In this document: positions 1 to 63,760 of the stretch, in pieces | Layout: each line of letters starts with the position of its first letter | How positions within the stretch are numbered: position 1 is the first letter of the stretch | Assembly: GCA_015485495.1 (NCBI GenBank) | Contig: WFTL01000014.1 | Location: 1 to 63,760, forward strand | DNA: 63,760 nt | Source of the DNA: Planctomycetaceae bacterium | GTDB taxonomy: Bacteria; Planctomycetota; Planctomycetia; Planctomycetales; Planctomycetaceae | Reading direction: 5' to 3' | Notes under the pieces: generated by a model | Seen by the model: the letters and a program-made list of their open reading frames with translations, nothing else | Databases searched by the model: none | Told to the model about the DNA's origin: nothing | Program-made: the position numbers and the translations under genes

Positions 1-127
1 GCAGTTCGCGGCTGATCGTCGAACGCGAACGCCCCAGACGTCGGGCAATCTCCGCCTGAGAGCACTTCGAATAATGCATCTGTGAGATGACTTCACGCTC
101 TTCGATGGTAAGCTGGTGATATGGCAT
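1..127 (-). CDS. IS30-family transposase, N-terminal fragment (cut by window edge)
   Basis: Reading leftward from an ATG at 127..125 gives 42 codons before the window ends. The peptide begins MPYHQLTIEEREVI and continues with a helix-turn-helix of the form QAEIARRLGRSRSTISREL. This is the N-terminal DNA-binding segment characteristic of IS30-family transposases, which bind their terminal inverted repeats and carry out DDE transposition. The DDE catalytic domain would lie outside the window, so completeness cannot be judged. The element's outer end should lie to the right of the start codon, somewhere in 128-289, but no inverted repeat can be assigned without the other end. An isolated HTH regulator is a less likely alternative. 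Confidence 0.8.
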   Translation of the reverse strand, partial: MPYHQLTIEEREVISQMHYSKCSQAEIARRLGRSRSTISREL

Positions 128-289
128 CGCAGGGCTCCGTTGAACAGTTGATTCTTACACCAACTATCCAACCCCCTGCGGTGCTTTTCTGCCACCCTGA
201 AATCTCCCGGAAGGTGGCGGACTCCCTTCTGTCCGAACCTGAGCTGTTCTCACACGCGTTGCACTTCTGATGGAAATCCGCCAATCGGT

Positions 290-1114
290 TTATCGGCCCG
301 GATGCCGCAGGCGGCGGTCCAGCCAGAAGCGGAGGCGGTCCTGAAGCGGGTCGGTGGTGACGAGCGGCAGATAGTCGACGGACAGGTTGCCGCAGATCTG
401 TTCCAGCCGTTCGCAGAATTCCCGATACTGTCGGAGATATTCCTGCCGGAGGCGGGCCGGGTCGACCAGAACATCACGGGACGTCTGTTCCAGGCTGTGG
501 AATCGGGCCGGAGTGCGAAATGGAAACGTCACTTCGTCGGGTGCGGCGATGCGGAACAGCACGAGTTCGTGTCCTGCGTGGCGGCCCTGCTGCAGCGCCG
601 TTTCGATGTGGTCGAGCGGTTCCAGGCAGTCGCTGACCAGGACGAGCAGGCTGCGGCGGCGGATGGCCGGCAACTGCTGCTGCAGCGCTTCCTGCAGGCC
701 CATCTGTCCGCCCGGTTCTGTTTCTTGCAGGATCCGTGTGATGTCCTGAAAGGCGGTGCGGCTGGAGGATGGCGGCCGGTCGGAACAGACGGATGTCCCG
801 AACGTGGTCAGGCCGACGGCATCCCGCTGTCCGATGAAAAGCCATGCCAGCGCTGCTGCGGTGATGCGGGCGTAATCGAACTTGCGCGGCGCCTGGCCGG
901 CGTAGTTCATGCTGCCGCTGGCATCGACGAACAGCCAGGCCCGCAGGGTGGTTTCTTCTTCGAATTCGCGGATGAACCAGCGGCCCGTTTTGCCGACGGC
1001 CCGCCAGTCGATGTGACGAAAATCGTCGCCGGGGCAGTATTCCCGGTGTTCCGCAAATTCCACACTGCTGCCGCGGTGCGGGCCGCGGTGGCGGCCGACC
1101 ATGAGCCCTTCCAC
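290..1114 (-). CDS. DUF58 family protein (vWA-like)
   Basis: This is a DUF58 protein of about 274-297 residues. Visible landmarks are the conserved stretch GRHRGPHRGSSVEFAEHR, the family hallmark YCPGDDFRHIDWR, and a von Willebrand A-like fold opening with VDASGSM, which keeps the DxSxS metal-site pattern. DUF58 proteins commonly sit beside MoxR ATPases and are thought to act in complex assembly at the membrane, but no moxR gene lies in the window. The given start is a GTG at 1114. Family-like residues (GPGRLEFVARRLVEG) continue upstream and the frame stays open to 1222, so translation may begin at a non-standard codon such as CTG at 1183. A 362-residue antiparallel-frame ORF over the same DNA is a shadow. 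Confidence 0.85.
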   Translation of the reverse strand: MEGLMVGRHRGPHRGSSVEFAEHREYCPGDDFRHIDWRAVGKTGRWFIREFEEETTLRAWLFVDASGSMNYAGQAPRKFDYARITAAALAWLFIGQRDAVGLTTFGTSVCSDRPPSSSRTAFQDITRILQETEPGGQMGLQEALQQQLPAIRRRSLLVLVSDCLEPLDHIETALQQGRHAGHELVLFRIAAPDEVTFPFRTPARFHSLEQTSRDVLVDPARLRQEYLRQYREFCERLEQICGNLSVDYLPLVTTDPLQDRLRFWLDRRLRHPGR

Positions 1115-1423
1115 CAGCCGGCGGGCAACAAATTCCAGGCGGCCGGGGCCGCTCAGGTCCAGATCGGATGACGATTCGGGCAGGGTCGTGATGGAGAGAA
1201 TCCCGTTCCGCAGGAAACAGCATCAGATGACAGGCCGTTCGGCCGTGTGCAGACTGTCGCTGCGGGGGAGAGATGTCAAACGGACTGGTGCAGGGGACCG
1301 GGACCGTGCCCGCAAACGGTCGAATTTCTGTGATCCGGCTGTCCCGTTCACCGCGTTTCTCAGACAATCTCTTTTGCTTCGAAGGCCGCTTCGGGGCCGC
1401 CATCACAGACGGGGGGTTCGCCG

Positions 1424-2626
1424 ATGATTCCCTATGGGACCGATGCACCGATTTATCATTATCCCGTGGGAACGGGACTGATGATCGTGACGACGATCGT
1501 GTGTTTCGCGGTTCACGGACCGATCGACGTGGGGCATCCGTGGATTCTGGAGTTCGGGACATTTCCGCACCCGCTGCAGTGGGTGTCCACCATGTTTGCT
1601 CACGACGGCCTGATGCATCTGATCGGCAACATGTATTTTCTGGCGGTGTTCGGATTCATTGTGGAAGGAAAGATCGGCTGGTGGCGTTTCATCCGTTTGT
1701 ATCTGGGCATCGGCATCACGGCTGCTGCGCTGACTCAACTGATCATGTGGCCGTTTCCGGGGCCGGGAGCGGTGGGGGCATCGGCTGCCATCATGGGGCT
1801 GATGACCATCTGCCTGGTCTGGGCACCGAAGAACGAGCTGAGCGTGTTCATGATCATTCTGTACCGGGCATTCCTGTTCGAGATTTCTATTCTCATGTAC
1901 GGAATGCTCTATCTGGTTTTCGAGCTGATCAGTCTGATGCTGACGGGGTTTCGGATGAGTACTCCGGCGCTGCATCTGATCGGTGCCGGTGTGGGGTTTG
2001 CCGCCGGAGCTGTTTATGTCCGGCGAGGCTGGGTGGACTGTGAAAACTGGGACCTGTTTGCCGTGCTGTCGGGCACCTACGGGCGTTTCGGCGATTCCGC
2101 GACGACTGTGGGCAGTCATGCGAATCCGGCACTGTTGTTCGGGAAGGATGTGGATGTTTCTGAGATCATGGTTTCCGACCGGGCTGTCGGCGATGCGGAC
2201 CGTTCCGGTCCGGACATGGCCACCATCCGGCAGCTCATTCAGCAGTCCCGCTATATGGAAGCATCGGATGCTCTGTTTACACTGCAGCTCGGCCATTCGA
2301 ACGATCGTCTGGAAGAACCGCTGCTGAAGCGTCTGGCCCGGGGGCTGCTGGCGGCTGATGCGGTGGACGAAGCGGAGTTTTTTCTCGAGGAGTATGTCCG
2401 GCGATTTCCGGACACGGCCGACTGGTGCCGGGTGGCCCTGGCTCAGATCCAGTTGCAGCACCGCCGTCGGCCTCGGGCCGCGCTGTCTCTGCTGCGCAAA
2501 GTGCGTCTGTCTCAACTGACGGACGGGCAGAAAAAAACAGCGAAGCGAATCGTGGCTCGGGCAAAGCAGGCCATTCGAGCAGGAGTGAAAGATCGGGGCG
2601 ACGAGTACGCTCAGGGGGGCGACTGA
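1424..2626 (+). CDS. rhomboid family intramembrane serine protease with TPR-like tail
   Basis: A 400-residue integral membrane serine protease. The first 200 residues hold about six hydrophobic segments with the rhomboid signatures: HLIGN (His65, Asn69), the nucleophile motif GAVGAS (Ser120) and the catalytic His184 in LHLIGAGVGF. Rhomboids cleave transmembrane helices within the bilayer; the substrate here is unknown. The hydrophilic tail (about 205-400) is helical and leucine-rich (for example LFTLQLGHSNDRLEEPLLKR) and resembles TPR-like repeats, as in several rhomboids with soluble C-terminal domains. The gene stands alone, divergent from DUF58, and is followed by a small hairpin at 2660-2676. 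Confidence 0.88.
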   Translation: MIPYGTDAPIYHYPVGTGLMIVTTIVCFAVHGPIDVGHPWILEFGTFPHPLQWVSTMFAHDGLMHLIGNMYFLAVFGFIVEGKIGWWRFIRLYLGIGITAAALTQLIMWPFPGPGAVGASAAIMGLMTICLVWAPKNELSVFMIILYRAFLFEISILMYGMLYLVFELISLMLTGFRMSTPALHLIGAGVGFAAGAVYVRRGWVDCENWDLFAVLSGTYGRFGDSATTVGSHANPALLFGKDVDVSEIMVSDRAVGDADRSGPDMATIRQLIQQSRYMEASDALFTLQLGHSNDRLEEPLLKRLARGLLAADAVDEAEFFLEEYVRRFPDTADWCRVALAQIQLQHRRRPRAALSLLRKVRLSQLTDGQKKTAKRIVARAKQAIRAGVKDRGDEYAQGGD

Positions 2627-3003
2627 AGCTCGTGTGTGTGGTGGTGGGGCACGTTCCGGCGGCATGAGACATGCCGGTTTCCCAGACGCGGGAAGAACGG
2701 GCCGAGCGGCCTGGTGGGTTCCGTAAGGTCCTGAATGGACTCGGCTTGATGCTTTTTGGCGACGGACCTCCGTTTTCCTCGGAATGCGTCCTGCTGGAGG
2801 GACTGGTCGGTGTGAGCGTGAAACTCCTGCTCAATTCTCCATTTCCCCCACGTCATCCTTGCTAAGCACAGGCACCGACGGAAGACTGTGGAATACTGGG
2901 GATTCTGGGGATGACTTTCGCGGCTCGCGAAGTCAAGCAAATCACATGCACGTCCGTATAGAATGGAATTGGGGTCGGACGTCTCTTCACTGGGTGAGCC
3001 ATC
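2627..3003. other. 377-bp intergenic region upstream of the megasynthase
   Basis: No convincing gene. Besides the 2660-2676 hairpin it holds a bulged hairpin at 2913-2934 (GACTTTCGCG-gct-CGCGAAGTC, one unpaired T) and a -10-like TAGAAT at 2959-2964 without a matching -35. The hairpin lies about 25 bp upstream of that -10-like box, a position where a regulator of the synthase could bind. This is inference from position only. Confidence 0.4.
2660..2676 (+). terminator. hairpin after the rhomboid gene
   Basis: Perfect 7-bp inverted repeat CGGCATG-aga-CATGCCG, 33 nt beyond the rhomboid stop codon. It is followed by GTTTCCC rather than a clear T-run, so it is only a candidate intrinsic terminator. 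Confidence 0.35.
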
Positions 3004-6000
3004 GTGTCTTCACGTACGCTGCAGCCGATTGCGGTTGTTGGTCTGGGGTGTCGTTTTCCGGGTGCGCAGAACGCGGATGAGTACTGGAACCTGATTCGCG
3101 ATGGCCGAACGGCCATCTCGCGGGTTCCGGATTCTCGGCTGAATCGGGAGCTGTATTTTCGGCCGGGCGAAAAGGGGCACATCGGCAGCACGTACACGGA
3201 GCTGGCCGGGGTGGTTCCGGAAACGCCGTTCGATCATGGGCGGTATCCGATTCCGGAGGAGCTGGTATCAGCCTACGACAGTGTGCATCTGCGGATGCTG
3301 GAAGTCTGTTGTGAAGCCGTGGGTGATACGGGCATGGATCCGCTGGCCGATCTGGCCGGATCACGGACGGGCGTGTTCATCGGCAACACGGGTGGCAGTA
3401 CGCTGGCCGGCGATCTGGCCTCAGGAACACTCACCCGGGAAGTCGTCATGCGGCTTTACGACGACGTTTTTGCCGACCTTCCGGTTCCTGTGCGTGATGC
3501 GGCCGTGCAGCAGATGCTGGCTGCGGCCGGCCGCCGGCTGCCGGTTCGCAACAGCAGTGGCGGTCCGAATGTGGAAGCACACAGTGTGTCGCAGCTTGTC
3601 AGCCGGGCGATGCGTCTGAATGGTCCGGCCGTGTCCGTGGATGCGGCCTGTGCGTCATCGCTGATCTGTGTGGCCAAGGCGGTGTACGCGCTGCAGCGCG
3701 GTTATCTGGACATGGCGATTGCGGGAGGCTGTTCTTTTACGAAATGGTTCGGGCTGGTGCTGTTTTCGCAGGCTCAGTCCATCAGCGCGACGGGCACGCG
3801 GCCGTTCGACCGCGATGCGGACGGGCTGATCAGTTCCGACGGGTATGCGGCCGTCGTCCTGAAGCCGCTCGACCGGGCCCTGGCGGACGGCGATTCGATT
3901 CTGGGCGTGATCCGCAGTCTGGCCGTGGGAGCGGACGGGAAGGGCAAGAGCCTGTGGGCTCCGCTGCGTGAAGGTCAGATTCAGGCGGTGCGGCGTGCGT
4001 ACAACGACCAGGTGCGTCCGGGAACTCTGCAGTACATCGAATGTCACGCCACATCGACTCAGGTGGGCGATGCCACGGAAATCTCATCGCTGCACGAAGC
4101 GATGCAGGGCGCGTTTCCGCCCGGCCGGCGAATTCCGATCGGCAGCGTGAAGGGCAACATCGGGCATACGCTGGAATGTGCGGGCATTGCCGGTCTGTGC
4201 AAGACGCTGCTGGCAATGAAGCACAGCACGATTCCGCCTCAGCCGTCAGTGGTCACGCCGAATCCGGACATTGCCTGGGAAGAGATCCCGTTTTATCTGC
4301 CTGGGCAGCCGGAACCCTGGCCGGATGTGAATGAAGTCGGTGTGCGGCGTGCCGCGGTGAATGCATTCGGCATCGGGGGACTGAACACCCACTTCGTGGT
4401 GGATGATCGTCCCGAACCGGCGCGGCCGGTTCAGGCGGCTGTGCCGATGCAGTTCGGCACCGGTGTGGATGTGGCTGCGGACGAACGTGTGGCGGTGATC
4501 GGGATGGGGCTGATCGCTCCGGATGCCGACAATGTCGATGCGTTCTGGTCGCTGGTGTCTTCGGGCCGTTCGGCCATCGGCGAAGTGCCTCCGGAGCGAT
4601 GGAATCCGGAATGGTATTACAACCCCGAAGGGGGCCTGCACTGTTCGAAGTCCACGCGCGGCGGATTCATCCGGGGGTTCGAATTCGACTGGAAGAAGCA
4701 CCGGATTCCGCCGAAGCAGATCGCCAACAGCAATCCGCTGCAGTACATGCTGCTGCAGGCGGCCGATATGGCCTTTGCGGATGCCGGACTGTCGGACATG
4801 ACGTTTCCGCGCGATCGGGCCAGTGTCATTGTGGGGACGATGTTCGGGGGCGATTTCAGCAGTCACCTGCAGGTCGGGCTGAATCTGCCGGAAACCGAAC
4901 GGGATCTGCGGAATGCTCTGGCGGAGCAGGGGGTGGATGCGGCGAAAGCCGATGAGGTCGTGGCCCGGTTTCGGGAACACATTCTGGACATCTATCCGGC
5001 TTTGAAAGATGAAACCGGAAGCTTCACCAGCAGCACACTCGCTTCGCGCCTGACCAAGGCATTCAACATGAAAGGCGGCGCGTGGGCTCTGGATGCCGCG
5101 GACGTGTCGTCGGTGGCCGGGCTGCAGGCCGCGATGGATCTGCTGCTGACCGGCAATTCGGATCTGGTTCTGTGTGCGTCCGGACAGCGGGCCATGGACA
5201 TCACGATCTATGAAGAACTGGGTCTGGCCGGTGTGCTGGCGACGGATCGGACTGCACCGGTGTTCGATGCGGATCAGCGGGGAATTGTTCCCGGTGAGGC
5301 TGTGGGGGTTCTGCTGCTGAAGCGGCTGTCCGATGCGGAACGGGACGGGGATCCCATTCGTGCGGTGATTCGTGACGTGTCGGTTGCCTTCAACGAACAG
5401 GATCCGGGAGAAGCGGTCCGACAGAACGTATCGCGTCTGGTGGCATCGGATGCTTCAGCGGCTTTGCGAATCGATGCGGTGGAAACCGCTCGTCCGGTCA
5501 GTCCGCGGCTGGATGCTGCCGAAGCGGAGGGTCTGCAGGAATCGCTGCCGGAAGCCTCTGCGGAGATCCCGGTCGGATCGCTGGTCAGTCAGATCGGCTA
5601 CACGCAGACCGCCGGCGGGATGATGGCCGTCATCAAATCGATTCTGGAGATCGAGCATCAGACGGTCGTGCCGGTGGCGGAGGCCACGGGGCCGTCCGAA
5701 GTGCTCACATCGGCCCGCCGGCCGCTGAAGCTTCCTCAGCAGGCCATGCCGCTGGGACAGCAGATTCCGAAGGGAGCCGGCCGGATTCTGGTCAGCAACA
5801 TGAGTGCTCTGGGCACTGCCGGGCACGTGCTGATTGAAGGAGTGCGGGAAGCGGCCGTGCCGGCGACGGAGGCGGCGCCGGCTGTTGCTGCGGCGCTGCC
5901 GGCAGAGGCGGATTCCGCATCGCGCGGCGCGTCGGCATTCCGGATTCTGCGGATGGGTGCGGTGAGTGTGGCGGAACTGGAAGCGGCTGTGGCGGCCGGC

Positions 6001-9000
6001 GCGGAAGCCGGGTCGTCCGCGTGGAGGGACGGCGATCGGGTTCGTCTGGGGATTGTGGCGGCGGACGAAGCGGATCTGACCCGCAGGCTGCCGGCGGTGA
6101 AGGCCGGTCTGACAGATGTTCAGCGGCGTCACATTCTCGCGGACAACGGCATTCTGATGATGGAACCACAGGCCGGCGGCGGGCATGTGGCCGTCGTGTT
6201 TTCCGGCCAGGGGGCTCAGTATTCCGGCATGCTGGCGGACTGGGTGGACATATCGCCGGCGGTGCGCCGTTTCGTCCAGGAAGCCGATGGGGTTCTGTCG
6301 GATCTGCAGCTTCCGTCATTCGAGTTTCTGACTCAGGACGAAGCCGCCCGGCTGGGCGATGACGTGCTCAACACGCAACTGGCCGTTCTGCTGGCCGATC
6401 TGGCTGCCTGGGAGGCTCTGCAGGAAGCCGGTGTGCGGCCGGATTTCATTGCCGGGCACAGTTATGGTGAGTTTCCGGCTCTGGTTGCAGCCGGAGCCTG
6501 GGATCTGCGGGGTGCTCTGGAAGCCACGCTGCATCGGACCCGTGCGGTTCTGGGGACCGGGGTGACCGGAGCCGCCATGCTGTCGACCACCGCAGATGCG
6601 GAGCGGGTGGCGGAGTTTCTGGAACGGCTGCAGCTTCCATGCGACATCGCCTGTTACAACGCTCCGGACCAGACGATCATTGCCGGCCTGATTCCTGATC
6701 TGGAGCGGCTGAGTGCTGAGCTGCAGGAAAGCGGGTTCGCGAGCCGCACGATCCGGGTGCCGATGCCCTATCACAGCCGGCTCATGCAGCCGGCCCAGCA
6801 CGTTCTGGCGACGGCCCTGCAGCAGGTTCCTCTGAACAGTCCGACCATCCGATTCATCAGCTGCGGCAGCAATCGTCCTCTGGACACGCCTGAAGACATT
6901 CGAGCCGGTCTGGTGGCTGAACTGACGGAACCGGTTCGCTGGTCGACACTGGTGGAAACCCTGATTGCCAGTGACACGCGGGTCATCATTGAAAGCGGTC
7001 CGCGGCAGATTCTCACACGGCTGAACCGCCGGATCATCGGCGGGCGGCCTGTGATGCACATGGCTCTGGACGCCCGTCCGGGGCATGCGGCCGAACAGCA
7101 GGCGCGCATCCGGCTGCTTCTGGAAATGATGGGCCGGACGGCCGCATCGACGGCTGCGTCGTCCGCCACACCGGCAGCCGTTTCGCCGGATTCACCGGAC
7201 CGGCAGTCGGCGGCGCCTTCTGAGCCGTCTGCGGCTGCGGAATTGCCGTCTGTCTCAACACCCTCTTCACCTTCTCGTTCTCTTCCGGAGCCGTCCTCCA
7301 TGACCAGTCACAGATCCCCGGGCAGGATTGTCTGGGTTGATGCCACGGAACGCCGCCGCGCCCGCATGCGGGAAGCAGCTCGGGCCCGATCTGCCGCCAT
7401 GGCCGCAGATTCCGGAGCGTCTCAGGACGCATCCGGCGCCGCATCGAACGGGGTTTCTGCATCCGGCGGAGTGGTTTCGTCCGGCAGTCGGAATGGCCGG
7501 ATGTCCGGCAACGGCGTCGCGACCGCCGCGCCGGTTCCGCCTTCCCAGACGCCACCCGCCGCACCGCCGGCCGCTGCACCATCCGCTGCTGCACCGAGTG
7601 TCACTCAGGTGCCATCCACGGACCCGGCGGCAGCACCGGGACAGAATGGTGCGGCCGGGAACGCGCGTCCGATTCAGGTGCCGGCTCCCGCTGCCCCGTC
7701 ATCTGCCGCGGCCGCCGCGCAGGAACTCAGCCGGGACAAACTGGAATCGTTTGTGCTGGACTATGTGGTCGAACAGACCGGTTATCCGCCGGAACTGGTG
7801 GAACTGGATGCCAATCTGGAAGCGGACCTGGGTGTCGACAGCATTCGCAAGGCGCAGCTTCTGGGGGAAATCGCAGAAACATTTGAAATCCATCAGGCCA
7901 CGCAGCACATCAATGACCTGTCTCTGGATGACTTTCCGGATCTCAATTCGATCATCGACTTTTTCCTGAAGATCAGTGAATCACCGGATGCGGCCCGGAC
8001 CGCCGCTTTCGCTGCCCCGATGGCGCCCCCAGCGCCTCCGGCGCCTGCGGCCGCTCCGGTGTCTTCTTCCAGCACGGCGGCTCCGGCCGCACCCGTTTCG
8101 GCCGCACCGGCTGCGGTGCCGGCAGCGACTGCTTCGGTGACCACGGCGCCGCCCGCAGCGACCGCTGCTGCGGCACCGAAGGCTGCTCCGGCATCGGCAT
8201 CGGCATCGGCTCCGGCATCGCCGTCGCTGTCTCGCGAGGAACTGGTGGCATTTGCCAGGGCATTCGTCGTGGAGCAGACGGGGTATCCGGAAGAGCTGGT
8301 GGAACCGGATGCGGATCTGGAGGCCGATCTGGGGATCGACAGCATTCGCAAAGCCCAGCTTCTGGGAGAAATTGCCGAGCGGTACGAAATGACGCATCTG
8401 GCCGGACAGATCACGGATCTGTCTCTGGATGATTTTCCGACGCTGGAGGCGATCACGGATTTTTTTTTCGAAGCTGCAGGACGCACAACTGAACAGGGAT
8501 CAGATGCTTCCAATTCTGTAGTCGAGTCCGGTTCCGGTTCGGCGGTTCGGGAGGCTGTCGATTCGGCGGCCGTTCCGGAACCGTTTGTCCGGGTTCCGGA
8601 AATCGATCGCGTGATGCAGCGATACGTGCTGCGTGCTGTTCCGGATCCGCTTTCTGAGGACACGGCCGTGTCCGGAACACCGTTTTCCGGCCGGGTCGTG
8701 GTTCTGGGTGACAGCGCTGATGGGCGTGTTCTGGTGGACCGTCTTCAGGAAGCCGGAAGCACGGTGGACGTGATTCCCGTGTCGGCGGATACCGAATCGG
8801 TGGTGGCGGCGTTCGATGCGATGTGGAACCGTCAGCCGGTGGATCATCTTGTGGTGATGACATCGTCCGGAGAGCAGCCGCAGGAGTGGGATCGGCTGCG
8901 GGATGAGCAGATTCTGGCACCGTATTTCGTGATCCAGCGATGGATCCGGCGTCGTCTGGAGACGTTTGGTCGCGGTGAGCGGCCGGCCGGAATTCTGGCG

Positions 9001-11994
9001 GCAGTCACGCGTCTGGGCGGAGATTTCGGGATCGGCCGCCGGATCGGCAACGTATCCGGCGGGGCTCTGACGGGTCTGTTCAAGGGCATCGCACGCGAGT
9101 ACGAAGAAATCACGGCGAAGGTGCTGGACGTGACGGCCGATGAGCCGATGGGGCGCGTGGCGGATGTTCTGTTTCAGGAACTGTCCGGCGACCGGCCGGA
9201 GATCGAAGTCGGCAGCATGTGCGGGCAGCGTCATCGTCTGCAGATGGTGCCGCAACCGGCCTCCGGCATCGAACCGCGGCCGAGCGATGCGGCCGGTCCC
9301 TGGGTGGTGACCGGGGGAGCCCGGGGGATCACGGCGAAAATCGCGGCCGCTCTGGGACGCACGCCGGGCGTTCGGCTCCATCTGGTCGGCCGCAGTCCGG
9401 AACCGGACGTGGATCCGGCCTGGCGGGATCTGGATGAAGCCGGTCTGGCCGAACTGAAGAAGACCGTGATGCGGCAGGCGGCCGGCGACGGGAAGAAACC
9501 GATCGATGCCTGGAACGCTGTGCACAGCAAAATCCGCCTTGCTCAGTCGCTGCAGGATCTGCGCCGTCAGGGGCTGAACATCACGTATCATGCGTGCGAT
9601 GTGAGTGATCGGGAATCCGTGCGGGCGATGCTGGACGCGGTGCGGCAGCAGGACGGACCGATCACCGGCGTCATCCACGGGGCCGGCATTGAAGCGGCCG
9701 CCCGGTTCGACCGCAAACAGCCGGAGTCCGTCCGGCGAACGGTGACATCCAAAGTGGACGGAGCCCGCTGGCTGTGGGAACTGACCGCTGAGGATGATCT
9801 GCGGTGGTTCGTGGGTTTCGGTTCCACAAGCGGCCGTTTCGGCGGCATTGGGCAGACGGATTATTCGATGGCTTCGGATCTGCTGTGCCGGATGGCGTGG
9901 CAGTTTTCTGCCGAGCGGCCGGACTGCCGGGTGTTCGGCATCCACTGGCCTCCCTGGGGAGAAGTCGGCATGGCGGCCCGACCGGAAAGCCGGTTCGCTC
10001 TGGAATCAGCCGGTCTGAAGTTCGTGGGAACGGACGAGGGGATTTCGCACCTCCTGGACGAACTGGACATCCGTTCGGACGACGGAGAAGTCGTGGTTGT
10101 CGATCGTGACATGGCGGCGGCGGATGCAGAGGAACAGGAAAAGGACCGGCTGCGGATCGAACGGGCTCACATGTCCGCCTCACGCGTCCGTTCCCTGGTG
10201 TTCGTGGACGGCATCATCGACGGGGATGCTTCGTCACTGACAACGGAGATCGTATTCGATCCGGCACGGCAGCCGGTCGTGTCGGACCATCGTGTGGACG
10301 GGGTTCCGGTGGTGCCGGGCACCGTGCTGCTGGAAGCCTGCCTGCAGGCGGCCGAGCTGCTGGATCCGGCACGGCAGGTTGCGGAAGTCCGGAATTTCAC
10401 GATTGTGAACGGGATCGCGTGCCGCGATGAAAAGCCGCAGCGTGCCCGCGTCCATGCCGTTCGGCAGGCAGACGGCCGCATCGAATGCCGTCTTGTTTCC
10501 GAATTCCGCGATCAGAAGAACCGTGTCCTGGATCCGGCCCGACCGATTGCTTCGGTTCAGGTGATCATGTCGGATGCTCCGGTTCCCGGCGCGGCTGCCG
10601 AATCTTTGCCGACGGAGTTCGAAGAGCTTCAGCAGGCGAAAAGCCCGCATGATTTCGATCCGCAGCATGTGGGCACCGTTTACCACGGTCCGTCCATGGG
10701 GCGTCTGAAGGGGGCCATCATTCAGCATGCGGACCAGGGATGGTTTCGGGTGGCCGATCCTCAGGGGCAGAACACCGTTCGGGGAACGGACCGTCCGGTG
10801 ATTCTGGATGCATTGCTGCAGGGCAACGATCTGGTGATACACCGCAGTATGGGTGTCCGTCATCTGCTGCGGGCGATCGACCGGATCGTGTTCCATCAGC
10901 CGATGGAAGAGCAGTTCGAACTGATTTCGTACCACCGGCTGACACCGGAAGACGACGACGCTGTGGTGTGGAATGTGCAGTGTTTCACGCCGGACCGCCA
11001 GGCTCTGGTGACCCTGGAAAAGGTTCGTTCGTTTCCTCTGCGAAACCGCGAGAATCCAGGGCCTGCAGCGCCGTCGCAGTCGGCTCTGTCCGGTGGACCG
11101 ACCGGCAGTTCCATACAGCGGCCTTTGCTGATGCGGGCACAGACGGAACGAAACGGACTGTCTTCCGTCGTGACGATTCCGGTGGATCCGGTTCAGGACT
11201 GGTTTTTCAGCCAGCACTGTTTCCGCGGCATTCCGTTTCTGCCGGGTGTGATGATGATCGAAGCGATGGGGGAAGCCGCCGAAACACTCGCGCATCCGGA
11301 TGAGCGGGCCGTGGCGATGAAGAACATGAAGATTCTGCGCGGCATTCGCGGCGGGACCGATCCGGTTCCTCTGACGCTGCGGTGTACCCGAAACGGTCAG
11401 GAAGTGTCTGTGGAACTGTTCGAATCTCCGGCTGCTGCCCGGCCATCGTGCGAAGCCGTCGTCGTTCTGGGAACGTCTTTGCTGCCGATGGCGGATTGGA
11501 TCCCGGAACCGCACGGTGATTTCGTCGATTTCGAATACCGCGACGACACGCCGGTGTGGCACGGTCCGGCGATGCGGTCGCTGCAGGCCATTGCGGCCTG
11601 CCGTTTTCAGGGAACGGCCACGCTGCAGACCGGTGCGACTCACGTGATGGATCAGTTTCCCGCAGGCAGCCGGCCGCTGGTGGATGCAGCCATTCTGGAC
11701 GGCGCCATCGTGGCCTGCGGCACGGATGCGTGGGCATATTACGGAAATGTCTCCGAAGTTCCGGATGCGTTCGATGAGATCCTTTTCGGGCCGCTGCCTG
11801 ACAAGGGCGAATCCTGTGTGGTGTCCTTCAACTGTCGAACGACTCACAAGAAAGAAACGACCAGGTACGACGTTGTTCTGCAGGGCGCAAACCGGCAGAC
11901 GCTCATGCAGATCAACGGATTTCAGCTCCGCCGCATCTCCGGACCGCCGACAGTCGTGGATCTGTCGGATCAGCAGAAAGGCGATTCGCAGTAG
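3004..11994 (+). CDS. single-chain Pfa-type iterative polyketide/fatty acid synthase
   Basis: A 2,996-residue cytoplasmic megasynthase. Domains in order: KS1 (about 7-470) with an intact Cys216/His348/His388 triad, HGTGT being HATST; KS2 (about 494-950) in which the cysteine is Asp700 and the IGHT histidine is Tyr866, so it resembles a chain-length factor; acyltransferase (about 1062-1370) with GHSYGE, Ser1153; an Ala/Pro/Ser-rich linker; two tandem carrier domains with GVDSI (Ser1613) and GIDSI (Ser1780); a ketoreductase with TGGARGIT near 2101 and Tyr2287; and two dehydratase units with HxxxGxxxxP at His2429 and His2738. This combines the content of PfaA (KS-AT-ACP-KR) and PfaC (KS-CLF-DH-DH) in one chain. 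No enoyl reductase or thioesterase domain is present. The start is a GTG at 3004. The product is probably a long-chain, partly reduced acyl chain, structure unknown. Confidence 0.92.
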   Translation: MSSRTLQPIAVVGLGCRFPGAQNADEYWNLIRDGRTAISRVPDSRLNRELYFRPGEKGHIGSTYTELAGVVPETPFDHGRYPIPEELVSAYDSVHLRMLEVCCEAVGDTGMDPLADLAGSRTGVFIGNTGGSTLAGDLASGTLTREVVMRLYDDVFADLPVPVRDAAVQQMLAAAGRRLPVRNSSGGPNVEAHSVSQLVSRAMRLNGPAVSVDAACASSLICVAKAVYALQRGYLDMAIAGGCSFTKWFGLVLFSQAQSISATGTRPFDRDADGLISSDGYAAVVLKPLDRALADGDSILGVIRSLAVGADGKGKSLWAPLREGQIQAVRRAYNDQVRPGTLQYIECHATSTQVGDATEISSLHEAMQGAFPPGRRIPIGSVKGNIGHTLECAGIAGLCKTLLAMKHSTIPPQPSVVTPNPDIAWEEIPFYLPGQPEPWPDVNEVGVRRAAVNAFGIGGLNTHFVVDDRPEPARPVQAAVPMQFGTGVDVAADERVAVIGMGLIAPDADNVDAFWSLVSSGRSAIGEVPPERWNPEWYYNPEGGLHCSKSTRGGFIRGFEFDWKKHRIPPKQIANSNPLQYMLLQAADMAFADAGLSDMTFPRDRASVIVGTMFGGDFSSHLQVGLNLPETERDLRNALAEQGVDAAKADEVVARFREHILDIYPALKDETGSFTSSTLASRLTKAFNMKGGAWALDAADVSSVAGLQAAMDLLLTGNSDLVLCASGQRAMDITIYEELGLAGVLATDRTAPVFDADQRGIVPGEAVGVLLLKRLSDAERDGDPIRAVIRDVSVAFNEQDPGEAVRQNVSRLVASDASAALRIDAVETARPVSPRLDAAEAEGLQESLPEASAEIPVGSLVSQIGYTQTAGGMMAVIKSILEIEHQTVVPVAEATGPSEVLTSARRPLKLPQQAMPLGQQIPKGAGRILVSNMSALGTAGHVLIEGVREAAVPATEAAPAVAAALPAEADSASRGASAFRILRMGAVSVAELEAAVAAGAEAGSSAWRDGDRVRLGIVAADEADLTRRLPAVKAGLTDVQRRHILADNGILMMEPQAGGGHVAVVFSGQGAQYSGMLADWVDISPAVRRFVQEADGVLSDLQLPSFEFLTQDEAARLGDDVLNTQLAVLLADLAAWEALQEAGVRPDFIAGHSYGEFPALVAAGAWDLRGALEATLHRTRAVLGTGVTGAAMLSTTADAERVAEFLERLQLPCDIACYNAPDQTIIAGLIPDLERLSAELQESGFASRTIRVPMPYHSRLMQPAQHVLATALQQVPLNSPTIRFISCGSNRPLDTPEDIRAGLVAELTEPVRWSTLVETLIASDTRVIIESGPRQILTRLNRRIIGGRPVMHMALDARPGHAAEQQARIRLLLEMMGRTAASTAASSATPAAVSPDSPDRQSAAPSEPSAAAELPSVSTPSSPSRSLPEPSSMTSHRSPGRIVWVDATERRRARMREAARARSAAMAADSGASQDASGAASNGVSASGGVVSSGSRNGRMSGNGVATAAPVPPSQTPPAAPPAAAPSAAAPSVTQVPSTDPAAAPGQNGAAGNARPIQVPAPAAPSSAAAAAQELSRDKLESFVLDYVVEQTGYPPELVELDANLEADLGVDSIRKAQLLGEIAETFEIHQATQHINDLSLDDFPDLNSIIDFFLKISESPDAARTAAFAAPMAPPAPPAPAAAPVSSSSTAAPAAPVSAAPAAVPAATASVTTAPPAATAAAAPKAAPASASASAPASPSLSREELVAFARAFVVEQTGYPEELVEPDADLEADLGIDSIRKAQLLGEIAERYEMTHLAGQITDLSLDDFPTLEAITDFFFEAAGRTTEQGSDASNSVVESGSGSAVREAVDSAAVPEPFVRVPEIDRVMQRYVLRAVPDPLSEDTAVSGTPFSGRVVVLGDSADGRVLVDRLQEAGSTVDVIPVSADTESVVAAFDAMWNRQPVDHLVVMTSSGEQPQEWDRLRDEQILAPYFVIQRWIRRRLETFGRGERPAGILAAVTRLGGDFGIGRRIGNVSGGALTGLFKGIAREYEEITAKVLDVTADEPMGRVADVLFQELSGDRPEIEVGSMCGQRHRLQMVPQPASGIEPRPSDAAGPWVVTGGARGITAKIAAALGRTPGVRLHLVGRSPEPDVDPAWRDLDEAGLAELKKTVMRQAAGDGKKPIDAWNAVHSKIRLAQSLQDLRRQGLNITYHACDVSDRESVRAMLDAVRQQDGPITGVIHGAGIEAAARFDRKQPESVRRTVTSKVDGARWLWELTAEDDLRWFVGFGSTSGRFGGIGQTDYSMASDLLCRMAWQFSAERPDCRVFGIHWPPWGEVGMAARPESRFALESAGLKFVGTDEGISHLLDELDIRSDDGEVVVVDRDMAAADAEEQEKDRLRIERAHMSASRVRSLVFVDGIIDGDASSLTTEIVFDPARQPVVSDHRVDGVPVVPGTVLLEACLQAAELLDPARQVAEVRNFTIVNGIACRDEKPQRARVHAVRQADGRIECRLVSEFRDQKNRVLDPARPIASVQVIMSDAPVPGAAAESLPTEFEELQQAKSPHDFDPQHVGTVYHGPSMGRLKGAIIQHADQGWFRVADPQGQNTVRGTDRPVILDALLQGNDLVIHRSMGVRHLLRAIDRIVFHQPMEEQFELISYHRLTPEDDDAVVWNVQCFTPDRQALVTLEKVRSFPLRNRENPGPAAPSQSALSGGPTGSSIQRPLLMRAQTERNGLSSVVTIPVDPVQDWFFSQHCFRGIPFLPGVMMIEAMGEAAETLAHPDERAVAMKNMKILRGIRGGTDPVPLTLRCTRNGQEVSVELFESPAAARPSCEAVVVLGTSLLPMADWIPEPHGDFVDFEYRDDTPVWHGPAMRSLQAIAACRFQGTATLQTGATHVMDQFPAGSRPLVDAAILDGAIVACGTDAWAYYGNVSEVPDAFDEILFGPLPDKGESCVVSFNCRTTHKKETTRYDVVLQGANRQTLMQINGFQLRRISGPPTVVDLSDQQKGDSQ

Positions 11995-12096
11995 TGCGGC
12001 CGAGTGGTTCGCCCGGGTGACCCGGCACCCGGTGGTTTCAGTGGCCGCACCGCGGCGATCCATCTGATTTTTCCCGTTTCATCCAGTGCTTCTACG

Positions 12097-12837
12097 ATGT
12101 CTCTGTCCTCCCCCATTCTGTTTCCTCCTGAGACGTCTCGGATTTCTCTCCGGGCCGGCCGGGCTGGTGAAGCGGCGGATGCTGATCGGCTGTCCGTTCG
12201 GGAACGGCGGAGCAGCCTGCGGCTGAAATCCCCGGTGCGTCGGAAGGAGTTTCTGGCCGGGCGGGTGGTGGCGCATCGGGCGGTCCGGGACGTGCTGCCG
12301 TCGGCCGAAGGTGTTGAGATTCTGCCGCAGGACGACCGGCAGGCCACATCACGTCCGGTGGTCACCGTGAACGGCCGTGCGGCGGAAGTCGAAGTGTCCA
12401 TCACGCACTGTGCCGGACTGGTCGTGGCGGCGGCGGTTTCCGGAAGCGGCCGTGCGGGAGTCGATCTGGTGGAATCCGGATCGGTCACGGAATCGGTGCA
12501 GGCCGGCTGGATGACGGATGCAGAACGGGCGGCCATTGCCCGCAGTGCGTTTTCGGACCAGACCGCGTCGATGATCTGGGCGGCCCGTGAAGCGGCCTAC
12601 AAGGCATCGGATTCCGGAGACGGGTTTCGTCCTGGACAGTGGGAAATTCATCTGCGGGGGCGCCGGTCGCGATGTTTTTATCGCGGCATTCTGCAGCCGC
12701 TGTCATTTCAGTTTTTCAGTCTCAGTTCGTCTTTGCTGCTGGCCGTGGCCACGGTCGGTGTCTGTGCGGACGCTCTTCAGGTCCGTTCGTTCTCCGGGAA
12801 CGGGCAGGACATTTCATGTCAGCAAGAGGTGATTTGA
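12097..12837 (+). CDS. 4'-phosphopantetheinyl transferase superfamily protein
   Basis: A 246-residue protein with the two PPTase signatures: GVDLVE, which supplies magnesium-binding acidic residues, and WAAREAAYKA (the W-x-x-K/R-E-A-x-x-K motif). It would transfer phosphopantetheine from CoA to Ser1613 and Ser1780 of the upstream synthase. The ATG at 12097 was preferred because the downstream sequence looks like a normal N-terminus; the frame is open from a GTG at 12004 that would add 31 unremarkable residues. The gap to the synthase is 102 bp, and the stop TGA overlaps the next gene's ATG (TGATG), indicating translational coupling with the FabL-like gene. The C-terminal 60 residues are hydrophobic and less typical. 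Confidence 0.85.
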   Translation: MSLSSPILFPPETSRISLRAGRAGEAADADRLSVRERRSSLRLKSPVRRKEFLAGRVVAHRAVRDVLPSAEGVEILPQDDRQATSRPVVTVNGRAAEVEVSITHCAGLVVAAAVSGSGRAGVDLVESGSVTESVQAGWMTDAERAAIARSAFSDQTASMIWAAREAAYKASDSGDGFRPGQWEIHLRGRRSRCFYRGILQPLSFQFFSLSSSLLLAVATVGVCADALQVRSFSGNGQDISCQQEVI

Positions 12838-13601
12838 TGATCAGTCTTCAGGGAAATGTGGCTCTGGTGACGGGAAGTTCGCGAGGAATCGGGCGGGCCA
12901 CGGCACTGCGGCTGGCCGAGGCCGGAGCGGACATTGTGCTGAACTACGCTAGGTCGCGGAGTGCCGCAGAAACGGTGGCGGAAAACATCGCTCAGATGGG
13001 CCGCAATGTGCTGGTCGTCAAGGCCGATGTTTCGGAGCGGGAGGATGTGGAATGCATGATGGAAGCGGTCGATCGGGAATTCGGCCGACTGGACATCGTG
13101 GTCAGCAATGCGGCTTCCGGCGGATTTCGGGAACTGATGAAAGCCAGTGATGTCCATTTCGAACAGACGATGAACACGAACGTCCGGCCGCTCATCACGC
13201 TGGTCCAGGCCGCGATGCCTCTGTTTGAAAAAACGCCCGGTTTTGCGCGGGTGATTGCGCTGAGCAGTCACGGGTCGCACCGGGCGCTGCCGGCTTACGG
13301 ACTGATCGGCGGATCCAAGGCGGCTCTGGAAAGTCTGGCCCGCCATCTGGCGCTGGAACTGGGCGACCAGGGTGTTCGGGTCAACATCGTTCAGGCCGGT
13401 CTGGTGGAAACCGATTCGGCCCGTCTGATTCCTGGAGTGGAACAGATGTTCGAACACATCGAAGCCCGTACCTGTGTGGGACCGCGGCGGCTGCAGCCGG
13501 AAGATGTGGCCAACGTGGTGACGTATCTGGCCAGTCCCATGAGCGACATGATTCAGGGGCAGACGATTATTGTGGACGGCGGGGCGACGGTGTTCGCCTG
13601 A
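12837..13601 (+). CDS. fabL: FabL-like enoyl-[acyl-carrier-protein] reductase (SDR)
   Basis: A 254-residue short-chain dehydrogenase with the NADPH motif TGSSRGIGR (12-20) and NAASG at 91-95. The catalytic spacing is Tyr154-x6-Lys161 (YGLIGGSK). FabG-type ketoreductases use Tyr-x3-Lys; Tyr-x6-Lys with NYARS and DMIQGQTIIVDGG closely follows Bacillus FabL, an NADPH enoyl-ACP reductase. The probable reaction is trans-2-enoyl-ACP to acyl-ACP. Because the neighbouring synthase has no enoyl reductase domain and no pfaD gene is in the window, this enzyme is a good candidate for in-trans enoyl reduction. The ATG at 12837 overlaps the PPTase stop; an in-frame upstream extension to 12639 lies inside the PPTase gene and is rejected. 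A ketoreductase role cannot be excluded. Confidence 0.85.
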   Translation: MISLQGNVALVTGSSRGIGRATALRLAEAGADIVLNYARSRSAAETVAENIAQMGRNVLVVKADVSEREDVECMMEAVDREFGRLDIVVSNAASGGFRELMKASDVHFEQTMNTNVRPLITLVQAAMPLFEKTPGFARVIALSSHGSHRALPAYGLIGGSKAALESLARHLALELGDQGVRVNIVQAGLVETDSARLIPGVEQMFEHIEARTCVGPRRLQPEDVANVVTYLASPMSDMIQGQTIIVDGGATVFA

Positions 13602-13727
13602 TCGCAGGCTTCGGCAGGTGAGGCGTGCCGGAGCTGTGCGATGCGGCGCCGGGGCGGAGCCCGCTGAAGAGGATGGTTCTGATTTCTGTTCTGTCTGGAA
13701 ACAGGCGCTGTTTCGAGTGGGTGCCTT

Positions 13728-14852
13728 ATGAGCTGTATTCTGCTGACGGGAGCCACGGGTCTTCTGGGGCGGTATCTGATTCGCGATCTGGCCCGGCAGG
13801 GGCAGCAGGTGGCTGTTCTGGTGCGTTCCGGGCGTCTGGCATCTGCTCAGCAGCGCGTGGATCAGATCATGGACCACTGGAGACCGACCTGCGGGGAACT
13901 GCCTGCGCCGCGGGTTCTGGAAGGAAACATTTCCCGGCCGAATCTGGGGCTGTCGGATGAGGATTTCCGGTGGGCGGCGTCTCACTGTTCGGGCGTCGTT
14001 CACAGTGCGGCCAGCCTGAAGTTTCAGCCGGCCGGCGATGAACCGTGGAATTCCAATCTGAACGGAACACGCCACGTCGTGGAATTCTGCGAAAAGGCGG
14101 GCATCAGCGATCTGTTCTACATTTCCACCGCCTACGTGTGCGGAAAAATCAGCGGGACGGCCTACGAAGTGCCGGTGTCCGCAGACATCGAGCCCCGCAA
14201 TGTGTACGAAGCCAGCAAGCGTCAGGCCGAGCAGCATGTTCTGAACGCCGATCTGCCGTCGCCGCCGACCATTCTGCGGCCCAGCATCATCATCGGAGAC
14301 TCACAGACCGGCTACACCAGCACCTTTCACGGCCCGTATCTGCCGTTGCGGCTGGCGCTGTCCATGCTGTCGCCGTCTGCTGCCACGGCCGGTGTCCGTG
14401 TCGCTCTGGATGCCGTGAAGATTCTGAGCATGATGGGTCTGACCGGGCAGGAACGGAAAAACATCGTTCCGGTCGACTGGGTGTCGCGCGGGATCACCCG
14501 GGTGGTGACGACACCGTCTCTGCATGGTCAGATTTACCATCTGACGACAACGCATCCGCTGTCGGTGGAAATGCTGACGGCCACCACCGTGGAGTTTCTG
14601 GACGAGGTTTTCGGATTCGACAGATCGATGCCTGTCGAATTCGACGATCAGCTCAACCAGTTTTTCACGGCCCAGATGTCTGTGTATCGCGAATACTGGG
14701 CCAGCGATCCGGTGTTCGATACGACCAATCGCGATCTGGCTCTGCCCGACGATCCGCCTCCGGTTCTGGACGCCGCCCTGCTGAAGGTTTTGTTCCGGTT
14801 CGTGTGGGAAGAAGAACAGCGGCAGCGGGCGGCTGCAGGGGCCGCTTCCTGA
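13728..14852 (+). CDS. extended SDR, thioester-reductase / fatty acyl reductase-like
   Basis: A 374-residue extended short-chain dehydrogenase. The Rossmann motif TGATGLLG sits at residues 7-14 and the catalytic YEASK at Tyr160/Lys164. The layout (HSAASLKF, YISTAYVCG, PTILRPSIIIGDS) matches the NAD-binding-4 class that includes carrier-protein thioester reductases and fatty acyl reductases. Placed last in the synthase-PPTase-FabL series, it is the natural candidate for reductive release of the finished chain as an aldehyde or alcohol, replacing the missing thioesterase. The gap to fabL is 126 bp. An epimerase or sterol-dehydrogenase-like role is the main alternative, since no substrate-defining residue can be read by eye. 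Confidence 0.75.
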   Translation: MSCILLTGATGLLGRYLIRDLARQGQQVAVLVRSGRLASAQQRVDQIMDHWRPTCGELPAPRVLEGNISRPNLGLSDEDFRWAASHCSGVVHSAASLKFQPAGDEPWNSNLNGTRHVVEFCEKAGISDLFYISTAYVCGKISGTAYEVPVSADIEPRNVYEASKRQAEQHVLNADLPSPPTILRPSIIIGDSQTGYTSTFHGPYLPLRLALSMLSPSAATAGVRVALDAVKILSMMGLTGQERKNIVPVDWVSRGITRVVTTPSLHGQIYHLTTTHPLSVEMLTATTVEFLDEVFGFDRSMPVEFDDQLNQFFTAQMSVYREYWASDPVFDTTNRDLALPDDPPPVLDAALLKVLFRFVWEEEQRQRAAAGAAS

Positions 14853-14859
14853 CGGCCGG

Positions 14860-14874
14860 CGGCTGTGTCAGCCG
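14860..14874 (+). terminator. candidate terminator after the lipid locus
   Basis: A 6-bp perfect stem CGGCTG-tgt-CAGCCG eight bases after the last gene's stop codon, followed by GTTTCGG. The stem is short and the T-run weak, but the position fits the end of the operon. Confidence 0.35.
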
Positions 14875-15098
14875 GTTTCGGCCTGTCTGTTCCGGTCGCG
14901 CGTCTTCGCATGCGGCCGTCCTGGTAAAGAAGGGGCGGGGTGAGGAACTGTTCGCCCGGCGGCAGGCTGTGGCTGTCAGTGGGAGTGACTGTCAGCGACC
15001 GCTGCTGTGAGGGACCACGGGGCCAGATTCGGATTCGCAGGACGGTCCGGTTGCGAAACCAGTCTGCTGCATCGTGCGGTGGTCTCTGAACGGAAAAA

Positions 15099-15170
15099 GC
15101 CGCCGATCGGACTTGAACCGATGACCTAAGCTTTACGAAAGCTTCGCTCTGCCAACTGAGCTACGGCGGC
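15099..15170 (-). tRNA. tRNA-Thr (anticodon CGU)
   Basis: A complete 72-nt cloverleaf on the minus strand. The acceptor stem is GCCGCCG/CGGCGGC, the D-stem GCTC/GAGC, the anticodon stem AAGCT/AGCTT with loop TTCGTAA, and the T-arm ATCGG-TTCAAGT-CCGAT. The anticodon CGT (plus-strand ACG at 15135-15137) reads the threonine codon ACG. CCA is not encoded. Four T residues immediately follow the 3' end on the transcribed strand. Confidence 0.95.
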
Positions 15171-15308
15171 AGCGCGCGCGGACAGCAGGTTCCACGCCGC
15201 GACCGCGGCAGTATCCTGATCCGGCTGCCGGGAGTCAAGTGGTGAGTCGGGCGCTGAAACGATCCGCGGCACGGTTCCGGCTCGTGGCGTTCGCCTGGCC
15301 GCCGGTGC

Positions 15309-15953
15309 TCACGGCTGATCCGCCTGGGGGGGCGTCAGCACGGTGGCTTTTCGGATGTAATCCAGATCCGGGAATCGCTGTTTCAGATAGGCGTTGCCGT
15401 GGGCCTGGATGAGTCCCTGATTTGGAGACTGCCCGTATTTCGATGTGATGCGGTCCACCACATCCATGCCTTCGACGATGCGACCGAACGGGGCAAAGCC
15501 CATTTCGTCCAGACGGGCGTTGTCGGCGAGATTGATGAAAAGCTGAGTGGTGCGGCTGTCGGGAGCATTCGTTTTCGCGTAGGTCACGAATCCTCTCATA
15601 TTGGATGCGACAACCGGGTCATCCGGAATGGTGGTCCGGCCGATCTGTTCCTGAATCCGGGGATCGCCGTTGATTCCGAACTGCACGACAAAGTTCGGAA
15701 CCACGCGAAAGAAACGGCATTCGTCGTAGAATCCCTGCCGGACCAGCCGATAGAAATGGTCGGCTCCGACAGGTGCCCATTTGCGAGTGACTTCCATGAC
15801 GAAATCTCCGGCACTCGTTTCGAACCGCACACGAAATGTTGCCGGGGCCCGGTCAGGTTCGGCGGCGGGAATGGCGGCTGCAGACAGCATGCAGACACAG
15901 ACAGCGAACGTCGGGAAACGGATGCACGGATGCGCACCGGAACGGATCGTCAT
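15309..15953 (-). CDS. cyclophilin-type peptidyl-prolyl isomerase, exported
   Basis: A 214-residue secreted cyclophilin. The start at 15953 gives a basic N-terminus and a hydrophobic signal segment (FAVCVCMLSAAAIPA), and AGGAG lies 9 nt upstream. Cyclophilin landmarks follow: HFYRLVRQGFYD, FFRVVPNFVVQFG, MRGFVTYAK, QLFINLADN and FGRIVEGMDVVDRI. It would catalyse cis-trans isomerisation of prolyl bonds during protein folding outside the cytoplasm. The frame stays open upstream to 16349, but that extension runs antisense to birA and has no signal-like start. The gene is divergent from birA. Confidence 0.92.
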   Translation of the reverse strand: MTIRSGAHPCIRFPTFAVCVCMLSAAAIPAAEPDRAPATFRVRFETSAGDFVMEVTRKWAPVGADHFYRLVRQGFYDECRFFRVVPNFVVQFGINGDPRIQEQIGRTTIPDDPVVASNMRGFVTYAKTNAPDSRTTQLFINLADNARLDEMGFAPFGRIVEGMDVVDRITSKYGQSPNQGLIQAHGNAYLKQRFPDLDYIRKATVLTPPQADQP

Positions 15954-16134
15954 GAGCAGAACTCCTGAATGGTGCTGAAAACGGTGCAGGCCGAACACCC
16001 GCACGAGCACGCGCGGTCGGCCGGGCAGAACAGAAGCGTCTGTCGACGAAAAGTGCGTACGAAAGAAGTCTGTTCGAAAACAGTGTAGTCGCGGCGGAAG
16101 GTGCTGTCTGCTGCGAATCGAGAGAGTTCTGTTC

Positions 16135-16986
16135 ATGTCCTCTGCGGACTTCGATGCCGTCATCCGTCGGACGTTCATTCGGTACGTGGAATTCCACGAA
16201 GAGCTGGAATCCACCAGCCGCCTGGCTGTGGAGCTTCGAAACGAGCTCGTGCAGCGGGCCCCGGCTCTGGTCATGACGGATCGGCAGACGGCCGGGCGGG
16301 GCCGGGGCGACCATTCCTGGTGGTCATCCGCGGGCGCTCTGACGTTCACCGTGGTGCTCGATGCCGACCACCGAATCCCTCAGCCGCAGCATCGTCCTCT
16401 GGCGGCGCTGGCTGCCGGTCTGGCGGTCCGCCGGGCGCTGCGGCCGCTGCTGCCGAATCGCCCGATCTTCACCAAATGGCCCAATGATGTTCTCGTCGGT
16501 GATGCGAAAATCTGCGGGATTCTGTGTGAACAGCATGCGGCATCGACAGCGACCGCTCTGCTGATCGGAATCGGCGTGAACGTGAACAACTCCCTGGCGA
16601 CGGCTCCCGCCGATGTCCGCCAGCGGGCTGTTTCGGTGTTCGACATCACGTCGCGGTCCTGGGATCTGACCGAAGTGCTGACGGCCGTGCTGCTCCGACT
16701 GGACGAGTCGCTGCAGACGCTTCGCGACGACGCGGCGGCCATCGTGCGGGAGGCCGAATCGAGCAGTTGCCTGTCGGGACGGCAGGTCACGGTCGAGACG
16801 CCCGCCGGGACCGTCAGCGGCCGCTGCACGGGGCTGAGTTCGGATGGCGGGCTGCGGGTGCAGACTGAACAGGGTGTCGAGACGATTCGGGCCGGAACGG
16901 TGGTGCAGTACGAAACGGGAGACCCGGCACGGACGGACCGTCAGGGGCCCGGGGACAGCACGGCATCGGACGGCGATTCGTTCTGA
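16135..16986 (+). CDS. birA: biotin-[acetyl-CoA-carboxylase] ligase
   Basis: A 283-residue biotin protein ligase that activates biotin to biotinyl-AMP and attaches it to the carrier subunit of acetyl-CoA carboxylase. The ligase signature TAGRGRGDHSWWS (Gly-rich biotinyl-AMP loop) and KWPNDVLVG are both present, followed by ICGIL and LIGIGVNVNN. The N-terminus lacks a recognisable winged helix, so it looks like a monofunctional ligase without the BirA repressor role. A small C-terminal beta domain (RQVTVETPAGTVSGRC) is present. The last 46 nt overlap the convergent speH gene. Confidence 0.93.
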   Translation: MSSADFDAVIRRTFIRYVEFHEELESTSRLAVELRNELVQRAPALVMTDRQTAGRGRGDHSWWSSAGALTFTVVLDADHRIPQPQHRPLAALAAGLAVRRALRPLLPNRPIFTKWPNDVLVGDAKICGILCEQHAASTATALLIGIGVNVNNSLATAPADVRQRAVSVFDITSRSWDLTEVLTAVLLRLDESLQTLRDDAAAIVREAESSSCLSGRQVTVETPAGTVSGRCTGLSSDGGLRVQTEQGVETIRAGTVVQYETGDPARTDRQGPGDSTASDGDSF

Positions 16987-17348
16987 CGGCTGTCGTCTGC
17001 GGCATCGAATCGGGCCGCTTCGCGCACGGTGACCTGACCGAGGTCCAGGTGCTGCTGCATGTATGCCAGCACCTGATGGGGATTCGTGTGGCCGCAGGTG
17101 AAAATGTCGATGGCCAGAAGGCCTTCATCCGCATAGGCGTGTGCCGTGCAGTGGCTTTCGTCCAGCATGACGGCCGCTGTGAATCCGGCCGGAGAATTGT
17201 GGCCGAAGTGGTAGCGTGTCTGAGACAGCACGGTGGCTCCGGCCTTCCGGGCCGCGGCCGCCATCGTATTGAGCATGCGTTCATCGTCCAGGCAGACGTC
17301 TTCCGCGACGCCCCGACAGTCAACCAGCAGATGCATGCCTCGGGCCAC
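16941..17348 (-). CDS. speH: S-adenosylmethionine decarboxylase proenzyme (SpeH type)
   Basis: A 135-residue pyruvoyl-dependent SAM decarboxylase of the short bacterial class. It produces decarboxylated SAM, the aminopropyl donor for spermidine. The processing site is seen as LDESH, with predicted autocleavage between Glu64 and Ser65 (the serine becoming the pyruvoyl group). Gly-His-rich HFGHNS precedes it and IDIFTCG, with Cys85, follows. A GTG start at 17348 is chosen because GGAGG lies 7 nt upstream; an in-frame ATG four codons later is possible. The C-terminal 20 residues form an acidic, low-complexity tail that overlaps birA convergently. No speE homologue lies in the window. Confidence 0.9.
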   Translation of the reverse strand: MARGMHLLVDCRGVAEDVCLDDERMLNTMAAAARKAGATVLSQTRYHFGHNSPAGFTAAVMLDESHCTAHAYADEGLLAIDIFTCGHTNPHQVLAYMQQHLDLGQVTVREAARFDAADDSRQNESPSDAVLSPGP

Positions 17349-17674
17349 GATGAATCCTCCGGAAAAACGGGGCGAAACCGACGGGTACTCGTCGGGAAAA
17401 ACGGCGGAATAATAAAAGAGAATCCGTGGACGGGAAGCCGAATTCCGTGAAGTTCTTCGGCGGTTTCCGGAGAACTTCGGACCGCCGGGCTTCAGACGCC
17501 CAGGGTGGACCGGACGCGGCCTGCTGCGCCGGAACGGCCGGAATGCCGAGGTCTGAGAATTCCGGCGAACGAGGCAGACCGAGAGTTGGAGAAAAGCGGT
17601 CCGCACGTTTCAATCATGCATGACGATCGATGAAGGACACCGGTTTTGTCTTCTGAAGAAGGAAACAGGCATCC
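17349..17674. other. 326-bp intergenic region with an inverted repeat
   Basis: No gene is seen. On the minus strand a TATTAT -10-like box occurs upstream of speH (about 17408-17413) with a poor -35. The notable feature is the inverted repeat at 17449-17478, listed separately. DUF1015 has GAAGGAAA as its likely ribosome-binding site just before 17675. Confidence 0.4.
17449..17478. repeat. 8-bp inverted repeat with 14-nt spacer between speH and DUF1015
   Basis: GAAGTTCT (17449-17456) and AGAACTTC (17471-17478) are perfect inverted copies; a T-G wobble and a C-G pair extend the stem inward, leaving a 10-nt loop. It lies between two divergently transcribed genes and could be a regulator site or an RNA hairpin in either leader. 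Confidence 0.5.
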
Positions 17675-18904
17675 ATGCCCCGCGTTCAGCCGTTTCGTGC
17701 CATCCGCCCAGGTGCCCGTTATGTCCGGGAAGTGGCATCTGTGCCCTACGACGTGGTGAATCGCGAAGAAGCGGCCGCTCTGGCTGCCGGCAATCCCTAC
17801 AGTTTTCTTCGCGTCATTCGCCCGGAGATCGGGCTGCCCGAAGACACGGATCCTTATGCCGATCAGGTGTATTCGGCCGGCCGGGCCGAACTGGAGCGGC
17901 TGCTGGCCGAAGGAGTGCTGCAGCGGGATGACGATCCGTGTCTGTACGTGTATCGGCAGATCATGAACGGCACCGCTCAGACGGGAATCGTGGGCTGCTG
18001 CCACATCGACGACTACGCCGATGATCTCATTCGCAAACACGAAAAGACCCGCCCTGCCAAAGAAGACGACCGGACCCGCCATGTGCTGACCCTGAATGCT
18101 CATGCCGGTCCTGTGTTTCTGAGTTACCGCAGCGATCCGGCGATCAACGATCTGGTGGCGACGGTGGTTCAGACGCAGCCGCTGTACGATTTCACGGCCG
18201 AAGACGGTGTCCGGCACACGGTGTGGCGCATTACGGAAACCGGGCCGTTCGTGGCGGCCCTGTCGGCCGTGCCGCTGTTCTACGTGGCGGACGGCCATCA
18301 TCGGTCGGCCAGTGCCTGGCGGGCGGGAATCGAACGCCGCCAGGCCAACCGGAATCACACCGGAAACGAAGAATACAACTGGTTCCCGGCCGTTCTGTTT
18401 CCCGACGATCAGCTTCAGATTCTGGCTTACAATCGGATCGTGCGCGATCTGAACGGCCTGTCTGTGGAGAGCTTTCTGGAACGGCTGGCGGATGTCGGTC
18501 ATGTGGAAGACGCGCCGTCGGCCGTCCCCGAATCGGCCGGGCGGTTTTGCTTTTACGTGGGCGGCCGCTGGCACCGCCTGACGATTCCGCCCGAAACGAT
18601 CGACACGTCCGATGCGGTCGCATCGCTGGATGTGTCCCTGCTGGAAGAGCGCGTGCTGCGCCCGATTCTGGGGATCGAAGACGTCACCACCTGCGACCGA
18701 ATCGATTTCGTCGGCGGGATCCGCAGTACGGGCGAACTGGAACGCCTGGTCGATTCGGGGGACTGGGCCTGTGCTGTGTCCATGTATCCCACGTCCATGG
18801 AACAGCTCATGAAAGTGGCGGATGCGTCCCGCATCATGCCGCCGAAAAGCACGTGGTTCGAGCCGAAGCTGCGCAGCGGGCTGTTCGTGCATTCTCTGGA
18901 GTAG
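17675..18904 (+). CDS. DUF1015 family protein
   Basis: A 409-residue soluble protein of the DUF1015 family. Conserved family blocks are visible: VPYDVVNREEAAALAAGNPYSFLRVIRPE near the N-terminus, RHEKTRPAKEDDR-type charged motif (KHEKTRPAKEDD), and YVADGHHRSASAWR in the middle. The DGHHR motif suggests a kinase or nucleotide-related active site, and some relatives have been proposed as SerK-like kinases; that function is not demonstrated here. It starts the rightward pyrimidine-salvage run: deoA begins 8 bp after its stop, and cdd overlaps deoA, so the three genes are probably cotranscribed. Confidence 0.9.
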   Translation: MPRVQPFRAIRPGARYVREVASVPYDVVNREEAAALAAGNPYSFLRVIRPEIGLPEDTDPYADQVYSAGRAELERLLAEGVLQRDDDPCLYVYRQIMNGTAQTGIVGCCHIDDYADDLIRKHEKTRPAKEDDRTRHVLTLNAHAGPVFLSYRSDPAINDLVATVVQTQPLYDFTAEDGVRHTVWRITETGPFVAALSAVPLFYVADGHHRSASAWRAGIERRQANRNHTGNEEYNWFPAVLFPDDQLQILAYNRIVRDLNGLSVESFLERLADVGHVEDAPSAVPESAGRFCFYVGGRWHRLTIPPETIDTSDAVASLDVSLLEERVLRPILGIEDVTTCDRIDFVGGIRSTGELERLVDSGDWACAVSMYPTSMEQLMKVADASRIMPPKSTWFEPKLRSGLFVHSLE

Positions 18905-18912
18905 CCGGATTC

Positions 18913-20202
18913 GTGCTTCCCGTCCGGATCATCGCCCGAAAACGTGACGGACTGGAACTGTCGGACGCTCAGATCGCTCAGTTCATGAACGATTACGCGT
19001 CCGGCCGCATCCCGGACTATCAGATGGCCGCTTTCGCCATGGCGGTCTGCATCAACGGGATGTCTGTTTCGGAAACCGCCGCCCTCACTCAGGCCATGCT
19101 GGAATCCGGAATCCGGCTGAACTGGCCGGCGGATTCCGGAATCCGGGCTGACAAGCATTCGACCGGCGGCGTGGGCGACAAAATCTCTCTGCCGCTGGCA
19201 CCGCTGCTGGCTGTCTGCGGACTGCAGGTGCCGATGCTGTCCGGACGAGGACTGGGGGCCACCGGCGGCACGCTGGACAAACTGGAATCCATTCCCGGCT
19301 TCCGGACGGATCTGTCGACCGATGAGATCATCCGGCAGGTGGTGGACCTGGGCTGCGTGATCACCGGAACCACCGAACAACTGGCTCCGGCCGACCGCCG
19401 CCTGTACGCCCTGCGCGATGTGACGGCCACGGTTCCGTCGATTCCTCTGATCACCGCCAGCATCATGAGCAAGAAACTGGCCGAATCGCCCGACGTTCTT
19501 GTTCTCGACGTGAAATTCGGATCCGGGGCCTTCATGAAAACAATCGACCAGGCCCGGGAACTGGCCGGCAGTCTCGTGCGCACCGGGGTGCAGATGGGCG
19601 TCCGCACCACCGCTCTGGTGACCGCCATGAATCAGCCTCTGGGCCATGCCTGCGGCAATGTTCTGGAAGTGTCCGAAGCGATGGATGTGCTGCGCGGAGC
19701 CGGGCCGCCGGATGTCCGGGACCTGACGCTGCGCCTGGCGGCTGAAGCACTTCTGGCGGCGGGCATCACGACCGATCTGTCAGAAGGCTGTCGGAGAGCG
19801 GCGAAGCATCTGGAGGACGGATCGGCAGAAGAACGCTTTCTGGCCATGGCGGCCGCTCAGAATGGTCGTCCGGACTGCCTGCCGCCGCCTGCCCCGGCGC
19901 ACGATGTTCCGGCGCTGCGTTCCGGAATCGTCACGGCTGTGGACACGGAAGCGATCGGCTGGGCCATTGTGGCCATGGGGGGCGGCCGCCGGCTGGCGAC
20001 GGACCGGATCGATCCTGCCGTCGGTGTGAACATGCATGTGCGCATCGGGGATGCCGTCGAAGCCGGACAGCCGCTTCTGACACAGCACACCCGGCATCCG
20101 GAACAGTTTGTCGACGTTCTGCGCCGCAGCATCATGATTTCCGACGACGACGCGGCCCCGGAGCCTTTGATTGCTGACCGCATCTGTGGAGACGACCTGT
20201 GA
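18913..20202 (+). CDS. deoA: thymidine / pyrimidine-nucleoside phosphorylase
   Basis: A 429-residue phosphorylase that cleaves thymidine or other pyrimidine nucleosides with phosphate, giving the free base and (deoxy)ribose-1-phosphate. The phosphate-binding signature DKHSTGGVGDK is present, followed by MLSGRGLGATGGTLDKLE, LAPADRRLYALRDVTATV and KFGSGAFM, in family order. The C-terminal beta/alpha domain contains AMGGGRRLATDRIDPAVG. Sequence alone does not separate DeoA (thymidine-specific) from Pdp (broad), and parts such as NQPLGHACGNVLEV look Pdp-like. The start is a GTG at 18913, 8 bp after DUF1015; the frame is open far upstream only as a shadow inside DUF1015. Its stop overlaps the cdd start. 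Confidence 0.9.
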   Translation: MLPVRIIARKRDGLELSDAQIAQFMNDYASGRIPDYQMAAFAMAVCINGMSVSETAALTQAMLESGIRLNWPADSGIRADKHSTGGVGDKISLPLAPLLAVCGLQVPMLSGRGLGATGGTLDKLESIPGFRTDLSTDEIIRQVVDLGCVITGTTEQLAPADRRLYALRDVTATVPSIPLITASIMSKKLAESPDVLVLDVKFGSGAFMKTIDQARELAGSLVRTGVQMGVRTTALVTAMNQPLGHACGNVLEVSEAMDVLRGAGPPDVRDLTLRLAAEALLAAGITTDLSEGCRRAAKHLEDGSAEERFLAMAAAQNGRPDCLPPPAPAHDVPALRSGIVTAVDTEAIGWAIVAMGGGRRLATDRIDPAVGVNMHVRIGDAVEAGQPLLTQHTRHPEQFVDVLRRSIMISDDDAAPEPLIADRICGDDL

Positions 20203-20639
20203 AAAACCACGCTCTGCCGAAAGACTGGGAATATCTGGTTCGTACCGCACGCGATGTGCGTACCCGGGCGTGGGTCCCGTATTCCGGCTTTGCCGTGGGC
20301 GCCGCGGTGCGGGATGCATCCGGCGAAGTGTTCGCCGGATGCAATGTGGAGAATGCGTCGTACGGGCTTTCGATCTGTGCGGAACGGACGGCCATGTCGG
20401 CGGCCGTGGCTGCCGGATGCGTTCGTCCGGAAGTGATCTGCGTGTCGCTGGCCGGCCAGCCGCTGCCGTGCGGAAGCTGTCGTCAGTTTCTGTTCGAATT
20501 CCATCCCGGAATGCTGGTTCTGCTGGATCGCACGGACTCCCCCGATCCACCGGAATGCGTCGTTCTGGAAGAGCTGCTGCCGCGGGCGTTTCGGCTGGAT
20601 CCGGGCGCGGCGGACGAAAATGCGTCCGGGTCGTGCTGA
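20199..20639 (+). CDS. cdd: cytidine deaminase
   Basis: A 146-residue zinc enzyme that deaminates cytidine and deoxycytidine to uridine and deoxyuridine, feeding the phosphorylase next door. Zinc and catalytic residues are seen as CAERTA (Cys60, Glu62) and PCGSCRQ (Cys91, Cys94), with substrate motif PYSGFAVGAAV and GCNVENASYG before them. The length matches the homotetrameric class. Translation starts at a GTG that overlaps the deoA stop (GTGA), so the two are translationally coupled. The last 15 residues are a non-conserved acidic tail. Confidence 0.94.
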   Translation: MKNHALPKDWEYLVRTARDVRTRAWVPYSGFAVGAAVRDASGEVFAGCNVENASYGLSICAERTAMSAAVAAGCVRPEVICVSLAGQPLPCGSCRQFLFEFHPGMLVLLDRTDSPDPPECVVLEELLPRAFRLDPGAADENASGSC

Positions 20640-20654
20640 AACAGCGGCGAATCT

Positions 20655-20683
20655 TTGACGATCCGGGCAGCACAGGGAATAAT
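20655..20683 (+). promoter_or_regulatory. sigma70-like promoter for the UPF0145 gene
   Basis: TTGACG (20655-20660), a 17-bp spacer and AATAAT (20678-20683): each hexamer matches the consensus at five of six positions. It lies 40 bp upstream of the ATG at 20724 and begins 16 bp after the cdd stop. Confidence 0.6.
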
Positions 20684-20723
20684 CGATCCCGTCTGCATCG
20701 TTTCCTGAAGAAGGCTGCTGCCG

Positions 20724-21053
20724 ATGATCGTGACGAATACGGAAACCGTGGCCGGTTATGAAATCACGGCCGTTCGCGGCCTTGTGCAGGGGAACACGGT
20801 GCGGGCCAAGCACGCCGGTCGCGACATCGCGGCGTCCTTCAAGAATCTTGTCGGCGGGGAACTGAAAGGATACACCGAACTGCTGACCGAATCGCGGCGG
20901 GAAGCTTTGCAGCGCATGCTGGCTCAGGCCCAGGAACTGGGGGCCGATGCGGTCGTGAATGTCCGTTTCACCACGAGTGCTGTCACGGCAGGCGCTGCCG
21001 AACTGTATGCGTACGGAACCGCCGTCAACATCGAGCCTCTGCCGCAGGACTGA
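20724..21053 (+). CDS. UPF0145 (YbjQ) family protein
   Basis: A 109-residue UPF0145/YbjQ protein, a small pentameric beta-rich fold sometimes annotated as a putative heavy-metal-binding domain; its biochemical role is unknown. The family core GYEITAVRGLVQGNTVRAKH is followed by the helix with ESRREALQRMLAQAQELGADAVV and the strand YAYGTAV. The start is an ATG with GAAG upstream and its own promoter at 20655-20683. The next gene, 9 bp downstream, is a membrane-anchored relative of the same family, suggesting duplication and joint function. Confidence 0.85.
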   Translation: MIVTNTETVAGYEITAVRGLVQGNTVRAKHAGRDIAASFKNLVGGELKGYTELLTESRREALQRMLAQAQELGADAVVNVRFTTSAVTAGAAELYAYGTAVNIEPLPQD

Positions 21054-21062
21054 GGACAGCCG

Positions 21063-21542
21063 ATGGCACTGGAATTTCTCATCAATCTGATTGTGTTCCT
21101 GTTTCCGCTGGTCGTGTTCGGTCTGATCATCGGACGCACGCGGGAAAAACGGCACCTGCGGCGTCTGGACCAGTTCGACGCGGAAAACCGGGACTTTCTG
21201 GTGACTCAGATCAAAACGTTTCCCGGAGCCGTTCGGTCGGAACGGCCTCCGGTGCTTGTCGTTGCTGAAGTGGTGATTGCCAGCGACTACCTGAAAAGCT
21301 GGTTCGCTCAGTGGCGCAATCTGTTCGGGGGTGAGGTTCGTTCGTTTCAGACTCTGCAGACACGCGCCAAACGCGAAGCTGTGGCCCGGCTCACCCGCCA
21401 GGCCCGTGCTCTGGGGTTCAACGCGCTGTGCAACGTGCGCATCGAATCGGCGGATGTGGGCGGTGCCACGGGCGACCGCAGGGTTCCCATGGCGGCCGTG
21501 ATCGCCACCGCCACCGCCTATCAGGCGGCACCTGTGTCATGA
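21063..21542 (+). CDS. membrane-anchored UPF0145-like protein
   Basis: A 159-residue protein with one N-terminal transmembrane segment (about 4-24, LINLIVFLFPLVVFGLIIG) and a basic stop-transfer, followed by a UPF0145-like domain. The shared pattern with the previous gene is clear: FGGEVRSFQTLQTRAKREAVARL, then ARALGFNALCNVRIE. Function is unknown. The stop codon overlaps the ATG of the PrsW-type gene (ATGA), so the three genes from 20724 to 22393 form a likely operon. This might give a membrane partner for the soluble UPF0145 protein, but that is inference. Confidence 0.75.
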   Translation: MALEFLINLIVFLFPLVVFGLIIGRTREKRHLRRLDQFDAENRDFLVTQIKTFPGAVRSERPPVLVVAEVVIASDYLKSWFAQWRNLFGGEVRSFQTLQTRAKREAVARLTRQARALGFNALCNVRIESADVGGATGDRRVPMAAVIATATAYQAAPVS

Positions 21543-22393
21543 CGGCGAAGCAGTCTGAACAATCGGACGATCGTCCGCAGGAACCTGTCGACCGGGCCGA
21601 GACGCAGGACGATTCGTCTTCTGAAAAGCGTCGGCGCCCCGCATCGTCTCAGCGGCTTTCCCACAGTCCGTCCGTGTTTGCCGAACCCTGGATGCAGCCG
21701 GTCCGTCATGCGGCCGATCCGCGCGATCCCGGCCAGGTGCGGCCGGTTCCGGAAAACCAGCCGGAAGATCAGTTCGTTTATGATGAACCGGCCCTGTCGG
21801 CAGAACTGGTCGGCGGCATTCCGGACGACGCTCGCACCTGGTTTCGCTGGTATCAGCAGCAGGCGGCCCGCACCGGTCCGTGGTCCGGCTGGCTGGTCAC
21901 ACTGGGCGTGATTCTGTCCGGCGGCCTGCTGGCCGTGGCCGGAACATTCATGGCGCAGGAGCTGACCTGGGTGCCGCTGCTGAACCTGGTCGTGTTCGGA
22001 CCCACAGCCGAAGAAATCATGAAGGTGGTCGTTGTTTTGTGGATCGTGGAAAAACGGCCCTGGCTGTTTCGCAGTCCCGTTCAGATTCTGCTGTGCGCTC
22101 TGGCGTCGGGAGCGGCGTTTGCTGCCATCGAAAATGTCCTGTACCTGACGGTCTACATTCCGAATCCGCCTCCCGAACTGGTCCGCTGGCGATGGACGGT
22201 CTGTGTGCTGCTGCACACCGGCTGTTCGTTCATTGCCGGGATCGGTGCAGTCCGTGTGTGGACCCGTTTTCAGTCGCAGCGGCGGGCGCCCGTTCTGTCC
22301 GATGGCGCTGCCTGGATCACTGCGGCCATCGTGATGCACGGGCTGTACAACGGGACCATGGTGCTGCTGGAACAGACGGTGCTCGAGTTCTGA
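21539..22393 (+). CDS. PrsW family intramembrane metalloprotease
   Basis: A 284-residue multi-pass membrane protein of the PrsW/CPBP-like superfamily. After a long polar N-terminus (about 1-110, Gln/Glu/Pro-rich) come about six membrane segments bearing the family motifs FGPTAEEIMKVV (EE-x-x-K), AAIENVLYLTVY, LHTGCSFIAG and MHGLYNG. These supply the Glu, His and Asn residues of the proposed metal site. In Bacillus, PrsW cleaves the anti-sigma factor RsiW; the substrate here is unknown. The start at 21539 overlaps the previous gene's stop (ATGA); an upstream in-frame extension to 21428 is a shadow of that gene. Confidence 0.88.
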   Translation: MTAKQSEQSDDRPQEPVDRAETQDDSSSEKRRRPASSQRLSHSPSVFAEPWMQPVRHAADPRDPGQVRPVPENQPEDQFVYDEPALSAELVGGIPDDARTWFRWYQQQAARTGPWSGWLVTLGVILSGGLLAVAGTFMAQELTWVPLLNLVVFGPTAEEIMKVVVVLWIVEKRPWLFRSPVQILLCALASGAAFAAIENVLYLTVYIPNPPPELVRWRWTVCVLLHTGCSFIAGIGAVRVWTRFQSQRRAPVLSDGAAWITAAIVMHGLYNGTMVLLEQTVLEF

Positions 22394-22443
22394 GACGCCC
22401 TGGCAGGGGTGGGGCAGCCGGGCATGTGGTTCGGCCATCGGGG

Positions 22444-23139
22444 TCAGTCGTCGCGGCCGCCGAGCAGCCCGGACCGCATCAGGTAATACAGCAGTGTCAG
22501 CAGTGTGGTCACGACGGCGGCCACGTAGGTCAAAGCGGCCGCGTTGAGCGTCATGTCGACGCCTGTGCGTTCGTCTTCATCGATGATGCCGGCCTGGACC
22601 ACCAGCCGTTTGGCACGGGCGGACGCGTCGAATTCCACAGGCAGCGTCACCACCTGAAACAGCAGGACGGCGGAAAAAATCAGAGCCCCCACACCCACGA
22701 CGAACGGGTGCAGAAACAGGCCCACGGCCATCACGATGTAACCGAGGTTCGAGCCGATGCCGGCCAGAGGCACCAGGGCCGAACGCAGGCCCAGCGGAGC
22801 GTAGCCGGTCGCATGCTGAATGGCGTGTCCGGCTTCGTGACAGGCGATGCCCACGGCCGCGACCGATGAACTGCCGTACACATCGGGTGACAGAGCCAGT
22901 TGTTTCGTCTGAGGATTGTAGTGATCGGTCAGATATCCGTGAGTGGCCACGATATCGACATCGTGGATGCCCGCCCCGTCCAGCAGGATGCGGGCCGCCT
23001 GAGCCCCCGTGTAGCCGCGGCGGGTGGGCACGCGCGAATAGCGGCCGTACGCCGCTTTCACCAGCAGACTGGCACCTCCCGACAGAATCAGTCCGGGAAT
23101 CAGCACGAACAGAACATACTGAGGATCGAAGAAGAACAT
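22444..23139 (-). CDS. YugP-like zinc metallopeptidase, membrane-bound
   Basis: A 231-residue neutral zinc metallopeptidase of the YugP family. It begins MFFFDPQYVLFVLIP, the usual first membrane segment of the family, and shows HEAGH (His101, Glu102, His105) in a helix preceding IQHATGYAPL. Three more hydrophobic segments follow (about 120-145, 150-165, 205-225). Its biological substrate is not known. The ATG at 23139 was chosen over a GTG at 23217 because the sequence then starts like other YugP proteins. The gene runs leftward, convergent with PrsW, so two membrane proteases lie end to end without an obvious operon link. Confidence 0.88.
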   Translation of the reverse strand: MFFFDPQYVLFVLIPGLILSGGASLLVKAAYGRYSRVPTRRGYTGAQAARILLDGAGIHDVDIVATHGYLTDHYNPQTKQLALSPDVYGSSSVAAVGIACHEAGHAIQHATGYAPLGLRSALVPLAGIGSNLGYIVMAVGLFLHPFVVGVGALIFSAVLLFQVVTLPVEFDASARAKRLVVQAGIIDEDERTGVDMTLNAAALTYVAAVVTTLLTLLYYLMRSGLLGGRDD

Positions 23140-23360
23140 CTTTGGAAAGCATCCGAATGCGGAAAAGTCTGAAAAGGTCGCCGGAATTTCGACGCTGTCC
23201 GGCGGCCGTACGCTCACACGAACATCCTTGCGTTTCGTCCGCCGGCGTCAACAGCGATTCTGACAGGTGATCTGTCTTCCGGCGGTCTTCCGATCCTCGG
23301 GACGCCGGTCTTCGAAGATGCGCCGCCGACATCCGGGGCGAATGAGTATTTCCGGCGGCC

Positions 23361-25571
23361 CTACAGATTCACACCGAACGTGTGCGTCAGAAATCGCCAC
23401 GCGCGCCGGGCCAGCGATGCCGGAGGGCAGGAAATGGATGCCGTTCCGGTGGAATACAGCGGAGGTACCGGCCGATCGGCGTCATCCGGTTTCACCTGAA
23501 CGGCAAAATACGTCGGCGTCGGCCTGCCGTCCGCATGGCCCGCCACAGATCCGTCTGCCAGAAGTTCCCAGGGAACCTGTGTCTCCGGCTGAGTTCCCAG
23601 GACCGTCACCCGGCCGAACAGAGGCTGGCCGGGCTGCGAATCGAATACCAGGACAGCGTCCGCATCGGCACGGACGAATTCCACATCCTGCTGGCGCACG
23701 TAGACGACCGCCCGCAGGTCCTCAGCACGGCCGATCCAGCCGACAAGCGTCTGCGGTTCCAGCCAGGCTGACCGATTCACGGGTGCCAGCGGGGTTTCCT
23801 GCCAGAAACGCTGCACATCCGGGTGATGCGCGTCTCGCTGCGGCGGCCGGGTCCGCGGGGGCAGCAAAGTGCCGGCAGCCGGACTGGACAGGTGCAGCCG
23901 GGACGCCCGGCGGCGGAGTGCTGCCAGGCGTTCTTCGGTACTGCGCAGGGCTGCCTGGGTGGCCGGGAGGGCCAGCGCGGATTCCGGAGAGGCTCCTCGG
24001 GCAGCCCGCAGCCACTGCAGCCGGACCTGCTGTTCGCGGTATTCCGCTTCCGTCCGGGCCAGAAGCAGTTCGATGTCCGGACTGGCCAGCCGGGCGATCG
24101 TGTCGCCGGGTTTCAGGATCTGTCCATAATCTGCTGAATCCACAAGCCGGCCAGGAGTGGACACATACACCGGATGACTGGTTCCCGGAGTGAGTGTGAA
24201 GGGAGCACGGACGGAACCGGGCAGCGGCCAGAACAGAATCAGGCCGATGCCCAGGATGAACCCGGTCAGTCCGACGACAGCGCGGGAGACGCCGGCGGAC
24301 CGGGCCACCGCGCTGATGCGCTGCCGCAGAGCCAGAAACATCTGCACCGCGATTCCCGCAGCCGTGCTGGCAGTCAGCAGCCAGGCGATCGGTTCCAGTC
24401 GGTAAGGTGCCAGAATACGGTAAAAGATCAGCAGAATCGCCGCCAGTACGAACAGGCGATACAGCCCCGAGATCAGACCGAACAGCGGCATTCCGGCAGC
24501 CCGCAGTCCGGTCCCGTGAACAGCGGCCGGAAGCGGCACGCCCAGGACATACCGGTCGAACAGGCTGATGGCGGCCTGGCGGGACCGGGGACCGAGATTG
24601 GGAATGTTCAGCAGGTCCGAGAGCACGTAGTAGCCGTCGTACCGCAGAAGCGGGTTTCCGTTGACGAGGACTGTGTTCAGGGAACAGACCAGCATGATGT
24701 TCAGAAACGCTGCATGCAGCGGACCGGGAACACTGGAAACCCACAGCAGTCCGCAGACGGCTGCCAGAAACAGTTCCACGGCGATTCCCGCGGCGGCGAT
24801 CTGAATGCGGTGCCAGCGGCTGTTCAGCGTCCACGAATCCGAAACATCGCAGTACAGCAGCGGCAGCACGCCGATCACCACGCATCCCAGCTCATGGCAT
24901 TCCCGCCCGTGATGAACGCAGGTCAGGCCATGAGCCAGTTCGTGAAGAACTTTGACCACGGCGATGATCAGACCGATCTGCAGCAGATTTCTTACTGTGA
25001 ACATGGAATCGAGCTGCGGCAGTTCTGCGGCGAGCCGGGCGCCGTGGCTGAGAACCACCAGGGCCGCTGTCAGCACGAACAGCGCCAGCCCTGCCAGCAC
25101 GGCCGGATGAAAAACCCATCCGGCCGCGCGGTCCAGTCGGATGAGCAGGGGCTGAGGATCCGGTCCGCGGAAGCGGTGACTGATCAGAGACAGCAGTTTC
25201 CGCGGGACGGCTGCGGCCTGTTGTCGCCGCCTGTCGAGAGCCAGGCGGGTTCCATGTCCTGGTATCGTGGAAACCAGCAGTCCGGACCGAATGGCCGCTG
25301 ACAAAAAAGAAATCAGTCCGGACGCCGCGAACGGCACATCCGGGAACCGGCCGCTCAGCTTCTGCACCACGGTTCTCAGAGAACGCCGCCCGTCCAGAAG
25401 CTGCAGGAATTCCCGTTCCTCGCGCCGCATGCGAAAATAGGTCAGGCGCACGGGATCGCGAACCGTCCAGTCGTCGGAGTTCCGGTCGGCCGGATACCAC
25501 TGCAGATCCCGTCTCAGCCGCCACGGAACGGCTTTTTCAGGGGACGGCCCCCGTGCCGCGGAGTGTGTCAT
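23361..25571 (-). CDS. PqqD-like / site-2 protease (M50) / HlyD fusion protein
   Basis: A 736-residue polytopic membrane protein. Residues 15-105 resemble a PqqD-type peptide-binding domain (YFRMRREEREFLQLLDGRRS). A M50 zinc-protease core follows with HELAH at 210-214, CDVSDSW near 241-247 and NPLLRYDGYY (Asp312), within about six membrane helices. The C-terminal 250 residues form a biotin/lipoyl-HlyD-like adaptor (YGQILKPGDTIARLASPDIELLLA). Proteins of this build usually sit with HlyD adaptors and are thought to take part in export, but the substrate is unknown. The start at 25571 overlaps the upstream HlyD stop by 4 nt (ATGA), giving tight coupling. It is the last gene of a three-gene operon. 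Confidence 0.85.
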   Translation of the reverse strand: MTHSAARGPSPEKAVPWRLRRDLQWYPADRNSDDWTVRDPVRLTYFRMRREEREFLQLLDGRRSLRTVVQKLSGRFPDVPFAASGLISFLSAAIRSGLLVSTIPGHGTRLALDRRRQQAAAVPRKLLSLISHRFRGPDPQPLLIRLDRAAGWVFHPAVLAGLALFVLTAALVVLSHGARLAAELPQLDSMFTVRNLLQIGLIIAVVKVLHELAHGLTCVHHGRECHELGCVVIGVLPLLYCDVSDSWTLNSRWHRIQIAAAGIAVELFLAAVCGLLWVSSVPGPLHAAFLNIMLVCSLNTVLVNGNPLLRYDGYYVLSDLLNIPNLGPRSRQAAISLFDRYVLGVPLPAAVHGTGLRAAGMPLFGLISGLYRLFVLAAILLIFYRILAPYRLEPIAWLLTASTAAGIAVQMFLALRQRISAVARSAGVSRAVVGLTGFILGIGLILFWPLPGSVRAPFTLTPGTSHPVYVSTPGRLVDSADYGQILKPGDTIARLASPDIELLLARTEAEYREQQVRLQWLRAARGASPESALALPATQAALRSTEERLAALRRRASRLHLSSPAAGTLLPPRTRPPQRDAHHPDVQRFWQETPLAPVNRSAWLEPQTLVGWIGRAEDLRAVVYVRQQDVEFVRADADAVLVFDSQPGQPLFGRVTVLGTQPETQVPWELLADGSVAGHADGRPTPTYFAVQVKPDDADRPVPPLYSTGTASISCPPASLARRAWRFLTHTFGVNL

Positions 25572-26677
25572 TCGGAACCAACTCGCATCGTGACTGCCTG
25601 ACCGGGCCGCAGCAGGCGTTCGGGGTTGTCGACTTCCGCGCGAACGGCCACCTGGCCGTTGACAGAATCCACTTCCGGGCTGACGAAAACCAGTCGGCCT
25701 GTCAGGGTGACCGTTCCCTGTCGGGACGATCCGGTCACACTGACAGGGCGGCCCTGAAACGACTGGTCGATGCTGTCGGCATCGGCGAATCCATCCACCG
25801 ACAGCACGTCGATCCGAATCAGCCTCAGAACAGAATCGCCGGCTTCCACCCATTCGCCTTCCTGACGCATCTGTTCCACGACCGTGCCGGAAAACGGGGC
25901 CGTCATATGCCGCCGCCGAAGCTGTTCCTGCGCTGCGGCCACGACCAGACGCATGCGGTCAGCCGTCCGTTCGGCGATGGCCTGCTGCCTTTCCGCTCGA
26001 CGCCGTTCCAGCTGCAGACGCTGCTGCACGGCTTTGTGCTGTTCGACCTGAGCGGCCGCGCTGTCGGCCTGCAGCTTCAGCAGGGCCTGGTCGTGCCGGG
26101 CCTGTTCGACGTCCAGCCGCGACCGCAGATGTTCGTATTTCAGAGTTTCCAGTTCCCGTTCCGGGACGCTGCTGGGAAATTTCTGCTGCGATTCCTGGGC
26201 GCGGTGCAGCGCATCCTGGGCAAGTTCGGCGGCCGCGACGGCCCTGCGGACGGCCGCATCGTTTTCCGCCATCCGCCGATGAATCTGTTCCTCCAGAAGG
26301 GCATGAGCTGTTGCCCGGGCGCCTTCTTCTTCGGCGGCCCGGGCAATGTCCACTGCTGTGCGATCCTGTGCTTTGCGCTGAGCGATCTCAAGGTCGATTT
26401 CTGCGGTGTCAAGAGCCAGACGGGCCTGCGTGTCGTGCAGGGTTGCGAGCGTCTGACCGATCTGCACGTCGTCTCCAGGAGCCACGACGATCTTCCGGAT
26501 CACGCCTGCCTCTTCAGCCGGTATGAGTGCTTCGTGACGCAGCCGCAGAAAACAGTCGGCAATCACCAGGTCTTCCGCGGCAGCCGGACCGGTTCCCACC
26601 GCCGCCGTCAGAATCACCACAGGAACGGCCACCACACGAAGTGCCCGTGACAACGACGGCAAAACAGACCACCCCAT
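25568..26677 (-). CDS. HlyD/RND-type periplasmic adaptor protein
   Basis: A 369-residue membrane-fusion adaptor. A signal/anchor segment (about 12-35) precedes a lipoyl half-motif (GVIRKIVVAPGDDVQIGQTLATL), then a long alpha-helical hairpin (about 80-235, rich in Ala, Glu, Gln and Arg) and the second lipoyl half (MTAPFSGTVVEQMRQEGEWV). A beta-barrel segment ending in RLLRPGQAVTMRVG closes it. Such proteins bridge an inner-membrane pump and an outer-membrane channel. The ATG at 26677 is preceded by GGAGG and overlaps the upstream gene's stop (TGATG); an upstream in-frame ATG at 26719 lies inside that gene and is not needed. No pump ATPase or TolC-like gene is adjacent. Confidence 0.88.
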   Translation of the reverse strand: MGWSVLPSLSRALRVVAVPVVILTAAVGTGPAAAEDLVIADCFLRLRHEALIPAEEAGVIRKIVVAPGDDVQIGQTLATLHDTQARLALDTAEIDLEIAQRKAQDRTAVDIARAAEEEGARATAHALLEEQIHRRMAENDAAVRRAVAAAELAQDALHRAQESQQKFPSSVPERELETLKYEHLRSRLDVEQARHDQALLKLQADSAAAQVEQHKAVQQRLQLERRRAERQQAIAERTADRMRLVVAAAQEQLRRRHMTAPFSGTVVEQMRQEGEWVEAGDSVLRLIRIDVLSVDGFADADSIDQSFQGRPVSVTGSSRQGTVTLTGRLVFVSPEVDSVNGQVAVRAEVDNPERLLRPGQAVTMRVGSE

Positions 26678-28533
26678 CAGAATCCTCCTGGAACGGCGAC
26701 CATCAACAGCACAATCCATCCCAGCCAGACATGCCGCTGAAACAGTTCGATCAACCGGCGCAGCCAGACGAATCCCAGTGCCCGGCGGCCGCAGGAAATC
26801 CGGGCAAACACGCCCGTCCCGGGACGTTCGTCACGGAAGGAACTGCCGGAGACCGGTGCGGTGGCCCGAGTCACCGGCAGGCCCTGGTTGCTGATCTGCA
26901 CGGCCGTTCCCAGAGAAGCCAGCTGCGTGCGGCGCAGGATTTCGGGCGAAGTTTCCAGAGTGTAGCGGATGTCCGGACGCGCATTCCCGGACTGCAGAGC
27001 CATCTGCACGTACCGTACGTCCGATTCGGGAATCTCCAGTTCCAGATGCCAGTCGGCCTGGGGACGGGCGATTTCGAACAGAAGCTGGCCGCGCTGCACC
27101 GGTCTTCCTGTCAGGTTCTGCTGCAGGCGTTCTCCGTAGATGCGCCCGGAAAACGGGGCGGTCACCGTCAGGCGGGCGTGCCGGCGCGTCATGATTTCCT
27201 GCTGTTCCGTCAGCGACGCGATCCGCACATTCAGTTCCGCCTGTTCGGCCGACAGGAGCCGTCCTTCGGCGGTTTCCGATCGGCCGGAACGGCGCAGGGC
27301 ATCGATGGCGGCCAGACGGGCCCGGGCGGCCGCCAGATCGCCGACGATCGTTTCCAGCTGCACGTTCAGATCATCGTTCGAAAGCACGCACAGGACATCG
27401 CCGGTCGACACATCCTGACCATTGTCCACGCGCAGGTCGGTGATGGTTCCGTCGTCCGGAGCGAACACGTAGTGATGCTGAACCGGCAGGAGCCGTCCGG
27501 CTGCGCTGATTCGAAGTTCGACCGGAATCATTGCCAGCAGCACTGCGGCCGCAGCCGCGAAGAGCGCGACGGTCCGAAAGCGGCGACGACCGACAGAACG
27601 AATCGCCTGCCGCACCCGGTCCCACGGACGGCTGGCTGTCAGAACGTCCTGGTGGGCCAGAACAGCAGACGCATGAGCGGTCAGTCGATCCAGGTCTGTT
27701 CTGTCGTGTTCCTGAGGATGACCGTCTTCCCATTCCACCACCAGTGCCCAGTCGGCAGCCGACCAGGCTCCGGACGGATGCAGCGGCACGACCTGAGTGC
27801 CTCCACTGTCAGGCAGACGGTCCTGGTGGGCCTCCGGCGGCTGCGGTGCAGCATGACGCTGTTCACCGGCGGTCCGCCGCACCAGGTCGGTCATCTGCCG
27901 CGATGCATCAGACCGAGGATCCGGCCGGGCGACACCGGTAGTCGCCTGAAGCTGCCAGCGGCTGCCCCGACGCTGCAGAACAGCCAGACGACGGACCGGC
28001 AGCAGTACTGCGCCGTCAGTGGCAAGGACGCAGGCAGTCGACTGGCTGTCCGGTTCCCCGTACAGGGCGATCAGCAGTTCCTCCCACGCGGCCGCCTGCA
28101 GCGACTGCGTCTCCAGCACATCAACCAGGCGGCGGCGTTCCAGATCGGCGAAAACATCGGCCAGTTCCGCCAGTTCCACGGGTTCGTCTGCTGCGGTTCG
28201 CCGAACGGCTGTCAGAACAAGTCGGCGGCGGGATGTGACCGGCGCAGACACGGCAAAGCGGTGTTCGGATGAATCGTCCTGCGAAAAGACGGTGACCTGG
28301 CCGGTCACCGCCGAAAGCAGACCGTCCTGCAGGTCCTCCAAAGATCGGCTTTCCCCGCAGGCCGCTCGCTGCTGCGGCGGGCCGTTTTCCGGAATCACCC
28401 ACGCCGACAGGTGGGACAACTGCAGATCGTTCGCTGTCTGCTGCAGCAGAGCAGTCAGAAATGCGTGCGGGTCGTGCAGGTCGACAGAACGCCGTTCGGC
28501 TCGTTCGAGAATCGTCTGAACCGTGTCGCTCAT
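26677..28533 (-). CDS. GAF-like / HlyD-type membrane adaptor protein
   Basis: A 618-residue protein. The N-terminal 300 residues are soluble and appear to hold one or two GAF-like sensory folds (HAFLTALLQQTANDLQLSH, then VVEWEDGH near 266-272), followed by a single membrane helix (about 321-339, TVALFAAAAAVLLAMIPVEL). The exported part is HlyD-like: FAPDDGTITDLRVDNGQDVSTGDVL, a coiled hairpin with the QLETIVGDLAAARARL region, and the second lipoyl half TVTAPFSGRIYGERL. A hydrophobic C-terminus follows. Cytoplasmic sensing joined to a periplasmic adaptor is unusual but recurs in planctomycete operons of this type. It is the first gene of the set; the stop overlaps the next ATG. Confidence 0.82.
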   Translation of the reverse strand: MSDTVQTILERAERRSVDLHDPHAFLTALLQQTANDLQLSHLSAWVIPENGPPQQRAACGESRSLEDLQDGLLSAVTGQVTVFSQDDSSEHRFAVSAPVTSRRRLVLTAVRRTAADEPVELAELADVFADLERRRLVDVLETQSLQAAAWEELLIALYGEPDSQSTACVLATDGAVLLPVRRLAVLQRRGSRWQLQATTGVARPDPRSDASRQMTDLVRRTAGEQRHAAPQPPEAHQDRLPDSGGTQVVPLHPSGAWSAADWALVVEWEDGHPQEHDRTDLDRLTAHASAVLAHQDVLTASRPWDRVRQAIRSVGRRRFRTVALFAAAAAVLLAMIPVELRISAAGRLLPVQHHYVFAPDDGTITDLRVDNGQDVSTGDVLCVLSNDDLNVQLETIVGDLAAARARLAAIDALRRSGRSETAEGRLLSAEQAELNVRIASLTEQQEIMTRRHARLTVTAPFSGRIYGERLQQNLTGRPVQRGQLLFEIARPQADWHLELEIPESDVRYVQMALQSGNARPDIRYTLETSPEILRRTQLASLGTAVQISNQGLPVTRATAPVSGSSFRDERPGTGVFARISCGRRALGFVWLRRLIELFQRHVWLGWIVLLMVAVPGGF

Positions 28534-28611
28534 AGGAAGTCACCACAGGCGAACATTCGGGCGGACCACCTGCTGCCGGCGACAGGATTCTGAAAAGGGC
28601 ACGGGGTGTCT

Positions 28612-28770
28612 TCAGAGACGTCCGGTCGGATCATCGACATTCCTTCCCTGTGGATCCGCAGCAGAACAGCGCGGGGCTGTGCCGGCAGACCACGATGCAT
28701 CCGGCTGCGCGGCCGCTTCAGGCAGGAACGGCATCTGCTGAACCGGCATGGGAAGCCTTTCTGATGGCAT
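28612..28770 (-). CDS. possible 52-codon ORF upstream of the adaptor operon
   Basis: A short leftward ORF starting at ATG 28770 (or ATG 28749, which has AAAGG 7 nt upstream) and ending at TGA 28614..28612, 78 bp before the GAF-HlyD start. The peptide is Pro/Ala-rich (MPVQQMPFLPEAAAQPD near its start) and has one Cys. Position upstream of a PqqD-like/M50/HlyD operon would suit a small exported or modified peptide, but an ORF of this length can occur by chance in GC-rich DNA. No homologue is recognised. Confidence 0.22.
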   Translation of the reverse strand: MPSERLPMPVQQMPFLPEAAAQPDASWSAGTAPRCSAADPQGRNVDDPTGRL

Positions 28771-28809
28771 CTGTTCGCGGCGGCCGACCGATGCCCGGCC
28801 GGTGGGCGG

Positions 28810-29712
28810 TCAGAAGGCGATCTGGTCGGGGAAAAATTCAGAAATCAGATCATCGTAAAACGGACGCAGTTCTTCGAGGTTCGGCGGTTCGCTGCTTTTG
28901 GAATACAGATCGTACGGGTTGAACACTTTCACCCAGGGGAAATATTCCCGGTCCTGGTCATCCATCAGGTATTCGTACTCGTTTTCGCGGTGGGCCGCAT
29001 AAAAGGAATGGAAACGCAGGATGTACTGAGCTTCCAGAGGCAGATAATCGCGGGTGATGTGATAGATGTATTCGTCGTGTCCCCAGGACATGAGCACATT
29101 GCTGAATCCGCAGCCTTCTTCGTAGATGCCCAGACGCGTCTGGTATTCGGGGATCTTCGTATCGGGATTGTCGCGGAAGAATTCCGAATAGACGATCTTT
29201 TCGGAAAACCGGCAGCCGACCGGAAAAGTGTCGCCCACGACGGCCCACTGAGGTTCCCCGTACAGGCAGAGCACTTTTCCCAGATCGTGCAGCAGTCCGG
29301 TGAGCACCATCCAGCGGGGATGTCCGTCCGCCCGAATGGCTTCGGCCGTCTGCAGCAGGTGGTCGATCTGAGACAGATCGGTGTCGGGGTCGCTGTCGTC
29401 GATGAGTGTGTTCAGGTATTCCAGAGCCTCCCACAGCGACCGCTTCCCGCGGCGGAGTGACAGGAATTCGTCACGTTTGCGGCGAACCAGATCGACGGTC
29501 TGATACCTGTGATTCAGGCGATAGAATTCCCGGACGGACTCCCGGGCTTCGGCGGCGTAATTGCGGAAGTCTTCTTTTTTCTTGCCGGGATCCGTGAATC
29601 GGGATCGCCGGGGCGCGGATGCCGGTTCCGGGTAGCGGCGCCGCAGATCGTCATCCCAGTGTTCCAGGTCGGTCAGAGGATTCTGCGGGTCCGGTCGTTC
29701 GGCATCGGTCAT
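28810..29712 (-). CDS. inositol oxygenase (MIOX family)
   Basis: A 300-residue diiron oxygenase that would convert myo-inositol to D-glucuronate. All six metal ligands of the family are visible in order: His118 (IDHLLQTAE), His142/Asp143 (LLHDLGK), His212 (SWGHDEY), His235 (RFHSFYAAH) and Asp268 (NPYDLYSK). The spacing follows the animal enzymes (285 residues in human). The substrate-loop region YGEPQWAVVGDTFPVGC is intact. The ATG at 29712 was chosen as the start of a normal N-terminus; the frame extends upstream only as a shadow in DUF1501. No other inositol-catabolism gene is in the window. The gene follows DUF1501 after 182 bp and may be transcribed with it. Confidence 0.92.
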   Translation of the reverse strand: MTDAERPDPQNPLTDLEHWDDDLRRRYPEPASAPRRSRFTDPGKKKEDFRNYAAEARESVREFYRLNHRYQTVDLVRRKRDEFLSLRRGKRSLWEALEYLNTLIDDSDPDTDLSQIDHLLQTAEAIRADGHPRWMVLTGLLHDLGKVLCLYGEPQWAVVGDTFPVGCRFSEKIVYSEFFRDNPDTKIPEYQTRLGIYEEGCGFSNVLMSWGHDEYIYHITRDYLPLEAQYILRFHSFYAAHRENEYEYLMDDQDREYFPWVKVFNPYDLYSKSSEPPNLEELRPFYDDLISEFFPDQIAF

Positions 29713-29894
29713 GGTCGCGATTCCCGGCAGGAGACAGCATGCGGGTCCGGGTCGGTCCGGATCTGTGCATCGTACGTCCTGACGGTGCTGAGGAAAACGG
29801 CGGAGCGGCCGAATGCCGCGGGCCACCGCCCTGATTTTCGGGAAAACGCGGACCCCCACGGGACACGGATCGTCCCGATCGATGCGGCCGGCCG

Positions 29895-31121
29895 TTACAG
29901 CAGAGCCGCGATGGGGGTGCCGCCGTCTGTGGCCGGAGCCGGACTTCCGAACGATGTGGTGAATTCGGTGTCCGGTTCGATGTCCAGCCGCTGCAGCACG
30001 GTGGCGAACAGATCGGGAACGGTCAGCGAATCTCCGTCGATGGCCCGGCCGTCCCGCGTTGTCGCTCCCACCACCTGGCCGCCTCGCACTCCGCCGCCTC
30101 CGATCACGGCGGGTGTGACTGCCGGAAAATGGTCGCGACCGGCGGCTGCGTTGATCACGGGCGTCCGGCCGAATTCCCCCATCCACAGAAGGACCGTGTC
30201 GTCCAGGAGCCCGCGTTCGTCCAGGTCGTCCAGCAGGGCGGCCCACGGCAGATCGATGGTTTCGCACAGCCGGCGCGTGGCGGAGAAATTGCCGGAATGC
30301 GTGTCCCATCCGCCGAGCTGAATTTCCACGAACCGCACGTCGGCTTCCAGCAGGCGGCGGGCCAGCAGACAGAAGCGGCCGAATTCCGAGTCGCCATAGC
30401 GCTGTCGGCTGGAAGCCGGTTCCCGCTGCAGATCCAGAGCGCGGGAAAACGGCGTGTCGACGAGCTGTTCGATCTGACCGATCATCGCGCGGCGGCGCTG
30501 AACCGCGGCGTCCGGATGCCGGGTCGCGAACGGCCGGCTGAGTTCCTGAAGAAACTGCAGCCGCTCCCGGCGTTGCCGCAGCACGCTGAGCATGTCTCTG
30601 GCTTCATCCGGATCGCCGATGGAAAAGGGCCCGTGTTCCGGTCCCAGAAACGCGGGGCCGAAGCCGCGGGATCCCAGAGTCACATAGCGGGGAATCGCCG
30701 ATGGCGGGGTTTCGTAAGAGACGATGGAACCCAGGGACGGCCGGGGAAAGGAATCGATCCGGGGATATCCGGTGTGCATCAGGTGCTGCGCCCGCTGGTG
30801 TTCCCCTTCGGTCGATGTGAGATTCCGGATGACCGACAGGTGGTGCATCCTGCGGGCGATCTGCGGAAGAAACTCGCTGATGTGCAGTCCCGGAACCGAC
30901 GTGGCGATGGACTGCACCGGGCCGCCGGTTTCCGTGCCCGGTTTCGGGTCGAACGTTTCCATCTGACTGGGGCCGCCGTCCATCCACAGGACGATGCAGC
31001 GGCGGAGGCCCGGGGAACGGCTGATGGCCGCCTGAACGAGTCGCGGGCATCCGAAGCGCCAGGCCCAGGCAAAAAATCCGGCTGCACTGCTTCCGAGAAA
31101 ACGGCGTCGCTGAATCATCAT
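29895..31121 (-). CDS. DUF1501 domain-containing protein, Tat-exported
   Basis: A 408-residue member of DUF1501, a sulfatase-fold family abundant in planctomycetes. The N-terminus carries a twin-arginine signal (QRRRFLGSSAAG plus a hydrophobic stretch). Family blocks follow: LWMDGGPSQMETFDPKPG, SVIRNLTSTEGEHQRAQHLMHTGY, VEIQLGGWDTH, LLWMGEFGRTPVI and AAAGRDHFPAVT. These retain several alkaline-phosphatase-like metal-site residues (Asp, His), but no enzymatic activity is established for the family. It lies 49 bp after the DUF1549/1553 gene, its usual partner, and the two are probably cotranscribed. Confidence 0.92.
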   Translation of the reverse strand: MMIQRRRFLGSSAAGFFAWAWRFGCPRLVQAAISRSPGLRRCIVLWMDGGPSQMETFDPKPGTETGGPVQSIATSVPGLHISEFLPQIARRMHHLSVIRNLTSTEGEHQRAQHLMHTGYPRIDSFPRPSLGSIVSYETPPSAIPRYVTLGSRGFGPAFLGPEHGPFSIGDPDEARDMLSVLRQRRERLQFLQELSRPFATRHPDAAVQRRRAMIGQIEQLVDTPFSRALDLQREPASSRQRYGDSEFGRFCLLARRLLEADVRFVEIQLGGWDTHSGNFSATRRLCETIDLPWAALLDDLDERGLLDDTVLLWMGEFGRTPVINAAAGRDHFPAVTPAVIGGGGVRGGQVVGATTRDGRAIDGDSLTVPDLFATVLQRLDIEPDTEFTTSFGSPAPATDGGTPIAALL

Positions 31122-31170
31122 GGAACGGCCTTTCCTGAAACGGCTGAGACCCGGCCGGCAGCGGGGCCTG

Positions 31171-32511
31171 TCAGGGGCTGAATCGAAATTCGTCGGAATT
31201 CATCAGAGCGAACAGAATATCGCTGCGGCGTCGATCGGCGCACAGACGCTGTTCCCGACGTGTGGGACGTCGCGACAGAATGCGTTCGAACAGATCGGCG
31301 GTGGTGCGGTCCGGGACCCGCGGGATGTCGGCGGACAACTGCATCATGAGCTGCTGCATGGTGGTGGTGTCTTCCCACAGTTCCGTGAACAGATCGTCGC
31401 CGCGGTCGGACAGGAACATGTCCAGAAGCTGTTCCCGATCTTCGTCTTCCAGGGGTGTTCCGATGACGGTCGACAGCGAACGGACATACTGTTCGGGGGT
31501 CAGAGGCTTCAGGATGCGAACGGCGAATCGTTCCACGGCCCGATCGTGATCCGAATGGGGGCCGGCCTGAAACTGATAGGCGCGGGACCGGCAGATCAGC
31601 CGCAGCATGTGTTTCAGACGAAAGCCGGACGAACGGGCTTCGTCGGCCAGAAATTCCAGAAGTTCCCGGCTGGCCGGCGGGTTGCCTGCATGGAAGTCGT
31701 CAGCCGGATGCACGATGCCTCGACCGAAAAGCTGATACCACAGGCGATTGACGAAGGCCCGGGCGAACGGCCGGCTGCGCGTGGTGAACAAAGCGAATTC
31801 ATCGCGCCAGCGCGTGGTCCGCGGGCGGGCACCGGTCAGAAACACGGGGCCGTCGTCTTCGTCGGCATAACCCGGAACCGAACGAACCCGCACATTGCCG
31901 GCGCTCATTTCGTCCAGCTCCAGTGTTTCGAAAAAACGCGTCATGCGTTCGTAGTCGTCCTGAGTCCAGCGATCGAACGGATGATCGTGGCAGCGGGCGC
32001 AGTCCAGCCGCACGCCCAGAAACACACGGCTGATCCGAACGACCGGTTCATCGATATTGGCCAGCAGAAAATTGACCGGGCCGTCGAATGCCGACTGTCC
32101 TTCCGCGGCGATCAGATCGCGGGCTATGCGGTTCCAGGGCACGTCCTGGCGGATCTGATCGGCCAGCCAGTCCCGCAGCACTGTGCGGGACACTTCTTCC
32201 CGGAGTTCGTTTCCGTATCCGGCCAGGGCCTGCGTCCAGACATCGGCCTGGAATTCCGCGAATTCGGGAGAATCCAGCAGGGAATCCACCAGAGCCGTTC
32301 GGTCGGGATCCTTCCGGAAACGGTGCAGTTCCTGGACGGTGGGAATGCGCCCGATGAGATCCAGCGACACACGGCGCAGAAACTGTTCATCGGAACACAC
32401 CGGGGCCGGTGTGAGGCCTTCCTGCTGCCAGGTGCGCTGCAGAATGGCGTCAATCGGATTCGCGGTCAGACTCATCAGAGTCGCCGTCATCAGTACGCTG
32501 GAAATCGTCAT
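31171..32511 (-). CDS. DUF1549/DUF1553 domain-containing protein
   Basis: A 446-residue protein combining the planctomycete DUF1549 and DUF1553 regions. DUF1549 landmarks are FLRRVSLDLIGRIPTVQEL and LGVRLDCARCHDHPFDRWTQDDY, where CARCH is the heme-like CxxCH motif of this family. DUF1553 follows with RPFARAFVNRLWYQLFGRG and LKPLTPEQYVRSLS. It is short for the family, lacking a cytochrome or concanavalin module. The ATG at 32511 gives a weakly hydrophobic N-terminus and overlaps the M56 gene by 62 bp in another frame. Internal ATGs at 32490 and 32475 are possible alternative starts. The partner DUF1501 gene follows. Confidence 0.85.
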   Translation of the reverse strand: MTISSVLMTATLMSLTANPIDAILQRTWQQEGLTPAPVCSDEQFLRRVSLDLIGRIPTVQELHRFRKDPDRTALVDSLLDSPEFAEFQADVWTQALAGYGNELREEVSRTVLRDWLADQIRQDVPWNRIARDLIAAEGQSAFDGPVNFLLANIDEPVVRISRVFLGVRLDCARCHDHPFDRWTQDDYERMTRFFETLELDEMSAGNVRVRSVPGYADEDDGPVFLTGARPRTTRWRDEFALFTTRSRPFARAFVNRLWYQLFGRGIVHPADDFHAGNPPASRELLEFLADEARSSGFRLKHMLRLICRSRAYQFQAGPHSDHDRAVERFAVRILKPLTPEQYVRSLSTVIGTPLEDEDREQLLDMFLSDRGDDLFTELWEDTTTMQQLMMQLSADIPRVPDRTTADLFERILSRRPTRREQRLCADRRRSDILFALMNSDEFRFSP

Positions 32512-35119
32512 TTTCAAGTTCCTCCCGTACGGCTTCGACATCCGCCAGGAATTCCGCAATCGATTCTTCCGCGTCGGGCCGCAGAACGAGACGCCCGTTC
32601 TGTTCTTCGAAGTGTTCGTCCACCCAGGCTTCCAGGCCGCTGTGTTCGAAACGACGCAGGTACTGTTCGAATTCTGCCCGCAGCAGCAGGCGGCCGCCCC
32701 AGGTGCGGAACGCGGCACTCAGCTCGTCGTCGCGGATTTTGTCCGTCTGCCGGTTCACAACGCGGGCCCGGCGGCGAAACACGCGGAATTCCTGAAGCAG
32801 GTCGCGGATCTGATTCTGCAGTTCGTCAGCCCGGTCCGCTCGCACGGTGAGTCGACCGTTTTCGTCTTCTTCCAGAACTTCAGCCAGAAGCTGTTCCACG
32901 GCATCGGCCGCATCCAGACCGGCTGCACCGAAATAAGCGGCCAGCCGCAGGCGCGGCAGGTCCGATGAAGACAGCAGTTTTTTCCAGCCGGCATCCAGCG
33001 GCGTGTCATCAGAAAACCGGTCAGCCAGTTCCGCCACGGCGTTCTCCAGCGCGGCGGCCGTTCTGGCGAGCTGTCGGAATTCCAGAATGCGGTATTCCAG
33101 TTCTTCCCGCATTTCGGGATTCAGCACCAGTCCGTCGGCCGTGTCCACCAGAAGGTATTCCAGGTCCTGGAAGAAATCGTCCAGACCCCGGCGGAACTGC
33201 GCCGGTTCGGCGTCTTCTTCCACGATCTGGGCGATCACGAAGATCGGGAACAGCGGATCGTTCACTGTCTCCCGGACCAGGCGATGCAGGTCGTCCGGTA
33301 CCGACAGGCTGCGAATCCAGTCCTGCAGTTCCTCCCGGACAAAGTCTTCGGCCTGTGCACCCTGTTTCATGGCTTCCAGCAGGCGCTGCGCTTCCTGGCG
33401 GCGGGCCGGATGCACAGTGACCGTTCCGTCGCTGCGCATCACGAACACGCCGTTGGTTTCCTGCAGGACGGTTTCGGCATCCGGCCGCACAAGTCCCTGA
33501 ACCATTTCCCGATACAGCATGACGGGACCGGCTTCACTGGTGGCGAAGCGTTTCAGAAGACCGACGGTGTCGGAAGAACCCGTCAGACGGACAGCCTTCC
33601 TGCGAAACACGCGCATCATTTTTTCCAGGTCGGCGTCGATGGCCTGGCTGTCTTTCACAATCCGGTCGCGATAGTCCCGCTGGTCGTCTCGCAGAATCCA
33701 GCCGTCGCCGGATCGTTCGAAATGAGCGGCCAGGAATTCATCCAGCAGATTCGCCTGAGCGGCTTCGCGTTCTTCTTCTGCAAGCTGACCGACGCGGTCC
33801 TGCAGCACGATGAGTCCGGGTTCGGACTGCAGGGCCGTGCGAAACGCGGCGGCCAGGCGGCTGCCGGATGTGTCGATCCGTTCGGCCAGCATGTCGGCTG
33901 TCTGCTGCCAGTCCTGCAGCGTCTGCGGTTCCGCCGGTTCTTCTGCCGTGTCGAATGTGTCTTCCTGCGTGCGGGCGACCAGATGAAATCGCACCGCTCC
34001 GGCCGCCACAACCCCGGCCATCACCAGCAGAATCAGGAATCGTTTCATCAGAGGCTCCCGGGAATGCAGATAGGGATTGTGCAGCAGGCGGCGAATGCGG
34101 CCGGTCAGCGAACGGCCCTGAACGGCTGAAACGCCCACCAGCAGAGACGTCCGGGTCCGGCGTTCGGCAAACTGCAGAAGAGCGCCGGCCAGAGCGGCCA
34201 CCTGGTCGGGCCGATCGGCCATGGATTCGTCACACGCCCATTCGGCCGCTTCATCGAAACAGCGGGCGGCCCGCCAGGCCATGGGATTGAACCAGTGCGG
34301 CAGGGCCAGTACCCGTACCAGCAGCGATTTGACCACATCGTGACGGCACCGGTGCGCCAGTTCATGACGGAGCACGGCCTGACGCTGCGCGGCCGTCAGA
34401 CCGGTCCAGGTGTCTTCCGGAACGATGATGCGGTAGCCGCGCGGCGTCAGACACAGCAGCGGACCGATGGATTCATGAACGAACAGCCGGACGGAGCCGG
34501 GCAGGCTGCGTTCCCGCGCGATGCGGTCGACTTCCCGCTGGAACCGTTCCGATGCCGGGTGCGCCTGTCGCAGCGCCACGACCAGCAGCATCCAGGAAGC
34601 CAGAGCGGCGGCTGCCAGACCCAGCAGGCCGGCCAGCCAGAACAGGAACACGGCCCGTGCTGCCCAGGGGGGCTGCAGCCGCCGGGACTCGTCTGCCTGT
34701 CCGGACGGCAGGGCACCGACGGGCATCGGCTGCTCGACCGTCCCGTCGCGGCTCGCCGCGACCGATCGGGAAACGGCAGGCTGTGACTCGGCAGACGGCA
34801 CGACAGAGACGGACGGCCGGGAATCCGTGCGAGCCGGCTCAGACCGTGTCGCTGTCGCGATGGCCGGTTCGGCGGACATCGCCGCCGCAGGCAGATCGGC
34901 CAGGCGGGTGTCCGCCGGTGCGGCATCCAGCCACGGCAGTTCGATTGTCAGAGGTGTCACCAGAAGGCCGGTGGCCAGCACAGCCAGCCAGCCGGCCCGA
35001 TGAATGCCCGCGGCGCGCGGCTGCAGCAGGCGAATCAGAACGGTCAGGATCGCACCACTGATCACGATCAGCAGCGATGCACGCAGCAGAGATTCGATGA
35101 ACGCCGGAACCATGCTCAT
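32450..35119 (-). CDS. M56 (BlaR1/MecR1-like) metallopeptidase sensor with repeated C-terminal region
   Basis: An 889-residue membrane protein. Two helices lie at about 7-60, a third at about 155-185, then the zinc-protease core HELAH at 252-256 (His252, Glu253, His256) with the downstream EAAEWACDESMAD glutamate motif, and a last helix at about 359-377. In BlaR1/MecR1 systems this protease is activated by an external signal and leads to loss of the BlaI repressor. No penicillin-binding domain follows. Instead the 510-residue exported part contains five degenerate repeats, with cores near 470, 560, 660, 755 and 842, resembling NGRLVLRPDAEE. The tail is very acidic. It overlaps blaI by 4 nt and DUF1549 by 62 bp. 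Confidence 0.85.
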   Translation of the reverse strand: MSMVPAFIESLLRASLLIVISGAILTVLIRLLQPRAAGIHRAGWLAVLATGLLVTPLTIELPWLDAAPADTRLADLPAAAMSAEPAIATATRSEPARTDSRPSVSVVPSAESQPAVSRSVAASRDGTVEQPMPVGALPSGQADESRRLQPPWAARAVFLFWLAGLLGLAAAALASWMLLVVALRQAHPASERFQREVDRIARERSLPGSVRLFVHESIGPLLCLTPRGYRIIVPEDTWTGLTAAQRQAVLRHELAHRCRHDVVKSLLVRVLALPHWFNPMAWRAARCFDEAAEWACDESMADRPDQVAALAGALLQFAERRTRTSLLVGVSAVQGRSLTGRIRRLLHNPYLHSREPLMKRFLILLVMAGVVAAGAVRFHLVARTQEDTFDTAEEPAEPQTLQDWQQTADMLAERIDTSGSRLAAAFRTALQSEPGLIVLQDRVGQLAEEEREAAQANLLDEFLAAHFERSGDGWILRDDQRDYRDRIVKDSQAIDADLEKMMRVFRRKAVRLTGSSDTVGLLKRFATSEAGPVMLYREMVQGLVRPDAETVLQETNGVFVMRSDGTVTVHPARRQEAQRLLEAMKQGAQAEDFVREELQDWIRSLSVPDDLHRLVRETVNDPLFPIFVIAQIVEEDAEPAQFRRGLDDFFQDLEYLLVDTADGLVLNPEMREELEYRILEFRQLARTAAALENAVAELADRFSDDTPLDAGWKKLLSSSDLPRLRLAAYFGAAGLDAADAVEQLLAEVLEEDENGRLTVRADRADELQNQIRDLLQEFRVFRRRARVVNRQTDKIRDDELSAAFRTWGGRLLLRAEFEQYLRRFEHSGLEAWVDEHFEEQNGRLVLRPDAEESIAEFLADVEAVREELENDDFQRTDDGDSDESDRESD

Positions 35120-35517
35120 GACGACGTCTCCTCATGACGAGCCCGCTGTTCCGCCTGGCGGACGAGCTGTCGCAGGTCTTTGAGGTCATCGCGCGACAAT
35201 CGGGCTCCATCCAGAAGCTGCGCGACCAGAGGAACGACGGAACCGTTGGCCACACGTTCCACAAGAACATCCAGATGCCCGGCACTGACCTCATCAGGCT
35301 GCACCGTTGCCGAATACTGCGTCGGTCCGCGACGCGGTTTCTGTTTCGCTGCCAGCCCCTTGTCCACCAGACGATTCAGACGCGTCTGAACTGTCGTGTA
35401 GCCGATGCGGCGGTCCATCGCTTCATGCACTTCCGACAGCGACATCGCACCTCGCTGCCACAGAAGGCTGAGCAGTTCCATTTCTCCCGAAGTCGGCTTC
35501 GGGCGTTTGCGAGACAT
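35116..35517 (-). CDS. blaI: BlaI/MecI/CopY family transcriptional repressor
   Basis: A 133-residue winged-helix repressor. The DNA-binding domain runs from PTSGEMELLSLLWQRG through HEAMDRRIGYTTVQTRLNRLVDKGLAAKQKP, and the C-terminal helices (about 75-130) should dimerise. The ATG at 35517 is chosen since MSRKRPKPTSGEME is the usual family start and AGGAGG lies 6 nt upstream; an upstream in-frame extension to 35583 would run through the operators. The gene overlaps the M56 sensor (ATGA), the classical repressor-sensor pair. Two palindromes sharing a TTACGA half-site sit directly upstream, implying autoregulation and control of the downstream DUF1549/DUF1501 genes. Confidence 0.92.
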   Translation of the reverse strand: MSRKRPKPTSGEMELLSLLWQRGAMSLSEVHEAMDRRIGYTTVQTRLNRLVDKGLAAKQKPRRGPTQYSATVQPDEVSAGHLDVLVERVANGSVVPLVAQLLDGARLSRDDLKDLRQLVRQAEQRARHEETSS

Positions 35518-35531
35518 TGAGGATCCTCCTG

Positions 35532-35549
35532 TTACGACCAATATCGTAA
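35532..35549. promoter_or_regulatory. BlaI operator candidate 1
   Basis: TTACGA-ccaata-TCGTAA, a perfect 6-bp dyad 15 bp upstream of the blaI ATG. Its centre is 21 bp (two helical turns) from that of operator 2. A possible minus-strand promoter, ATGACG-N17-GATATT, would have its -10 at 35545..35540 inside this site. Confidence 0.7.
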
Positions 35550-35552
35550 GCA

Positions 35553-35570
35553 TTACGACGTACGTCATAA
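35553..35570. promoter_or_regulatory. BlaI operator candidate 2
   Basis: TTACGACGTACGTCATAA, an 18-bp palindrome with one mismatched pair (20 bp when the flanking A/T is included). It shares the TTACGA half-site with operator 1. The -35 of the candidate blaI promoter (35568..35563) falls within it, so binding would block transcription. Confidence 0.7.
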
Positions 35571-35818
35571 TAGTCAACAACAACTTTGCAATTTTTCAGG
35601 AGGCCTCCGAGTGCGGTGCGTCCGCATCAGCGCCGCCGACGCGGTCTCTGCCGGTCTCAGAAAATGCTCTTCGGTTCGTGTGCCGGAATCTTCGAAACAG
35701 CGTCCAATAATCGGAGAACGCCGACGAATGATCGAATGCGTCTGAGCCGGCGCACGAATGTCGTGTTGCGGCGGAATGGCGTCTGGACAGGTCTCGGTGT
35801 TTCTTTCGGGGAATCGAA

Positions 35819-38413
35819 ATGATGCCGACAGTTCGATGGGGTGTCTGTTCGCGACCGGTTGTGTCCCTGGCCTCCGCTGTGCTGGGGTGTCTGCTGCCTG
35901 GATGCACGGACGAACCGGCAGTCGTTCAGCCGGCTGAAACAGCGGACGATTTTGCTGTGATCGACGGAGTCCGCCTGGCGAATGAATCGAATCCGTATAC
36001 GCAGATTCCCTGGTACGGAGACCTGTGGACCTGCACCTGGGCGGATGACGGCCATCAGTACGCGATCTTCGGCGACGGAACGGGAATGAAGGATCGGCTG
36101 CCCACTCTGCTGATGAACGAGCCGGATGAGATGGATGAACTGTACGAACAGGTGCGGCCCGGCTGGTTTCGAATCAGGGACCCGCAGGATGAAGCCGCGG
36201 CGGAATGGTGCGAAATCTATGACGGGTCGCGGATATATCGTCAGGCGCCTTATACACCGGCGGGCCTGGTGCGTCTGGAAGGGAACGCGCCGGCTTTCCG
36301 TCAGGGTGACGGACCTGATCAGAACATCGTCAGCCGGCACATTCCGTACGGAGACCTTCGGGCATTCGAACAGATGGACAAACCGTCCGGTCTGGTTGCC
36401 GTCGGCCGCCGCTTCTATGCGCACATGCATTATCCGCCTGGCGAACCGGTGTGCGGGTATCTGGCCTGGTCGGACGATCGCGGAACAACCTGGCGATGGG
36501 CAGACGATTCTCCCTGGAATGAAACGAGTCCGTTTCGTGTGACCATGTTTTTCAACATGGGGCAGGCGTACCGGGAAAACCGCGACGGTTTCCTGTACGG
36601 ACTGGGCATCGGTCACGAAACGGCACTCGACCCGCCGACTCTGCAGCCCGTGTTTCTGCTGCGCGTTGCGCTCCATGCGGATCATGCCGCGTCCGGTCGG
36701 CCTCCGGCTGCCGAACACGATCCGGTTCTCGATTATGGAGCGTATGAGTACTTCAGCGGATTCGACGCGAACGGGCGGCCGGTGTGGTCGAGCGACCCTG
36801 GTCGCTCGGAGCCTTTGAAAGGCCTGCAGACGCTGTGTCAGGGATCGGCGCTCTATCATTCCGGGCTGGGGCGGTATCTGTTTCTGACCGGATTCGTCGG
36901 AGAGATGCCGCATTCCGGCGAGCCGCATTCCGGCGGGCCGGCCGGTGCTGTGTTCGAAGCGCCGCATCCCTGGGGGCCGTGGCGTGAGGCGGGACGGTTT
37001 CCCGGCGGCTTCATCGCCGGATTTCTGCCGAAGAATGCGGACAGGGACAGCGTGTGGTATGCGGCGGCCGGCGGCGGCGGGGTGACGTATGCCCTGAACG
37101 TGGCCCGGCTGCAGTTCGACCGGCGCGAACCGCGGGTGGAACCGGCTGCATACCGCGTGATCGACACGCGAAAAGTCGAACAGATCATCGGCGACGTGGA
37201 TTTCGAAACAATGAAACCGACGCGGCAGCGGACCGGAACGCGGTTCAACCTGCTGCATTCGGATCTGGGTTCTTCGTTTCAGCACAAAGGAAAGCTGTGG
37301 TTTCTGTTCGGCGATTCGGATCCGGAATCACCGGGCTGGGATCCGCGGCACGATGACGCGGTGGCCTGGTCGGACGCGGAATCGGTGGAACAGTTCCGGC
37401 TGAATTTTCTGACGGATGAATCCAGTGGCCGTGGATACCGGAACCTGAAAATTCGGGGGACGGTCCGTGGCGGCAGCGGGCCGTCCGACGCGGACATCGA
37501 TCTGGGCACTCTGAATGTGCCCCTGGACGGTATCAGTGATGGAGACCGCGTGTTCGTCTGGTTCACGACCGACGGCGCCCGGCGGTCTCTGGTTGCCTGC
37601 AGCGAAGATGACTTCCGATCGTTCCGGAAGGTGTTCGATTTCGGCGAAACGCACTTTGTCGACGTTGCGGTGGAACGGGCGCGCGGACCGATTCCGGGTC
37701 TGCCGGCATCCGAAGAGAATGATCAGGTGCTGATTTTCGGCAGCGGAAACAAACAACATCACCACGTGTACCTGGCGGCCGTCTCGTTTCAGAGTCTCCG
37801 CGAGGCGGACCGTTCGGCCGTCCGATTCCTGAAAGCTCTCACACCGCACCCGGACGGCTGGCGCCTGCAGTGGTCCGATCGGGAATCGGATGCCGTGCCC
37901 GTTTTTCGCATCGAGCACGGGGAGGGGCCGGGAGTGATGTCGGAAGTGCCGCACGGCTGGGGGTTCGGCGAACCGCTGGTGCACTACAACCGGGTCATGA
38001 AGACGTGGGTGGCCACATACAATTCGGCTCGCCGCACGATTCGGCTGCGCACGGCGGCGCAGCCGTGGGGGCCCTGGAGTGAATCGGTCGTTCTTTTCGA
38101 TCCGGCACACGATTACGGACGCGGTCCGGCGTACGGCCGCTGCATCGGTGACGGTCGAACAGAACGTCTCGGCGGGCAGGGCGAACTGTACGGTCCGTAT
38201 GTGATCGAACCATTCACGCGCATCGAAGCCGGCGGCCGCATTCGGCTTTCCTGGCTGCTGTCTCCCTGGCAGCCGTACACGGTGCTGCTGATGGAAAGCA
38301 CGCTTCAGAATGCATGGTCGGCGTCTGAATCGGAATCAGCACGCCGCAGCAGGCGGTCCGGGCGTGGTCGCCCGTGGCGGCGTCAGACGACCGGTTCCCA
38401 GCCGGGTTCGTAA
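35819..38413 (+). CDS. lipoprotein with two DUF4185-like domains
   Basis: An 864-residue exported protein. The N-terminus has a hydrophobic signal ending in a lipobox (LLPGC near residue 28), so it is probably lipid-anchored. Two beta-propeller-like DUF4185 units follow. The first opens with WYGDLWTCTWADDGHQYAIFGDG and contains MGQAYRENRDGFLYG; the second opens with LHSDLGSSFQHKGKLWFLFGDSD and ends with WGPWSESVVLFD and GELYGPYVIEPF. DUF4185 is sugar-hydrolase-like in fold, with no proven activity. The Arg/Ser-rich C-terminal tail overlaps the convergent oxidoreductase gene by 31 bp. The start is the first of two adjacent ATGs. Confidence 0.75.
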   Translation: MMPTVRWGVCSRPVVSLASAVLGCLLPGCTDEPAVVQPAETADDFAVIDGVRLANESNPYTQIPWYGDLWTCTWADDGHQYAIFGDGTGMKDRLPTLLMNEPDEMDELYEQVRPGWFRIRDPQDEAAAEWCEIYDGSRIYRQAPYTPAGLVRLEGNAPAFRQGDGPDQNIVSRHIPYGDLRAFEQMDKPSGLVAVGRRFYAHMHYPPGEPVCGYLAWSDDRGTTWRWADDSPWNETSPFRVTMFFNMGQAYRENRDGFLYGLGIGHETALDPPTLQPVFLLRVALHADHAASGRPPAAEHDPVLDYGAYEYFSGFDANGRPVWSSDPGRSEPLKGLQTLCQGSALYHSGLGRYLFLTGFVGEMPHSGEPHSGGPAGAVFEAPHPWGPWREAGRFPGGFIAGFLPKNADRDSVWYAAAGGGGVTYALNVARLQFDRREPRVEPAAYRVIDTRKVEQIIGDVDFETMKPTRQRTGTRFNLLHSDLGSSFQHKGKLWFLFGDSDPESPGWDPRHDDAVAWSDAESVEQFRLNFLTDESSGRGYRNLKIRGTVRGGSGPSDADIDLGTLNVPLDGISDGDRVFVWFTTDGARRSLVACSEDDFRSFRKVFDFGETHFVDVAVERARGPIPGLPASEENDQVLIFGSGNKQHHHVYLAAVSFQSLREADRSAVRFLKALTPHPDGWRLQWSDRESDAVPVFRIEHGEGPGVMSEVPHGWGFGEPLVHYNRVMKTWVATYNSARRTIRLRTAAQPWGPWSESVVLFDPAHDYGRGPAYGRCIGDGRTERLGGQGELYGPYVIEPFTRIEAGGRIRLSWLLSPWQPYTVLLMESTLQNAWSASESESARRSRRSGRGRPWRRQTTGSQPGS

Positions 38414-39714
38414 TCGCGCTTCCACAGCGCGGCCGCTTCATCGCTGTTCAGAATGCGGCCGTCGGCCGGATCGCACTGCAGGGAGTGTCCGGTGCGCTGA
38501 GCGATATTGCCCAGATGACACAGCAGGGTGGATCGGTGGCCTTCTTCGATTTCCGCATTCAGCAGGGCGGGGTCATCGGCGCGAATCGCATCGATGAAAT
38601 TCTGAGCATGATCGGCATCTGATCGCCGGCCGTCGGACCGCCCGGCCGGTCTGCCGCGATGGTCGAACATCTGCCAGCCCCATTCCGACAGTTTGATGGT
38701 GCCGTCTTCGCCGTGCAGGGTCACTCCGAAACTGTCGCCGTCGATTCCCCGACGATTGCAGCTCAGCCCTTCCCACACACACTGCCGCCGGCCTTCGAAT
38801 TCAAACGAAACGACGTGCGTGTCGGGCGTCTGCTGTTCATCGTCGAACCGCCAGCGGCCTCCGGACGACGTGACGCGAATCGGGTAGTCTGCGTTCAGGC
38901 CCCAGCGGGCCAGGTCGAGCGTATGCACGCCATTGTTGCCCAGTTCGCCGTTGCCGTAGTGCCAGAACCAGTGCCAGTGGTAGTGCAGCCGGTTGGAAAC
39001 AAAGGGCTGTCGCGGAGCCGGTCCCTGCCACAGGTCGTAATCCAGGTGCGACGGAACGGCGGCCGGTCGCCCGGGGGGAACGGGACCCCGCAGGTTCGCA
39101 TACCAGCAGCGGGCGTAGTACACGCGGCCGATCTGTCCTGCCTGAGCCATGCGGATTCCTTCCATGATGGCCTGGCAGCTGCGGCGCTGACTTCCCATCT
39201 GCACGCAGCGGCCGTGTCGGCGGGCGGCGGCGACCAGCATTTCGCCTTCCCACGGATTGTGACTGCACGGTTTTTCGACGTAACAGTGTTTCCCCGCAGC
39301 ACAGGCCAGAATGCCGGCCGGAGCGTGCCAGTGATTGGGGGCTGCGCAGATGAGAGCATCGATTTCCGGGTCATCCAGAATCCGGCGAAAGTCGCCCACA
39401 CCCTGCGGTGTGCTGCCGTGCTTCTGTTCAAAGGCACGGATGGCCGATGCCAGACGGCGGCTGTCGGTTTCGCACAGATACTTCACCGTAACGTTCGGCA
39501 GACCGGCGAAGGTGTGAGCCAGAGACAGTCCGCGGCTGAGTCCCATGACGCCGACAGCCACACGTCGGGGGGCCGGACTGTCGGATTTCGCGAACAGGGG
39601 ACGGATGGCGGATGCGGCGGTCATCGCGCCGATTCCCGCAAGGCCGGCGGAACGACGCGAGATTCCGGAAACGGGAACGGAATTCGATGCGGCAGTTCGG
39701 GAGATTGCTGACAT
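38383..39714 (-). CDS. Gfo/Idh/MocA family oxidoreductase, Tat-exported
   Basis: A 443-residue NAD(P)-dependent sugar dehydrogenase-like protein. The N-terminus carries a twin-arginine-like signal (SRRSAGLAGIGAMTAASA). The Rossmann part follows (VAVGVMGLSRGLSLAHTF, then EIDALICAAPNHWHAPAGILA) with the catalytic-lysine motif YVEKPCSHN. The substrate domain has HYHWHWFWHYGNGELGNNGVHTLDLARWG, a His-rich motif typical of planctomycete exported members. A polar-sugar substrate is expected but not identifiable. It converges on the DUF4185 gene and is followed on the same strand, after 97 bp, by no partner; upstream lies the hydrolase-like gene, also leftward. Confidence 0.88.
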   Translation of the reverse strand: MSAISRTAASNSVPVSGISRRSAGLAGIGAMTAASAIRPLFAKSDSPAPRRVAVGVMGLSRGLSLAHTFAGLPNVTVKYLCETDSRRLASAIRAFEQKHGSTPQGVGDFRRILDDPEIDALICAAPNHWHAPAGILACAAGKHCYVEKPCSHNPWEGEMLVAAARRHGRCVQMGSQRRSCQAIMEGIRMAQAGQIGRVYYARCWYANLRGPVPPGRPAAVPSHLDYDLWQGPAPRQPFVSNRLHYHWHWFWHYGNGELGNNGVHTLDLARWGLNADYPIRVTSSGGRWRFDDEQQTPDTHVVSFEFEGRRQCVWEGLSCNRRGIDGDSFGVTLHGEDGTIKLSEWGWQMFDHRGRPAGRSDGRRSDADHAQNFIDAIRADDPALLNAEIEEGHRSTLLCHLGNIAQRTGHSLQCDPADGRILNSDEAAALWKRDYEPGWEPVV

Positions 39715-39811
39715 GGAATCAGGTGTCCTGTGGGGCAGGAAAAGAAAGGATCGGTGACCTGGCGCACTCGGGAAGGCGGCAGATGGGTCGGGACGTGCGA
39801 GCTGCTCCGCG

Positions 39812-41035
39812 TCAGCGGCCGGTGTCCGGATCCGCCTGCAGGGTCTGCGGGCTGCTCAGTTCCCGAAGCAGATCGAAGTCCGGATCGTTTCCCGACTCAC
39901 GGCGGGTGAAGTAGTTGAACATCATCAGCCCGTCGACGCCGTCGTCGTAAAGCTGACGAGCCAGCGTGCGGTAGGTTTCTGCTTTCGGTTCCACTTCGAT
40001 CGATGCGTACAGCGGAAGCGATTCCGGAAGAAGACGACGGTATTCCCGCACCGGCAGTGGAAAATCGTTGCGCAGGTAGTGCGAAACGATCAGGAAATCC
40101 ACCAGTCCTTCATTCGCCCAGCGAAACACGTCCAGACCCACGGCCCGGTTCTGTTCCGGCCGGGCCATGATGCGGGCCGACAGCAGGATCCGGCGGCCGC
40201 GACGGCGACCGAATTCCCGCGTTCGTTCCCGCAGCCGGCGCACGAAATCCGTCATCCGGTCCAGGTTCTGCTGTTCCTGTCCCGGGCGGAAGAACATGGG
40301 AAAACGCTGGAAATCCAGTTCCACGCCGTCGACATCGAAGCGTTCCAGGCATTCTTCGATCTGTGCCAGGCGGCGCTGCCGGACCGCATCGTGCGCAAAA
40401 TCCAGGCCGCCCGGCAGCCAGGATCCCACCACCGGGCTGGTACGCGGTCCCAGAATGTCGCGGTAAAGCTGCGGCAGCGGATCGCCGGGCCGGCCGATGT
40501 GGTATTCCGGATGATCCTTCCAGAAACGGGAGATGATCAGAGACGACGGAAACCGGTTCGGATGGTCGACGCCGTGCACTTCGTTCAGACGAAACGACAG
40601 AAACACTTCCATTCCCTTCTGTCGGGCTCGTTCCACGACAATATCGACCGCATCACGTCCCTGTTCGACGAAACCGCGGTAATTCAGGGCGGCACGAGCC
40701 AGAGTGCCCGGCCGGCTGCGTCCCTGTTGTTCAATCTGTTTCTGAACGTCCGGATCCGCATCGTCGCCCAGCATCCGCGTGATCCGCCCCGGGAAACTCA
40801 TGACCATCCCGTTGTTCGGGGAAATGCTGAATGTGGTGACGCCCGCCGCTGCCGCCCGGTCGATGTCCGGGTAGACGTCTTCGATGCGCATCGGCGGTTC
40901 CGCATAGATGAACAGATTGTTGCCGTCGCAGTTGTAAATGAACCGCTTTGGGCGTTCGGGAGAACGGTTTTCGGCCGCCTGGACAGCTCGGTGGCCGATC
41001 AGAAGACACAACAGCAGACAGGCACATGCACGCAT
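39812..41035 (-). CDS. exported TIM-barrel glycosyl-hydrolase-like protein
   Basis: This 407-residue protein has a signal peptide (MRACACLLLCLLIGHRAVQA) and a barrel-like sequence. Blocks such as VDIVVERARQKGMEVFLSFRLNEVHG, CLERFDVDGVELDFQRF and GRRILLSARIMARPEQN, ending in YDDGVDGLMMFNYFT, recall GH10-like or DUF187-type hydrolases of the (beta/alpha)8 class. The Asp/Glu pair in VELDFQR is where a catalytic acid would be expected, but no family-defining pair can be confirmed by eye. A strong hairpin lies 34 bp upstream. Annotation as a hydrolase is therefore tentative; a carbohydrate-binding or inactive role is possible. Confidence 0.6.
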   Translation of the reverse strand: MRACACLLLCLLIGHRAVQAAENRSPERPKRFIYNCDGNNLFIYAEPPMRIEDVYPDIDRAAAAGVTTFSISPNNGMVMSFPGRITRMLGDDADPDVQKQIEQQGRSRPGTLARAALNYRGFVEQGRDAVDIVVERARQKGMEVFLSFRLNEVHGVDHPNRFPSSLIISRFWKDHPEYHIGRPGDPLPQLYRDILGPRTSPVVGSWLPGGLDFAHDAVRQRRLAQIEECLERFDVDGVELDFQRFPMFFRPGQEQQNLDRMTDFVRRLRERTREFGRRRGRRILLSARIMARPEQNRAVGLDVFRWANEGLVDFLIVSHYLRNDFPLPVREYRRLLPESLPLYASIEVEPKAETYRTLARQLYDDGVDGLMMFNYFTRRESGNDPDFDLLRELSSPQTLQADPDTGR

Positions 41036-41386
41036 GGAAGGACGAACCTGTGTCAGGAAAGGGAAACAGAACGGTCCGCGTTCCGCGACGACCGTTCCGC
41101 CGACAGAAACACTGCAGGCAGAATTCGGAGTGTGTGGAGGGAAGGCGATCTCGCCAAAGTGTACCAGGGAGAGGGCCGCGGAAGCCCGTGCGGACCCGGA
41201 AAAAACGGGACGAAACGCAGCAGAACACCACCGCCGGACAGATGGAGATTCCCGTGATGTCTGCAGGAAACGCGGAATCCGAAGCCAAAAGCCGATTGGT
41301 TCGAGCCCGTTTTTCCTGGAAAAATCGGAGTTCCGAACAGGAAAATGCGCAGCAGACCGCTTCCTGAATGCACCTGTAAGCTGACC
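41036..41386. other. 351-bp divergent intergenic region
   Basis: Apart from the inverted repeat at 41070-41096 no gene or clear promoter was seen. A short palindrome-like GGCGATCTCGCC occurs near 41146. The sigma factor gene has no obvious Shine-Dalgarno site before its ATG. Confidence 0.4.
41070..41096. repeat. hairpin/inverted repeat upstream of the TIM-barrel gene
   Basis: AACGGTC (41070-41076) and GACCGTT (41090-41096) pair perfectly; CGCG-ttc-CGCG lies between them and can extend the stem, leaving two unpaired bases. The centre is about 48 bp upstream of the leftward start at 41035. It may be an operator or a leader hairpin. Confidence 0.5.
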
Positions 41387-43231
41387 ATGAATCCATCATC
41401 CCCTGAGTCTGCAGGCAATGATACTGAGCGGCCGAGCGACGGCGACCTGCTGAAGCGGTTCGCACGCGATGGCGACGAATCGGCTTTCGCGGAAATCGTC
41501 CGCCGTTACCACGGACTGGTGATGAGTGTGTGTCAGCGGATCACGGGGTGCCGCAGCGATGCCGAAGACGCTTTCCAGTCTGTGTTTCTGGTGCTCGCCC
41601 GCCGCCCGCGATCCGTGCGTCATTCGCGGGCGCTGTGCAGCTGGCTGTACACGGTTGCCGTGCGGACGAGCTGGCGTGTTGTGAAGCGGAGAAATCGCCA
41701 GACCATGGAGCCTCTGAATCACGAGCCGGCCGTGGAGCCGCCCGGTCCGCTGGAACGGATCGAATCGACCCAGAACCTGCTCATTCTGGACGAAGAACTC
41801 CAACGGCTGCCCGACCGTTACCGGGACGTTCTGGTGATGACCTGTTTCGGCAGCCTGACCAGTCAGCAGGTGGCCGATGAACTGTGTGTGAGTCGTGGCA
41901 CGGTGGACGGCCGGCTGAAGCGGGCTCGGGCCATGCTGCGCGTGCGGCTCATGCGCCGCGGAGTGACACTGACGGTTCTGGGGGCGGCTGTTTCCAAGGC
42001 GGCCGAAGCGGCCGCCGCCGTTTCCCCGGAGCTGCTGACTGCCGTCATGAAGCCGGAACGGACTGTCGGACCGGATTCAGCCACAGACGCGGCGACGCGG
42101 ACGCGTCTGGAATCTCTTGTCAAAGCGGAGACTGCCATGATTTCCACTCGAGTTGTCGCGGCCGGCCTGGCCGGCCTGGTTGTTGCGGCCGGTGCCGCGG
42201 GACTGTTCGGTCTGAAAACCCTGGCCGCACAGAATGGAGCCGCACAGAATGGAGCCGGACAGAGCGGGGCCGGGCCGGACGGAGCGGCCGTTCTGGACGG
42301 CCGCCTGGTCGATCCGTCCACCGCCGATGGCCCTGCCACCGCCACCACCTTCGTCGGAATGAACGAACGTGCGTCGGATGAAGAACAGGCGGCCATACGG
42401 CAAGAGCAACTGAGACAGCGGAGGCAACTGTACGAGGAATTTCTGCAGACACATCGAGTCACTCTGTGTCCTGGTGATGCGTCGCCGACCGAACGATGGC
42501 TGTATGAACAACTGGAACGTCCCGTGCCGCCACTGGATTATCCGGGTGAAGTGTCGCTTGGCGAAATCCTGGACACGCTGGCGGAGTACTTCAGCACAAC
42601 CGGTTCCGGGGATCAGAAATTTCGCATGCAGATCTGGCCGGATACTCTGGTTCTGGCTGGCGAAGGGATCGATTCTCTGGAGGAGGTCACGGTTCAGGAC
42701 ATCGTGCTGGACGGTCAGCCCCTGCGGATCGCTCTGAAACTGATTTTCGAACGCACCGATCCGAATCTGGACTACGTGATTCGCGACCAAATGATGCACA
42801 TCACAACGGCAGAAGTGGCGCATTCGGATGATTATCTCACTGTACGGACCTACCCGATCGGACATCTGCTGGACGTCGGCCCGTCAGGAATCGGGCAGTT
42901 AGAATCTGGCAACCAATCGATCGGGACAGGCAGCGGCGTGTTCCAGATTCACGATCCTGGAGCATCTTTCGACAGTGATACGTTTCTGTCTCCGGATTCG
43001 CAGTCGACCAGTGGAGCTGAGCGAGCCGTTGCCAAACAGGAACTGATCGGCCTCATAACGGGGTTCACGTCACCTCCCTGCCGATGGGTCGATGATGACG
43101 GTGAAGGCGGAACGATCGCGGCGTTTGGAGACAGCCTGGTCATTCTGCAGACACCGGCCGGGCACGAAGCGATCATTGAGCTGCTGAATGCGCTCACTGA
43201 AGTCGTGGCACGAACGGAGTATCTTCAGTAG
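41387..43231 (+). CDS. ECF sigma factor with membrane anchor and exported C-terminal domain
   Basis: A 614-residue protein. Residues 20-95 are sigma region 2 (FAEIVRRYHGLVMSVCQRI, then DAEDAFQSVFLVLARR) and 130-185 region 4 (LPDRYRDVLVMTCFGSLTSQQVADEL, CVSRGTVDGRLKRAR). A single membrane helix follows at about 254-274, then a short repeat AAQNG-type linker and an exported part. That part contains a TonB/secretin-N-like module (about 395-490: VSLGEILDTLAEYF, LRIALKLIFERTDPNLDYVI, RDQMMHIT). Instead of a separate anti-sigma factor, sensing and membrane tethering appear built into one chain, as in some planctomycete ECF groups. Release, possibly by proteolysis, would be required. The ATG at 41387 was chosen over an upstream codon at 41345. 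Confidence 0.85.
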   Translation: MNPSSPESAGNDTERPSDGDLLKRFARDGDESAFAEIVRRYHGLVMSVCQRITGCRSDAEDAFQSVFLVLARRPRSVRHSRALCSWLYTVAVRTSWRVVKRRNRQTMEPLNHEPAVEPPGPLERIESTQNLLILDEELQRLPDRYRDVLVMTCFGSLTSQQVADELCVSRGTVDGRLKRARAMLRVRLMRRGVTLTVLGAAVSKAAEAAAAVSPELLTAVMKPERTVGPDSATDAATRTRLESLVKAETAMISTRVVAAGLAGLVVAAGAAGLFGLKTLAAQNGAAQNGAGQSGAGPDGAAVLDGRLVDPSTADGPATATTFVGMNERASDEEQAAIRQEQLRQRRQLYEEFLQTHRVTLCPGDASPTERWLYEQLERPVPPLDYPGEVSLGEILDTLAEYFSTTGSGDQKFRMQIWPDTLVLAGEGIDSLEEVTVQDIVLDGQPLRIALKLIFERTDPNLDYVIRDQMMHITTAEVAHSDDYLTVRTYPIGHLLDVGPSGIGQLESGNQSIGTGSGVFQIHDPGASFDSDTFLSPDSQSTSGAERAVAKQELIGLITGFTSPPCRWVDDDGEGGTIAAFGDSLVILQTPAGHEAIIELLNALTEVVARTEYLQ

Positions 43232-43246
43232 CGGGCTGCGCTGTGC

Positions 43247-43262
43247 GGAGAACCGATTCTCC
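43247..43262 (+). terminator. hairpin after the sigma-factor gene
   Basis: GGAGAA-ccga-TTCTCC, a perfect 6-bp stem with a four-base loop, 15 bp after the stop codon. There is no T-run, so it may act as a weak terminator or transcript stabiliser. Confidence 0.4.
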
Positions 43263-43267
43263 TGACG

Positions 43268-43296
43268 GCTGACAGATGCGGACCATCCGCCTAGAC
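43268..43296 (+). promoter_or_regulatory. sigma70-like promoter for the 43.4-kb oxidoreductase
   Basis: CTGACA (43268-43273), a 17-bp spacer and TAGACT (43291-43296). The spacer carries a small dyad, GCGGA-cca-TCCGC. The ATG at 43364 lies 68 bp downstream with GAAGG as its ribosome-binding site. Confidence 0.55.
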
Positions 43297-43363
43297 TGTT
43301 CGCACGGCGGTTCGTTCGGAGTGATGAACCGCTCCGCCTTTCACTGGAACAGAAGGCTGTGAG

Positions 43364-44554
43364 ATGGTTCGTCTGGCGATGCTGGGAACGGGCTTCATTG
43401 CGCGTTTCTATACGCAAACGGTGCAGGCCCGCCGCAGTGCCGACCGGGTTGAAATCGTGTACGGCCGGGATCCGGAACGCACGCGGATTTTTGCGGAACA
43501 GCACGGCATTGCACGGTGGACCACCGATCTGACGGAAGCCGTGCAGGGGGCCGAGGTGGATGCTGTTGTGGTGGCTCTGCCCAACGATCTGCATGAACCG
43601 GCCGTGATGGCCGCGGCGGCCGCCGGTCGGGCCGTGCTGTGCACCAAGCCGCTGGGCCGATCGGCTCAGGAAGCACAGCGGATGCTGGAAGCGGTGGAAC
43701 GGGCGGGCGTTTTCCACGCCTACCTGGAAGATCTTGTGTATCCTCCCAAAACGCAGAAGGCGCTGCAGTCCGTTGGAGCCGGAGCGATCGGGGATGTGCT
43801 GTGGGTGCGCAGCCGCGAAGCTCATCCCGGGCCGCACAGCGACTGGTTCTGGGACCGGGAACGATCCGGCGGCGGCGCGATCATCGACATGGGGTGTCAC
43901 TGCATCGAAATCGCCCGCCGGTTCATCGGCCGCGACATCCGGCCGGTGGACGTCATGTGCTGGGCCGACACGCTCGTCCATCCGATCGAAGCGGAAGACC
44001 ATGCGATTGGTCTGGTGCGTTATGAAAACGGAGCGATCGGCCAGTTCGAAGTGAGCTGGGCGTTTCGCGGCGGCATGGATCTGCGGGATGAAGTGGCGGG
44101 AACGGATGGTACGATCTGGCTGAATCACTGGCTGCGAACGGGTGTGGAACTGTTCACGGCCACGGGGCAGTCCGATTATGTGGCGGAAAAGGCGGAATCG
44201 GAAACCGGCTGGCTGTTTCCCGTGGGAGACGAATCGTCCGCTCTGGGATATACGGACATGTTCGCGGATGTCTTTTCTGCTCTGGAATCGGGCAGGCCGG
44301 CTCAGGAAGACTTCTACGACGGGTTTGTGGTCAATGCGATCATGGATGCGGCGTATCGTTCGGCGGAAAGCCGGCGCTGGGAGGCTGTGGATCTGCCGAT
44401 CTGGCGCGGCCGCAGCGGAGTTCCCCGCGTGGGCGGTCATCGCGATTACGACGCGGCCCACATTCTGATCAAGGAAGAAAAACTTCCCGACGGGACGACG
44501 CGCGTGATTCTGCGGGAAAAACAGACCGGCCGCATCATTCAGCGTTCCGTGTGA
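43364..44554 (+). CDS. Gfo/Idh/MocA family oxidoreductase
   Basis: A 396-residue cytoplasmic dehydrogenase-like protein without a signal peptide. It opens with the Rossmann strand [19 protein letters not shown], followed by [24 protein letters not shown] and the lysine motif LCTKPLG. The substrate domain contains [30 protein letters not shown]. The usual EKP is TKP here, with the lysine kept. A sugar or polyol substrate is expected; none can be named. It has its own candidate promoter and is followed after 40 bp by the zinc-ribbon gene on the same strand, perhaps cotranscribed. It is not closely related to the exported Gfo/Idh/MocA protein at 38383-39714. Confidence 0.88.
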
Positions 44555-44594
44555 TGCACGGGAACCGGCAGCAGGTATCCGGAAGGCCGACAGC

Positions 44595-44900
44595 ATGCGG
44601 ACATCGGAAGACGATTTCGGATTCGACTGCCCGCACTGCGGCAGCCCTGTTCCGGCCGGGGCGCGGCGATGCCGACACTGCGGGGCATCGGATGAATGCG
44701 GCTGGAACGAAGACGCGATGGAATGGCCTGACGGCGGGTATGCGGAAGAAGACGACTTCGATTATGACGCCTGGGTGGAACGCGAATTCGGAACCGCGGG
44801 CGGGGACACAGCCGGCAGTGCGGAGGCCGGAATGCGCGGCATCTGGCTGCTGGCAGTCCTGGGGCTGCTGACGATGCTGGCTGTGCTGCTGTTTCGCTGA
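44595..44900 (+). CDS. small zinc-ribbon membrane protein
   Basis: A 101-residue protein with a double zinc ribbon (FDCPHCGSPVPAGARRCRHCG: CxxC ... CxxC near residues 12-30), an acidic middle (residues 40-65, rich in Asp, Glu and Tyr) and a C-terminal membrane anchor (IWLLAVLGLLTMLAVLLF, about 83-100). Tail-anchored zinc-ribbon proteins are common in planctomycetes but have no general assigned function. It lies 40 bp downstream of an oxidoreductase gene and is convergent with glutamate dehydrogenase. Confidence 0.75.
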   Translation: MRTSEDDFGFDCPHCGSPVPAGARRCRHCGASDECGWNEDAMEWPDGGYAEEDDFDYDAWVEREFGTAGGDTAGSAEAGMRGIWLLAVLGLLTMLAVLLFR

Positions 44901-44980
44901 ACGGCCCGAAGCGGGACAGGTGGAAAAAACGGGTCCGCGATCGGGCAGGCCGTGTGCGGCAGCATGGCCGGCTGTTCGAT

Positions 44981-46210
44981 TCAGATTCCGGCCAGCACGG
45001 TGGCCCGTCCCACGCGGCCGATGCCCATCAGATAAGCGGCCGTGCGCAGCGAAATGTGTTTTTCGGTGGCCAGCCGCCACATGTTGTCGAAGCTGCGGGT
45101 GAGTGTTCTGGACAGTTCCTGGCGCGTGCGTTCCAGGTCCCAGCGGAAGTACTGCCGGTTCTGGACCCATTCGAAGTAACTCACCGTGACGCCTCCGGCA
45201 TTGGCCAGGATATCGGGCAGCACTTCGATGCCGCGGTTCGCCAGAATTTCGTCGGCTTCCGGTTCGATGGGGCCGTTGGCTGCTTCGATGATGTGCCGGG
45301 CCCGGATGGCGCCGGCATTGTCCTGAGTGATCACGCCGCCCAGGGCGGCCGGGATGAGCACATCGACGTCCAGTTCGAGCAGTTCTTCGTTGGTGATGGA
45401 TCGGGATGTTTCGAATCCGGACAGAGTTCCGTGCCGCCTCACGTGCGCGAGGGCGGTCGGGATGTCGATGCCTTCCGGTTCGAAGCGGCCGCCGCTGACA
45501 TCCGAAATGGCGACCACCCGGGCGCCGCGGCTGTGCAGATAATCGGCCGTGAACGATCCCACGTTGCCGAACCCCTGTATGGCCACCGTGATGCCGTTCA
45601 CGGTGCGATCGTGTTTGCTCAGCAGGGATTCGGTCAGCAGTCCCACACCGCGGCCGGTGGCTTCTTCGCGTCCGCTGGCACCGTGCAGTTCGAGCGGTTT
45701 TCCGGTGACGCAGGCGGGATTGAACCCGTGAAATTTGTGGTACTGGCTGACGATCCAGGCCATCACCTGGGCATTCGTGCCCATGTCGGGAGCCGGAATA
45801 TCGGTGTCCGGGCCGATGATGTCCTGAATTTCATCGACGAATTTTCGGGTGAGTCGTTCTTTTTCGCCTTCGCTGAGCTGTCCGGGGTCCACGGAAATGC
45901 CGCCTTTGGCGCCGCCGTAGGGGATATCCACGACGGCCGTTTTCCATGTCATCAGGGTGGCCAGGGCCAGCACTTCTTCGGCATCGACTTCGGGATGGTA
46001 CCGGAGTCCTCCCTTCATGGGGCCGCGGGCGCTGTTGTGCTGCATGCGGAATCCCACGAACGTGGCAATGTCGCCGTTGTCCCGTTTCATGGCCACCTGC
46101 ACCTTGACTTCCCGTTCCGGTGTCAGCAGCAGCCGTTTCATGTTGGGAGACAGATCCATCAGCCGGGCTGCCTGTTCGAAGTAGCGGCTGGCAGATTCGA
46201 TGGCGTTCAT
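44981..46210 (-). CDS. Glu/Leu/Phe/Val dehydrogenase (glutamate dehydrogenase)
   Basis: A 409-residue amino-acid dehydrogenase, most likely catalysing glutamate to 2-oxoglutarate and ammonia with NAD(P)H. Landmarks in order are [16 protein letters not shown] (substrate-lysine region), [18 protein letters not shown] with the catalytic-lysine motif, [16 protein letters not shown] and the Rossmann motif [12 protein letters not shown]. The family's NAALGGVI segment appears as [10 protein letters not shown]. The ATG at 46210 is preferred because GGGGA precedes it at a normal distance; another ATG two codons upstream (46216) is also in frame. The gene stands alone. Confidence 0.92.
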
Positions 46211-46354
46211 CAGCATTCCCCGAACGGTGCGGAACCGGTTTCCGTGAGCACAGTGCCTGTTTCGTGCAATGTGTAGGCGTGCCGATCGGTTCCCGCAAGC
46301 GACTGCCGGTGCGGTCCTGCGGCCGTTTTCCGCGGCGCCCCCTGTTCTCCGGAA

Positions 46355-47500
46355 TCACAGGGACCGTCCGGAACGGCGCGCTGTCATCGTGCGGATCTGC
46401 AGAACTGTGCGGGCCAGAAGCCGGGCATACAGGGCCGTTCCGTACTTCGACAGCCGGGGGATTTCCCGACGGAACAGTTTGTCCGGACTGCTGAATCGGC
46501 GAAATTCCGTGATGGAGGAGCAGACCGGCACGTCGTTCTGCTGCCCCCAGGCTGTCAGTGTTTTGAACGGGACGTCGTCCGTCACCGGTGCGGCATCGGT
46601 GATCCCGAAGCGTTTCATCAGGTCGCCGCATTCCCGCATGGACAGAACCTGCCAGGGGACCGGGGATGTGCCCAGAACCAGGATGCGGTCTTCAGCGCGC
46701 AGGCTCTCATGCAGAACGCGGACCGATTCCATCATGTGCCGCACCTGTCCGGACACGGACCGGCCTGCAGAGCGCGTCCATTGAAAACGGTCGCCGGCCC
46801 GGGTCGGGGTGTCCGGGGTCAGCAGGCGGCAGCCGACTGTTCGGAACAGAGCGGAGCGGCGCAGCAGCGCCAGAACCGAATCGGACGGCGGTCCGGCCGC
46901 CAGGCAGGGATGAATGCACACCCGCCGGCTGCCGTCCTGTCTGAGGAATCGGCGGAGGAACGTTTCGTCGGCGACGTCCGACATGTCCACATGCAGGATG
47001 ACGATGTCCGGTTCGAGTTTCTGGAGGACGTGATCCCACATCAGGGAACTGAGAACGGGAGCTGCTCCCGGAACACCGCCGTTGACGACTTCCACGGGAA
47101 CATCCAGGCGGTCTTTGAGATCGCGTTCCAGTCGGGCGGGCAGGGTGTACGGATCGGGCAGCCACGGCCCCAGAACGGTTTCGTCTCCCAGAAGCAGGAT
47201 GCGCAGCGTGTCCTCCGGCGGAGGGATGTCGGGTTCCGGCCCGCGCAGCCCCAGGCTGTTGGTGCGGAACCGTATGCGGCCGTCCGGTCCGGCCACCTGC
47301 GCCAGCGGCCGCATCTGGTGGTGCAGGGTCGCGGACGGAAGCAGCTGTGACTGATCGAAATCGTCGCAGTCCGGAGCGACGGCTGCCGGAGGAACCTGGC
47401 GGGAGCTGCGCAGGAACAGTTCCGCCGCAATCACGACAGTTGTCAGCAGGCCCAGTGCGGTGAGCAGATATCGCAGGTGTTGCAGGAAGCGTGGCAGCAT
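46355..47500 (-). CDS. SGNH-hydrolase-like membrane protein with altered active site
   Basis: A 381-residue protein with an N-terminal membrane anchor (about 10-30) and an SGNH-like fold. Recognisable blocks are FRTNSLGLRGPEP, RILLLGDETVLG (block I), VEVVNGGVPG (block II) and VILHVDMSDVADE (block III). In active esterases block I reads GDS with the serine nucleophile; here it is GDE (Glu107), and near the C-terminus PRLSKYGTALYARLL replaces the usual His-containing block V with Tyr. The hydrolase triad therefore looks lost, pointing to a structural or binding role, or to a very diverged enzyme. The gene is isolated, with 295 bp to the NtrC-like regulator. Confidence 0.65.
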   Translation of the reverse strand: MLPRFLQHLRYLLTALGLLTTVVIAAELFLRSSRQVPPAAVAPDCDDFDQSQLLPSATLHHQMRPLAQVAGPDGRIRFRTNSLGLRGPEPDIPPPEDTLRILLLGDETVLGPWLPDPYTLPARLERDLKDRLDVPVEVVNGGVPGAAPVLSSLMWDHVLQKLEPDIVILHVDMSDVADETFLRRFLRQDGSRRVCIHPCLAAGPPSDSVLALLRRSALFRTVGCRLLTPDTPTRAGDRFQWTRSAGRSVSGQVRHMMESVRVLHESLRAEDRILVLGTSPVPWQVLSMRECGDLMKRFGITDAAPVTDDVPFKTLTAWGQQNDVPVCSSITEFRRFSSPDKLFRREIPRLSKYGTALYARLLARTVLQIRTMTARRSGRSL

Positions 47501-47730
47501 CGGTGCGGAAACGCCCCGTGTGGTGAAGACGTCTGATTCCGTTCAGACGCGGCCCGGAATTCTAGACCCCCTTCCGATCGGCCGGCAAGACGGAACATCC
47601 CGGGGATTCGGTGGGGATTCGGTGGTGCCGCGAAGGGCCAGGCCGGTTATTCGATCATCCTGGCGGCGTTGCTGGAGGGGGCTGTCTGCCGGCAGAGTAC
47701 ACCCGCGGAGCCGTCGGCTGCGCAGCGAAA

Positions 47731-47753
47731 CGGGCTCTCCCGAAGAGAGCCCG
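47731..47753 (-). terminator. strong intrinsic-terminator-like hairpin
   Basis: CGGGCTCTC and GAGAGCCCG pair perfectly (9 bp) around a 5-nt loop that reads TTCGG on the minus strand. On that strand it is followed by TTTCG. It lies 42 bp beyond the stop of the leftward NtrC-like gene, a good position for its terminator. Confidence 0.7.
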
Positions 47754-47795
47754 TCGTGTCGGCTGGCTGTTTCGAACGAATTCTGACCGGGCCGG

Positions 47796-49289
47796 TCAGG
47801 CCGCTTTTCGTCCGGCGGGCGCTGAATGAACCCGCAGGTTGGATCCCGGACCTCCCCGGGGCGGGTAGCCGTATTCCCGAAGTTTTCCGGACAGTGTCCG
47901 CAGCCCGATCTTGAGGATCTGGGCCGTGCGTTCCCGGTTGCCGTTGCAGCGGGCGAACGTCGATTCGATCAGTTTGCGTTCCATTTCCCGCAGTGTCATG
48001 CCCACGCTTTCGACTGCATCGTCGGTGGCTCCGTGTTCCAGCCAGGGGCGGATATCGTCTGCCGTGATTTCCTGGGAAATCTGCGTCGTGCAGGTGCGTT
48101 CGATGACGTTCTGCAGTTCCCGCACATTGCCGGGCCACGGATGCGTTTCCAGAAGCTGCATGGCTTCCGGCGTCACGGTTCTCAGCGGGCGGCCTTCCTT
48201 GAGAGCGATCTGGCCGATGAAATGTTCCACCAGCAGGGGGATATCGTTCTGGCGAACCCGCAGGGGCGGCGACTGCAGCGTAATGCCGCTCAGATGCTGC
48301 AGCAGGTCATCTCGAAAACGGCCTTCCATGGCCAGCCGATTCAGATCCGAATGCGTGGCCGCAATGAATCGGATATCGGGAGCGTCCGTGCTTTCGTTGA
48401 GCAGCGCTGCGGCTCGCTGTTCCAGAAGCTGGGCCAGCCGTTTCTGGAACGGCAGGGCGACGGTTTCCACATTGTCCAGCAGGATCGACCCGCCTTCGGC
48501 CAGTTTCAGATAGCCCGGGAAACCGTCCGGAGTTCCGTCTCCGAACAGCTGATGTTCCAGGGTTTCGACCGAATGCAGGCTGCAGTCGATTCGCAGGAAG
48601 GGGGCTGAGGCCCGGCGGCTGCAGCGATGCAGCCCTTCGGCGATCAGAGTGGTGCCGCTGCCGCGTTCGCCCCGCACCAGCACGGTGCGTTCGTCGTCCG
48701 CGGCAATGCGAATGCATTCTCTCAGCGACTGCATCGCCGGTGTGCTGCCGACCAGATCCATCAGGTTGCGATTGAGAAGCTGCCGCCGCAGTTTTTCGTT
48801 TTCCTGAATCAGCTGTGCCTTTTGTACGGCCGAATGCAGGGCACTGCCGAAGCGGGTGGCGGAAAACGGCCGCTCGATGACTTCACATTCGAAGGCCGGC
48901 AGTGTTTCCCGTCCCCAGCGGGAATCTTCGGAAACGATGCAGATGATCTGAGCGGAACGCAGATGTCCGCGGATGGCGGCGTGCACTTCCTGCAGCCGGG
49001 AGACCGTGTCGGCATCGTCAATGATGCAGATCTGAAATTCCTGACGACTCAGGTGAAACAGCATGGCGTCCGGCGTGTCCGTTTCGCACACCGTCAGCCC
49101 ACGTTTGCGAACGTCGTCCGCCAGAAGCTGGCGGGCCCCCGGGCGGGGAGAGAACACCAGGACGGACTGAGACGCCGGAGCGGCATCCGGGGCAGGGGTC
49201 AAAGTCGCATCTGCGGCGGGTGCTGCAGGAGCACCGGGAAACTGCAGAATCTGCGGCTCATGATGAGCGCCGGCAGGGAACTCGTTCAT
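47796..49289 (-). CDS. NtrC-like regulator with degenerate ATPase motifs
   Basis: A 497-residue protein with receiver-like (about 40-155), AAA+ (about 175-400) and Fis-type HTH (about 435-475, FARCNGNRERTAQILKIG) regions. The order is that of sigma54 activators, but key residues differ. Walker A is GERGSGTT (207-214), lacking the lysine. The GAFTGA loop that contacts sigma54 is absent (QLFGDGTPDGFPG instead). Walker B is ILLDNV, with Asn273 for Glu. The arginine-finger-like FRDDLLQHL and the PWPGNVREL sequence remain. The receiver's DDAD resembles an acceptor cluster but KP is RP. It may bind DNA without ATP-driven sigma54 activation. The long leader upstream is described separately. Confidence 0.85.
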   Translation of the reverse strand: MNEFPAGAHHEPQILQFPGAPAAPAADATLTPAPDAAPASQSVLVFSPRPGARQLLADDVRKRGLTVCETDTPDAMLFHLSRQEFQICIIDDADTVSRLQEVHAAIRGHLRSAQIICIVSEDSRWGRETLPAFECEVIERPFSATRFGSALHSAVQKAQLIQENEKLRRQLLNRNLMDLVGSTPAMQSLRECIRIAADDERTVLVRGERGSGTTLIAEGLHRCSRRASAPFLRIDCSLHSVETLEHQLFGDGTPDGFPGYLKLAEGGSILLDNVETVALPFQKRLAQLLEQRAAALLNESTDAPDIRFIAATHSDLNRLAMEGRFRDDLLQHLSGITLQSPPLRVRQNDIPLLVEHFIGQIALKEGRPLRTVTPEAMQLLETHPWPGNVRELQNVIERTCTTQISQEITADDIRPWLEHGATDDAVESVGMTLREMERKLIESTFARCNGNRERTAQILKIGLRTLSGKLREYGYPPRGGPGSNLRVHSAPAGRKAA

Positions 49290-49483
49290 GATGTCCTCAA
49301 CTTAGCAGGTCAGGTGGAGAGAGAGGTGAGATGAGAGAGTGAACACTGCCGGATCCCGCAGCACCCAGTTCGCGCACCAGGAATCTCAGCACTCTTCAAA
49401 GAACGAAGAGACGAGCGTTCGGGGTGTTCCGAAACGGAACGGAAGACAAGAGCAGAAACAGGAGAGGAGAGAGAGAAGTCTGA

Positions 49484-49501
49484 GGATTCAGAACTGAATC
49501 C
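49484..49501. repeat. 18-bp palindrome near the predicted transcription start
   Basis: GGATTCAG-aa-CTGAATCC: a perfect 8-bp dyad with a 2-bp centre, located just downstream of the predicted start of the NtrC-like transcript. It is a strong candidate operator, possibly for the gene's own product. Confidence 0.55.
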
Positions 49502-49516
49502 GGTGTGAGAGGCCGA

Positions 49517-49546
49517 GTGATATGACCGATCGCCGATTCGTGTCAA
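49517..49546 (-). promoter_or_regulatory. promoter candidate for the NtrC-like regulator
   Basis: A perfect TTGACA (-35, 49546..49541), an 18-bp spacer and TATCAC (49522..49517; four of six matches). Transcription would begin near 49510. Confidence 0.5.
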
Positions 49547-49865
49547 CACGGTTTCTGATCGAATTCTGCCGGAACCGTTCGGCCGTGGCGAAATCGTCCC
49601 GAATGCGGCCGCTTCTGCAGCCGTTGAACGGTCCGATTCGGCAGGAGTTGCCGGAGTCGCCGGTCTGATCCGTATGAACAGCGGGAATCGATCCGGTGAA
49701 GACGAAAAACCGTCACGCCGCTGTGTGTCGCAATGATGCAGTCGGGGCCGCCGTATCGGCTGTCCACGCAGTTGGCCGGTCCGCCGCATTTGCTTAGGCT
49801 GCCGTCCGCCGGAACCGCATCAGCGGCCGATCGTGCTGTCTGCAGAAACAGAAGGACAACAACTC

Positions 49866-50900
49866 ATGGAACGACGATGTCTCGGACAAAGCGGAATTTC
49901 CGTCACGGATCTGTGCATGGGAACCATGACATTCGGGGAACAGTGTGACGAAAGCCTGTCGCATCGGATCATGGATCGGGCCTTCGATCGGGGCATCGAC
50001 TTTTTCGATACGGCGGAAATGTATCCGGTTCCGCCGACGTCCGAAAAATTCGGCGTGACCGAACAGATCGTGGGCCGCTGGCTGAAAACGAAACCACGGG
50101 AATCGGTCGTCATTGCGACCAAAGTCACCGGCCCGGCGCACGGCTGGTTCGTGCCGCCTGTGCGTCACGGACACACGTGCCTGGACCGGCTGCAGATTCG
50201 CCGGGCCGTGGATGCCAGCCTGCAGCGGCTGCAGACGGACTACATCGATCTGTATCAGACGCACTGGCCCGACCATCGGGCCCGCTGCGAAGACATTCTG
50301 GGAGTGCTGACCGAACTGATTCACGAAGGAAAAGTGCGGGCCATCGGCTGCAGCAACGAAACGTGCTGGGGACTGATGAAAAGCCTGTGGGCGGCCGAAC
50401 GGTTTTCCCTGACGCGTTACGATACCGTGCAGAACAATTTCAGCCTCATCAACCGCCGCTGCGAAAGCGAACTGGCGCAGGTCTGCCGTCGGGAGCAGGT
50501 GAGTCTTCTGCCCTATTCGCCTCTGGGCGGCGGTGTGCTGACCGGGAAATACCGTCACGACTTTCCGGCGGGAGCCCGGTTCACGGCCTACCAGAATGCC
50601 GGACCACGGCAGCAGCGGATCGCCGAACGGTTTCTGAATGATCGATCGCGCCAGGCCGTCGAACGGCTGCAGACGATCGCCGATGCTGCCGGGATGACTC
50701 TGACGGCCATGAGTGTGGCCTGGTGCCGTCAGCAGGATTTCGTGGCGTCCGTCATCATCGGAGCCACCAGCGTGGAACAGCTCGATGAAAGCCTGGAAGC
50801 CGCCGACCTGACTCTGGATGCCGATGTTCTGAATCAGATCGATGCGGTGGACCGGGACATCCCCACGCCTCTGATGGAAGACGGCCTGCGCCGGCTGTGA
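49866..50900 (+). CDS. aldo/keto reductase
   Basis: A 344-residue NADPH-dependent aldo/keto reductase of the Tas/YajO-like class. The catalytic tetrad is recognisable: Asp and Tyr in DFFDTAEMY, Lys in VIATKV and His in YQTHWPD. The NADP-binding part has NNFSLINRRCE, LLPYSPLGGGVLTGKY and SVIIGATSVEQLDE. The C-terminus ends with DRDIPTPLMEDGLRRL. The ATG at 49866 matches the family N-terminus (MERRCLGQSGISV); an in-frame upstream ATG at 49833 adds 11 atypical residues. The physiological carbonyl substrate is unknown. It converges on the small selenoprotein gene with a 22-bp gap. Confidence 0.9.
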   Translation: MERRCLGQSGISVTDLCMGTMTFGEQCDESLSHRIMDRAFDRGIDFFDTAEMYPVPPTSEKFGVTEQIVGRWLKTKPRESVVIATKVTGPAHGWFVPPVRHGHTCLDRLQIRRAVDASLQRLQTDYIDLYQTHWPDHRARCEDILGVLTELIHEGKVRAIGCSNETCWGLMKSLWAAERFSLTRYDTVQNNFSLINRRCESELAQVCRREQVSLLPYSPLGGGVLTGKYRHDFPAGARFTAYQNAGPRQQRIAERFLNDRSRQAVERLQTIADAAGMTLTAMSVAWCRQQDFVASVIIGATSVEQLDESLEAADLTLDADVLNQIDAVDRDIPTPLMEDGLRRL

Positions 50901-50922
50901 CGCCTGCGTCAGGAACCCTGCG

Positions 50923-51150
50923 TCACGAACCCTGTCTGTTCAGTTTCGACAGAATTTCCTCGTGTTCCGGAAACCGGCCTGTTTCCTCTTTGCTGTAGAT
51001 GAGCCGACCATCGACTTCCACGTCGAAGATTCCTCCCGAACCAGGAACCAGTTCGCATTCGATTCCCGTTTCGGACCGGATGGCGGCGGCCAGACTGGTC
51101 GCCTGAGGGGTGTAGTTTCACATGACGCAGTAAGTGATGCGAACGGACAT
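50923..51150 (-). CDS. SelW-like (Rdx family) selenoprotein, UGA read as selenocysteine
   Basis: A 75-residue leftward ORF (ATG 51150..51148, stop TGA 50925..50923) interrupted only by an in-frame TGA at 51120..51118. Read as selenocysteine it gives ITYCVMUNYTPQA, the redox CxxU motif exactly where SelW/SelT/SelH-like proteins have CxxU or CxxC. The rest matches the Rdx thioredoxin-like fold: AAAIRSETGIECELVPGSGG, IFDVEVDGRLIYSKEETGRFP and HEEILSKL. A suitable hairpin follows the UGA (51085-51103), and AAGGTGAT lies just before the ATG. It probably acts in thiol redox chemistry; partners are unknown. A UGA nonsense mutation of a cysteine codon is the main alternative. Confidence 0.85.
51085..51103 (-). 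promoter_or_regulatory. bacterial SECIS-like hairpin
   Basis: On the minus strand GGCG-A-CCA-GTC-TGG-C-CGCC folds into a 7-bp stem with one A-C mismatch and apical loop GUC. The loop G lies 23 nt after the UGA, within the spacing known for bacterial SECIS elements, and CCAGUCUGG resembles the apex of the E. coli fdhF element. Confidence 0.7.
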
Positions 51151-51199
51151 GAAGGATCACCTTCCGTGCAGAGGGTTCGAACGAAGGGGCCGAACATTC

Positions 51200-51227
51200 A
51201 TCGTATGGTCTGTTTTCCGCAGGGCAA
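51200..51227 (-). promoter_or_regulatory. possible promoter for the selenoprotein gene
   Basis: TTGCCC (51227..51222), a 16-bp spacer and TACGAT (51205..51200); four of six matches each, about 50 bp upstream of the ATG. Confidence 0.35.
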
Positions 51228-51333
51228 CCTTCGCACAGGTCCGATTTTCCGCACGGACGGCTGAATGAGCACCGCCGGGACGGCGAAGTGGATCCGGCTG
51301 CAGCCGGCTGCCTGCGACAAAACCGCCTCGGCA

Positions 51334-52143
51334 TCAGCCGGCACGTCCTGCAATGTGATCGTTCAGGCGCCGTCCGAACCAGTGCTGCAGAACGGCATCG
51401 CCGGCCGCCGTGACGACGACGAATGTGCTCACACCCAGCACCACGGATGCCAGCACGGCGGCATACAGTTCCGGCAGATTCAGACTGGCCGTTTTTCTCT
51501 GGATGAGTGTGCCCAGTCCGGGGGGGCCGGATCCCACGAAGAATTCTCCGACGACCGCTCCCACCACGGCCGCTCCACTGGCGATCCGTGTGCCGCTGAT
51601 CATCCAGGGAATGGCGCAGGGCAGACGCAGTTTCCACAGAATCTGCCACCAGGAAGCCCGGTGCAGCCGGAACAGGTCGTTCAGAGACGGATCGATCTGC
51701 AGCAGTCCGGTGGTGGTGCTGGTGATGATCGGAAACAGGCTGATGACGCCCGCCACGAGTGTGACACTGTGAAAACCGCGGCCGAAGGTGAGAATGATGA
51801 GCGGGGCGATGGCGATGACCGGAACGGTCTGCAGCAAAACCGCATAAGGGTAGAACGCGCGGCGGACGAACGACGAATGGGCGAACGCGAACGCCGTCAG
51901 AATGCCCAGCAGCAGACTGCCGCCCAGACCGCCGGCTGCTGCCAGAGCCGTGCGGGCAGATGCCTGCAGCAGCGGCCCCCGCTGCTCTGTCAGTGCCCGC
52001 GCGACATCTTCCGGCGGCGGTACGAGCCAGTTCGGAATCGACCACCCGACGAGGACCAGTTTCCACAGACTCACCAGGCCGAAGCACACCAGCAGCGGTG
52101 GTCCGATCACTGCCAGGAAGGAAACGATCCGGCGTTCAGACAT
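51334..52143 (-). CDS. ABC transporter permease (NitT/TauT type)
   Basis: A 269-residue inner-membrane permease with about six helices. The cytoplasmic EAA-type loop is seen at LFRLHRASWWQILWKLRLPCAIPWMISGTRIASGAA, the site that contacts the ATPase. The sequence resembles permeases of nitrate/sulfonate/taurine/HMP-type importers (SsuC/TauC/ThiX-like). The ATG at 52143 overlaps the ATPase gene's stop by 8 bp, so the two are cotranslated. No substrate-binding protein gene is adjacent, so substrate cannot be assigned; one may be encoded elsewhere. A 10-residue in-frame upstream extension to 52173 lies inside the ATPase gene. Confidence 0.88.
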   Translation of the reverse strand: MSERRIVSFLAVIGPPLLVCFGLVSLWKLVLVGWSIPNWLVPPPEDVARALTEQRGPLLQASARTALAAAGGLGGSLLLGILTAFAFAHSSFVRRAFYPYAVLLQTVPVIAIAPLIILTFGRGFHSVTLVAGVISLFPIITSTTTGLLQIDPSLNDLFRLHRASWWQILWKLRLPCAIPWMISGTRIASGAAVVGAVVGEFFVGSGPPGLGTLIQRKTASLNLPELYAAVLASVVLGVSTFVVVTAAGDAVLQHWFGRRLNDHIAGRAG

Positions 52144-52897
52144 CGTTCGGTTCCCGTGCGGTGCGCAGCACATCGGAAATCCTGCGAATGACGGTGGACA
52201 ACATCTGCGATTCTCCGAATCGTTCGGATTCCGGAACCATCACAGCCGTCACGTCCTGCACGGTGGCCGGTTTTCCGTTCAGAATCCACACCTGATCGCT
52301 CATGACCGCCGCCTCACTCACATTGTGCGTCACCAGAACGGCCGTGATGTTCAGCGCCTTCAGAAGCCGGCGCACGTCCCGCTGAAGCTGTCGACGCAGC
52401 AGGTCGTCCAGAGCGGCGAACGGTTCGTCCAGCAGAAGCAGGGCCGGCTGCAAGGACAGCGCACGAGCCAGTGAGACCCGCATCTTCATGCCTCCGGAAA
52501 GAGCGGCCGGACGTTTGTTCAGGTCGTTTCGGGTCAGCCCCGTCAGTTCCGCCAGCTCTTCCACCCGGGCATCGCTCAGCGGGCACCGCTCGAGTTCCCC
52601 CGGGAGGCGGATATTGGCCGCGGCCGTGCGCCACGGCAGCAGAGTGGCTTCCTGAAAAACGAACCCGATTCTCAGCCGATCGCGCGATGCGGTGCGGCCC
52701 AGACGAACGGTTCCGCGGTCGGAGGGCAGCAGTCCGGCCAGAACCTTCAGCAGTGTGGACTTGCCGCATCCGGACGGACCGACGACGGCCGTGATGGTGC
52801 CCGCGGATGCCTGAGCATGATCGATGGCCAGGATCGGGGAGCGATCCAGCGTGATGTGCAGACTGCGAATCTGCAGATCGATGGGATCAGGTTCCAT
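52136..52897 (-). CDS. ABC transporter ATP-binding protein (NitT/TauT type)
   Basis: A 253-residue ATPase. Walker A is GPSGCGKST, the Q-loop QEATLLPW, the signature LSGGMKMR, Walker B LLLLDEPFAALD and the switch histidine VLVTHN. The signature reads LSGGM rather than LSGGQ, a common variant in this class. It would drive the adjacent permease as a homodimer. The start at 52897 gives MEPDPIDLQIRSLHITLD; an ATG 10 codons upstream (52927) is also in frame and neither has a clear Shine-Dalgarno site. The gene is preceded on the same strand by the DUF6807 gene after 56 bp. Confidence 0.9.
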   Translation of the reverse strand: MEPDPIDLQIRSLHITLDRSPILAIDHAQASAGTITAVVGPSGCGKSTLLKVLAGLLPSDRGTVRLGRTASRDRLRIGFVFQEATLLPWRTAAANIRLPGELERCPLSDARVEELAELTGLTRNDLNKRPAALSGGMKMRVSLARALSLQPALLLLDEPFAALDDLLRRQLQRDVRRLLKALNITAVLVTHNVSEAAVMSDQVWILNGKPATVQDVTAVMVPESERFGESQMLSTVIRRISDVLRTAREPNDV

Positions 52898-52953
52898 ACG
52901 GTGCTCAGATGAACCGAACGACTCCATCGACCGGCTGTCGCGGCGGGCGGCCG

Positions 52954-53880
52954 CTACCGGTACGACAGCTCCGTGCTGTCCACAAACTGTTTCCAGATGT
53001 CCGGCACGCCGCCCTGGTCGGCATCGCCGTCGTGAAAATAGATGCCGTAAACCAGACGCAGCGTTTCGTCCTGCTGCAGAACCACCGGCTGAGCCGGCAG
53101 ACGCCCTTTCGTGTAGGCGCGTTCCCCGAACGGGCTGATGGAAAACAGCCCGTAGTTGCGCACGTGATACCGGGCCGGGCGGAAATTGCCCGGATGATCC
53201 ATCAGGGTCACGCCGTACGTTTTGTCGCCGATCTGTCCGGAATAATCGATCCACGCGAAGCGGCGTCCCCAGCAGGCCGCCGTGCCTTCGGTGCCATCAC
53301 TGCTGACGACGTGTCCGCTGCGGCGTTCCTTCATGGACGGGGCCATGCGATAGCCCAGCAGGCCTTCCTTCGTGTCGCCGAACGTGACCGGGCCGTGTTC
53401 GGCGGAAAAGCGAATGTCGTAGACCATCAGACGGCTGGCGAAAATGGAAATGCGCGTCGTTTCCGTGACCACCGGCGCACTTTCATCGGCGTTCATCCAT
53501 TCGGAAGAGACTTCCACGACGGCCGGATCCCCGGTGGCGGCGACAAGGGACACATCACGCACCGCGATTCGCCCGCGTTCGTTCCAGTATGAGATGCCGT
53601 TGACTTCATCGACGGCCACCCACACACCCTTGTGATGCGGATGGTCGTGGTCGTCCGGGTCGTTCAGAGCACGTGTCAGCACGGTTCCGTCGGCGGCCCG
53701 CACGGGCAGGAAGAAGGGTTTGCGAAAATCTTCCGAAAACACGTACGTGGCGAAATCCGTTCCGCCGATCGTCACCTGCAGCCGCCCTTCTTCACGGACG
53801 ACCGACACCTCAGCGGCCGTCGTGGCGACAGGCAGACACACGGTCAGGCAGAGCGCCGAAACCACGGCTGATCGAAACAT
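52954..53880 (-). CDS. DUF6807 (PmoA-like) family protein, exported
   Basis: A 308-residue secreted protein. A signal peptide (FRSAVVSALCLTVCLPVATTAAEV) follows the ATG at 53880, which has AAGGA 8 nt upstream. Family blocks include RKPFFLPVRAADGTVLTRALNDPDDHDHPHHKGVWVAVDEVNG, with a histidine cluster, and FGDTKEGLLGYRMAPSMK, WIDYSGQIG, GVTLMDHPGNFR and RLVYGIYFHDGD. The family is common in planctomycetes and other polysaccharide users and is described as PmoA-like; its reaction is not established. Upstream in-frame sequence to 53952 is less signal-like and crosses the repeats at 53893-53939. It may be cotranscribed with the ABC genes. Confidence 0.88.
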   Translation of the reverse strand: MFRSAVVSALCLTVCLPVATTAAEVSVVREEGRLQVTIGGTDFATYVFSEDFRKPFFLPVRAADGTVLTRALNDPDDHDHPHHKGVWVAVDEVNGISYWNERGRIAVRDVSLVAATGDPAVVEVSSEWMNADESAPVVTETTRISIFASRLMVYDIRFSAEHGPVTFGDTKEGLLGYRMAPSMKERRSGHVVSSDGTEGTAACWGRRFAWIDYSGQIGDKTYGVTLMDHPGNFRPARYHVRNYGLFSISPFGERAYTKGRLPAQPVVLQQDETLRLVYGIYFHDGDADQGGVPDIWKQFVDSTELSYR

Positions 53881-54367
53881 TCTGAGTTCCTTTACTGAGT
53901 CGCTGTACTGAGTTGCTGCACAGACGGTTGCTGCACAGAGGACCATCGACACCGGGACACACGGAAACGGCGACCGCGTTTCAGACGTTTCTGTGTTCCT
54001 TCGGAATGCGGTCGGTGCGGCCGAATGCTACACGAGTCCCCGGCGCTCCGCCATGAATTTCCCTCCCGGATCGGCGACGCTCCTGTCTGAACCTGTCTGA
54101 GCGAAACGGGGCCGCAGGCGTCAGAAACACCCGCCGGCCGCCGCCGGGACCTGCTGCCGAAAGAAAATGGCAGGCTTCCGGGCCGCCGGTGCGGGGCTGG
54201 TCCGAGGGTTCCCAAACCGGTCTGGCCGGGCCGGCGGTCGGAATTCTACAATTCCCCTTCGGATGGTCCGTGGCCGCCCCGCAGGGCGCACACTGTCGTG
54301 TGGTCGCGAACCGTGTTTCCTTCCCTCTGTCTGTTCCGGTTGAACCGTTTTCCCGCAGGATGCCACC
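53881..54367. other. 487-bp divergent intergenic region
   Basis: Apart from the direct repeats at 53893-53939 no gene, RNA or convincing promoter was recognised. The middle (about 54120-54250) is very rich in CCGG/GGCC-type hairpin-forming sequence. AGGA lies 8 nt before the rightward ATG at 54368. Confidence 0.4.
53893..53939. repeat. short nested direct repeats in the DUF6807 leader
   Basis: TACTGAGTCGCTG (53893-53905) is followed in tandem by TACTGAGTTGCTG (53906-53918), differing at one base. TTGCTGCACAGA then occurs at 53913-53924 and 53928-53939. The units interlock and lie directly upstream of a leftward gene start. Confidence 0.7.
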
Positions 54368-55681
54368 ATGCCACACGCCGCATTCCGACCGCAGTTGCCG
54401 CGACATTCATTCGCATCGCCGCGTTCCGGAGTGGCCGCTTCTGCGATGCTGATTGCTCTGTTCTGTGCCGGAAACGTTCTTCCGGTCGTTTTGAATCACC
54501 CAGGCGTCCGTAATGATCTGCTGGGTCGCGCGGTGGCGCCGCACGGCCTGACCGCTTCCTGCTCCGGATGCACGGGAGGCTGGCTGACGGAATTCCGGTT
54601 CCACGATGTCGTGCTGTCCAGCGATTCCGGATCGGTTCGTGTGACCATGGAGGCGCTCCATTCCGGTCAGTCCGTGATCAGTCGGCTGCTGGGCCGTTCG
54701 GGCGGCGTCACGCTGGTGCGTCCGAATGTGCACGCGGAGCTGCCGGTCAGGAAGGAGGGTGCGGCAGAATCCGATCCGGTTGTTGCGGCAGTGCCTGAGC
54801 GGGACCTGGAATTCGAAATCCAGGACGGTTCTCTGATTGTCACGCGTTCTGCCGAACCGGTTCCCGTCGTCGATCTGAACGGCCTGAACATTCGCGGCGT
54901 CATTCGAAAAGATGCTCAGGGGTGCTGGCTGGAAACGGATTCCATCAGAATCTTCGACCGGGCGCCGCTGTCTGACGTGCCGGTCCGGCGGCATCTGGTC
55001 CTGGCGGCTCCTCTGCTGGCCCGGTCCGTCCGGCTGACCGGTTTCGTGAGTGTCGAAGTGGATCCGGTTCGGATGCGGCTGGACCATCCGGTTTCGGAAG
55101 ACAGTGTCCTGTTCAGCGGCACGGTGCAGTTGCACGAGATTCATGCGCATTTCGGTGATCAGTGGCTGCGGCAGATTGCCCGGCAGGTGCATCCGGGAAA
55201 TCTGTCTCGGCCGTCCCTGCAGCTTGTCGGAAGCTGCACGGTGGCGTTCCAGGTGCTGCCTGACGGCATTCGCCACAGCGGATGTTCGCTGCTTCTGCCG
55301 GAACTGGCCGGGGGGCTGATGGTGGAATCATCGGGCATGCTGTGCCTGGATGAATCGATCGACCTGACGCTGCGCATCCGCCCTCAGGATTCCGGCGATC
55401 GTGCCGGGGAAACGGCTGACGGTCTGACGGCGTTTTCTGCCCGGGTAACCGGCACGGTGTCTCATCCCGAAATCGTTCTGTCCGGAGAAACCCTGCCGGC
55501 GGTTGCCGGAGCCGTTCTTTCTGCGGGTGAGCAGGACAGAGCCGTTGCGGGTGCCGTTCGGGGCATCATTCGGGCTGCGTCTTCGTCCCGCGATGTGCGG
55601 CGCCGGGAGCTGCCCGGCCGCATTCTGAAACTCATCCGGACCGTCGAGTCAGGCGAGCTCCGGCGGCCGCGTCAGCCGTGA
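54368..55681 (+). CDS. hypothetical exported protein, AsmA-like features
   Basis: A 437-residue protein of unknown function. A basic N-terminus and one hydrophobic segment (about 23-42, AASAMLIALFCAGNVLPVVL) anchor or export it. The rest is beta-rich, with alternating polar and hydrophobic residues (VLSSDSGSVRVTMEALHSG, SARVTGTVSHPEIVLSG). These recall the repeated strands of AsmA/TamB-type proteins that line lipid-transport bridges, but the resemblance is weak and no family was firmly recognised. The C-terminal 60 residues are Arg-rich. A single CSGC-type cysteine pair occurs near residue 65. It is a single gene, 309 bp before the VKOR fusion. Confidence 0.55.
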   Translation: MPHAAFRPQLPRHSFASPRSGVAASAMLIALFCAGNVLPVVLNHPGVRNDLLGRAVAPHGLTASCSGCTGGWLTEFRFHDVVLSSDSGSVRVTMEALHSGQSVISRLLGRSGGVTLVRPNVHAELPVRKEGAAESDPVVAAVPERDLEFEIQDGSLIVTRSAEPVPVVDLNGLNIRGVIRKDAQGCWLETDSIRIFDRAPLSDVPVRRHLVLAAPLLARSVRLTGFVSVEVDPVRMRLDHPVSEDSVLFSGTVQLHEIHAHFGDQWLRQIARQVHPGNLSRPSLQLVGSCTVAFQVLPDGIRHSGCSLLLPELAGGLMVESSGMLCLDESIDLTLRIRPQDSGDRAGETADGLTAFSARVTGTVSHPEIVLSGETLPAVAGAVLSAGEQDRAVAGAVRGIIRAASSSRDVRRRELPGRILKLIRTVESGELRRPRQP

Positions 55682-55990
55682 ATCGGATACCGGACTTCTG
55701 AGGGCAGATCGGTATCACACTGCTGTTTCCCGGATGGGCCCGCCGGATTTCGTGCGGCAGGACGAGCGGCGGCATCCTTCAGCCGGAAGAAACGGGTTCT
55801 GCCGCCGGGCCAGACCGGAAATCCGGCGCAATCCGGACCATCGGTGACAAAACGAGTCTCCGCAGGAGCCGAAAACCGAGCTACACTGAGGGCAGACGGA
55901 GAGCGGTTCTGCCGGAAGAATCGGGTGCGGGAAGGAATTCATGTTTGATGCCGCGATTCGGCGGAACGGACAGGCGGCACAACGGGGGGC
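55682..55990. other. 309-bp intergenic region
   Basis: It holds a -10-like TACACT near 55883 without a clear -35 and the 17-codon upstream ORF described separately. No larger gene is seen. Confidence 0.4.
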
Positions 55991-55994
55991 GTGA
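55941..55994 (+). CDS. possible 17-codon upstream ORF (leader peptide)
   Basis: ATG at 55941, with AAGGA four bases before it, opens a 17-residue ORF whose TGA (55992-55994) overlaps the ATG of the VKOR-DsbA gene (TGATG). The peptide contains two adjacent arginines and no obvious attenuation codons. It may only serve translational coupling. Confidence 0.3.
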   Translation: MFDAAIRRNGQAAQRGA

Positions 55995-57703
55995 TGATGG
56001 AAGCGGCTCAGGGCCGGACGCGGCCGAACGAACACGACCTGTCGGTCGGCGCAGCGGGGCACGCGCTGCTGGTCCTGCTGAGTGCGGCGGGGCTGGCGGC
56101 CACCGGCTATCTGGCCTGGGCTGGTCTGGTGTCCGGCCGCGTGGCCGGCTGCGGAGCCGGCCAGGTGTTCGACTGTTCGCACGTGCTCACCAGCCGCTGG
56201 TCGAAAGTCATCGGAATGCCTGTGGCTGTCCCGGCTTTCGCACTGTATTCCGTTCTGCTGTCGGCTCTGTGGTTCACACGGCGATCGGTTCCGGCGGATC
56301 TGCGACGGCTGAGCTGGACGTGTGTGATGGTCTGCGGCCTCGCGGCCGGTCTGTCGGCTGTGTGGTTCATTGGCCTGCAGACATTCGCGCTGGAACATTA
56401 CTGCCTCTGGTGTCTGGTCGCGCACACCTGCAGCCTGCTGATCTGTGCTGTGCTGCTGTGGCAGCGCCCACCGGGGATGATGCCGGTGCGGTTTTCTGCG
56501 GCCGGGGCTGTCGTCGGTGTCGGTCTTCTGGCGGCCGTTCAGAGTCTCACGCCGGTTCCACCGACCTGGGAGGAAGAACATTATGACGTGGTGACGGATC
56601 TGCCATCGCAGATTCCGGGCGGTTCCGATGATACCGGCGATCAGGGCGCGTCGTTCGGCCAGGATCCGGAAGCATTCGTTTTCAGTCCGCCGGACGTATC
56701 TTCCGCGGAATCTCTGCCGGATTCTTCTCCCGGTGTTTTGTTCGAACCTCCGGCGGCTGCTGAGCGGCCGGAACCGATCGCGCCGTCGCCGGAAAGCGTG
56801 CTGCCGTCTGAAGACGGACCGGCAGCGCCGGAAGGCAGTCCGTCAGACGTCTCGGCTGCGACGACTCTGCTGCTGCTTCCGGCTCCCCGTGTGCTGCTGC
56901 GGTTGTCTGCGGTGCCGTTCATGCTGACCGATTCGACAGACGGCAACGATGACAGTCCGGAAAAAAAGAAGGCGGCGGAGGCGGCCGATTCCGGAAGGCC
57001 TGCTGAGACGGACGGTGAGTCGCATCGGTCCGGGAACAGCGAAACAGACGGAACATCTGCAGAAGATCGGAAGTCGGCTCCGCCCGGACCGGCGCGCCGG
57101 CTGGTCGGAGTGAAGGGCAACCGTTTCGTTCTGGATGTTCGTCAGTGGCCGCTGCTGGGGAAACCGGATGCGAAGTACGTGTTTGTCGAGATGTTCGATT
57201 ACACATGTCCGCACTGCCGCCGGACGCACCAGGCGATTCGCGGAGCGTTCGAACGTCTGGGAGACGATCTGGCGGTCATCGCACTTCCGGTTCCGCTGGA
57301 TCGGAAGTGCAACAGTGCGGTGCGTTCCGGCGGCGGAGCGCATCGCCATTCGTGTGAGATTTCCCGGATTGCGGTGGCCGTCTGGCGGATCGATCCGGAA
57401 AAGTTTCATCGGCTGCACGACTGGATCTTCGAACGGTCCCGAACGGCCGACGCCACTCGGCGGCAGGCGGAGCGACTGGTGGGAGCCGACGTTCTGAAAG
57501 AGGAACTGAATCGGGGAGTGGCCGATCAGTACATCGCGCGGCATGTGGAACTGTATCGCCGCGTGGGGGCGGGAAAGGTGCCGAAACTGATGTTTCCGAA
57601 AACCTCCCTGGTGGGGGAGATCTCCTCCGCCGAGGTGCTCACCCGCCGCATTCTCCGGGAACTGAATTCTCCGGTGAGTTCACAGGCGTCGAACGACCAG
57701 TGA
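55991..57703 (+). CDS. VKOR - DsbA-like thioredoxin fusion protein
   Basis: A 570-residue disulfide-bond enzyme. Residues 20-165 form a vitamin-K-epoxide-reductase domain with about four helices; Cys54 and Cys62 form the shuttle pair and CLWC (138-141) the quinone-side pair. A long Pro/Glu/Ser-rich linker (about 185-385) leads to a DsbA-like thioredoxin domain with CPHC (Cys406, Cys409) and a cis-proline region KVPKLMF near 531. VKOR would reoxidise the fused thioredoxin outside the cytoplasm, passing electrons to quinone; fusions of this type are known in several phyla. The triple start GTG-ATG-ATG at 55991 follows GGGGGG. Its end overlaps the convergent synthase gene by 24 bp. Confidence 0.9.
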   Translation: MMMEAAQGRTRPNEHDLSVGAAGHALLVLLSAAGLAATGYLAWAGLVSGRVAGCGAGQVFDCSHVLTSRWSKVIGMPVAVPAFALYSVLLSALWFTRRSVPADLRRLSWTCVMVCGLAAGLSAVWFIGLQTFALEHYCLWCLVAHTCSLLICAVLLWQRPPGMMPVRFSAAGAVVGVGLLAAVQSLTPVPPTWEEEHYDVVTDLPSQIPGGSDDTGDQGASFGQDPEAFVFSPPDVSSAESLPDSSPGVLFEPPAAAERPEPIAPSPESVLPSEDGPAAPEGSPSDVSAATTLLLLPAPRVLLRLSAVPFMLTDSTDGNDDSPEKKKAAEAADSGRPAETDGESHRSGNSETDGTSAEDRKSAPPGPARRLVGVKGNRFVLDVRQWPLLGKPDAKYVFVEMFDYTCPHCRRTHQAIRGAFERLGDDLAVIALPVPLDRKCNSAVRSGGGAHRHSCEISRIAVAVWRIDPEKFHRLHDWIFERSRTADATRRQAERLVGADVLKEELNRGVADQYIARHVELYRRVGAGKVPKLMFPKTSLVGEISSAEVLTRRILRELNSPVSSQASNDQ

Positions 57704-58801
57704 TCCCACCGAATAGCCGGCTCCGAAGGAACACAGCACGCCGATGTCGCCGCTCTGCAGGTCTTCGTGAAAGCGGTGAAAGGCGATGACCGAACCGGCG
57801 GAAGCCGTGTTGGCGAATTCGTCCAGCACAACGGGAGCCTCATCAGGTGTCGCTTCACGCCCCAGCAGTCTGCGGACGATGAGCTGATTCATGTTGATGT
57901 TCGCCTGGTGCAGCCACCAGCGGCGGACGTCAGCGACCGCAATGTCCATGCGCTGAAGCTGATTTTCCAGGTGTTCCACCGTCAGCGGACACACTTCTTT
58001 GAACACGCGGCGGCCATTCTGGCAGAACAGCTTGTCCGGGCCGAACGGGTCGGCATCCGTGGCGTAGGCCAGGTGCCCGAAATTGGACCGCACGTTGTTC
58101 GAGTAGATGGTCGTCGCGCTGGTTCCCAGGATGCGGTAGCGGTGGGGCGAGACGCACATGTCTTCGCGTTCGACAATCATGGCCGTGCTCACGTCGCCGA
58201 AAATGAAGTGCCCGTCGCGATCACGGAAATTCACCTGGGGCGTCACCAGTTCAGGGTTGATGACCAGCACGCAGCGTGAGGAACCTGCCAGGACGGCATC
58301 GCAGGCCCGCTGCAGGGCGAATGTGGCGGCCGAACAGGCGGCCAGCATGTCGAAGCCGTAACCTTTGATGCCCAGTTCCTCCTGGACTTCGATGGCGATG
58401 GCCGGGTAGGCGCGTTCGGTGTAGGCGCAGGCCACAATCACCGTATCGATGTCGGCGGCCGTGCGTTCGGCCCGCTGCATGGCATCGCGGGCCGCCCGGA
58501 CGGCCATTTCGGCCTGATGAGACAGTTCATCGTCGGCACGTTCTTCCAGTCGCGGCCGCATGCGGTCGAGATCCAGGATGCCGTCCCGCCGATAGGTGTA
58601 CCGCTGCCGGATGCCGCTGGCTTTCACAATGAATTCCGGGCTGCTGAGCAGACATTCCTTCACGGTGCCCGCCGCAATCGCCTCCGCATTTTCGCGGTTG
58701 AAGCGTTCGGCGTACGCATTGTACGACGCCACCAGCTCCTCGTTCGTGATGAATTCTTCCGGATGCCACAGTCCGGATCCGCTGATCACTGCACGCGTCA
58801 T
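57680..58801 (-). CDS. 3-oxoacyl-ACP synthase III-type protein (FabH-like)
   Basis: A 373-residue thiolase-fold condensing enzyme. The triad is visible as Cys156 (MLAACSAATFALQRA), His298 (WWLHQANINMN) and Asn331 (EFANTASAGSV). The extended N-terminus (MTRAVISGSGLWHPEEFITNEELVASYNAY) and NFRDRDGHFIFGD match a FabH subgroup longer than E. coli FabH and like the Pseudomonas beta-ketodecanoyl-ACP synthase. It may start or elongate an acyl chain with a medium acyl-CoA. It is over 40 kb from the megasynthase locus, so no direct link is claimed. OleA was considered, but no oleBCD genes are present. Confidence 0.88.
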   Translation of the reverse strand: MTRAVISGSGLWHPEEFITNEELVASYNAYAERFNRENAEAIAAGTVKECLLSSPEFIVKASGIRQRYTYRRDGILDLDRMRPRLEERADDELSHQAEMAVRAARDAMQRAERTAADIDTVIVACAYTERAYPAIAIEVQEELGIKGYGFDMLAACSAATFALQRACDAVLAGSSRCVLVINPELVTPQVNFRDRDGHFIFGDVSTAMIVEREDMCVSPHRYRILGTSATTIYSNNVRSNFGHLAYATDADPFGPDKLFCQNGRRVFKEVCPLTVEHLENQLQRMDIAVADVRRWWLHQANINMNQLIVRRLLGREATPDEAPVVLDEFANTASAGSVIAFHRFHEDLQSGDIGVLCSFGAGYSVGSLVVRRL

Positions 58802-59223
58802 GGATCGAATGGATCAACAGGTTGATGAATAAGGGTCAGCGGTTGCGGTCATCCGGCAGGCCGGCTGGTCAGCCAACCGGTATCGGTCCGGCGGCAGATG
58901 GTTCCGTCCAGGATCGGCGAATAGTGACGGGAGAAGTCCCTGGACGGCAAGCCCTGTGCGGCCGAAGAATCAGGAAATTGGCGGAACATCCGCCCGAATT
59001 TCGGATGCGATGGTCTGAGAACAGAAAACAGCCGTCCGGAACGGCCGTCTGAAAACTGTCTGTGAGAACCCCGGCAGGGACGGCCTGGCAGCGGCCAGGG
59101 CCGTGAACCGCGTCAAACGGCCGTATTCCGCCGGTTGCGGCTCGACCTGACCGGCCAATGTGGAAATAATCCCGCCTGTGCGTTCGTTTTGTCCGTGGGT
59201 TTCCTGCCGATCTGCCGCGTTTC
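58802..59223. other. 422-bp divergent intergenic region
   Basis: No gene is seen. A candidate promoter for the rightward gene is at 59142-59170, listed separately. A weak 5-bp dyad (GCCGT-ccgga-ACGGC) lies at 59031-59045. Confidence 0.4.
59142..59170 (+). promoter_or_regulatory. promoter candidate for the cNMP-binding protein
   Basis: TCGACC (59142-59147), a 17-bp spacer and AATAAT (59165-59170). The start codon is 53 bp downstream. Confidence 0.45.
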
Positions 59224-59748
59224 ATGCATGCTTCATCCGATACGCTGTCATCAGTCCACATTTTCGGCGGCCTGACACGTGAAGAAGCCACGGCGGTGTG
59301 GCACACCGTGGTGCAGAAACGGTTCGACGCCGGCAGCCGGATTCTGGAAGAAGGCGACAACGTTCAGGCTCTGTGGATTATTCTGGAAGGCGAATGCGTG
59401 GTGACACGCGACTGCGGCAACGGCCATCGCCGGGAGCTGGCCCGCCTGGGTCCCGGAGACGTCTTCGGTGAAATGTCGTTCGTGCAGACCGCACCGCACT
59501 CGGCCAGCATCGATGCGGTGACCGAAGTGTTCACGGCAGCCTGGCGGCGGGAAGATTTTCAGAAACTGACAGAAAAGAACCCGCGGGCCGGGTTCCGGAT
59601 CGTTTCCAACATTGCCGCTGTGCTGGCGGAGCGAATTCGGCGGATGGATCAGTGGGTCTGTGACCTGATGGACCATCCCGGTACGGAAACGCACCGCGAT
59701 GAATGGGAAAATTTTCGAGCTGCCGTGTACACGAACTGGCAGTTCTGA
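59224..59748 (+). CDS. cyclic nucleotide-binding domain protein (no HTH)
   Basis: A 174-residue protein with one cNMP-binding beta-barrel: GSRILEEGDNVQALWIILEGECVV, LARLGPGDVFGEMSFVQTAPHSASIDA and the hinge helix. The phosphate-binding cassette reads FGEMSFVQTAPHSAS; the usual Arg in RxA is His here, so nucleotide binding is uncertain. The C-terminal 45 residues are helical and end DEWENFRAAVYTNWQF, with no DNA-binding helix-turn-helix, so it is not a Crp-type regulator. It could act as a small regulatory or adapter subunit. The gene is 24 bp upstream of proA, same strand, possibly cotranscribed. Confidence 0.85.
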   Translation: MHASSDTLSSVHIFGGLTREEATAVWHTVVQKRFDAGSRILEEGDNVQALWIILEGECVVTRDCGNGHRRELARLGPGDVFGEMSFVQTAPHSASIDAVTEVFTAAWRREDFQKLTEKNPRAGFRIVSNIAAVLAERIRRMDQWVCDLMDHPGTETHRDEWENFRAAVYTNWQF

Positions 59749-59772
59749 CAAAACGGGGGGAGTACACTCGCG

Positions 59773-61041
59773 ATGTCACAGACGGTGGCAGAACTGAATG
59801 TTTACGCTGAACAGATGGCCGGACGGGCCCGTCAGGCCGCTCGCCGCATCGCTTCGGCCACCGGAGAACAGAAGCTCCGCTGGCTGCAGCGCGTGGCGGA
59901 CGGGCTGCGGGAACAGGCCGGAGACATCCTGGCGGCCAACGAGCAGGACCTGGCTGCTGCTGCCGAAAAGGGACTTTCGGGTGCCCTGGTCGATCGCCTG
60001 CGGCTCACGGAAGATCGGCTGACGGACATCGGTGATGCGGTCGTGGAAATCGGTCGGCTGTCCGACCCGGTGGGGGAGATCATCGAAAGCAACCGTCGTC
60101 CCAACGGACTGCTGGTGACGAAAGTGCGGGTGCCGCTGGGCGTTGTGTTTTTCATCTATGAATCCCGTCCCAATGTGACAGTCGATGCGGCTGCTCTGTG
60201 TGTGAAGAGCGGCAACGCCGTCATCCTGCGGGGCGGCAGCGAAGCGCGGCACAGCAATCGGGCGCTGCATCGGGTGCTGACGGCCGCTCTGGAAGCCGAA
60301 GGACTTCCGGGCGATGCCGTGCAGCTTGTGGAAACAACGGACCGCGCGGCTGTCGGGGAGTTTCTGCGCCTGGGACAGCTCATCGATGTCACTGTTCCCC
60401 GTGGCGGCCGGTCTCTGATCGAACGGGTGACCGAAGAAGCCACGATGCCGGTGATCAAGCACTTCGACGGCATCTGCCATGTTTACGTGGATGCGTCTGC
60501 TGATGAACAGATGGCGGCGGACATCGTGATCAACAGCAAGTGCCAGCGGCCGGGAGTGTGCAACGCGGCCGAAAGCCTGCTGATTCATCGGGAAGCGGCC
60601 GATCGCTTCTGGCCGTCTCTGGCAGCCCGCCTGCAGGAACGGGGTGTGGAGCTGCGCTGCTGTCCGGACAGCGCCGCAGGCATCGACGGAGCCCGCCTGG
60701 CGGAAGAAGAAGATTACGCCACGGAATTCCTGGATCTCATTCTGGCCGTCCGCTTCGTCGATTCCATCGACGAAGCGATGGACCGCATCCGCCGGTTCGG
60801 ATCAGGACACACCGATGCGATTGTCACAGAAAGTCTCGAAGCGGCCGTCCGGTTTCAGAACGAAGTCGATTCTTCGGCCGTGATGATCAATGCCAGCACG
60901 CGCTTCAACGATGGCGGCCAGTTCGGCCTGGGTGCCGAAATCGGAATCAGCACCGACCGCTTTCATGCCCGCGGACCGTGCGGGCTGAGAGAAATGACGA
61001 GCTACAAGTACGTCGTGCACGGAACCGGTCAGACACGCTGA
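59773..61041 (+). CDS. proA: glutamate-5-semialdehyde dehydrogenase
   Basis: A 422-residue gamma-glutamyl phosphate reductase, the second step of proline biosynthesis (glutamyl-5-phosphate to glutamate semialdehyde with NADPH). Typical ProA blocks are seen: [45 protein letters not shown], the [13 protein letters not shown] region, the catalytic cysteine [11 protein letters not shown] and [21 protein letters not shown]. The ATG at 59773 has GGGGGGAG about 10 nt upstream. No proB or proC gene is adjacent. Confidence 0.95.
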
Positions 61042-61083
61042 CGTCCGGAACGGTCCGGTCAGGCCCCGACAGGTCCCGTGTTT

Positions 61084-62625
61084 TCAGACGGTCCATGCCA
61101 GCCAGCGCTTCATCAAAGACCGCACCCGCGGAGTCAGGCGGGTGCGGTTGTACAGATCGCCGATGCGGCGGATGGCTTCGGCGCGCGTTGGGTAGGGGTG
61201 AATCGTATCGGCAATGCGGCGCAGCCCGATGCCGTGATTCATGGCCAGAGTGATCTCAGAAAGAAGATCGCCCGCGGCGGTGCCCACGATGGTCGCTCCC
61301 ACGATCCGGTCGCGGCCGCGTGCCGTGTGAATGCGGACGAAGCCTTCATCCTGTCCGTCCAGGACCGACCGGTCGACATCGGCGAATTCCAGCGTGTAGG
61401 TGTCGATGGAGATTCCGGCGTCGGCGGCGTCCTGATGCGTGTGTCCGACCTGAGCGAGTTCCGGTTCTGTATAGACCACGCGGGGAATCCGCAGGGCATC
61501 GGCCCGCATGCGGCCGCGAAACAGCGCATTGCGCAGCACGATGCGGGCCTGAAAGTCGGCGGCATGAGTGAATCGCTGCGATGAGCAGATATCGCCGGCT
61601 GCGTAAACGGACGGATTGGTGGTGCGGAGCCGTTCATCGACTGTGACACCGGTTTCGTCGTATGCGATGCCGGCCGTTTCCAGGTCCAGGCCTTCGGTGA
61701 CGGGAGCCCGTCCGGTGGCCACAAGCAGCGCGTCGACCTGTTCATCGCAGGATGTTCCGTGCGATTCCAGGGTCAGGCGGATCTTCCCGCTGTCGGATCG
61801 AACGGCCATGTTCTGGCCGCAGCACAGCAGACGCACGCCGTCTCCGATCAGTGCCTTTCGGACGACATCGGCGGCATCCGGGTCTTCACGCGGCAGCACA
61901 CCGTGCGACGATTCCACCAGAATCACCTGAGATCCGAAGCGGGCGAAGCACTGAGCCAGCTCGCAGCCGATCGGCCCGGCTCCGATGATGCCCAGACGCG
62001 GCGGCAGGTCCGTCAGAGAGAAAACCGTGTCGCTGGTCAGGAAGGCAACGTCCTTCAGGCCGGGGATCGGAGGAACGGCCGGGCGGCCGCCCGTGCAGAT
62101 GACGGCGCGGGCGAACGAAAGCACATATTCCTTCCCCCCGGATTCCGGATCGGTCACGACGATGCGGTCGCGGCCGGCAAAACGGCCGGTTCCCGCAAAC
62201 ACGTCGACGCCCAGTTCACGAAACCGGGCGACAGAATCGTGAGGCGCGATGGACGCCCGCAGCCGCCGCATGCGTTCCATCACGGCGGAAAAATCCACGT
62301 GAACTGCCTCGCCGATGCGGACGCCGTATGATGCGGCTCTGGACACCGACGCCGCGGCCCGCGCCGCACTCAGGAGTGCCTTGGACGGAACACAGCCGGT
62401 GTTCAGACAGTCGCCTCCCATCAGATGGCGTTCGATGAGCGCCACGCGGGCTCCCAGCCCGGCGGCTCCGGCCGCCGCCACCAGACCGGCCGTGCCGCCT
62501 CCGATCACCACAAGCTGATAACGGTCCGGCGGAGACGCCGAAGGCGGTCCGGTCGGCCGGACCAGTTCTTCAAGACGGCGGTCATGGTCATCGACAGCAT
62601 GGGCGGAAGCGGGCATGAGATTCAT
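61084..62625 (-). CDS. pyridine nucleotide-disulfide oxidoreductase (MerA/Lpd-like)
   Basis: A 513-residue FAD-dependent oxidoreductase. A 35-residue polar N-terminus precedes the FAD motif VVIGGGTAGLVAAAGAAGLG, then the redox-active disulfide GGDCLNTGCVPSK, the NAD motif GIIGAGPIGCELAQCFARFG, AAGDICSS and the dimer-interface motif TIHPYPTRAEA. The C-terminus (RLTPRVRSLMKRWL) lacks the vicinal Cys pair that mercuric reductases carry, so Hg(II) reduction is unlikely. The gene overlaps the TVP38-family gene by 4 bp (ATGA), a recurring pairing in planctomycetes and other phyla. The substrate is not known. Confidence 0.9.
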   Translation of the reverse strand: MNLMPASAHAVDDHDRRLEELVRPTGPPSASPPDRYQLVVIGGGTAGLVAAAGAAGLGARVALIERHLMGGDCLNTGCVPSKALLSAARAAASVSRAASYGVRIGEAVHVDFSAVMERMRRLRASIAPHDSVARFRELGVDVFAGTGRFAGRDRIVVTDPESGGKEYVLSFARAVICTGGRPAVPPIPGLKDVAFLTSDTVFSLTDLPPRLGIIGAGPIGCELAQCFARFGSQVILVESSHGVLPREDPDAADVVRKALIGDGVRLLCCGQNMAVRSDSGKIRLTLESHGTSCDEQVDALLVATGRAPVTEGLDLETAGIAYDETGVTVDERLRTTNPSVYAAGDICSSQRFTHAADFQARIVLRNALFRGRMRADALRIPRVVYTEPELAQVGHTHQDAADAGISIDTYTLEFADVDRSVLDGQDEGFVRIHTARGRDRIVGATIVGTAAGDLLSEITLAMNHGIGLRRIADTIHPYPTRAEAIRRIGDLYNRTRLTPRVRSLMKRWLAWTV

Positions 62626-63758
62626 TCCGGAAGTTCGGAAGCAGGTGATGCGGCGATGGAGTCGGCCGCTGCAGCGGTTCGGCGAGCGGATCCCAGGAGG
62701 CGGCGGACCGCCAGAGGAAACAGGCCCAGAAGAAGAAAGGCGGCCATCATGCGGCGACTGAGAATCGGCTGGGGCGGCCGGATGATGTCCGGAAAGACGG
62801 CCACCAGGATGCGGCGGTTGATTTCCGTCACGATGCGGGAGGCGGCGGAGCCCGATTCGGTCTGTCCGCGGGGTGTTCCAATGAGCGACCAGGGTGGCTG
62901 CAGAGTCAGTTCGGGTCGGACGATCGCGGCGTTGAATGCTTTGAGCAGCGTTTCGGTCTGTTCCGGATCGGGCCGGCTGCCGGTTTCAGCCAGATGAGCG
63001 ACCAGTTCCACGGTTCCGGAATCCAGATGGTGTCGAAGGGCATGTCCCGGTGAGTCGGCGGCCGAATGGCGGCTGACCGCGGAAATGAGAGCCGGCCAGT
63101 TCTGAATGTCGGCCGGTCGCAGCCGAAACGGATCGGCCAGTTCCGCCAGTCCGGGAATCGTTGATCCGGCGTACACGTAGACCATCGTTCCGGCCAGCAT
63201 GCCGACCTGACTCACCCACCAGAATGTCCACGTGCGGATGCGCGTCAGTCCCATCACCACATTGATGACGAAAAACGGCACCACCGGAATCAGCCGCAGC
63301 GTGAACAGGTACCAGGGGCCGTCGCGATCGAGCGCGTCATGGAACGTTTTCAGGCGGTCTCCAAAACGGGCCTGCACCTGATCGCGGAGCACAAATCGAC
63401 TCAGCAGGAACGCCAGGGTGGCTCCCAGAGTGGATGCGAAGCTGACCAGCACGACCGCCTGCGCGAAGCCGAAGTACCATCCGGCCACCAGCGTCATGGC
63501 GGTCGCTCCAGGGACAGACAGGGCTGTCACCACGGTGTAGATGCCGAATGCGGCCGCCGGAACGAGGATCGGATGACGGGCCTGAAACTGCCGCAGCTGC
63601 TGTTCATGAGCGGCCAGGGTGTCCAGGGACAGCAGGTTGCGGTACCGCACAGCCGGAATCAGGATCATCAGAGCCGCGGCCAGAACGATGATCAGCCGGG
63701 GAGCCGGGCGCCAACCGGCAGAATCGGGGCGAAATGATGAAGAAGAAGACTGCGGCAT
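62622..63758 (-). CDS. TVP38/TMEM64 family membrane protein
   Basis: A 378-residue integral membrane protein of the VTT (DedA-like) group. An N-terminal helix (about 20-38) leads into the family core VVTALSVPGATAMTLVAGWYFGFAQAVVLVSFASTLGATLAFLLSR and the motif LRLIPVVPFFVINVVMGLT. Following helices complete the fold, and a hydrophilic insertion (about 195-320) precedes one more helix (about 335-352). The family is linked to lipid scrambling or membrane transport, not settled. The start ATG is at 63758, two bases from the window edge, so an upstream start cannot be excluded. It is translationally coupled to the oxidoreductase. Confidence 0.9.
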   Translation of the reverse strand: MPQSSSSSFRPDSAGWRPAPRLIIVLAAALMILIPAVRYRNLLSLDTLAAHEQQLRQFQARHPILVPAAAFGIYTVVTALSVPGATAMTLVAGWYFGFAQAVVLVSFASTLGATLAFLLSRFVLRDQVQARFGDRLKTFHDALDRDGPWYLFTLRLIPVVPFFVINVVMGLTRIRTWTFWWVSQVGMLAGTMVYVYAGSTIPGLAELADPFRLRPADIQNWPALISAVSRHSAADSPGHALRHHLDSGTVELVAHLAETGSRPDPEQTETLLKAFNAAIVRPELTLQPPWSLIGTPRGQTESGSAASRIVTEINRRILVAVFPDIIRPPQPILSRRMMAAFLLLGLFPLAVRRLLGSARRTAAAADSIAASPASELPE

Positions 63759-63760
63759 AC

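Follow-up and report, generated by a model that had tools for sequence, protein, structure and literature searches.

The window, a stretch of 63,760 nucleotides from a Planctomycetaceae bacterium (contig WFTL01000014.1), carries on its minus strand a predicted selenoprotein gene of the SelW-like (Rdx) family, with the following features:

50923 to 51150, minus strand: selenoprotein gene of SelW-like type (Rdx family) encoding 75 aa, with start ATG at 51150-51148 and stop UGA at 50925-50923
51118 to 51120, minus strand: in-frame UGA (codon 11) for the predicted selenocysteine, which is the second redox residue in C-V-M-U
51127 to 51129, minus strand: codon 8 (TGC), encoding the Cys in CxxU, with a putative redox role
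51157 to 51162, minus strand: AGGTGA, Shine-Dalgarno-like as read from the sequence, 6 nt 5' of the ATG
51085 to 51103, minus strand: putative bacterial SECIS hairpin at +15 to +33 from the UGA, with the loop GUC at 51095-51093 and the loop G at +23

Apart from one internal UGA, the frame is open across its 75 residues. The predicted product reads MSVRITYCVMUNYTPQATSLAAAIRSETGIECELVPGSGGIFDVEVDGRLIYSKEETGRFPEHEEILSKLNRQGS, and the motif around the UGA is Y-C-V-M-U-N-Y. The initial annotation had described a frame open on both sides of the UGA without naming a strand; we confirmed this on the minus strand, and a plus-strand reading of 50923-51150 revealed no Rdx-like protein by eye. The Shine-Dalgarno site that it had placed upstream corresponds to the AGGTGA at 51162-51157, 6 nt before the ATG. 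It was also right that the gene escapes ordinary ORF calling: in a table-11 listing of ORFs of at least 20 aa, the sole ORF in this frame is a 32-aa fragment starting with GTG (50923-51021), 3' of the UGA, listed together with longer ORFs in other frames. The gene is easily overlooked because only this short fragment is listed in its frame.

Family and fold were computed with selenocysteine represented as Cys. The protein matches the Pfam Rdx profile (PF10262) at 72.1 bits (cut-off 22.6, E 4.5e-20), NCBIfam TIGR02174 at 61.7 bits (cut-off 34.2), and NCBIfam NF041051 (SelTWH_Campy) at 94.3 bits (curated cut-off 88). The name of the last profile suggests members from Campylobacterota, whereas the present protein is planctomycetal. 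The Pfam profile detected no second Rdx gene in the source genome (E 0.001). In a sequence comparison, C17orf37 (2ljk) came out closest among solved structures, together with bacterial Rdx proteins that include 2fa8. An AlphaFold2 model, for which the input was 17 aligned proteins from the window and the homologous loci, reached a mean pLDDT of 93.5 and predicts a thioredoxin-like fold in which a strand at residues 3-8 is followed by the redox motif. The top PDB match of this model is the SelW-related protein 2fa8, with TMq of 0.87-0.91 across its four chains. The 21 best PDB chains belong to six bacterial entries (2fa8, 2obk, 2ojl, 2oka, 3dex and 2p0g), and the titles of 2fa8 and 2p0g call them SelW-related; ranks 22 and 23 are occupied by MIEN1 and mouse SelW. 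Compared with the solved Rdx proteins 2fa8, 2obk, 2ojl and 3dex, the modelled protein has the same fold (TMq 0.77-0.92) and the same position of the redox motif, at an identity of just 29-39%; 2fa8 and 3dex carry C-T-Q-C where the protein described here carries C-V-M-U. With the Pfam and NCBIfam cut-offs passed, the earlier proposal of an Rdx-fold, SelW-type protein holds.

Relatives of the gene were compared at 50 loci taken from contigs of one genome per species and spanning several phyla. UGA occupies the redox codon in 49 of them, the exception being locus L049, which has Cys (TGC); a second Cys form, with TGT at the UGA codon, was found at locus L093. The closest named relatives include Fuerstiella, Planctomycetaceae and Planctomycetota, which marks the organism as a planctomycete. 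Two genomes of the same genus were identified, and both likewise have UGA as the redox codon. Among 99 related whole genomes, 42 have a SelW-like match: 33 of them carry a UGA-bearing copy, and the remaining 9 have stop-free copies only; the position of the UGA was read in 29 of these 33, the other four (G098, G076, G090 and G074) being known only as '1 TGA' in the table. For the codons 3' of the UGA, seven comparisons with the window gene, in which synonymous sites are near saturation, gave pN of 0.17-0.25 versus pS of 0.69-0.84, and two pairs of closer relatives gave pN/pS of 0.089/0.48 and 0.073/0.534. Judged by these substitution patterns, the region after the UGA is under purifying selection and evolves as coding sequence.

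These data bear on the simplest alternative, in which the gene is a pseudogene or the product of a sequencing error, with an ordinary nonsense mutation ending translation at codon 10. The frame does hold a stop, and the assembly is fragmented into 180 contigs. This explanation is nevertheless refuted by conservation: the UGA is shared by 49 of 50 loci from several phyla and by the two same-genus genomes, and no sense codon was seen at the site in close relatives, which also answers the question, raised in the initial annotation, of a strain-specific nonsense mutation. Purifying selection downstream of the UGA and the full selenocysteine machinery in the genome argue against it as well, and we consider it extremely improbable.

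The source genome is 98.19% complete and contains selA (487 bits), selB (333 bits) and selD (221 bits), all over their cut-offs and with no stop in frame, selB being read in a single frame. They sit side by side on one strand of a single contig (C174), selB first, then selA and selD. A tRNA-Sec was detected at 72 bits, with the anticodon tca (ARAGORN). The check proposed for selA, selB, selC and selD has therefore been answered, as selA, selB, selD and a tRNA-Sec with the anticodon UCA are all present, and the planctomycete of the window very probably decodes selenocysteine. A pyridine-nucleotide-disulfide oxidoreductase domain precedes SelD in a gene fusion (positions 5309-7498 of locus L102, minus strand, contig C174); this domain matches TIGR03169 at 342.6 bits (cut-off 310), and the SelD part keeps the motif CRGCGCK, which we take to be the active-site motif, with Cys and no UGA.

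Across the 99 relatives, selA exceeds its cut-off in all 33 genomes with a UGA-bearing SelW versus 18 of the 66 without (Fisher p 1.5e-13), and tRNA-Sec is present in 29/33 versus 18/66 (p 7.7e-9), both p values being inflated by shared ancestry. The search for tRNA-Sec, run with stricter filters, did not find it in four UGA-bearing genomes (G012, G045, G056 and G094). Two same-class genomes (G065, contig C184, and G090, contig C26) have the UGA-bearing SelW gene and selA on one strand, SelW being some 3-4 kb upstream, and their tRNA-Sec is on that contig too. The tRNA-Sec gene is found some 85-235 bases downstream of selA in G031 (contig C8), G037 (contig C795) and G065 (contig C184), unlike in the source genome, where it sits on a contig other than that of selA. 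The genome of the Cys-form locus L049 (G114) has a strong tRNA-Sec (77.9 bits) and no selA match. Five same-class genomes of family f5 (G064, G087, G073, G081 and G084) lack a tRNA-Sec match and have selA-like genes of 146-279 bits, two of them only just above the cut-off (267.9); these genes are possibly relatives of selA with another function.

Read-through of the UGA in the SelW-like frame would also be expected if the codon had been reassigned in this organism, to Trp or Gly for example, so that the residue is not selenocysteine. Against this, UGA terminates the SelW-like gene itself and the adjoining genes for an aldo/keto reductase and an ABC permease, and the selA, selB and selD frames are without any stop. 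The tRNA-Sec and selA/B/D are present, and both homologous loci without the UGA have Cys at that codon (TGC in L049 and TGT in L093). A reassigned UGA is hardly credible on this evidence, and selenocysteine is the reading that we retain.

The window hairpin, GGCGACCAGUCUGGCCGCC (51103-51085), can be written as GGCG-a-CCA-GUC-UGG-c-CGCC. One A.C mismatch divides its 7-pair stem into stretches of 3 and 4 pairs, and relatives with G-C at the mismatch site have 8 unbroken pairs. The SECIS-like hairpin of the initial annotation, with its loop G 23 nt from the UGA, is recovered here, the G at 51095 being at +23. According to the accessible text of PMC13188914, bacterial SECIS elements have a loop of 3-9 nt, a G in the first two loop positions and a spacing of 16-37 nt, together with an MFE of -7.5 or lower and an upper stem of 4-16 bp. 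The window hairpin fits the constraints on loop size, loop G, spacing and energy, with a 3-nt loop GUC, G first, 22 nt from UGA to loop and an energy of -8.1 kcal/mol when folded alone; it would agree with the 4-16 bp stem rule only with one mismatch tolerated. Rfam searches of the locus with relaxed E-values returned three sub-threshold matches only, none of use for SECIS, and at gathering scores the whole window yielded tRNA-Thr only.

The energy of the window hairpin is unremarkable in comparison with shuffles (z -1.77 for 19 nt, -1.18 for 35 nt and +0.26 for 57 nt), and a subset of bacterial SECIS elements departs from the consensus, as stated in the available part of the 2026 review PMC13188914. 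Both points agree with a reading in which the UGA does encode selenocysteine and the hairpin is a mere by-product of protein conservation, SelB using some other signal. Folding energy in the window is insufficient by itself to prove the hairpin, and the support for it is comparative.

For this comparison, 57 of 78 UGA-bearing loci were aligned, 55 of them distinct. L024 and L075, alike in length and sequence, are apparently one contig. The other 21 loci (L050-L057 and L059-L071, from Sulfurospirillum, Acidimicrobiia and allies) were left out before the count, as their hairpins looked to be of another sequence type, and L049 and L093 were excluded for having Cys instead of the UGA. Over the 57 loci, pairing for the 8-pair hairpin holds in 87.0% of cells versus 79.6% in shuffled alignments and 20-48% in slid controls. 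The covariation score is 0.300 versus 0.162 +/- 0.013 in shuffles, 0 of 500 of which reach it, and cells changed on both sides of a pair number 32 versus 10.6, these shuffle statistics being inflated by shared ancestry. The number of pairs with any two-sided change is 4, with no excess over shuffles (mean 3.7; 313/500). Two internal pairs stay paired through two-sided changes in 12 and 7 of the 55 sequences; pairing fails at the outermost position in 19 of them and at columns 28-38 in 22. RNAalifold, unaided, recovered five inner pairs. The 21 loci left out reach 4.05 of 8 pairs on average versus 6.95 in the aligned 57 and carry other hairpins, three from Sulfurospirillum being weak (-3.6 to -6.0 kcal/mol).

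Because hairpin and codons overlap, every gene was also rewritten with synonymous codons, sampled according to codon usage in the longest ORF of the respective locus. Native genes form 6.96 of 8 pairs versus 4.98 in the recoded ones (sd of the mean 0.13), and their mean hairpin energy is -9.52 versus -4.91 (the recoded mean having an sd of 0.31). At the level of single loci, 29 of the 55 distinct ones are at or below 5%; the two same-genus relatives L073 and L074 are not among these. The codon containing the loop G is AGT in 42/55, GGT in 12/55 and CGG in 1/55. The loss of pairing upon recoding, the two internal pairs kept through two-sided changes and the restriction of the loop-G codon to AGT or GGT in 54 of 55 sequences all speak against a by-product of protein conservation, which we regard as very unlikely. 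As far as aligned sequences can tell, the hairpin is conserved, covarying and stronger than coding alone explains.

The locus almost certainly represents a working bacterial gene for a selenoprotein in the SelW/SELENOW-like (Rdx) family, with the UGA at codon 11 read as selenocysteine via the hairpin. In the cell, we infer, selenocysteine is inserted at this codon in the following way. Translation would start at 51150; when the ribosome reaches the UGA (codon 11), SelB with Sec-tRNA(Sec) would bind the hairpin just downstream and insert selenocysteine, with no termination. SelA would convert the charged tRNA and SelD would supply the selenophosphate donor, in line with the roles of SelA, SelB, SelD and tRNA-Sec established for E. 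coli in the accessible text of PMC1794560. The product would be a thioredoxin-like protein of 75 residues with a CxxU redox site after the first strand. Family and predicted fold suggest redox work at CxxU, and the protein most likely acts as a small thiol/selenol oxidoreductase.

The neighbours of the SelW-like gene encode an aldo/keto reductase, an ABC permease and an ABC ATPase. In the flanks of 57 relative loci (up to 1.5-3 kb per side), tblastn gave no match to the aldo/keto reductase or the ABC permease, and matches of 27-41% identity to the ABC ATPase in 8/57. No operon role for these neighbours emerged: they are not conserved beside the gene in the 57 loci, and they give no hint of a redox partner.

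In 13 of the 50 loci (L059-L071, from Acidimicrobiia and allies; match at 3001-3222 in most), UGA also takes the place of the first motif Cys, giving Y-U-V-P-U. These loci are 83-100% identical to one another in DNA, and both UGAs are found in all 13; L052 and L053 have CVPU at the motif position. Their genomes carry selA in 12/13 cases and tRNA-Sec in 9/13. One Acidimicrobiia-type family of 22 genomes has two UGAs in 16 (13 of which are the genomes of L059-L071), one in 4 and no match in 2, and reading 12 loci (L104-L115) showed the double-UGA form. An Acidimicrobiia branch thus probably possesses a redox site with two selenocysteines (UxxU, with a possible diselenide), which would have arisen from a CxxU ancestor via a second Cys-to-Sec change and be served by one SECIS. 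UxxU forms of SELENOW are described in eukaryotes, namely amphioxus and the alga Ostreococcus lucimarinus, in the available text of PMC7539508, to which a bacterial UxxU, if true, would be an independent parallel. We found no report of a bacterial UxxU SelW-like protein in the open literature, where the accessible portions of prokaryotic lists give the family as CxxU with one Sec. These relatives would offer a natural test of the effect of a second selenium atom in a SelW-type site. The window gene is an ordinary CxxU form, UxxU being confined to its relatives.

SELENOW-like proteins with CxxU appear in published lists of prokaryotic selenoproteins (accessible text of PMC1088965, PMC2398784 and PMC13188914) and constitute the most abundant selenoprotein family in two marine surveys, as far as the available text goes. 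The function of the SelW-like protein is called unclear in the accessible part of PMC1088965, which notes an interaction with glutathione. Full gene sets for selenocysteine insertion have also been described in planctomycetes, in the Porphyra isolates P1 and P2, Gemmata obscuriglobus and Isosphaera pallida (PMC4807772, 2016), a paper in whose main text the term 'selw' is absent. Both the CxxU SELENOW-like family and the planctomycete selenocysteine machinery are therefore already known, to the extent covered by these texts, and the present gene adds one member. It is dropped by standard ORF listing and represents a well-supported addition to the family, whose SECIS covariation can be traced across planctomycetes. 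Compared with the prokaryotic SELENOW-like family (PF10262), it agrees in profile score for the family, in the CxxU motif, in a SECIS within the gene and in the UGA at the second redox position; without essential difference from that family, it is a further member of it, from a planctomycete with Fuerstiella among its closest named relatives.
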